Shown: piece by piece, positions 1 through 22,990 of the stretch
Position numbering within the stretch: position 1 is the stretch's first letter
How the letters are laid out: every line of letters starts with the position of its first letter
IMG/VR virus record: IMGVR_UViG_3300001256_000123
Location: 1-22,990 of that record
DNA length: 22,990 nucleotides
Strand: one strand, 5' to 3'
From: a virus
Program-made: the position numbers and the translations under genes
The notes under the pieces: generated by a model
Told to the model about the DNA's origin: nothing
Seen by the model: the letters and a program-made list of their open reading frames with translations, nothing else
Databases searched by the model: none

Positions 1-426
1 ACCACCATCTAAACGCTCCGTTTCTAGACTAGGCTCAGGGCTAGGCTCAGGGCTAGGCTCAGGGCTAGGCTCAGGGCTAGGCTCAGGGCTAGGCTCAGGC
101 TCAGACTCCCTTACTTCAATGCCTTGGCTGATGCAGGCGAGGAGTTGCTTTTGATCATCAGGCGACCAGTGGCCGGCCACCTCACCCTCCTGGATATAAT
201 TCAAAACTTGCCGCTTAAAAACGGCCAGCTGGTCAGCATAGTCGGGGTTTTGGCTGACAGCAGCGTACTGAAGCAACACGTCATAGAGCTGCTTCAGTGC
301 CGATGTAACGTAGTAGGGCTCTACTGAAACAGTAGAACCGAAAGACGCGATACTAAGGCCCCTATCGCCGCCAGAGTTGACAGGTGGTAGTGACCTTTGA
401 GCCTGAGACCGAAAGAAATTGCGCAT
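1..426 (-). CDS. Unrecognised protein with (Ser-Pro-Glu-Pro)n repeat, 3' end outside window
   Basis: I do not recognise this protein. Reading leftwards from ATG at 426, the frame stays open to the window edge, giving at least 142 residues. After a Ser/Gly-rich start it has an alpha-helical-looking middle (residues ~37-95, including VTSALKQLYDVLLQY and YADQLAVFKRQVLNYIQEGE). From ~105 it becomes an acidic/proline repeat (SPEP units) encoded by five perfect 12-bp copies. There is no alternative ATG/GTG/TTG in the first 40 codons, so the start is fairly firm, although no good ribosome site precedes it. It overlaps the 3' end of the upstream gene by 106 nt in another frame, which is unusually long for this operon. 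It is the last visible gene of the leftward membrane-protein operon. The repeat looks like a flexible linker to a domain beyond the edge. Confidence 0.6.
   Translation of the reverse strand, partial: MRNFFRSQAQRSLPPVNSGGDRGLSIASFGSTVSVEPYYVTSALKQLYDVLLQYAAVSQNPDYADQLAVFKRQVLNYIQEGEVAGHWSPDDQKQLLACISQGIEVRESEPEPSPEPSPEPSPEPSPEPSPEPSLETERLDGG
31..104. repeat. 12-bp tandem repeat coding SPEP
   Basis: Five perfect copies of AGGCTCAGGGCT (31-90) are followed by a degenerate sixth. Twelve bp keeps the reading frame, and the minus strand reads as Ser-Pro-Glu-Pro, so the repeat expands or shrinks a protein linker without breaking the gene. The same period occurs in the tail gene at 18456-18611. Confidence 0.95.
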
Positions 427-722
427 TGTAGAGACAGAGTAATCAATTCAACTGTCTGAGGGGGTAGGACTCCCCTCAAGAGCAAGAACGCCACCAAATA
501 GACGAAGGCCATGGAGAGGATAGAAGATACCTCATTGGCTAAGGCAGCAGCCGGTGTTAGCTTTTGGGGAAGCTCTGGCTCATATGGCTCTGGCTCGTAT
601 AGTCCTGTCTGCCCTGATGCTTGTTGAGGCATCTGTGTGTGTGATGCTCCCTGATGGGATTGCGTATGGCGTCGAGAAGGAGGAGCAGACAGGGAATCTA
701 GTAGGTCACTTTGAGCTGCCAT
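321..722 (-). CDS. Small membrane protein with two likely transmembrane helices
   Basis: Unrecognised 133-aa protein. Residues 1-60 are polar, rich in Gln, Ser and Pro and include a YEPEPYEPE stretch. Residues ~68-82 (SMAFVYLVAFLLLRG) and a second, less hydrophobic stretch ~112-130 could cross the membrane. The ATG lies 17 nt inside the preceding 47-aa gene and the 3' end overlaps the following gene by 106 nt. A small two-helix protein within a phage operon could be a holin or spanin-type component, but nothing here proves it and the lysin gene lies elsewhere (5661-6341). The domain layout (disordered N-terminus, membrane C-terminus) resembles its upstream neighbours. Confidence 0.55.
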   Translation of the reverse strand: MAAQSDLLDSLSAPPSRRHTQSHQGASHTQMPQQASGQTGLYEPEPYEPELPQKLTPAAALANEVSSILSMAFVYLVAFLLLRGVLPPQTVELITLSLQCAISFGLRLKGHYHLSTLAAIGALVSRLSVLLFQ

Positions 723-849
723 TGGTCGTCACCTCTGCTGTTGGTTTTGTGTCAGGGTTGAGATGGATGGCCGCAACAGTATGGGCCGTTATAACGATCG
801 CAGCCACGGGGGCAGCCGCTAACAGAAATTTTATTAACTTAGGATTCAT
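706..849 (-). CDS. 47-aa single-helix membrane protein
   Basis: A short gene that fills the space between two larger ones. ATG at 849 begins 3 nt after the TAG stop (855-853) of the upstream gene, and the TGA (708-706) lies 17 nt inside the next gene, so coupling is tight on both sides. The product begins MNPKLIKFLLAAAPVAAIVI and continues to about residue 28 as one hydrophobic helix with two Lys near the N-terminus. A short polar tail ending NGSSK follows. This is the form of a signal-anchor peptide or a tiny holin-like protein. The function is unknown; the call rests on the perfect fit into the gap, the seams and the coherent amphipathic layout. Confidence 0.55.
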   Translation of the reverse strand: MNPKLIKFLLAAAPVAAIVITAHTVAAIHLNPDTKPTAEVTTNGSSK

Positions 850-852
850 TAG

Positions 853-1308
853 CTATTCAGGTAGTGATGGGAGGGGTGCAGCCGGTTTGACTTGTTCCTC
901 CGCTGGCGCTGCTTCCTCAGTAGGACCAGCGGCGGGAGGAGAGGCTACCATGCGACTGAGGGATAGCACAAACACTAGGATGGCGATCGCCACACAGCAA
1001 GGCACTAAGGACGAATAACTCTGCTGCGGGGAGGTTTGGTTTACCGATGCCGCTGGGGGTAACGCTAGTGGTAGTGCTGGTGCAGGTGGTACAGATGGTG
1101 GTGCTAGTGGTGCAGATAGTGGCGCTGGTGGTGTTGGTGATGCTGGCAACTGGCGAACATAAACCTGCTGAGGGGGTAAGTTATAGCGATCGCCCCCCTG
1201 GTAGTCGAGGGGTCTAGCAGACGCTCTGCCCCTCTCATATGCATCAAAAATTAGGGCTGTGTGTTGAGTTAGAAACTCACCGAGTTCTTTCAAGTCTGGG
1301 TTGTTCAT
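853..1308 (-). CDS. Pro/Ala-rich protein with one C-terminal membrane helix
   Basis: Unrecognised, 151 aa from the start at 1308. I prefer this ATG over one 12 nt upstream because it makes an ATGA overlap with the stop of the preceding gene. Residues 1-30 look helical (NNPDLKELGEFLTQHTALIF). About 56-90 is a low-complexity Pro/Ala/Leu linker, about 99-116 (YSSLVPCCVAIAILVFVL) is a membrane helix, and the tail is Pro/Glu-rich. The layout of helical head, disordered linker and single helix repeats in the neighbouring genes, suggesting a membrane-attached complex encoded by the operon. Confidence 0.6.
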   Translation of the reverse strand: MNNPDLKELGEFLTQHTALIFDAYERGRASARPLDYQGGDRYNLPPQQVYVRQLPASPTPPAPLSAPLAPPSVPPAPALPLALPPAASVNQTSPQQSYSSLVPCCVAIAILVFVLSLSRMVASPPAAGPTEEAAPAEEQVKPAAPLPSLPE

Positions 1309-1937
1309 GCGGTGACCCATGGATCGTCATAGTGCGATGGCCCAGGAGCAATATCAGCAGTAGGCTCGTCGCTAATATCCAGGGAAAAAGGGATTGCGCT
1401 GGCGACGAAGAGTGATTCGTCGTCGTCATCCGGCGGCGAGGTTTCATCCGGCGGCGAGGTTTCATGGGGTTCGTTCGGGGGAACGAGGCGTAACCCTGGC
1501 CCGCTAAGCGCGGGAGACTGCATTTCTGGCTGAGTCGCTGGCCTGGGGTTTGTCGGCTCACCTGTTCCGGACTCACCCCATGGAGGTGCAGCCTTCGGCG
1601 CTGCACAAGAACTTCCATCGGCTCGCTCCCCGGCTGGGAAGGGACCTTCAGTGATAGATAGCTGTGGAGGTTTGGCATCACTTATTAATTTTTCTACAAG
1701 GGCATCGGTAACTATCTGCTGTCTGAGAATGGCGCGATCGCTATCCTGCTCTCCAACAAGTCGCCTCGATAGAGGGTCTACCACAGCTGAGATTGCTGTG
1801 GCCCCAGGCATTAGGATTGATGCCATAAGCTGAACTGGCAGGTTTGCGCCAGCCAGGGCATTCCATATAGCCGCCGTGCCTACAACCATGCCAGCACCGG
1901 CAGCGCCGATCAATGTGTGGAGAGCAGAGATATTCAT
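1305..1937 (-). CDS. Membrane protein with long disordered acidic C-terminus
   Basis: Unrecognised 210-aa protein. Residues ~6-30 (LHTLIGAAGAGMVVGTAAIW) and ~33-53 (LPVQLMASILMPGATAISAV) are hydrophobic and Gly/Ala-rich, like a helical hairpin. A short charged helix follows (~55-90), and the rest is proline-rich and acidic, with a duplicated ETSPPD unit. The start overlaps the TAA of the upstream gene by one base (TAATG) and the stop overlaps the next start by four. No catalytic motif is visible. A role in the membrane complex of this operon is inferred only from topology. Confidence 0.6.
   Translation of the reverse strand: MNISALHTLIGAAGAGMVVGTAAIWNALAGANLPVQLMASILMPGATAISAVVDPLSRRLVGEQDSDRAILRQQIVTDALVEKLISDAKPPQLSITEGPFPAGERADGSSCAAPKAAPPWGESGTGEPTNPRPATQPEMQSPALSGPGLRLVPPNEPHETSPPDETSPPDDDDESLFVASAIPFSLDISDEPTADIAPGPSHYDDPWVTA
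1426..1465. repeat. 18-bp direct repeat inside a coding region
   Basis: TCATCCGGCGGCGAGGTT occurs twice head to tail (1426-1443 and 1444-1461), and TCAT follows. It is in frame and duplicates a six-residue unit (ETSPPD) in the acidic tail of the surrounding gene. Confidence 0.9.
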
Positions 1938-2605
1938 TACTTCTCTTTCTTGGGAGTCTGAGGTAAACGATGAACTTGTGGTGCAGCTGCCAGCCGTGGT
2001 GCCGCGAAATTCTCCGCCACTTCCAGCAGACTCACCGGCTTTCCCGGCAGTACTCGGGGAGTCCCCGTAGCGTCAAAATCAACAGCCTGACGTTGGCCAA
2101 TGCCTCGTAGCTGTTCAAGTACAGAGTCAAGCTGAGTCGCATGTTGGTGCAACTGCCGAAGAGCCGGGGGAACTTGTTCGGATGGAGCCTTTAGAAGCAT
2201 AAGAGCCTGAATCGCTAGCTCTTGGTCTTGTCGATGGCGGAGCATTTCAGCCGCCACCACATTCATTTGGTGGACAGACTCATTATTTTGAAGTTCGCCC
2301 CGCTGCGTGGACAGCGCCAGGTTGTAGGCAGAATCTTTAGACCCTGCGGTGTCCACGCCAGCAGATGCTGGTGCTTGCTGTTGTGCCCCTGAGACCCTGG
2401 CGATCGCGTCACGAATGGAGAGGTTGTGGCGATGTGCCACGGAAATGAACTCAATCACCTTATCAACAGACGCATTATCAAGCTCTTTTGAGACCTTGCT
2501 ATTTTCACCTGGGACAGCAAAGCCCAGTGCGATCACCACAGCGCTGATGTCGGCCTGGGGGATATCAAGCTGTAAAGATAAGTCTCTGACAGAAATCGTT
2601 GACAT
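1937..2605 (-). CDS. Helical protein with IF2-N/HTH-like N-terminal domain
   Basis: A 222-aa protein not assigned to a family. Residues 1-55 (ISVRDLSLQLDIPQADISAV, then a Gly, then two more helices) resemble the small helical domain seen at the N-terminus of initiation factor 2 and in MerR-type DNA-binding heads, so nucleic acid or protein binding is possible. About 95-165 is a long Gln/Leu-rich helical stretch likely to form a coiled coil, and the C-terminus is basic (QTPKKEK). The 5' end lies 41 nt inside the preceding gene. It is the only soluble-looking protein of the membrane operon and may link that complex to DNA. This is inference. Confidence 0.6.
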   Translation of the reverse strand: MSTISVRDLSLQLDIPQADISAVVIALGFAVPGENSKVSKELDNASVDKVIEFISVAHRHNLSIRDAIARVSGAQQQAPASAGVDTAGSKDSAYNLALSTQRGELQNNESVHQMNVVAAEMLRHRQDQELAIQALMLLKAPSEQVPPALRQLHQHATQLDSVLEQLRGIGQRQAVDFDATGTPRVLPGKPVSLLEVAENFAAPRLAAAPQVHRLPQTPKKEK

Positions 2606-2978
2606 TAGAATCCTCGTGTTTTGGTGTTAGCCATGTATCAGCTACGTCAGGGTAGAGGTAGGCGACTGCCGCCTCTACAGACAGGCCACATGCAGGGAGG
2701 ATAATTTCCCTTTGGCTATGCAAATGACCCAGTAGCAATGTAGAACGCCCTAGCCTTAAAGCAGACTCCAAGCGGGCAAAGTTGAGTTTGTTATATGTCC
2801 GCCGGTCGCTAGAAATCGCACAGAAGGCGATCGCTAGCTCAAGTAGAACAATGTCCCGCTTGGTGAAATCCTGGTGGCCCTCATCAAACAGCAACGCCCG
2901 GTATCGGGATGCCGACGATCGACAGCAGCCAGCCAGCTTATAGGCCATCGGCCAGGGCAAAGCGATCGCGGTTGTCAT
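2565..2978 (-). CDS. Unrecognised 137-aa protein, first gene of the leftward operon
   Basis: This is the first gene downstream of the repeat-rich control region at 2979-3194. The middle part (residues ~27-95, RYRALLFDEGHQDFTKRDIV onwards) looks helical, and residues 80-110 include LRLGRSTLLLGHLHSQREI. I see no catalytic signature or membrane helix. ATG at 2978 is the first possible start; an in-frame ATG ten codons later is an alternative. No clear ribosome site precedes either. It overlaps the next gene by 41 nt in another frame. Being closest to the promoter side, it could be regulatory, but nothing in the sequence shows that. Confidence 0.5.
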   Translation of the reverse strand: MTTAIALPWPMAYKLAGCCRSSASRYRALLFDEGHQDFTKRDIVLLELAIAFCAISSDRRTYNKLNFARLESALRLGRSTLLLGHLHSQREIILPACGLSVEAAVAYLYPDVADTWLTPKHEDSNVNDFCQRLIFTA

Positions 2979-2987
2979 TGGGTCGCT

Positions 2988-3074
2988 GTTTGCTCACTGT
3001 TTACTCGCTGTTTACTCGCGAACAACGCACTGTTACATCGCGTTTGCAGCGCGTCTACAGCGTGTTGTTCGCTT
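2988..3074. repeat. 11-bp-phased repeat array A in divergent control region
   Basis: Units beginning GTTTG, GTTTA, GTTAC, GTCTA or GTTGT start at 2988, 2999, 3010, (3021 degenerate), 3032, 3042, 3053 and 3064. The steps are 11, 11, 11, 11, 10, 11 and 11 bp, one DNA turn each. Typical units are GTTTACTCGCT and GTCTACAGCGT. The array lies between the divergent genes starting at 2978 and 3195 and shares units with array B at 6426-6500. It could be a multi-site operator, a replication iteron set or an intergenic cyanobacterial repeat. Confidence 0.8.
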
Positions 3075-3194
3075 GAGTTGGAGTTTAGCATAGCTTGGGG
3101 CGTATTGGGGCAAGCGCCCCCATTTGAGGCGTTTTACCAACAAGCGGGGACCAGAAGAGCCATAATGCAGAAAGTGCCCCAAGGAGCGGAGGAA

Positions 3195-3545
3195 ATGCCC
3201 CAAGACAAAAGAATCTCGATAGACCCATCCGAGATTCAGAGTGATATCGAAAAGTTTCAGACTGAGGAGCCACTGTTGGCCGAGCTGTCGCTGGGGAAGG
3301 CCATCATCTACCTAGCAAAGCGAGGAATCGCCACCGAGCGCGATCGCTTAGCAGGCAGTAAACCCAGCACTCCAGACGTTACTGCTAACCTGATCAACTT
3401 TTTAAAGCTGGTAGCCCAAGGTGATTGCCCGCCAGATGGCGAGATCATCACCATGGCAGAGACGCTGGGGGTTGACCCAGAGCTATTCATCCAACTATGC
3501 CCAGAGGAAACAGTCACACAAGAGGAGGTAGCAAATGGCGTCTAA
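3195..3545 (+). CDS. Unrecognised 116-aa helical acidic protein
   Basis: No family recognised. The start at 3195 is chosen because AAGGAG sits 8 nt upstream; an in-frame ATG at 3165 has no such site. The protein is acidic and mostly helical, with segments IQSDIEKFQTEEPLLAELSL and TANLINFLKLVAQG, and has no membrane helix. Its stop overlaps the start of the next gene by 11 nt, so the two are coupled and probably act together. They form a rightward pair opposite the leftward membrane operon, with the repeat array between. A regulatory role would fit the position but is not shown. Confidence 0.6.
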   Translation: MPQDKRISIDPSEIQSDIEKFQTEEPLLAELSLGKAIIYLAKRGIATERDRLAGSKPSTPDVTANLINFLKLVAQGDCPPDGEIITMAETLGVDPELFIQLCPEETVTQEEVANGV

Positions 3546-4203
3546 GGCCGTAGCAATTCAAGACTTAAGGCTAGTACTAGCTGACGACGAGATCATCCTC
3601 GACGTACCAGGCCGCGCTGAAGTCAATGCCCTACTTGGGCTTTTCACTCGCCAGTTAGCATCTAGCGCCGTAGCCCTCGGCAAGAAAAGGGCCACCATCA
3701 GGGAGAAAGACGGAACCATCACAAGAATCCCTTCAATATTGAGCACTAGAAAAATGTCTACCGTTCAACCACTCGTAGCTACACCCGACATTGCGATCGC
3801 CGAGATGATGATCAGCGCACCATTCTTGCGGGTGCTGAATCAGATGATTGAGACACCGGAGGCCCGCAGCGGCATTGTCCGCGTTGAGGACAACCGGCAG
3901 CTGGTTGTTTCGCAGTCCATGGCCCCCATGATTAGCGGGGACAGCGTTAAGGCGGCAACCCGCCGCCGACGGGAGGACTATTGGCATCTGCCAGACCTGG
4001 CCGCCTTTGAAAGAGAATGGAGGCAGCGACTTACAGTCGATGACCCCGATTCAGTCATCGAATTTAGGTTTGCCTGCTATGACCCCGTGAGCAAGGGCAA
4101 CTGGCGGCAAATGGTCAACACATACCGGGCCGTGGAGCTTGGTGGGGTGCTCTATCACTACAGCACTAACGTAGGGTGCGAGAGCATCACTATGCCGTCG
4201 TAA
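3535..4203 (+). CDS. PAS-like C-terminus, unknown function, gene abuts the TnpB element
   Basis: 222 aa. The N-terminal half (~1-135) is unrecognised. Residues ~150-215 (DLAAFEREWRQRLTVDDPD, then VIEFRFACYDP and WRQMVNTYRAVELGGVLYHY) resemble the end of a PAS domain plus PAC strands, where an F/Y-rich sheet follows a DPDD-like loop. This is a weak, by-eye similarity. The stop codon (4201-4203) lies directly against the end of the insertion element. The small gene on its far side begins at a TGATG seam whose TGA (5431-5433) is in the same frame phase as this gene's codons. The original C-terminus may therefore have been a few residues different before insertion. Confidence 0.6.
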   Translation: MASKAVAIQDLRLVLADDEIILDVPGRAEVNALLGLFTRQLASSAVALGKKRATIREKDGTITRIPSILSTRKMSTVQPLVATPDIAIAEMMISAPFLRVLNQMIETPEARSGIVRVEDNRQLVVSQSMAPMISGDSVKAATRRRREDYWHLPDLAAFEREWRQRLTVDDPDSVIEFRFACYDPVSKGNWRQMVNTYRAVELGGVLYHYSTNVGCESITMPS

Positions 4204-4204
4204 A

Positions 4205-4400
4205 CTACCCCGCCCTAAAGGGCGAAGCTTTATCCCGGTTCAGGCTACCAGCAAAGAGAGTTGCCCCTCTAGCTGACAAGCCATCCCTGAGATTTCGGGC
4301 GAGTTTACAAATCGCCCCAGCGTAGAAATATTCAAAGCACCATTCAAATCGGCATCAATATGCAGTCCACAACCGCCACAGCTAAACGTCTTTCCGTTCC
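4205..4400 (-). ncRNA. Candidate omega (reRNA) guide RNA overlapping tnpB 3' end
   Basis: In TnpB systems the guide RNA is made from the last part of tnpB through the right end, and the guide itself is the flanking host sequence. The required parts are here: the tnpB 3' end, a GC-rich stem-loop (about 4211-4224), then the flank. The guide would start close to 4204 and read leftwards into the end of the gene that stops at 4203. The 5' limit is arbitrary. This is family-based inference; only the hairpin is seen directly. Confidence 0.4.
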
Positions 4401-5355
4401 GGTTGCCAATCCGATGGCAGCGCGAACAGGTCTTGGATGTGTAGGACGGGTTGACCAAAACAATTGGAACACCAGCGATCGCCGCCTTATAGGTGAGGAA
4501 CGTCCTGAGCTGATAGAAGCTCCATCCATGATGCTCTCGGCGCTGAGCCTTTCGCACCTTGGCCCGCTGGCGAATGCCGGTCAGGTCTTCGAGTGCGATC
4601 GCGCTGCCGGTGGCAACTGCTTCAGATACGATGCGTTTCGAGATGGTGTGATTGGTGGACTTACGAAACCGCGCTTCCTTGCCGCTGAGCCTCCGAAGCA
4701 GCCGTCTGGCCGACTTGGTGCGTTTGCGCTGGATAGAGCGACGCGTATTGAAATAACGTTCCCTGACTGCCTGAGCCTCGCCCCCCTCCCACGACAGCCC
4801 TGTACTGGTGTGGGCTATGTCCCTGCGTCCAAGGTCTACCCCGATAACCTTTGGCGTTTTGCCGGTGGGCGGGGTGTCAAGGGTGACTTGGATTTGGATG
4901 TAGTAATCTCCGTTGCGGCGCTTCACCAGAACGGCGCTGGTGGGCTTTTGGTCTCTCAGCAACGCCCGTTGGTAGTTACCAATGGACAGCGGCAGCTTAA
5001 CCGCACCATCCAGCAGCGTCACCCGGATAAGCTCTTTATCCTCCCAGAAATTGAAGGTGCGAGCGTCCAGCGACAGGCTAGACGGGTTGAACTGCCTGAC
5101 CTTGTTGCGAGTCTTCAGGGCACCCACAACGCGCCGGATAGCCTGACAGGCATGGTTAGCCTTGAGGCCATACAGCGCCCTGATGTCGTGATAGACCAGG
5201 TGATGCAGCTTAGTAGTGTTGCGCTGATTGTTCTCACGCGACACCTTCAGCACATGGTTACAGCCGTCCGCAAACGCTTCAAGAGTGGCGTCGATCCGCC
5301 CCTTTGATTCAGGTGTAACTTGAAGCTTGCAAGACACAGAGATTACTTGACTCAT
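4240..5355 (-). CDS. tnpB: TnpB RNA-guided endonuclease (OrfB_IS605, RuvC fold)
   Basis: 371 aa, within the usual 350-450 range. The RuvC-like motifs are all present: Asp174 in IGVDLG, Glu256 in IALEDLTG, and Asp334/Asp336 in IDADLNGALNI. A four-cysteine zinc finger (CSRC at 310-313, CGGC at 326-329) lies between the last two. An Arg/Lys-rich helix (~205-235) follows RuvC-I, as in relatives. Family members are RNA-guided DNA nucleases that keep transposon copies by cutting donor-empty sites next to a transposon-adjacent motif. ATG at 5355 has AGG just upstream; ATG at 5373 is an alternative. The gene looks intact and so possibly active. It runs opposite to the surrounding genes. Confidence 0.93.
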   Translation of the reverse strand: MSQVISVSCKLQVTPESKGRIDATLEAFADGCNHVLKVSRENNQRNTTKLHHLVYHDIRALYGLKANHACQAIRRVVGALKTRNKVRQFNPSSLSLDARTFNFWEDKELIRVTLLDGAVKLPLSIGNYQRALLRDQKPTSAVLVKRRNGDYYIQIQVTLDTPPTGKTPKVIGVDLGRRDIAHTSTGLSWEGGEAQAVRERYFNTRRSIQRKRTKSARRLLRRLSGKEARFRKSTNHTISKRIVSEAVATGSAIALEDLTGIRQRAKVRKAQRREHHGWSFYQLRTFLTYKAAIAGVPIVLVNPSYTSKTCSRCHRIGNRNGKTFSCGGCGLHIDADLNGALNISTLGRFVNSPEISGMACQLEGQLSLLVA

Positions 5356-5432
5356 GCGCCTATCATAGTTCATCCAAGCGCGTAACGTGTAAAGCCGTTC
5401 TAAAGGACGGGGTTTCAGACCCAAATTTATTG

Positions 5433-5594
5433 ATGAGCAAGGCACTGAAGGTGGGATGGCCCGTCGCTTGGGCAGTCGGAGACGGCCACGTCGTTGGGGT
5501 GGTCGTCTCCATCAAGAATGGAAGGCTAGAATGCACAACCAAGGAAGGCGGGACGGTCACGCTAGAGCGCGATGAGACACTGCCCCCCTTCTAG
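5433..5594 (+). CDS. 53-aa small beta-rich protein
   Basis: Begins MSKALKVGWPVAWAVGDGHV and is built of short strands with Gly turns (VVGVVVSIKNGRLEC, GGTVTLE), ending in LPPF. The pattern is like small SH3/Tudor-type barrels, but the family is not identified. Its ATG overlaps a TGA (TGATG), as at other coupled seams here, which implies that an upstream partner gene once ended at this point; now the TnpB element lies there. The gene is followed by a strong two-way terminator. It is intact despite its neighbour. Confidence 0.55.
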   Translation: MSKALKVGWPVAWAVGDGHVVGVVVSIKNGRLECTTKEGGTVTLERDETLPPF

Positions 5595-5623
5595 AGCCAT
5601 TAAAATTCAGGTATACGCAACTC

Positions 5624-5662
5624 AAAGCGATCGCCCAACACTGCAGGCGATCGCTTTTTTTT
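5624..5662. terminator. Bidirectional terminator built from two HIP1 palindromes
   Basis: A perfect 12-bp stem, AAAGCGATCGCC (5624-5635) and GGCGATCGCTTT (5646-5657), encloses a 10-nt loop. T8 follows on the plus strand. On the minus strand the lysin stop TAA runs straight into A/T before the stem, and TTT closes it. It separates the convergent genes ending at 5594 and 5661. Confidence 0.85.
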
Positions 5663-6341
5663 AGTAGTTCCAGCAGCGGCGATTGCGGAGGTCTACGTGG
5701 ATAAAGCCCTTTTTTGCGCCACGGCCATAGCCACCTTTCCAGCGGCCCTTGTCATACCACTCAGATTCAAAGCGCTTTTGCATCTCCCAAATTGAGCCAC
5801 CCATGGGGCGAAAGTCTACACCATAGCCATTGGGATGGTTAGGCGCACGGGAACCGATTCGGTTATTGACGGCCCAGGGGCGATACCAGGAGTTGACACC
5901 TATCGGAGCGCCCCACCATTCACGAATTTCATCCATATGACGGGCCACTAGAATGACGTTCTTTTTTACCTTGGCGCTAGACGGGATGCGCTCTTGTTGC
6001 CGTAGCGTCACCTCACCAACGGTGAAATATTTAGAGACGGGAGACTTCCAATCACTCCAGTTGACCTCATTCCACTCAGGCAGCTTTATGAGGCTTGCAT
6101 CAGAGACCGTCTGCCATGGGAGTTGCCAGTGGTCACCGAATAGATACCAGGTGCCAGCTCCATAGGCCAGATCTATACGAAAGTGGCCCCCCATGTCAGT
6201 CTCAGCGCCGCGCTCCTCAATATGGGTGACTTTATAGACTTTGCCCTTGGGTACATTCACCTTGCGATCGCTAGCGAGATAGATCGACTGGATGCGGTAG
6301 TCCTTCTTAAGAATGGTGTCCTGAATTGCTTGAATTTCCAT
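5661..6341 (-). CDS. Phage lysin with peptidase M15 (zinc D-Ala-D-Ala carboxypeptidase-like) domain
   Basis: 226 aa. The C-terminal half (~105-226) matches the Peptidase_M15 pattern: YFTVGEVT, a helical stretch, NSWYRPWAVN, then HPNGYGVDF at ~169-177, giving the His-x6-Asp zinc ligands. FIHVDLR near the end (~214-220) supplies the second His and its Asp. These enzymes cut peptide cross-links of cell-wall peptidoglycan. The N-terminal ~100 residues (KVNVPKGKVYKVTHIEERG and similar strands) look like an SH3-type wall-binding domain. There is no signal peptide, so release would need a holin. The gene is alone between repeat array B and the HIP1 terminator, consistent with its own late control. 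Confidence 0.85.
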   Translation of the reverse strand: MEIQAIQDTILKKDYRIQSIYLASDRKVNVPKGKVYKVTHIEERGAETDMGGHFRIDLAYGAGTWYLFGDHWQLPWQTVSDASLIKLPEWNEVNWSDWKSPVSKYFTVGEVTLRQQERIPSSAKVKKNVILVARHMDEIREWWGAPIGVNSWYRPWAVNNRIGSRAPNHPNGYGVDFRPMGGSIWEMQKRFESEWYDKGRWKGGYGRGAKKGFIHVDLRNRRCWNY

Positions 6342-6406
6342 GATGGCCTGGGAGTCACTTTACAGCAGTGTTCCCGTTACGATCGCCAACAGGTTCTCTA
6401 ACCAGT

Positions 6407-6420
6407 GTGTAAAAAAGGAC
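6407..6420 (-). promoter_or_regulatory. GTCCTTTTTTACAC site 1 (upstream of lysin)
   Basis: Exact 14-mer on the minus strand, directly downstream of array B and 66 nt upstream of the lysin ATG. It has the same orientation relative to transcription as sites 2, 3, 4 and 6. Confidence 0.7.
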
Positions 6421-6425
6421 GCGAT

Positions 6426-6500
6426 GTTTACGCGATGTAGACACGCTGTTACATCGCGTTGTTCGCGTGTAAACAGCGTGTTGTTCGCGTGTAAACATCG
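6426..6500. repeat. 11-bp-phased repeat array B
   Basis: Units start at 6426, 6437, 6448, 6458, 6469, 6480 and 6491, with steps of 11, 11, 10, 11, 11 and 11 bp. GTTACATCGC is the one 10-bp unit, as in array A. GTGTAAACAGC and GTTGTTCGCGT alternate in the right half. The array fills the gap between the DUF5131 and lysin genes on the lysin's upstream side. Confidence 0.8.
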
Positions 6501-6503
6501 CGC

Positions 6504-7322
6504 TTACAAAAGGGACAGTTGCCCTTCTGAAACAGGCGTCTCTGGATATTCCAGCCATTGCTTCCCATCCAAGACATTGCCGCCATCCTTGGGTCTTGGG
6601 CCACCCCACTGCTTAAAGAAGAACGGTACACCGGCATCAGCGCACTGGTCCCGCAGCGATCGCACCCAGTCAATGCGGTCTGGGCGCGGAACCCAGCTCT
6701 TGCTTACCTCATCACGAATCACTAAGGCCCGCTCGGGACATTGCCGTAGGTGGCCACCCGATTCACCACCAGCAATCAGCCAATGGATACCAGCCAGGTT
6801 TAGGCTTGGTAACGCCGACAGCAACGGCTCCGCTGACACGAAGCGAGTTGCCACATCAATATCTCTCAGCAGACGCAAGCGATATTCCGATGTTTTCGCC
6901 GTATCTAGGCTGACACCAAGCCAGACGTTACGCGGCAGGGTTCGGCTGGCGCAGTAGGCCACGGCGACGGCAGGCCGCTTAGTCAGGATTTGGAACTGCA
7001 CTTGTGGCGATCGCCTCATCACATCCAACAGGCGATCACGAGCGGCGTCCATTGTCCCGATGCGTTGATTGAACTCCTGATCAGAGAGGAAAAAGTCCGT
7101 CATCGAGTTGACGAAGACTCGGCTGTTTTCCTTCAATCCCAGCGGCTCATCCAGCTTGTGCCAGCGCCAGGTCAGTTTGAAGCCATTCGGGTAGGCCGGT
7201 GCGCCAAAGCGCTCAGCCAACGTCTTGGCATAGCAGTAGTCACAGCCGAGGCTGACCTCACGACAACCGCTCCAGACGTTCCAGGTTCCATCAGTCCATT
7301 CGATCTTGGTTCTCTTCAACAT
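6504..7322 (-). CDS. DUF5131 family protein (phage Gp37/Gp68), radical-SAM-like
   Basis: 272 aa. The N-terminus IEWTDGTWNVWSGCREVSLG followed by CDYCYA is the family hallmark: C-x6-C-x2-C, suitable for an iron-sulfur cluster as in radical SAM proteins. Further matches are VFVNSMTDFF, QILTKRP, VWLGVS, FVSAEPLL, WLIAGGESG and FFFKQWGG. Relatives are common in phages and prophages, and their substrate is not established. ATG at 7322 is preferred over one nine codons upstream because AGGA lies about 9 nt before it and it sits 1 nt after the integrase stop. The gene is complete. Confidence 0.88.
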   Translation of the reverse strand: MLKRTKIEWTDGTWNVWSGCREVSLGCDYCYAKTLAERFGAPAYPNGFKLTWRWHKLDEPLGLKENSRVFVNSMTDFFLSDQEFNQRIGTMDAARDRLLDVMRRSPQVQFQILTKRPAVAVAYCASRTLPRNVWLGVSLDTAKTSEYRLRLLRDIDVATRFVSAEPLLSALPSLNLAGIHWLIAGGESGGHLRQCPERALVIRDEVSKSWVPRPDRIDWVRSLRDQCADAGVPFFFKQWGGPRPKDGGNVLDGKQWLEYPETPVSEGQLSLL

Positions 7323-7323
7323 C

Positions 7324-7890
7324 TCAATCCTGTAGTGATAAGTTCTCATCAGCAGCGGCCAGCTTCGCGTCTACCAGGCCCTGCTCGACACCCAAATAAT
7401 GCTGCAGGCCACCGAGGGACTTATGGCCTGAGACGCGCATCAGCTCATTCAGTGGCCAGCCCTGCTCATAGAGGTGGGTCAACCGCGATCGCCTAAAGCT
7501 ATGCATGGATACTCCCTGGTAGTCCAGCAGGTCAGCAGCCCGCTTTACCCATTTCTCTACGGCCCGTGCCGTCAGGTGGCCAGTCTTACCATGGCTGGGG
7601 AATAGGTAGCCCCGCTGTGGGAGTCGCGACAAGGTGGCAACCAGGGGTTTGGTGAGGGTCACCTGGCGGGTGGTGCTGGTCTTTGTGTTAGGCGCGGGGA
7701 ACATAAGGTAGCCCCCACGGACATGCTCACCCCGCAGCTGCAGCACTTCACCGATACGGCCAGCGGTCAGGTAACAGACCTCAACCACTCCCCGGTAAGG
7801 GTCACTCATCTCATAGAGCAGCGCCTTTAGCTCGTCCAGCTCCAGAATTGCAGCAGCGCCAGAACGGTTATGCTTCCCCTCACGAGGCAT
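7324..7890 (-). CDS. Tyrosine recombinase (phage integrase), catalytic domain only
   Basis: 188 aa. The catalytic set is visible: Arg in LTAGRIGEVLQL (~46), Lys in the beta-hairpin (NTKTSTTR, ~69), HSFRRSRLTHL (His-x2-Arg, ~130-133), SGHKS (His, ~155) and the Tyr nucleophile in LQHYLGV (~164). Typical phage integrases have 300-400 residues with an N-terminal core-binding (SAM-like) domain. Here only ~20 residues precede the catalytic fold, so DNA binding must be minimal or supplied by another protein. The start overlaps the preceding coiled-coil gene by 11 nt. It would mediate site-specific integration or excision, or dimer resolution. No att site was identified. Confidence 0.88.
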   Translation of the reverse strand: MPREGKHNRSGAAAILELDELKALLYEMSDPYRGVVEVCYLTAGRIGEVLQLRGEHVRGGYLMFPAPNTKTSTTRQVTLTKPLVATLSRLPQRGYLFPSHGKTGHLTARAVEKWVKRAADLLDYQGVSMHSFRRSRLTHLYEQGWPLNELMRVSGHKSLGGLQHYLGVEQGLVDAKLAAADENLSLQD

Positions 7891-8212
7891 CTAATTCAGT
7901 GCGCAGTTGGAGCTTGAGAATCGACATGGTGGACCGTAGCCGTTCAAGCTCGATGTCTTGATAGGCGATCGCTTGGGTCAAAGAAACAGAGTGGGCCAGC
8001 GCCTCCTGATAAGACACATGCTCAGACAATACCAATGCTCGTTTGGCTTTACGGCGCGGTTCGTTCTTTAGGTCGTCGTCGAAGGCGATCACCATGTCAA
8101 CGTCAATCAGCAGCGTGTCTAGATAGTGCTGCAGTCGCTCAAGTTCATACTGAGTTTCTATTTGAGCGGAGCGGAGCTTGTAAATTGCAGCAGGGTAGTC
8201 AATCAGTTTCAT
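7880..8212 (-). CDS. Small coiled-coil protein, unknown function
   Basis: 110 aa, no family recognised. The product is almost wholly helical with heptad-like Leu spacing (KLRSAQIETQYELERLQHYL, then IAYQDIELERLRSTMSILKL) and a charged centre (DDDLKNEPRRKAKRAL). It probably forms dimers or a helical bundle. The start at 8212 lies 10 nt after the upstream stop; a start nine codons earlier would overlap that gene. Its stop overlaps the integrase start by 11 nt. As the short integrase lacks an N-terminal domain, a coupled helical partner here is interesting, but an interaction is only conjecture. Confidence 0.6.
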   Translation of the reverse strand: MKLIDYPAAIYKLRSAQIETQYELERLQHYLDTLLIDVDMVIAFDDDLKNEPRRKAKRALVLSEHVSYQEALAHSVSLTQAIAYQDIELERLRSTMSILKLQLRTELDAS

Positions 8213-8222
8213 CGGTTCAGTT

Positions 8223-8837
8223 TTATAGCGTAAATTCAATCACCCAGATGAGCGGGTTCTCCTCCCAGGCGTAGCCGCGTTTGGCGTTGATGCCATCCCA
8301 CAGCTCAGCAAAAATCTCGCGAGGGGAGCGATCGCCATCTAGGGTGATGCCCTCGGCGATCGCGTCAGCATCACTGATATCTTGCAGGTACTCTTGCCGG
8401 ACATCGGCCACGGCAAGCCAGTAGCGAGTAAGCACCTTGGGCATAAAGATCGATGGTCTCCACTTTGTTGGGAGCAAATCATCAGGAGACGGTGGCGTCT
8501 CCGCATTCAGGCATTCATCTGACAGCTGCCTCCACACCTCATGGGCGCGATCATCATAGTCATCGTTCGGCCATAGCTGATCAGCACTGAGGGAGCGGAG
8601 CGAGTCGTCTGCTCGGTACTGAACAGTCATCTGAGTAAAATCCTCGTCCCACTGGCAGATGCGCCAGGTTTCTCTCACCCACAAGCGATCGCCCTTGCGG
8701 CATCTAGTGGATAGGCGGCGCGTCTGCCGCTTGCTGCCGTCAGCGATCGCCCGGACCATTTCACTTTTGAACAGCTGTGGGCGATCGCAGGGAGTGTCAG
8801 GGCCTAAAAATAGCGCTAGCTGTTGACTAGACATCAT
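8223..8837 (-). CDS. Phage ASCH/PUA-like domain protein
   Basis: 204 aa from the first of two adjacent ATGs (8837 or 8834). The sequence follows the phage ASCH-type pattern: LFKSEMVRAIADGSKRQTRR at ~24-43, GDRLWVRETW, WRPSIFMPKVLTRYWLAVAD, QDISDADAIAEGI, and the closing FAELWDGINAKRGY with NPLIWVIEF. Such domains are PUA-related beta barrels thought to bind RNA; relatives occur in many phages with unknown roles. The start overlaps the preceding 52-aa gene by 11 nt. The gene is complete, with all block motifs in order. Confidence 0.8.
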   Translation of the reverse strand: MMSSQQLALFLGPDTPCDRPQLFKSEMVRAIADGSKRQTRRLSTRCRKGDRLWVRETWRICQWDEDFTQMTVQYRADDSLRSLSADQLWPNDDYDDRAHEVWRQLSDECLNAETPPSPDDLLPTKWRPSIFMPKVLTRYWLAVADVRQEYLQDISDADAIAEGITLDGDRSPREIFAELWDGINAKRGYAWEENPLIWVIEFTL

Positions 8838-8985
8838 CTGATAGCTCAGTGGCAGGAGCGAGCTTATCATCCACCAAGAGTGCCATCCTAGCCACGTCAC
8901 CAAGAACAATGTCGCCAGAGTCAGGATTGGCGATCGCCTCCAATGCCAAACGGAGACCTTTAATTCGGATGGCTTTATTGTCCAT
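8827..8985 (-). CDS. 52-aa small acidic protein, first gene of the leftward early block
   Basis: Begins MDNKAIRIKGLRLALEAIAN and continues through two probable helices (GDIVLGDVARMALLVDD) to DDV. It is too short to place in a family. The start has TAGG about 10 nt upstream. The stop lies within the overlapping start of the ASCH gene (GATGATGTCTAG), a coupling typical of this genome. It contains an in-frame HIP1 site that encodes AIA. It directly follows the divergent control region, so it is the promoter-proximal gene for ASCH, integrase and DUF5131. Function unknown. Confidence 0.55.
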   Translation of the reverse strand: MDNKAIRIKGLRLALEAIANPDSGDIVLGDVARMALLVDDKLAPATELSDDV

Positions 8986-9201
8986 ATGTCAATACCTATT
9001 ACTGCTATCTTCTAGCGTTCGTCTTTTGTAATTTCACGAACAGTCTAGCAGCAGTTCAGACGTTTGGGTGGGGGGTAAGCATGGCCATCTTTTCTTATTG
9101 GAAAAGAATAGGGCTTATTGCGAAAACAATGTTGTCTGGGATAACAGTGGCCACTTGGGGCATTCTGTAGCCAAGGTCAACAAAGTTAACAAAAGATAAC
9201 A
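8986..9201. promoter_or_regulatory. Divergent control region with operator-like repeats
   Basis: This region lies between the leftward block and the rightward RHH/Cas1-like operon. It holds an inverted repeat GTTCGT-N13-ACGAAC (9017-9041), a hairpin TCTTTTC-N6-GAAAAGA (9088-9107), and the direct repeat GATAACAGTGGC (9139-9151 region and about 9195-9206). A TAACA-rich stretch just before the RHH start (9181-9200) reads as successive ~10-bp near-repeats. These are suitable autoregulatory sites for the RHH protein. A 29-codon open frame at 9081-9170 with a G-rich leader also exists but is not called. Confidence 0.5.
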
Positions 9202-9432
9202 GTGGCACAGCAACCCATGATTGGAACGCGCATACCATCTGAATGGCGCGCCGAGATCGAGGCCAGGGCGAAGCGAAGCGGACGAAACGTGTCTCAAATC
9301 CTACACGAGGCGATCGCTGTCTATCTGGGGGAAGAAAGCGGCACCACGCTGGTAGGCCGTGTCGAAGGGATAGACGGACGCTTACAGGCACTAGAGCGCC
9401 AGATATCCGCCCTCAAGGCACTCATCCAATAG
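9202..9432 (+). CDS. Ribbon-helix-helix (CopG/Arc-type) regulator with C-terminal coiled coil
   Basis: 76 aa from GTG at 9202; ATG at 9217 (starting MIGTRIP) is an equally possible start. MIGTRIPSEWRAEIEARAKR begins with the DNA-reading beta strand, and SGRNVSQILHEAIAVYLGE supplies helix 2, as in CopG-type dimers. The last ~25 residues (VEGIDGRLQALERQISALKA) are a heptad coiled coil, probably for oligomerisation. RHH proteins usually repress their own operon, and TAACA repeats overlap this start. It heads a three-gene operon with a zinc-ribbon gene 1 nt later and the Cas1-like gene after that. Confidence 0.8.
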   Translation: MAQQPMIGTRIPSEWRAEIEARAKRSGRNVSQILHEAIAVYLGEESGTTLVGRVEGIDGRLQALERQISALKALIQ

Positions 9433-9433
9433 A

Positions 9434-9628
9434 ATGCCCAGTCGCAAGAATATCTGCGGGGATTGCTCAAAACCCCTACACTCAGACGGGAAGACCAACT
9501 GGGCACAGTCACTGATCATCGACAGTGCAGGCAGTTTTAGACAGACCTATCGGTTCGTAAAGTGGGTCCATCTCGTCTGCCCTGATGACGAAGACGACGA
9601 TGAAGAGTCCGCAGGGCAAGCAGTCTGA
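9434..9628 (+). CDS. Small zinc-ribbon-like protein with acidic tail
   Basis: 64 aa, starting one base after the RHH stop. Cys8-x2-Cys11 near the start and His46-x2-Cys49 (WVHLVCP) make a plausible four-ligand zinc site. Between them is a probable beta sheet (SLIIDSAGSFRQTYRFVKW). The tail is strongly acidic (DDEDDDEES). The family is not recognised. Acidic zinc-ribbon proteins of this size often bind other proteins or mimic DNA, but this is speculation. It lies between the RHH regulator and the Cas1-like gene and so may be a partner of the latter. Confidence 0.65.
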   Translation: MPSRKNICGDCSKPLHSDGKTNWAQSLIIDSAGSFRQTYRFVKWVHLVCPDDEDDDEESAGQAV

Positions 9629-9643
9629 CCCACATTCAGCGAG

Positions 9644-9657
9644 GTCCTTTTTTACAC
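9644..9657 (+). promoter_or_regulatory. GTCCTTTTTTACAC site 2 (abuts the Cas1-like start codon)
   Basis: Exact 14-mer directly followed by ATGATG of the Cas1-like gene. The preceding GAGG, together with the motif, occupies the place of the ribosome-binding site, so the site may act on translation or transcript processing as well as transcription. Confidence 0.7.
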
Positions 9658-10404
9658 ATGATGGGACATATAAGCTATCAGCAGTCAAAGCTTCTGAGGA
9701 GTCAATACTCAATTAGTGAGGCCGCAAGGCTTGAGCTTTGCAGGTCGCTGGTAGAGGCTAGGTCACGACACATGTCCAATCTTCTAGGGCATCGGCAACG
9801 CAACGGGAGCGGTGACTGCTCAGACGTGATTACTGATATCAGGCAGGCCCGTAAAGCTATAAAGCGAAAGCAGTCCACGCCAGAGTTGATTGGCCTCATG
9901 GGGGCGATCGCTAACCAGTATTACGGCAGACTCGCGCAGCAGAGCCGGTGGACACTAGGAAGCCGCAAGGGTGCCGAGCCATTCAATACCCTGATTAGGT
10001 TCTGCTGTGGACAGCTAGAGTTGCAGTACCTGAACGCACTGCAGGACGCCGGTTTAGACCCCTGGTGCGGCTGCTTTTTAGGCGATCGCTACAATAGGCC
10101 GACGCTGGCAGCTGAACTAAGCTGGGCCTTGCGCCCAACAGTGGCGGAGGGTTTCGCCATCGCTGCCATCAACAGAGGGCAGGTGACTCTCAAAGACTTT
10201 GAGGAAGGAGCCGTGATGGTCGAGGAGGCAGCGGCCAGGCTTAGGAAGTCGCTAAGCAAACGACTAGACGAACGTGTGAGATACCGATTCGCCAGCACCC
10301 AGGAGGGAGCAAAAATGACATACAACGAGGCGATCGCCGCACAGGTACAGGAGTTTATAGGATTCTGCGGCGGCCAAACATTCAGGCCAGCTTGGTTTGG
10401 GTGA
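9658..10404 (+). CDS. Cas1 homologue, catalytically inactive, lacking the N-terminal beta domain
   Basis: 248 aa, against ~320-340 for CRISPR Cas1. From residue ~11 it follows the helical Cas1 domain: KLLRSQYSISEAARLELCRS (like the conserved R-x-QY block before the first long helix), LVEARSRHMSNLL, PELIGLMGAIANQYYGRL (the LxGIEGxAxxxYw block), Asn110 in FNTLIRFC, NALQDAGLDPWCGCFLGDR (the AGLDPxxGFLH block), RPTLAAELSWALRPTV (the SLAxDLMExFRP block), and LSKRLDERVRYR. Every catalytic position differs: Glu to Met81, His to Gly142, Asp to Glu153, second acidic to Trp156. Metal-dependent integration is therefore unlikely. No cas2, other cas gene or array is in the window. It is the third gene of an RHH/zinc-ribbon operon. 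Possible roles are a structural DNA-binding protein or interference with host spacer acquisition. Confidence 0.8.
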   Translation: MMGHISYQQSKLLRSQYSISEAARLELCRSLVEARSRHMSNLLGHRQRNGSGDCSDVITDIRQARKAIKRKQSTPELIGLMGAIANQYYGRLAQQSRWTLGSRKGAEPFNTLIRFCCGQLELQYLNALQDAGLDPWCGCFLGDRYNRPTLAAELSWALRPTVAEGFAIAAINRGQVTLKDFEEGAVMVEEAAARLRKSLSKRLDERVRYRFASTQEGAKMTYNEAIAAQVQEFIGFCGGQTFRPAWFG

Positions 10405-10405
10405 A

Positions 10406-10419
10406 GTCCTTTTTTACAC
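10406..10419 (+). promoter_or_regulatory. GTCCTTTTTTACAC site 3 (just after the Cas1-like stop)
   Basis: Exact 14-mer beginning 2 nt after the TGA of the Cas1-like gene, in the same orientation as site 2, so the gene is bracketed by two identical copies. Confidence 0.7.
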
Positions 10420-10510
10420 AAAAATGTGGAGCACCAGGGGAACCCAGAGAGTCATTCTCCTTTGAAAAGTTAGAGCCAAGCTATTACATAGTTTGTCACT
10501 TAACAAATTC

Positions 10511-10539
10511 TTGCTCATTAGCTTGCAATCATGTATGCT
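10511..10539 (+). promoter_or_regulatory. Likely sigma70-type promoter for the Rad52-like operon
   Basis: TTGCTC (10511-10516) and TATGCT (10534-10539) are separated by 17 nt, 30 nt upstream of the first gene. A small inverted repeat ATGC-N5-GCAT overlaps the -10 box and could be an operator. The rest of 10420-10568 shows no gene. Confidence 0.5.
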
Positions 10540-10568
10540 AGTTGCATAGCGTTACAAGGCATTAAATA

Positions 10569-10865
10569 ATGCAGCAAGTAGTTACACGTGACCCACCAAT
10601 GGCTAAAGCAGAACCCAAGGATGCCAATATCTCAATCGCAGAGTTTTGGCCCGTTGACCGCGACGGCAACGAGCGCTCTATTAACTCATTAATAGAGGAG
10701 TTCAAGGGGACGGAATACCAGGTATCCCCATCAACTCTACGGTCTGCCAAGGCGGGAATGTTAAGCAGAACACTAGTCAAAAATCTGCCAATTCTCACTG
10801 CACTGTGCAGCAAATGGAGCGGTAGAAAAGTATCGCTAGAGGAGTTAATTATCTACGATGACTAA
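10569..10865 (+). CDS. Unrecognised 98-aa protein, possible DNA-binding regulator
   Basis: AAGG lies about 10 nt before the ATG at 10569; ATG at 10599 (MAKAEPK) is an alternative. The protein has a polar start, then SINSLIEEFKGTEYQVSPST and LRSAKAGMLSRTLVKNLPIL, a helix-turn-helix-like succession. The C-terminal helix ends VSLEELIIYDD. I cannot name a family. The stop overlaps the next start (ATGACTAA), so it is coupled to the Rad52-like gene and shares its promoter. A regulator or a small recombination partner would both fit. Confidence 0.6.
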   Translation: MQQVVTRDPPMAKAEPKDANISIAEFWPVDRDGNERSINSLIEEFKGTEYQVSPSTLRSAKAGMLSRTLVKNLPILTALCSKWSGRKVSLEELIIYDD

Positions 10866-11442
10866 ATCTACGATGACTACTAATCTGGACAACGTTAGAC
10901 CTATCACCCCAAGAGCTGTAGACACAGGAGTAAGCAGGCCCACAAAACCGGGAGAGTGGTCCATTGACCAAATCATCTCTGCACTAAGCAGAGACATTCC
11001 AACTTGGCTGACCAAATCCAAGGAGAAGGGAGGAGCGACAATTGAGTTTGTGCCCTGGTATAGGGTGTCTAGGCTGATGGACAAATACGCTCCGGGATGG
11101 ACCTGGGAGATAACAAACGTGAGCCTCAGCAGCGATCGCATCTTTGTTACGGGGCGCTTGTCCATCCCAGCCGCCGAGGGCACAGTCTATAGGGAGGCCA
11201 TGGGTAGCGAGTGCCTGAAGGTCGAAAAGCCTATCAGGATTGAGACCAACGGCCGGGCGAAAGAATACCTACGAGAGCCTGTTACAAATCGGGTTGTCAC
11301 AGAGCCAGCAGAAATACCATACGGCGACCCAGCCACAAACTCGGAATCAATGGCATTTCGCCGCTGTGCAGCCCGATTTGGGTTTGGCCTCTCATCGTAC
11401 GAGAAAGGTAAAATCCCCAGCAACTTTTATAGGACGTTTTGA
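10858..11442 (+). CDS. Rad52/Rad22-like single-strand annealing protein
   Basis: 194 aa. The region ~25-95 contains IISALSRDIPTWLTKSKEKG and IEFVPWYRVSRLMDKYAPGW, followed by TWEITNVSLSSDRIFVTGRL. This is the strand-helix pattern of Rad52-type proteins, in which a hairpin around a conserved W/Y precedes the DNA-binding helix. Residues ~160-185 (TNSESMAFRRCAARFGFGLSSYEK) match the family's D/S-x-x-A-x-R-R-x-A-x-x-x-G-x-G-L-x-x-Y helix. Such proteins anneal complementary single strands in phage recombination. The start at 10858 overlaps the preceding stop; ATG at 10873 is possible. The gene ends at a TGATG seam with the next gene. Confidence 0.72.
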   Translation: MTKSTMTTNLDNVRPITPRAVDTGVSRPTKPGEWSIDQIISALSRDIPTWLTKSKEKGGATIEFVPWYRVSRLMDKYAPGWTWEITNVSLSSDRIFVTGRLSIPAAEGTVYREAMGSECLKVEKPIRIETNGRAKEYLREPVTNRVVTEPAEIPYGDPATNSESMAFRRCAARFGFGLSSYEKGKIPSNFYRTF

Positions 11443-11795
11443 TGAGTAACCAAAAAGCTTTTAGAGATGGGGTTTTGGCTGTGGGCCTATCGGCCCTGAT
11501 AGCCCGTGCAACAAGGGAGGCAGAGACGAGCGAGAAATGCATACTGCTAGACAATAGCCTACTCGGGAGCGCCTTGATGGCCCTTAAGGCCATCGACGCA
11601 TTTGAGCTAACGGAGAGCATTGTCCATCTTTATACCTCTGTAGGGGTCGCAGGAAAGAATAACTTGATAGCCATATCCGTTATGCCAGCAAGTTTGGGGC
11701 AAGAGGGCATGAAGAGGGTCGATGTATTTGAATGCCCATACACCATAGATAACTACGAAGAGGAGTTAATCATATCAAATCTAAAAGACTTGTAG
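11442..11795 (+). CDS. Unrecognised 117-aa protein coupled to the Rad52-like gene
   Basis: ATG at 11442 overlaps the TGA of the annealing protein (TGATG). The sequence is helical at first (FRDGVLAVGLSALIARATRE, then LLGSALMALKAIDAFELTES), then strand-rich (NLIAISVMPASLG, RVDVFECPY), and ends acidic. No motif identifies a function and there is no membrane helix. Tight coupling suggests an accessory factor of recombination or replication. The third gene of a rightward operon, it is followed by a 197-nt gap with site 4 and two hairpins. Confidence 0.6.
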   Translation: MSNQKAFRDGVLAVGLSALIARATREAETSEKCILLDNSLLGSALMALKAIDAFELTESIVHLYTSVGVAGKNNLIAISVMPASLGQEGMKRVDVFECPYTIDNYEEELIISNLKDL

Positions 11796-11804
11796 CCCAA
11801 TACA

Positions 11805-11817
11805 TCCGTTTTTACAC
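11805..11817 (+). promoter_or_regulatory. Variant of the GTCCTTTTTTACAC site (site 4)
   Basis: TCCGTTTTTACAC, one substitution from the 13-bp core, 9 nt after the preceding stop and in the same orientation as sites 2 and 3. Confidence 0.55.
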
Positions 11818-11835
11818 ACATAAGGACCAGACGGT

Positions 11836-11865
11836 CAACCGCAAGTATACGTGTTTATGCGGTTG
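11836..11865. other. Hairpin with 8-bp stem in leader of the next operon
   Basis: CAACCGCA (11836-11843) pairs perfectly with TGCGGTTG (11858-11865) around a 14-nt loop. No T tract follows, so it is more likely an RNA element or operator than a terminator. Confidence 0.5.
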
Positions 11866-11879
11866 AGAGGGACAGATAG

Positions 11880-12040
11880 GTGAAGGATTCCCGGATGTTT
11901 TGGGCATTCATTAATCAGAATCTAAAAGCGAGAGGGGACGGCCCATCACAGCCATCCCCTCTCAAAAAACCAGCTTTACCAGGTGCCAATTTATGCTCTC
12001 AGCTTATCACAATTCAATTCCCTGCTGCAGAATATTGAGA
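11880..12040 (+). CDS. Possible 52-aa leader ORF, GTG start (weak)
   Basis: An open frame beginning KDSRMFWAFINQNLKARGDG has an AGGGACAG leader. It spans the 11930-11963 hairpin and overlaps the next gene by 48 nt. The first 30 residues look protein-like and the remainder does not. It may be a leader peptide or chance; reported only because the gap otherwise has no gene. Confidence 0.25.
11930..11963. other. Strong 12-of-13-bp hairpin before the second early operon
   Basis: GAGAGGGGACGGC (11930-11942) pairs with GCCATCCCCTCTC (11951-11963) with one mismatch and an 8-nt loop. A run of A, not T, follows on the plus strand, so it does not look like a plus-strand intrinsic terminator. TTTTA follows on the minus strand. 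It ends 29 nt before the next start codon and could be a transcript-processing or stability element. Confidence 0.6.
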
Positions 12041-12505
12041 CGTGCAGCCAATCTAATCAAAGCAAACAGACTAGAAGCGTCAGAATCCTCTCAAAGCGCG
12101 CTGGACGATTATCTCTATTTGGAAGCAGAGCAGCTAAGCCTACAAGCTTGGCGACTCGATTCAGGGGAATTGTTCAAGCGTGTCGTAGCGCTTATAGATG
12201 CGGTGCTTCCCCACTGGCGAGGAGAAGGGAAACAGCCATCTTATTTACTACTAGAACGGCTCAGAGAGCGATCGCAGTGGGGAGATGCCGTGTTTATCAC
12301 AGCATACGGCCCCTACCACGCCATCGGGCACTGGTGGGAAGTTCCGCCAGATTCAGATATTGTCGCCATCAAAGGCGGTAGAGGTTGCAAAGCGCTAAGA
12401 GCCCACCTGGAGCACCTTTATTCTGAATATCGGCAGGATGGGCTGTATAGCTTGCCCCTTGATGTGCTGGAAGAAATCATCGACTTCAACGAGGGAAGTC
12501 TATGA
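11993..12505 (+). CDS. Unrecognised 170-aa protein
   Basis: AGGTG lies about 8 nt before ATG at 11993. Residues ~35-125 are mixed helix and strand, with YLYLEAEQLSLQAWRLDSGE and ALIDAVLPHWRGEGKQPSYL. Then comes an aromatic strand-rich part (VFITAYGPYHAIGHWWEVPP), a Gly-Gly turn and a closing helix LDVLEEIIDFNEG. No family comes to mind and there is no membrane helix or zinc site. It is the first gene of a chain in which each start overlaps the preceding stop by four bases (ATGA), leading to an RHH protein and a replication-like protein. Confidence 0.6.
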   Translation: MLSAYHNSIPCCRILRRAANLIKANRLEASESSQSALDDYLYLEAEQLSLQAWRLDSGELFKRVVALIDAVLPHWRGEGKQPSYLLLERLRERSQWGDAVFITAYGPYHAIGHWWEVPPDSDIVAIKGGRGCKALRAHLEHLYSEYRQDGLYSLPLDVLEEIIDFNEGSL

Positions 12506-12777
12506 GTCGCAAGAACAACAGGACCAGAGGCATCTTGATAGAGATACCCACCGCTCTGGTAGAAGCATTGGCAACGTATACGGAAAGCTCGCAGTGGGAG
12601 GAGTCGCGCACGGTTACGGCAGCGATCGCACTGTTTTTGATGCAAGACAGTAACACCGGCTTCGGCCATTCACGGTCCGTGGCACGGATTTATTTGGATG
12701 CCTTATTTCTAGACGCCCCAAGCTTGGGGTGTTCAGCAGAAGAGGGCAAAATCACAGCAGACAGGAGCAAGGCATGA
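12502..12777 (+). CDS. Second ribbon-helix-helix-like protein
   Basis: 91 aa, with an ATGA overlap to the upstream gene. Residues ~8-46 (RGILIEIPTALVEALATYTE then SQWEESRTVTAAIALFLMQ) have the RHH pattern of a strand with alternating hydrophobics, a helix and a second helix. The C-terminal ~45 residues (GFGHSRSVARIYLDALFLDA onwards) are unassigned. RHH proteins bind DNA as dimers, usually as repressors. It lies directly before the winged-helix protein, with which it is coupled, and may regulate replication genes. It differs in sequence from the RHH protein at 9202. Confidence 0.65.
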   Translation: MSRKNNRTRGILIEIPTALVEALATYTESSQWEESRTVTAAIALFLMQDSNTGFGHSRSVARIYLDALFLDAPSLGCSAEEGKITADRSKA

Positions 12778-13943
12778 AATCAGGTTGTATCAGCCACCCG
12801 GCGGGGGAATCGATCGTCCTCATCCGGCAATGGCAAATAGACGCATTTGGCTGCAAGGTAGTCGCCGCCCTGCTCAGCTATTTCGAGTATTGGCACGATA
12901 TCAAAGCTCGATCTGTGAGAGGGGCAAGGCATCTGAATGATGTCGCCGAGCGGCACGGCGACCAGCCCCAGCAGGACACCAGCCTATTGCAATATCACAC
13001 CCTAGAGGAAATTGAGAAGGCCCTACTGACAGTCGGCAAGCGCACCAAGATATCAGCCGGGATTAAACGTCTAGATGAGGCAGGTATCATCTCAAAGCAC
13101 AAAAATCCAAACCCGCGCTATAGCTTCGATCAGACAATCTATTACCAGTTCCACCCCGAGATAGTAAACGAGTACCTAACGGCTAGAACCCGCATGGTTA
13201 CCCATAGTTCAAAAATGAACGATGGTTCATTCAGGTCTGTACTCTCGGCGTTCAGAAATGAACTCTCGGCGTACGATTCTGAACGATCTATACATAAGAC
13301 TACTTCTAAGACTACTTCTAAGACTTCTACAGAAAGAAAAGAGGAAGATTCTTTTTTTCGAGAAGAGCTTAATCAGGCAGAGGTAGAGGCGCAGACACAG
13401 GCCGGTCAACCACTCCCTGTTAAAAAGCAGCGATCGCCACAAGCGCAGCCGAATCCAGGAGGCGAAGGTTCCGCCGCGCAGTTTAATTCCTCTCAGAGAA
13501 TGGAGGAAAGATTTAACGCCGGTGCGAATCCTCACCCACATCCAGATTTGGTGAGGCTAGGCTTGGGAGGGCTGCATCAGGGCACCAAGAAACACAGCGA
13601 CTGGTGTGAGTGGGCGATCGCTGCCGCTAGAGCAGAGCTGCAAATTACAAAGCCTGATAGCGACTTGGGGATTCCCCGGTGCAAGCGCTTTATCTCAAAC
13701 CTGGTGAGTAACGCCAGGAGGGACAACGACTATGGCCGGTTGGAAATCCTCCTAGATAGCGCAAACATTCTCAGGGCCAGGACGGCGGCTGCGGCAGCAG
13801 CTGTGACAAGCGACGAACCCAAAGTCAGTCCGTTTGAGCGATCGCCAGAAGAAATTCAGTCTACCCGTGCCGCCATCGATGCCGCCGCCGCCAATCTACC
13901 CCCGGCAATCCGACGCGCTAGACAGGCCAGGAGTACGGTATGA
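12774..13943 (+). CDS. Winged-helix replication-initiator-like protein
   Basis: 389 aa. ATG at 12774 is chosen because AGGAG lies 6 nt upstream and it overlaps the previous stop. The N-terminal ~140 residues have the layout of phage replisome-organiser or plasmid Rep winged helices: VLIRQWQIDAFGCKVVAALL, FEYWHDIKARS, then TKISAGIKRLDEAGIISKHK with a strand pair after it (the wing). A repeat-rich linker (KTTSKTTSK) and a long disordered, Gln/Pro-rich section follow. A C-terminal helical domain from ~275 (DWCEWAIAAARAELQI, RCKRFISNLVSNARR) ends in an Ala-rich tail. A replication role is inferred from this layout and from position beside the Rad52-like genes. Confidence 0.6.
   Translation: MKSGCISHPAGESIVLIRQWQIDAFGCKVVAALLSYFEYWHDIKARSVRGARHLNDVAERHGDQPQQDTSLLQYHTLEEIEKALLTVGKRTKISAGIKRLDEAGIISKHKNPNPRYSFDQTIYYQFHPEIVNEYLTARTRMVTHSSKMNDGSFRSVLSAFRNELSAYDSERSIHKTTSKTTSKTSTERKEEDSFFREELNQAEVEAQTQAGQPLPVKKQRSPQAQPNPGGEGSAAQFNSSQRMEERFNAGANPHPHPDLVRLGLGGLHQGTKKHSDWCEWAIAAARAELQITKPDSDLGIPRCKRFISNLVSNARRDNDYGRLEILLDSANILRARTAAAAAAVTSDEPKVSPFERSPEEIQSTRAAIDAAAANLPPAIRRARQARSTV
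13296..13328. repeat. 12-bp direct repeat in linker (AAGACTACTTCT)
   Basis: Two perfect copies plus a third shortened one (AAGACTTCT) encode KTTSKTTSKTS in the linker of the surrounding gene. Confidence 0.9.
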
Positions 13944-14278
13944 GTAGCAGCAGCAGCTTGTTACCCTACCTCTCCTGGATAGCGATCGCTCAACGGCATA
14001 ACTCAGAATCGTTCCGAGATAGGGCGATTGCCTATTTCGACAAAGCCGGGATACCGTATCAAGACTCGTGGAGCATGAACCGGATGCTAGCAAGCCTTGA
14101 AGATAATCAGGTGGTGAATCTAGGCATAGCCGTGGCAATCAGCTTTTATAGAAGCCACAAGCACTGTGAGGAGATGCCTATGGCAGAGCTAAAACGATAT
14201 GCCATAGGGATGATTCTAGGGCAAAGGGGCAACCAGCTAGAGGCCGCTGAGCTATCAGAGGCTTCATCAGCCCTGTAA
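13940..14278 (+). CDS. Unrecognised 112-aa protein
   Basis: It starts with an ATGA overlap after the winged-helix gene. After a Ser run the protein is largely helical: LLPYLSWIAIAQRHNSESF, RDRAIAYFDKAGIPYQDSWS, VVNLGIAVAISFYRSHKHCE and LKRYAIGMILGQRGNQLEAA. The third segment is moderately hydrophobic but has charged flanks and is not a clear membrane helix. No family was recognised. Coupling to the replication-like gene makes a helicase-loader or accessory replication role conceivable, but no ATPase motif is present. Confidence 0.6.
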   Translation: MSSSSSLLPYLSWIAIAQRHNSESFRDRAIAYFDKAGIPYQDSWSMNRMLASLEDNQVVNLGIAVAISFYRSHKHCEEMPMAELKRYAIGMILGQRGNQLEAAELSEASSAL

Positions 14279-14315
14279 AGAGCCTCAGCCCCTTCTGTGG
14301 ACAATCCGACGCGAC

Positions 14316-14474
14316 ATGCCGTCACTAGACGCTGAGGAGGCCATAAACCCACCAGAGAGAGAGCAACCGATTGCCACATGCAACAGTAGTCGCTGGAGTA
14401 TGGCTCTGATGAGCCAATTCCAAAGCCTAGTCGAAGCGGTGAATCCTATTGGTGGGGTGATTGCATTGGGATAA
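14316..14474 (+). CDS. Possible 52-aa protein at the end of the early operon
   Basis: An open frame starting MPSLDAEEAINPPEREQPIA and ending in a helix-like FQSLVEAVNPIGGVIALG. It fills the space between the preceding stop and the terminator in the same direction. No clear ribosome site lies before the ATG, so coupling or chance are both possible. Composition is protein-like, with an acidic N-terminus. No family. Confidence 0.4.
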   Translation: MPSLDAEEAINPPEREQPIATCNSSRWSMALMSQFQSLVEAVNPIGGVIALG

Positions 14475-14542
14475 AGGTCCAAAACTACCCACTATAATTA
14501 TCATTTTCTATACAATGGAAAACGTGTGTAATTGCCGATTAG

Positions 14543-14590
14543 CACGGGTTCTTTGGAAGTGGAGAGCCCGTGTTTTGTTTTGGGTTTTTT
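14543..14590 (+). terminator. Rho-independent terminator of the rightward early block
   Basis: CACGGGTTCT (14543-14552) and AGAGCCCGTG (14563-14572) form a 10-bp stem with one G-U pair and a 10-nt loop. TTTTGTTTTGGG and a further T7 follow. It closes the chain that starts at 11993. Confidence 0.85.
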
Positions 14591-14602
14591 TGGGGATACT
14601 AT

Positions 14603-14632
14603 TTGTGTAAAAAAGGGCAAATGTGCTAGATT
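14603..14632 (+). promoter_or_regulatory. Candidate promoter with GTGTAAAAAAGGGC (site 5, reversed)
   Basis: TTGTGT (14603-14608) and TAGATT (14627-14632) are 18 nt apart, 34 nt before the next ATG. GTGTAAAAAAGGGC (14605-14618) overlaps the -35. It is the 14-mer with one substitution, in the opposite orientation to the other copies relative to transcription. Confidence 0.45.
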
Positions 14633-14666
14633 ATAGCAAGCATACCCGCATCACCATAATACGAAG

Positions 14667-15008
14667 ATGCCACGAAAATACAGAGAATGGTCAGTTTCAA
14701 GGCTAGAATCTGCTTTAGCTACAGAGACATCTAAGCCTTACGAAGCTTGGCCTTGCCACTGCCTAGACACTGCATCAAGCACAAATGGTAAGGTCTACTA
14801 TCGCCTCAGAGAAAGACGCGCAGATGGTAAACCAGGTTCAATGATAAGAACGCTCACATCAAAGGAGTTCAAAGAGTTGAAGCAGCTCTACAAAACAAGC
14901 AAAACTATACATATGCTGCAAAGTGAGCTGCAGCGACGTAAGGCCACTCCAAAGCAGAAGAATAGCCAGTCTCAGGAAGCACCTGGTAAGTGGCCTGACG
15001 TTGCTTAA
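14667..15008 (+). CDS. Small basic protein, monocistronic, unknown function
   Basis: 113 aa, basic. Residues ~25-60 (YEAWPCHCLDTASSTNGKVY then YRLRERRADGKPGSMIRTLT) followed by SKEFKELKQLYKTSKTIHML resemble the layout of DUF6788-like proteins: a strand pair with a Tyr and a Gly-Lys turn, then a long helix. This is only a pattern impression. The C-terminus is Lys/Gln-rich. It has its own candidate promoter after a strong terminator. Its stop overlaps the stop of the convergent tail-module gene by four bases, so it lies at a boundary between blocks and could be a regulator. Confidence 0.6.
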   Translation: MPRKYREWSVSRLESALATETSKPYEAWPCHCLDTASSTNGKVYYRLRERRADGKPGSMIRTLTSKEFKELKQLYKTSKTIHMLQSELQRRKATPKQKNSQSQEAPGKWPDVA

Positions 15009-15553
15009 TTGGGCTGTAGCTGACAGATGTCAGGGAAATTTTTAAGCACCATATAGTCATTCCATGCCTTGATTTCATCATCAGACAAGGCGATGTATTC
15101 ACAGACCGCACCCATAGCCCGAGCGAGGAGCAATGGCGATCGCAGGTCTGGCTGTAGAATCACCAGCTTCAATGTTTGAAATGCATCCATGGCCAGAGGT
15201 GAACCAGAAGCAGCGCATTTTGTTTGAATTGCTGAGTAAAGCGTGTTACCAGCGATCGCAAACTCAGTTAGAAGCGCTAGCCAGTCAGGCTCAGGGTCTG
15301 GTAGGAATTGCTCAGGCGGAATAGCTGTAAGGGCCAGCTCAAGGCCATCTTTATCCAGATCGTCACTCGATTCAAAGTCGAACTGAAAGACCAGCTCAGG
15401 CAGGTCAATCTCTGGCATCGGGTAGGGGATAAACACCGATGCAGGGTAATCATTAGGGTCATATTCTCCCGCCGTCTGTGTGCTAAAGCCAACAACTTTA
15501 GGCAGCTGGGCTTGAATCAAAGGGAGAAGCTGGAAGTCTGGAGTTTCAGGCAT
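15005..15553 (-). CDS. Last gene of the tail module, unrecognised acidic protein
   Basis: 182 aa, acidic. The N-terminal half is strand-rich (FSTQTAGEYDPNDYPASVFI) with a DLPELVFQFDFESSDDLDKD stretch. The C-terminal half is helical (LLTEFAIAGNTLYSAIQTKC, SPLLLARAMGAVCEYIALSD, DDEIKAWNDYMVLKNF). In tail modules the gene after the fibres often encodes a fibre-assembly chaperone or a fibre tip, and either would fit the place. No family match is claimed. The start overlaps the preceding gene's stop by 8 nt. Confidence 0.6.
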   Translation of the reverse strand: MPETPDFQLLPLIQAQLPKVVGFSTQTAGEYDPNDYPASVFIPYPMPEIDLPELVFQFDFESSDDLDKDGLELALTAIPPEQFLPDPEPDWLALLTEFAIAGNTLYSAIQTKCAASGSPLAMDAFQTLKLVILQPDLRSPLLLARAMGAVCEYIALSDDEIKAWNDYMVLKNFPDICQLQPN

Positions 15554-16616
15554 TGATCATTCCGCTCATTGTCATTCTGCTGTAGGTAGCGTGATTGCTC
15601 ACATTTGGATTAGCTACCAGTGTTTGCTGTAGCGCAAACAACTGTGAGAATCCAAATCCAATTGGGACTGAGAAAAGGTCAACAGATAGTAGATTATCCG
15701 CAAGAAGATATGAAGTATTCGAGATATACCGCGACACTGGGACAGTAGCATCATTGAGGCCGATGCCGACCCGACAGGCTGAACTGATACCAGCAAACGC
15801 TTCAATCCTTATATCGATATAGTTCGGGGACTTAGCAAAGACCGTTTCAAATCGGTTTGCCAGAGATGCCGCGTAAGGTCTCCAAGTCAATGATGTGTAT
15901 CGGTGAGGTACATCATTGGTCATGACCAAGTTCTTTGGGCGCTGGTTATAGTAGTTCGATACGAGACGATATTGGTAGTCGTCATATAAGCCGGTGCTTT
16001 TTAGATGCACAGTCCCCAGGAATCGCCGCCGTTGGTCATCAACAGGAACAGAGTCATTCCAGTCGAAGCCGGTGTTCCAGTAGGTTGACGAGTTCACACC
16101 AGGAGAACTATCTGGCCACTTCCTAGCAAACAAACGAGGCTCACCTGTTAGCAGGTAGCAGAAGATGTCGTAGTTCCCCGGAGATGCAGATGCGAAATCC
16201 AGGGATATAGAAGCATCATCACCACCAGGCAGCTCTGTGGGAACCCATCGGTCCTCAGAGGTGTCCCAGAGAGAGATATAGTCGCCTTCAAAGCGGTTCA
16301 GATAGAGGGTCTGAGTACCCGAAGCGATAGCGCCGTGATATCCAGCCTTTGGGTCAAGGGACAAGCGGCACATCGCTATTCGGGAGTTGTGGGTGTTGGC
16401 CTCCTTCGCCGCAGTAATTTGGTACTGCTCTAGAGCCTGCAGGCGATCGCTGTTGGCCTGGACCGAATCGGCCAAGACGCGGTCGCGGCTTTTTAGGAGC
16501 GAGAGCCGCTTGTTAATAGGTGAGTCGTTAGCCCCCCCCAGGACTAGCTCATTCGTTTCAATTCGCGGGACGTTGGTAAATCCAAGGTCATCACGAAGAT
16601 CTACAGAGTCTGGCAT
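15546..16616 (-). CDS. Putative tail fibre / receptor-binding protein
   Basis: 356 aa from ATG at 16616, chosen because GGAG lies 7 nt before it. Residues ~38-75 (KRLSLLKSRDRVLADSVQAN, then SDRLQALEQYQITAAKEAN) form a heptad coiled coil, a typical trimerising stalk. The rest is beta-rich with many Trp, Tyr and Asn (LYLNRFEGDYISLWDTSEDR, YWNTGFDWNDSVPVDDQRRR, RPKNLVMTNDVPHRYTSLTW), like a globular receptor-binding domain. Its place after gpI and another fibre-like gene supports this. The host receptor cannot be predicted. Confidence 0.6.
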   Translation of the reverse strand: MPDSVDLRDDLGFTNVPRIETNELVLGGANDSPINKRLSLLKSRDRVLADSVQANSDRLQALEQYQITAAKEANTHNSRIAMCRLSLDPKAGYHGAIASGTQTLYLNRFEGDYISLWDTSEDRWVPTELPGGDDASISLDFASASPGNYDIFCYLLTGEPRLFARKWPDSSPGVNSSTYWNTGFDWNDSVPVDDQRRRFLGTVHLKSTGLYDDYQYRLVSNYYNQRPKNLVMTNDVPHRYTSLTWRPYAASLANRFETVFAKSPNYIDIRIEAFAGISSACRVGIGLNDATVPVSRYISNTSYLLADNLLSVDLFSVPIGFGFSQLFALQQTLVANPNVSNHATYSRMTMSGMINA

Positions 16617-16632
16617 GTCAATCTCCAATTGC

Positions 16633-16663
16633 AAAAGGCGATCGCCTTGGGTAAGCGATCGCC
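16633..16663 (-). terminator. HIP1-palindrome hairpin between two fibre genes
   Basis: On the minus strand GGCGATCGC (16663-16655), an 8-nt spacer and GGCGATCGCC (16646-16637) can pair, and TTTT follows. It is a plausible weak intrinsic terminator or attenuator just after the -1-frame extension stop. Each half is also self-complementary, so the fold is ambiguous. Confidence 0.45.
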
Positions 16664-16672
16664 AGGTTAGCG

Positions 16673-16759
16673 CTATCCATAAACTCTAAAGCCCCCATAG
16701 GTATAAGTTCCGTCATAGCGAAAGGCTTCAGTTTCGCCAGACGGAACTACGGGTTTGGG
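16673..16759 (-). other. Candidate -1 programmed frameshift (CCCAAAC) and 26-residue extension
   Basis: At 16759-16753 the 0 frame reads C CCA AAC, a perfect X XXY YYZ slippery heptamer, with the 0-frame TAG only one codon later. In the -1 frame translation continues for 26 residues (PVVPSGETEAFRYDGTYTYG, then GFRVYG) to TAG at 16675-16673. The YDGTYTYGG pattern resembles tail-protein sequence such as YDGSAAYDGFYYYDG in the gpI protein upstream. No start codon precedes this stretch in its own frame, so it can only be reached by a shift or be a remnant. Confidence 0.55.
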
Positions 16760-17748
16760 GCTTCATTCTCGTCTCCTTCAGGCTCTGTGCCAGCTTCAAT
16801 TGGAGGCGCTGTGTCAGGAGCAGAGGGGAAGAATTGCTCTTTAACATCCTCGCCATAGGTGGCCACCAGGAGGCCCAACAGTAGCTGAGTACCGCCAGCA
16901 TAGGTCAGGGCCTGACTGCTATATGGCAACCAGGTTTTAATCACAGGGCCGATGCTCTGCTTACGCAGGATTACCTCATGCTCAAGCTCAACGGCAGGGA
17001 GGCCGAAGGCGTCAGAGACCTGATAGACGACCCTAATGTAGTCGAAGGCACCTTCTGAATCAGGGGGAGTCGATTGGTCAGGCATCGGCTCCCAGGCGTC
17101 AGGATTACCAGAAGGGTCAAATGCCGTACCTGCTGGCCAGTAAAAGACTTGACCTGGCGCAACAAGCGCATTCCCGACGATGGGGATGTTCCAGCCCAGC
17201 TCAAATTCATAGGAGCCAGCCCAGGCAGAGGTTGGCTTTAGAGTTGTTCGGTAGACATTGAGAGCCTGATCAAAGAACAGCAGGTAGCGCAGGTCAATGA
17301 CCGTCCCACCAAGGGAGACCTTAGTGCCAAACAAGTTCTCTAAAATGTCTGACGCCTGCTCATTGGTGACAGCAGATAGAGCGTCAGTGAGGACATCCAG
17401 CTGAGCAATCAGCGTTTCTTGTTGATCATTGAGCGTTGACTGCTGGCTAAGGCTACTCTCTGCACTCGATAGCCGCGCAACTTGTTGGCTCAGGGCAGTG
17501 ACGTTAGCAGCGATCGCCGTCGAGTTACTATTGGTGCTTTGCGTCAGCTGAGAGATAGAAGCGCTTAGCGTTTCATCCAATGCAGCGATAGTAGATGCCT
17601 GGACCTGGGCAGCGGCGTCTACAGCTGCATCAACATCTTGAGCTGTCTGGATGTAGGAACCCAAGCTCTCAACCAAAGCCTTCATAGCCAGCAAGTCTGT
17701 CGTCTCAAAGGTTTGATGAACCGTAGTTATTGGGGAGGAGACTGTCAT
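16747..17748 (-). CDS. Tail fibre-like protein with long N-terminal coiled coil
   Basis: 333 aa in the 0 frame. Residues ~17-140 are Ala/Gln/Ser-rich helical heptads (DVDAAVDAAAQVQASTIAAL, LTQSTNSNSTAIAANVTALS, NDQQETLIAQLDVLTDALSA), a long trimeric stalk. About 155-300 is beta-rich (LGGTVIDLRYLLFFDQALNV, ELGWNIPIVGNALVAPGQVF), and the end is disordered, acidic and Pro-rich. It directly follows gpI, where fibre genes usually lie, and precedes a second fibre-like gene. The 3' end carries a -1 slippery heptamer that may extend the product by 26 residues. Start by the only early ATG; no strong ribosome site. Confidence 0.65.
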   Translation of the reverse strand: MTVSSPITTVHQTFETTDLLAMKALVESLGSYIQTAQDVDAAVDAAAQVQASTIAALDETLSASISQLTQSTNSNSTAIAANVTALSQQVARLSSAESSLSQQSTLNDQQETLIAQLDVLTDALSAVTNEQASDILENLFGTKVSLGGTVIDLRYLLFFDQALNVYRTTLKPTSAWAGSYEFELGWNIPIVGNALVAPGQVFYWPAGTAFDPSGNPDAWEPMPDQSTPPDSEGAFDYIRVVYQVSDAFGLPAVELEHEVILRKQSIGPVIKTWLPYSSQALTYAGGTQLLLGLLVATYGEDVKEQFFPSAPDTAPPIEAGTEPEGDENEAPNP

Positions 17749-17803
17749 AGAGGAATCCGAGTCCGAAAGGGTTTGATGTCGCTTTAATAGTTCCCCTGCT
17801 GAA

Positions 17804-19231
17804 TTAGGTGATTTCTACTTCCAAAATAATGAATCGGAGCGCTGTCATCTGTTTAGCGCTAAAGGTAGGCACCAGACGCGCAGGAATCGGCCTGTTGCTA
17901 TAGGTGGCAGGGTCAAAGGTATAGACGACCCGAGACTGAAGGGCATCGTCAGCACCGTAAGCAGAGAGGCACATTTCTTTAAATCCACGCGCAGTAGAAT
18001 CCCTCAAACAGATTTCACCATGGCCCGGATACCAGGGAACTATCAAGTCCTGATGGTTTATCAGGTTTGCCGATGCCCCAGGCGCTAGATACGTGGCATA
18101 GAGGACCTTGGAAGAACCCTGGGACGGATAGACCTGTTCGGATAGCCAATTATAGATTTGGTGCTGTGGACCATTAGCAATTGGCTTGCCAGCCTCAGCC
18201 AAACCAATGAAGGCGCTGCTGATATGATTAGGCCCCAGTACCTCGTATGCAAACTTGATTCGGAAGGTGCGATCGCTAGAAAACTCAGCGCCGTCGAAGG
18301 CAATGGAGCTGACAGTGTTCCAGGTTGAGTCATTGGTAGGCTTCTCTATGACAAGGCCAACGCCAGCTTGCTGTGTCAGGCGATATTCGTCAGCATCATA
18401 TCGAGCGACGATCGCATCAATATTCATTACGCGGAAGTCGTAGAGCTGTGACGATGGTTCAGCAACAGGTTCGGCAGCGCGTTCAGCAGCAGGTTCGACG
18501 GCAGGTTCAGCAGCAGGTTCAGCAGCGGGTTCAGCAGCAGGTTCAGCAGCAGGTTCAGCAGCAGGTTCAGCAGCAGGTTCAGCAGCAGGTTCGACAGCGG
18601 GTTCGACAGTAATGCCTTCAACCTTAAGCTCACCATCGTAGTAGTAAAACCCATCATACGCAGCAGACCCATCATATGTGAGGAGGTTGAAGAGTAGGCT
18701 AAGGTCTCCGATGCGCAGGTCTAGCAAGGGACGAGCCGCAGGCCGCCATTCCTCAATTAGGGCAAGCACCAGCCTAACCTGCTCGATATTAACGGGCGAT
18801 CGCTCCGGGTCAAGGTAGACGATGAAGCCCCCCAATCGACGACCGACAAAGATTTCCTCACCGTTGAAGGTCATGGCACCATCAAAGCGCAGCGGCGGGT
18901 TAGGCTCAACTACTGTATTGGGATACCCCACCGCTATCAAAGAGTTTTTGATGGCCCAGACCGTACCAGCGCGTTTGTTCAGCAGCACCGCATTAGCGAT
19001 GAGCGATCGCTGCTTATCTTCTGTATCCGCCAGCAGCCAGCCACGCAGGCCCCAAACGTTTAGTTGCTGGGCCAGGTGGGGGAGCGCGACGGCAGGCACT
19101 AGCTCAGGGTTATAGACGTGCTGCCAGTCTCCGGGGTCAGTAGCCTGGAGCTGTTTGAGGATTGCCTCAAACGTCACGAAAGGCTTATCTCTTATAGAGT
19201 TTGGCAGTAGGGAGTCCGAGTGGTCTAGCAT
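17804..19231 (-). CDS. Tail protein I (gpI-like) fused via (Glu-Pro-Ala-Ala)n linker to an extra domain
   Basis: 475 aa; P2 gpI has ~180. Residues ~1-200 match the gpI pattern: LLPNSIRDKPF, LVPAVALPHLAQQLNVWGLR, EDKQRSLIANAVLLNKRAGT with VWAIKNSLIAVGY, and EEWRPAARPLLDLRI, then the YDGSAAYDGFYYYDG strand repeat. About 13 Glu-Pro-Ala/Val-Ala/Glu units follow. The C-terminal ~210 residues (SQLYDFRVMNIDAIVARYDA onwards) are beta-rich and unrecognised, possibly carbohydrate-binding or fibre-docking. gpI forms the outer baseplate together with gpJ. The ATG at 19231 overlaps the gpJ stop (TGATG). Confidence 0.85.
   Translation of the reverse strand: MLDHSDSLLPNSIRDKPFVTFEAILKQLQATDPGDWQHVYNPELVPAVALPHLAQQLNVWGLRGWLLADTEDKQRSLIANAVLLNKRAGTVWAIKNSLIAVGYPNTVVEPNPPLRFDGAMTFNGEEIFVGRRLGGFIVYLDPERSPVNIEQVRLVLALIEEWRPAARPLLDLRIGDLSLLFNLLTYDGSAAYDGFYYYDGELKVEGITVEPAVEPAAEPAAEPAAEPAAEPAAEPAAEPAAEPAVEPAAERAAEPVAEPSSQLYDFRVMNIDAIVARYDADEYRLTQQAGVGLVIEKPTNDSTWNTVSSIAFDGAEFSSDRTFRIKFAYEVLGPNHISSAFIGLAEAGKPIANGPQHQIYNWLSEQVYPSQGSSKVLYATYLAPGASANLINHQDLIVPWYPGHGEICLRDSTARGFKEMCLSAYGADDALQSRVVYTFDPATYSNRPIPARLVPTFSAKQMTALRFIILEVEIT
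18456..18611. repeat. Thirteen 12-bp tandem units coding the EPAA linker
   Basis: Units of GGTTCAGCAGCA and close variants (GGTTCGACAGCG and others) encode Glu-Pro-Ala-Ala on the minus strand. The middle has five identical units in a row (18528-18587), while variants lie at the edges, a pattern expected from recent slippage within an older array. Confidence 0.95.
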
Positions 19232-20346
19232 CAACCCTCACTGAGTCCAGCGACGCTCAAGGCACTAACCGAGACATCGGCCCATTGACTAGGGGCAACC
19301 GTGATGTCAGTAGGTGGGCTGAAGATTTCAGTAGAGTAGACGCCTTCTATCGTCACCGCTGCCATAATCTGCGAACGAACAATATCAGCCCCCAGTCGCG
19401 ATCGCCTATCTGCAACATAAACAGCCAGCGCTTCTGTGACGCGGGCCTCGACCTCGGCAGCTCCGTAGCCATCTAGCACCACAACAACCAAATTCAGGAC
19501 CACGGAAATAGCGACAGGCTTTCTCACCGTGGGCATATCGCAGATAGGCAGCAGATCGTCACGGTCAAAAGTAGACTGTACTAGTGCAGCTAGTTCATCA
19601 CTTGGGGCACCCTCAGCAGTGAGAATATAGATGTCGAGGTACAGCCGCATCAGACCGCCCTGCGCGTTGTAGGGCTGCACAATAGCTATGTCAATGATGG
19701 CCTGAGAGGCGCTTCTGACCAAGGCTTGATATTGCCCTCTAGTGCCAGCCGTCGTGAAGGTATGAGGCGCTTCTTTGGTGCGAATCCTCAGCCGTTCGTC
19801 CAGCTCAATGTCAACGCCACCAGAGCTGATAGTTAGGTTAGTTACCGTCACCCCGGCGATCGCTGGGGATAGGGTTGTGACAGCTCCTATCTCCACTCCA
19901 TTGGTAGCCAGCCCAGATGTGGTGCAGGTGGCTGTGGTTATGCCAAAGGTGTCACCCGCAGAGATGATTAACTCTGCGTCAGTGGCAAACTCCAATGTGC
20001 CAGCGATCGCCAGTGTTCCAGCAGGCATAACTAGAGCTGTGGGCTTAGGCGGGTCCAAAGTTACAAGGAGCGTCACGACGGACGGTTGAGCCGGTAGGCG
20101 CTCTACACCAACAAGCACGGCCAGCTCATCAAGGCGATCGCTCTGGGCATAATTCACCAGGCACTGCTCAAATCCCCACTGTCGGCCTATGCGCTGGATA
20201 GCTTCCCGGTAGGTGATCAGGTTCAACATCAGGCGCTCAGCAGCACCGGGAGGCAGCGACTTACCTGTGAGGTCTGCCCATAGCGCCATCACCTCAGCTT
20301 CAACAGCAGCAGGGGCCGTCTCTGTAAATATCGGTCTATCGCTCAT
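19231..20346 (-). CDS. Baseplate assembly protein J (gpJ-like)
   Basis: 371 aa. Family landmarks are NLITYREAIQRIGRQWGFEQ and CLVNYAQSDRLDELAVLVGV (the LDxLAxxxGV signature), RLPAQPSVVTLLVTLD, an Ala/Gly/Thr-rich strand region (FATDAELIISAGDTF), RLRIRTKEAPHTFTTAGTRG with QYQALVRSA, and YLDIYILTAEGAPSDEL. Contractile-tail phages use gpJ in the wedge of the baseplate. The length fits larger Mu/P2-type members (300-380). ATG at 20346 is preferred because it overlaps the gpW stop by 11 nt, whereas an upstream ATG would overlap far more. It is followed by gpI in the order typical of P2-like baseplates. Confidence 0.92.
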   Translation of the reverse strand: MSDRPIFTETAPAAVEAEVMALWADLTGKSLPPGAAERLMLNLITYREAIQRIGRQWGFEQCLVNYAQSDRLDELAVLVGVERLPAQPSVVTLLVTLDPPKPTALVMPAGTLAIAGTLEFATDAELIISAGDTFGITTATCTTSGLATNGVEIGAVTTLSPAIAGVTVTNLTISSGGVDIELDERLRIRTKEAPHTFTTAGTRGQYQALVRSASQAIIDIAIVQPYNAQGGLMRLYLDIYILTAEGAPSDELAALVQSTFDRDDLLPICDMPTVRKPVAISVVLNLVVVVLDGYGAAEVEARVTEALAVYVADRRSRLGADIVRSQIMAAVTIEGVYSTEIFSPPTDITVAPSQWADVSVSALSVAGLSEG

Positions 20347-20764
20347 AGACAACTTGCGCCCCTCCATCGATGTCGGGATTCTGGAGCAATGTCCAGTTAA
20401 CCTCCAATGCTACTTGGCCCAACACGCTATTCACACCCAGAGCTAGTGTATCTAGGTCTACCCGTGGTTCCCAACGCTCAACAGCATCTAGGGATTCGCG
20501 TATCAAAAAGTGATTGATTCGGTTCGTAGGCCGATCAAGATGGTCCCAGATGTCAGATGCAAACGTAGGCCGGTGGATGTCTTCACCTGGTCTGGTCATC
20601 AGAATCACAGAACCAATGGTCTGGCTAATTTCATCAGCATCAACCACGATGCCGTCACCCCCAATGAGGTAAGACCAAGCCAGCTCATTGGGGCGATCGC
20701 CAAAGCTGCTACGCCAATTTGAAAGAGCCACATATTCAGGCGTATCCACAAAAGGGTCAGGCAT
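20336..20764 (-). CDS. Baseplate protein W / gp25-like
   Basis: 142 aa. The core ISQTIGSVILMTRPGEDIHR then PTFASDIWDHLDRPTN matches the gp25/gpW pattern (IxxIlxTrpGeR-x-RPxFG). LIRESLDAVERWEPRVDL, the next conserved helix, follows, and then VEVNW-type strands. In this protein the usual RPxFGCGL is RPTFASDI. gp25-like proteins are structural wedge components that link sheath and baseplate. It lies directly before gpJ, as in P2 and Mu, and overlaps it by 11 nt. A 38-nt gap precedes it. Confidence 0.88.
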   Translation of the reverse strand: MPDPFVDTPEYVALSNWRSSFGDRPNELAWSYLIGGDGIVVDADEISQTIGSVILMTRPGEDIHRPTFASDIWDHLDRPTNRINHFLIRESLDAVERWEPRVDLDTLALGVNSVLGQVALEVNWTLLQNPDIDGGAQVVYER

Positions 20765-20802
20765 TCTGTAAGCCTATTCAATGCCCATAGAATACCCATG
20801 AG

Positions 20803-21054
20803 TCAGCGTTTTTTGGGCCTTGGCCCATAACCCCGACCTTTACGTCGGTGACCTGGGGGGAGAGAGGTTATCCAGCGGCCTGCCCTGATTGCACGTCTCT
20901 CAGCAGACGTTGGACGCCGAGACCGATAGACAACTGGGTTCTTAGGTCTTTTAGCCTCACGCTTGGCTTGTGCAGCACTCTCGGCCACACGCGGGGTGTT
21001 CCTAATCTTGCCAGCCTTAGATCGTAGCCAGTAGAGACGAGTTGATTTATTCAT
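20803..21054 (-). CDS. Very basic 83-aa protein in the tail module
   Basis: Start taken at ATG 21054, which overlaps the stop of the RHH gene by 8 nt; a longer frame upstream would overlap it far more. The product is rich in Arg, Lys, Pro and Gly (KAGKIRNTPRVAESAAQAKR, ERRAIRAGRWITSLPPGHRR) and ends GYGPRPKKR, with a predicted net charge far above neutral. It has no membrane or zinc motif. Such proteins often bind nucleic acid or are packaged internally. It is not a recognised baseplate component, and its place between a DNA-binding-like protein and gpW is unusual. Function unknown. Confidence 0.6.
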   Translation of the reverse strand: MNKSTRLYWLRSKAGKIRNTPRVAESAAQAKREAKRPKNPVVYRSRRPTSAERRAIRAGRWITSLPPGHRRKGRGYGPRPKKR

Positions 21055-21523
21055 CAGGAGGTAGCGGATACCAGTATCTACCTCTACGGTTCCACCGCTG
21101 ACCGTATAACCAATCATCAGGATGTATTCCCATAGTCTGCCGGAAGTGTCGGGGTGACATCTGATAACCTGCCATTTTCAAGGCATCGTCACGGGTGTAG
21201 TACTTTTCTGGTCCATCAGGCTGAGGTGCTGGTATAGCACTTTTTACAGCACCTTTAGGCCCATCCCCGCCAGGAAAGTAGAGCACTCTATCTGTGCCAG
21301 TACTGTACTGACGGCGCTCTTCTAATGCCGACACACGACCCTCTAGATCTTTAAGCTGTTGCTGCACTGACACCGACGATTGCCCACCCTCAAAAAACTC
21401 TTGAAGAGCCTTGCTGACTGCTTCAGAGAGCGATCGCGCCCCAGTACTAGCCTTGTACTTATCCAGGTGCGCCTTGAGGCTGTCTTCGAGATATGTGGTC
21501 ACAGATGGCTTCTTGCTCGGCAT
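21047..21523 (-). CDS. RHH-type regulator with coiled coil and C-terminal domain, inside the tail module
   Basis: 158 aa. Residues 1-45 (KPSVTTYLEDSLKAHLDKYK, then ARSLSEAVSKALQEFF) have the CopG/RHH layout of strand, helix and helix. About 53-72 (SVQQQLKDLEGRVSALEERR) is a coiled coil. The C-terminal ~50 residues (YYTRDDALKMAGYQMSPRHF, QTMGIHPDDWLYG, then WYPLP) look like a small helical DNA-binding domain. A long near-perfect inverted repeat lies right upstream of its start, a probable autoregulatory operator. It may control the later tail genes from within the module. Confidence 0.7.
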   Translation of the reverse strand: MPSKKPSVTTYLEDSLKAHLDKYKASTGARSLSEAVSKALQEFFEGGQSSVSVQQQLKDLEGRVSALEERRQYSTGTDRVLYFPGGDGPKGAVKSAIPAPQPDGPEKYYTRDDALKMAGYQMSPRHFRQTMGIHPDDWLYGQRWNRRGRYWYPLPPDE

Positions 21524-21526
21524 GAC

Positions 21527-21570
21527 AGTATGGCACTTCTACAGCACCAGTAAAGCACAAGTGGCATACT
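21527..21570. promoter_or_regulatory. Operator-like inverted repeat before the RHH gene
   Basis: AGTATGGCACTT (21527-21538) and AAGTGGCATACT (21559-21570) are inverted copies with one mismatch, 20 nt apart, and end 4 nt before the start codon. Between them lie further AGCAC units (AGCACCAG, AGCACAAG), which suits cooperative RHH dimers. Confidence 0.6.
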
Positions 21571-21572
21571 TT

Positions 21573-21586
21573 ATGTAAAAAAGGAC
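21573..21586 (-). promoter_or_regulatory. GTCCTTTTTTACAT (site 6, one mismatch)
   Basis: On the minus strand, upstream of the RHH gene and beside its operator-like repeat, in the same orientation relative to transcription as sites 1 to 4. Confidence 0.65.
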
Positions 21587-21600
21587 ATTGCTAAAGTAGG

Positions 21601-21999
21601 CTACTTTTTACGACGGGCAGCGCGGCCTCGGCTCTTAGCTTTTTTGGTATTGGAGACGTACTGCTTACCCTTGCGAGAGGCGGTGCGTTTTTTTTGATCA
21701 GTCGCCTTAGCTTGGGCAGACGTGAGTTTTTTCCAGGCTTTATCTGGCAAGTATCGTGACGTGGCCCCAGCAGCACGGGCTTTTTTCCCAGTACGGGTGC
21801 GCCACTTCTCACTAGTCCATTTCGTCAGCGATCGCTGGGCTTTACTCTTGCCCCCCCGATATCGGCCCCCACGCTTGCGGTAGAGCTGCCCAGCCAGTTG
21901 AGCTTTACGGGCTGACCATTCCCCAGGTTTGCCGCCCTTAGAGCTGCGCTTAATCTCCGCCTTAACTCGACTCCACAATGCGGGATTGGTTCTAGCCAT
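21601..21999 (-). CDS. DUF5872-like basic protein
   Basis: 132 aa, strongly basic. It matches the pattern of DUF5872 proteins: NPALWSRVKAEIKRSSKGGK with PGEWSARKAQLAG, then LTKWTSEKWRTRTGKKARAA with GATSRYLPDKAWKKLTSAQA, and KGKQYVSNTKKAKSR near the end. The family occurs in phages and large DNA viruses and has no established function; high Lys/Arg content suggests contact with nucleic acid. Its position between gpV and the RHH gene is not part of the classic P2 order, so it is an insertion in the baseplate module. It overlaps gpV by 8 nt. Confidence 0.8.
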   Translation of the reverse strand: MARTNPALWSRVKAEIKRSSKGGKPGEWSARKAQLAGQLYRKRGGRYRGGKSKAQRSLTKWTSEKWRTRTGKKARAAGATSRYLPDKAWKKLTSAQAKATDQKKRTASRKGKQYVSNTKKAKSRGRAARRKK

Positions 22000-22498
22000 C
22001 TTGCCCCGATGTCACCATGGTGTCCGGCCCATTGCTCTCTGTATCGTCGTCGCGGCCACCGATGACTACGATCGCTTTACCATTGATGGTACTTTCAGCC
22101 TCGTTGGTGATATGCAGGCCCCCAGTGACTGTGATTTCTATCCGGCTACGGATGTCTAGTTTTAGCACCCCAGCAGCACGGTCAAATTCAATCACAGAAC
22201 CATCTTCAAATTCACGGTAAACCCGGTCTACCGTATCGATAGGCGGCATGTTTGACTCATCATAGTGGGCACACAGGATAGAACCCGTTCGCAGCCGCTC
22301 ATCCGCCATCAAGAACACGAAAGTACCCACATCCATCCAATCCACCGAGCGATCGCCTTTAGATCGCTGTACCGGCAGCTTGAGCCAGTAGGTTTCTAGT
22401 TCAAGGTCGGGAATCTTCACCCTGGCCAGCCCTCGCAACGCATCAACTTTCGTGATGTGACCATAGTGGCCAGACCAGGCACCCGCACTACTCAGCAT
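21992..22498 (-). CDS. Baseplate assembly protein V (gpV-like spike)
   Basis: 168 aa from ATG at 22498, which has GGAGG 9 nt before it and overlaps gpD by 11 nt. Residues ~10-100 form the OB-fold region: YGHITKVDALRGLARVKIPD, the conserved TYWLKLPVQRS, FVFLMADERLRTGSILCAHY. The tail is a beta-helix-like stretch (SVIEFDRAAGVLKLDIRSRI, EITVTGGLHITN, INGKAIVVIGG) that forms the membrane-piercing needle in relatives. The order gpD-gpV-(insertions)-gpW-gpJ-gpI is close to P2-like phages. Confidence 0.85.
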   Translation of the reverse strand: MLSSAGAWSGHYGHITKVDALRGLARVKIPDLELETYWLKLPVQRSKGDRSVDWMDVGTFVFLMADERLRTGSILCAHYDESNMPPIDTVDRVYREFEDGSVIEFDRAAGVLKLDIRSRIEITVTGGLHITNEAESTINGKAIVVIGGRDDDTESNGPDTMVTSGQDG

Positions 22499-22990
22499 CG
22501 TAGTTAACCTCCAAACCAACCAGCTCCAGAGACGACCTATAGCCACTACGCTTATCTAGGCTATGGGTCACACTCTCTATCTGATATTTCCCCGAATACA
22601 GCAGGAAGCCCGTCAGGGTCAGGTTGCTACCGGCTGACAGATGAGGCAACCCACAGCATTGCAGAGATAGCTTGATTTCCCCACGGTTCGCCCGGTGTAG
22701 TCGGGATATGGCGATCGCCCTGGCCTGCTCAAGGTTGTCGAAGGGTTCGCGAATGACCAGCTGCGCGGTTGTAGCAGGTCGCGACTCACCAGCTACCGGC
22801 GTAGCAACTTCCTGGCCCTCTGCGTCTAAGGATGGAGATATCAGCTTGCCGGTGATGGGGTCTATATAAGATACCTTGGCGCTTTTATAGGTGCCTACGG
22901 AGCTGCGGCGTAGGCGATAGCTTGAAATGATTGATTGCTTACGGTCTATGGTCTCTACAGGTTCAGCAGCTTCTAGTGCCGATACTAGAT
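22488..22990 (-). CDS. Late control protein D (gpD-like), 5' end outside window
   Basis: The open frame runs from the right edge to TAG at 22490-22488 (166 visible residues, N-terminus missing). Visible parts include YRLRRSSVGTYKSAKVSYID, PITGKLISPS, TTAQLVIREPFDNLEQARAI (the F-x-N-x-x-Q/E-A-x-x-x-A helix), GEIKLSLQCCGLPHLSAGSN (the typical G-x-P-x-L-x-x-G turn), then FLLYSGKYQIESVTHSLDKR and the last strand LELVGLEVNY. gpD caps the tail tube and connects it to the spike. It overlaps gpV by 11 nt, the usual partner. Confidence 0.78.
   Translation of the reverse strand, partial: LVSALEAAEPVETIDRKQSIISSYRLRRSSVGTYKSAKVSYIDPITGKLISPSLDAEGQEVATPVAGESRPATTAQLVIREPFDNLEQARAIAISRLHRANRGEIKLSLQCCGLPHLSAGSNLTLTGFLLYSGKYQIESVTHSLDKRSGYRSSLELVGLEVNYDAE

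Follow-up and report, generated by a model that had tools for sequence, protein, structure and literature searches.

Inactive solo Cas1 proteins have been described in Methanomicrobiales, where they make up group 1 (PMC4046053) and have been deemed probably vestigial (PMC9755687). Viral copies of Cas proteins are known as well. In a review (PMC13131331), AcrIB3 is described as a mimic of Cas5 that acts by subunit replacement, and AcrIB4 as corresponding only to the C-terminal domain of Cas8b, which shows that a viral copy of just one Cas domain can impair immunity. AcrVA5 blocks Cas1-Cas2 integration (PMC11021501), which makes adaptation a phage target. Within the adaptation machinery, Cas1 dimers arise by juxtaposition of N-terminal beta domains (PMC6977970), and in type II-A the C-terminal strand of Cas2 adds to the N-terminal beta domain of Cas1 (PMC6620040). 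Here we describe a gene in a phage contig whose product matches Cas1 and lacks both that domain and the active site.

A solo cas1-like gene in a phage contig

The window, by which we mean the whole stretch of DNA analysed, is a linear virus record of 22,990 bp. Its right half holds a P2-like baseplate and tail module on the minus strand, and its left half encodes an M15 peptidase endolysin, a DUF5131 protein, an integrase and a TnpB-type transposase. The HIP1 octamer GCGATCGC occurs in 52 copies versus 0.4 expected, and the window encodes a protein of DUF2811, which we take to be a cyanobacterial family. The contig very probably belongs to a temperate, P2-like phage with a cyanobacterial host, the host being assigned because of these 52 HIP1 sites and the DUF2811 protein. 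The right end of the window recurs in another contig (L014), the two overlapping across 4,369 bp at 99.98% identity; beyond that end, L014 adds a late-control/baseplate-type gene. It also carries the gene for an ArdC-like antirestriction protein of the same phage (ArdcN plus MPTase-PolyVal; L014:2254-3165, minus strand), about 3.4-4.3 kb past the right end of the window.

Several repeats lie elsewhere in the window. Two imperfect, CG-rich copies of a 73-bp sequence, full of CGCGTGTAAACA-like words, flank the TnpB gene region at 3003-3075 and 6419-6491, and they are possibly the ends of an IS200/IS605-type or MITE element. A tail protein gene holds a 12-bp tandem repeat array at 18432-18635 that codes for an Ala/Glu/Pro-rich stretch, and a different 12-bp array is found at 17-112.

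The features of the cas1-like locus are the following.

9202..9432, plus strand: 76-aa protein resembling CopG/ribbon-helix-helix proteins, whose gene opens the cluster; weakly matched by Pfam RHH_1 (0.003), phrog_7325 (0.0012) and a RelB-like antitoxin (8e-4)
9434..9628, plus strand: 64-aa protein that matches no family; a CxxC followed later by another Cys looks Zn-ribbon-like by eye
9644..9658, plus strand: exact copy of the 15-mer GTCCTTTTTTACACA upstream of cas1, its last base being the A of the cas1 ATG
9658..10404, plus strand: cas1-like gene, 248 aa (from the ORF, Pfam/NCBIfam/PADLOC, the AF2 model and Foldseek against the PDB)
10406..10420, plus strand: second exact copy of GTCCTTTTTTACACA, one nt past the cas1 stop codon
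10569..10865, plus strand: 98-aa protein, no family match
10858..11442, plus strand: Rad52/Sak-family single-strand annealing protein, assigned via homologues and PDB profile matches
6406-6420 (minus), 11804-11818 (plus), 14604-14618 (minus) and 21572-21586 (minus): further copies of GTCCTTTTTTACACA

The cas1-like gene is the third plus-strand gene in a row, following the CopG-like gene and the gene for the 64-aa Cys protein with preceding gaps of 1 and 29 nt. Downstream, a 164-nt gap containing a repeat separates it from the gene for the 98-aa protein, after which comes the Rad52/Sak gene. A first, sequence-only reading had placed the gene in a prophage operon. This description suits the upstream side, with its two closely spaced genes, but not the downstream side with its 164-nt gap; likewise, an integrase gene is present, although the record is strictly a linear virus contig. 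An intrinsic terminator at the cas1 3' end was rejected, its RNA fold signal being weak (z=-0.7). That reading had also reported no cas2, effector gene or array alongside, and this holds: a PADLOC scan of nine other window proteins detected no Cas protein among them, and the repeats of the window include no CRISPR-like array, so that the cas1-like gene has neither a neighbouring cas2 nor an array.

At a tolerance of up to 3 mismatches, the 15-mer GTCCTTTTTTACACA occurs in 6 copies (3 exact, 3 with one or two mismatches), with 0.29 expected at the same tolerance. The copies are intergenic and mostly oriented with the downstream gene, and two of them bracket cas1 exactly. We dismissed a casposon-like unit bounded by the 15-mers, there being six copies in both orientations. 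Two further exact copies (L178, L179) occur in another phage contig of the metagenome prefix to which L014 belongs, one of them within an ORF.

Homologues of the annealing protein, 28-45% identical to it, are found in cyanobacterial genomes. Rad52_Rad22 is matched by 6 of 12 family members and SSAP_Sak by 6, and a profile of the protein finds a DUF1071 protein and MGM101 among PDB entries. The phage protein itself is divergent, has no Pfam match of its own, and is recognised only via its relatives.

Homology, missing domain and lost active site

An unbroken ORF of 248 codons occupies exactly positions 9658-10404 of the plus strand. The product matches Pfam Cas_Cas1 (PF01867) at E=7.9e-29 with 101 bits, against a cut-off of 22.3, and the match covers profile positions 78-265 of 283. 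It scores 87.3 bits against the NCBIfam cas1 equivalog TIGR00287 (cut-off 71.7), matches NCBIfam Cas1d at E=2e-24 and PADLOC Cas1 at 6e-29, has PDB sequence matches down to 7e-13, and reaches 109 bits against a custom profile built from 55 other Cas1 rows. The motifs RxQY, GxxG, N110, GLDPxxG and RP are all present, as the sequence-only reading had recognised. Judged by these matches, which lie far beyond chance, the 248-aa product is a genuine Cas1 homologue. It is basic (pI 9.45, net charge about +9), and the equivalent domain of Cas1d is similar in this respect. The frame stays open for about 18 codons before the first Met and reads GPFLH there, but an upstream start gains one bit only and this stretch lies within the 15-mer repeat, so we took the extension to be chance.

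What the product retains is the helical catalytic/DNA-binding domain of Cas1. The N-terminal beta domain, which serves Cas1 dimerisation and had been thought mostly absent, is in fact entirely absent, the profile match beginning at position 78 of 283. A six-frame profile search of the window detected no second Cas1-like stretch, such as an N-terminal domain, and this excludes a pseudogene created by an overlooked frameshift.

The codons at the four catalytic positions, all on the plus strand, are as follows.

9898..9900: codon 81, ATG, giving Met in place of the catalytic Glu
10078..10080: codon 141, TTA, giving Leu in place of the catalytic His
10114..10116: codon 153, GAA, giving Glu in place of the catalytic Asp
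10123..10125: codon 156, TGG, giving Trp in place of the second catalytic acid

Thus, all four residues of the CRISPR integrase active site (Glu, His, Asp, Asp/Glu) have been lost. Three of these replacements, Met81, Glu153 and Trp156, had been read correctly from the sequence, but the catalytic His aligns with Leu141 rather than with Gly142 in both the MAFFT and the HMM alignments, with no gap nearby. His and Asp each occupy their column in 55/55 non-redundant Cas1 rows, Glu in 53/55 and the second acid in 54/55. Catalytic residues at shifted positions are ruled out, since the alignment is ungapped around all four sites and offers no substitute acids. The conserved RRPPxD loop that precedes N110 has also been lost. 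Of the 57 columns conserved at >=85%, the product keeps 22, mostly scaffold Gly, Asp, Pro, Arg, Asn and Gln; the kept positions include Q16, G79, G82, Y88, R103, N110, G132, D134, P135, G138, R159, N172, D180, F181 and Q229. Because these 22 columns are kept while all four catalytic residues are replaced, the scaffold is, by this alignment, retained better than the catalytic chemistry.

The AF2 model of the product, computed from an input alignment of 36 intact Cas1 sequences taken from fetched loci, is nearly all helical, with a pLDDT of 83 and a pTM of 0.82. When this model was compared with the PDB by Foldseek, the top matches were Cas1, Cas4/Cas1 and casposase chains, among them the Synechocystis Cas1-Cas2 complex, with TM-scores of up to 0.84 by query length. 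The fold match depends on the sequence match, as the AF2 alignment contains Cas1 sequences. With that dependence, the model shows that the 248-aa fragment can adopt the Cas1 helical domain. The description of the product as a solo, catalytically dead Cas1 with an ordered fold in a phage is therefore borne out by the profiles, the model and the catalytic columns. Neither outcome that the sequence-only reading had named as refuting it came about: profile and fold matches to Cas1 are significant, and acids at shifted positions did not turn up.

The cas1-like gene is a singleton in the databases searched: IMG/VR, about 450 cyanobacterial genomes, and phage and plasmid records yielded no close homologue. 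Patterns derived from the single sequence of the product retrieved no relative from IMG/VR or from GTDB genomes. Short peptide patterns likewise gave none, whether drawn from cas1, from the annealing protein, from the 64-aa protein or from the products of 12729-13943 and 8223-8909. An alignment-based scan of IMG/VR, with a pattern that permitted Asp or Glu at the catalytic Asp, retrieved six intact, type I-C-like Cas1 proteins. The search of 386 cyanobacterial genomes and of the 65 of one order gave matches of at most about 32% identity, nearly all of them in frames of >300 aa. The cyanobacterial matches that were fetched and aligned retain the active site, with two exceptions. One (L171) is a Cas1 fragment, a degenerate copy in a cyanobacterial genome. 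The other belongs to a locus (L172; G082:C21) in which ORFs from 1807 and 5569 encode an RT-Cas1 and then a second, full-length Cas1 paralogue with the active site A-H-D-A; judged by these residues, the second copy is an inactivated Cas1 in a cyanobacterial genome. Two human faecal matches to Cas1 came from 50,697 phage records, and one of them (L006) was rejected as a phage Cas1, since the Cas7-, Cas4- and Cas2-like genes around it mark a CRISPR-locus fragment. A search of BFVD with the predicted fold gave no viral protein at E<=0.001. In a tree of the Cas1 rows, the product forms the longest branch, 5.65 changes per site, and its placement is unreliable.

Possible roles of the Cas1 fragment

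Our first choice, held tentatively, is a single-domain Cas mimic derived from a captured Cas1 helical domain that lowers spacer acquisition. A temperate cyanobacterial phage would have captured the helical domain of the Cas1 integrase, and the captured gene would have been exapted after loss of the N-terminal dimerisation domain and of the complete active site. We infer that the basic, folded product binds DNA; as a mimic, it might occupy prespacer ends, branched DNA or the leader-repeat without integrating, or it might instead engage one of the partners of Cas1, for instance Cas2 or Cas4. Either contact could lower the host's acquisition of spacers from phage DNA, and this anti-adaptation role is a guess. 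The product has the makings of an anti-CRISPR Cas mimic, being a phage-encoded Cas homologue that lacks functional parts, and the same phage encodes the ArdC-like antirestriction gene just past the window. Against the mimic stand the lack of any close homologue in the searches above, the lack of a link to adaptation rather than to the adjoining recombination genes, and the loss of the RRPP loop and of the N-terminal domain with its dimer surface and type II-A Cas2 dock. The narrower proposal, in which a phage anti-adaptation protein consisting of the bare Cas1 catalytic domain blocks spacer integration rather than interference, is more doubtful.

Behind the mimic we place an accessory role in recombination or replication, unrelated to host CRISPR, which we regard as a rather doubtful possibility. 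Cas1 proteins bind branched DNA, and a dead Cas1 domain that still binds branched or 3'-overhang DNA could work with the Rad52/Sak protein, the product of the second gene downstream of cas1 (10858-11442) in the same orientation; the basic domain retained in the product is consistent with this. However, the loci of related annealing proteins that were fetched from cyanobacterial genomes have no cas1-like gene nearby, and in the phage the 164-nt gap with its repeat sets cas1 apart from the annealing gene group.

The gene might also serve no function, as a passenger: a cas1 copy taken up from a host CRISPR locus in 5'-truncated form and now in slow decay. Its missing 5' side, its status as a singleton on the longest branch of all Cas1 rows, the mere 22 of 57 conserved columns kept, and the occurrence of degenerate Cas1 copies in cyanobacterial genomes (the A-H-D-A paralogue and the fragment described above) all agree with decay. 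We nevertheless consider it unlikely, given a frame of 248 codons with neither stop nor frameshift despite four changed catalytic codons, a confident fold prediction, and a codon-position GC that resembles that of the phage's own genes. Starting from an intact cyanobacterial cas1d, we simulated drift by random substitution in 5,000 runs; indels were excluded, which makes the test lenient. A median of 21 changes sufficed to bring in a stop codon. Loss of all four catalytic residues preceded any stop in 1/5,000 runs, and >=7 nucleotide changes in the four catalytic codons before a stop were seen in 0 runs. Because drift reaches such a state in only 1/5,000 runs, a plain pseudogene is disfavoured, and the simulation indirectly supports maintenance of the gene as a protein, and with it the retained non-catalytic role first suggested from the sequence. 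It is possible that most of the divergence dates from the gene's time as an active Cas1.

The sequence-only reading had further proposed a dominant-negative partner of host Cas1/Cas2. In its classical form, in which the product replaces a Cas1 protomer in the host Cas1-Cas2 complex, this draws on the homology to Cas1d and to a cyanobacterial Cas1-Cas2 structure and on the AcrIB3 precedent of subunit replacement. It is weakened by the absence of the N-terminal beta domain, which builds the Cas1 dimer (PMC6977970) and on which the type II-A Cas2 strand docks (PMC6620040): the product should not ordinarily enter a Cas1-Cas2 hexamer, and we hold protomer replacement to be improbable. Because the domain for dimerisation and, in type II-A, for Cas2 binding is missing, a single-domain decoy or DNA-binding protein fits the product better than a classical dominant-negative subunit does. 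What the product retains is the helical domain, the part of Cas1 that grips prespacer ends and repeat DNA, and through this domain it may still compete for DNA or make a contact.

It is similarly improbable that the former Cas1 DNA surface now serves a regulator of phage transcription or of DNA sites, as the dispersed intergenic 15-mer and the nearby CopG-like gene might suggest, given that the Cas1 helical domain is, to our knowledge, not a known sequence-specific repressor fold.

Comparison with known systems

In the literature examined, few phage blockers of spacer acquisition are described and none is a Cas1 homologue. We found no report there of a phage-encoded, N-terminally truncated and catalytically dead Cas1, although the survey of Katz et al. 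2024 may list viral cas1 genes. If our readings are true, the product would be either a Cas1-derived adaptation inhibitor or an integrase domain reused as a plain DNA-binding protein, and both can be tested with the 248-aa protein in established adaptation assays.

The product resembles Cas1 of types I-D, I-B, I-C and I-G (PF01867, TIGR00287, TIGR04093) in that its helical domain is homologous over the full length at 21-30% identity, with the same predicted fold and the RxQY, GxxG, GLDPxxG, N and RP motifs. Unlike type I Cas1, it is phage-encoded and lacks the N-terminal beta domain, the E/H/D/E site, the RRPPxD loop, cas2 and an array. Compared by description only, it is, like Cas1-solo group 1 of Methanomicrobiales (Krupovic et al. 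2014, PMC4046053), solo with an incomplete active site, whereas the group 1 genes are archaeal without sign of horizontal transfer and the product is bacterial-viral with a domain missing. With casposases (Cas1-solo group 2) it shares a Cas1 fold on a mobile element in the absence of other cas genes. Casposases, however, have intact catalytic residues as well as an N-terminal domain, and they move by terminal inverted repeats, whereas here the active site is lost, the flanking 15-mers are direct rather than inverted and occur at 4 other places, and the families matched in the window include no polB.

Among anti-CRISPRs, AcrIB3 and AcrIB4 (Katz et al. 2024, via review PMC13131331) are likewise phage-encoded incomplete Cas copies, and AcrIB4 is also single-domain; as described there, they have been tested and target the interference complex, whereas the product would be a putative Cas1 version. 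AcrVA5 and truncated AcrIIA6 (PMC11021501, PMC9120153) are phage proteins that stop spacer acquisition but, unlike the product, are not Cas homologues. The second Cas1 of the cyanobacterial RT-Cas1 locus (375 aa, A-H-D-A) is, like the product, a paralogue with its catalytic acids lost, but it is full length, adjoins the RT-Cas1 gene in a cellular genome, and keeps His and Asp. Inactive solo Cas1 and viral Cas mimics are already known; what appears new, as far as our literature search reached, is a phage-borne dead Cas1 fragment.
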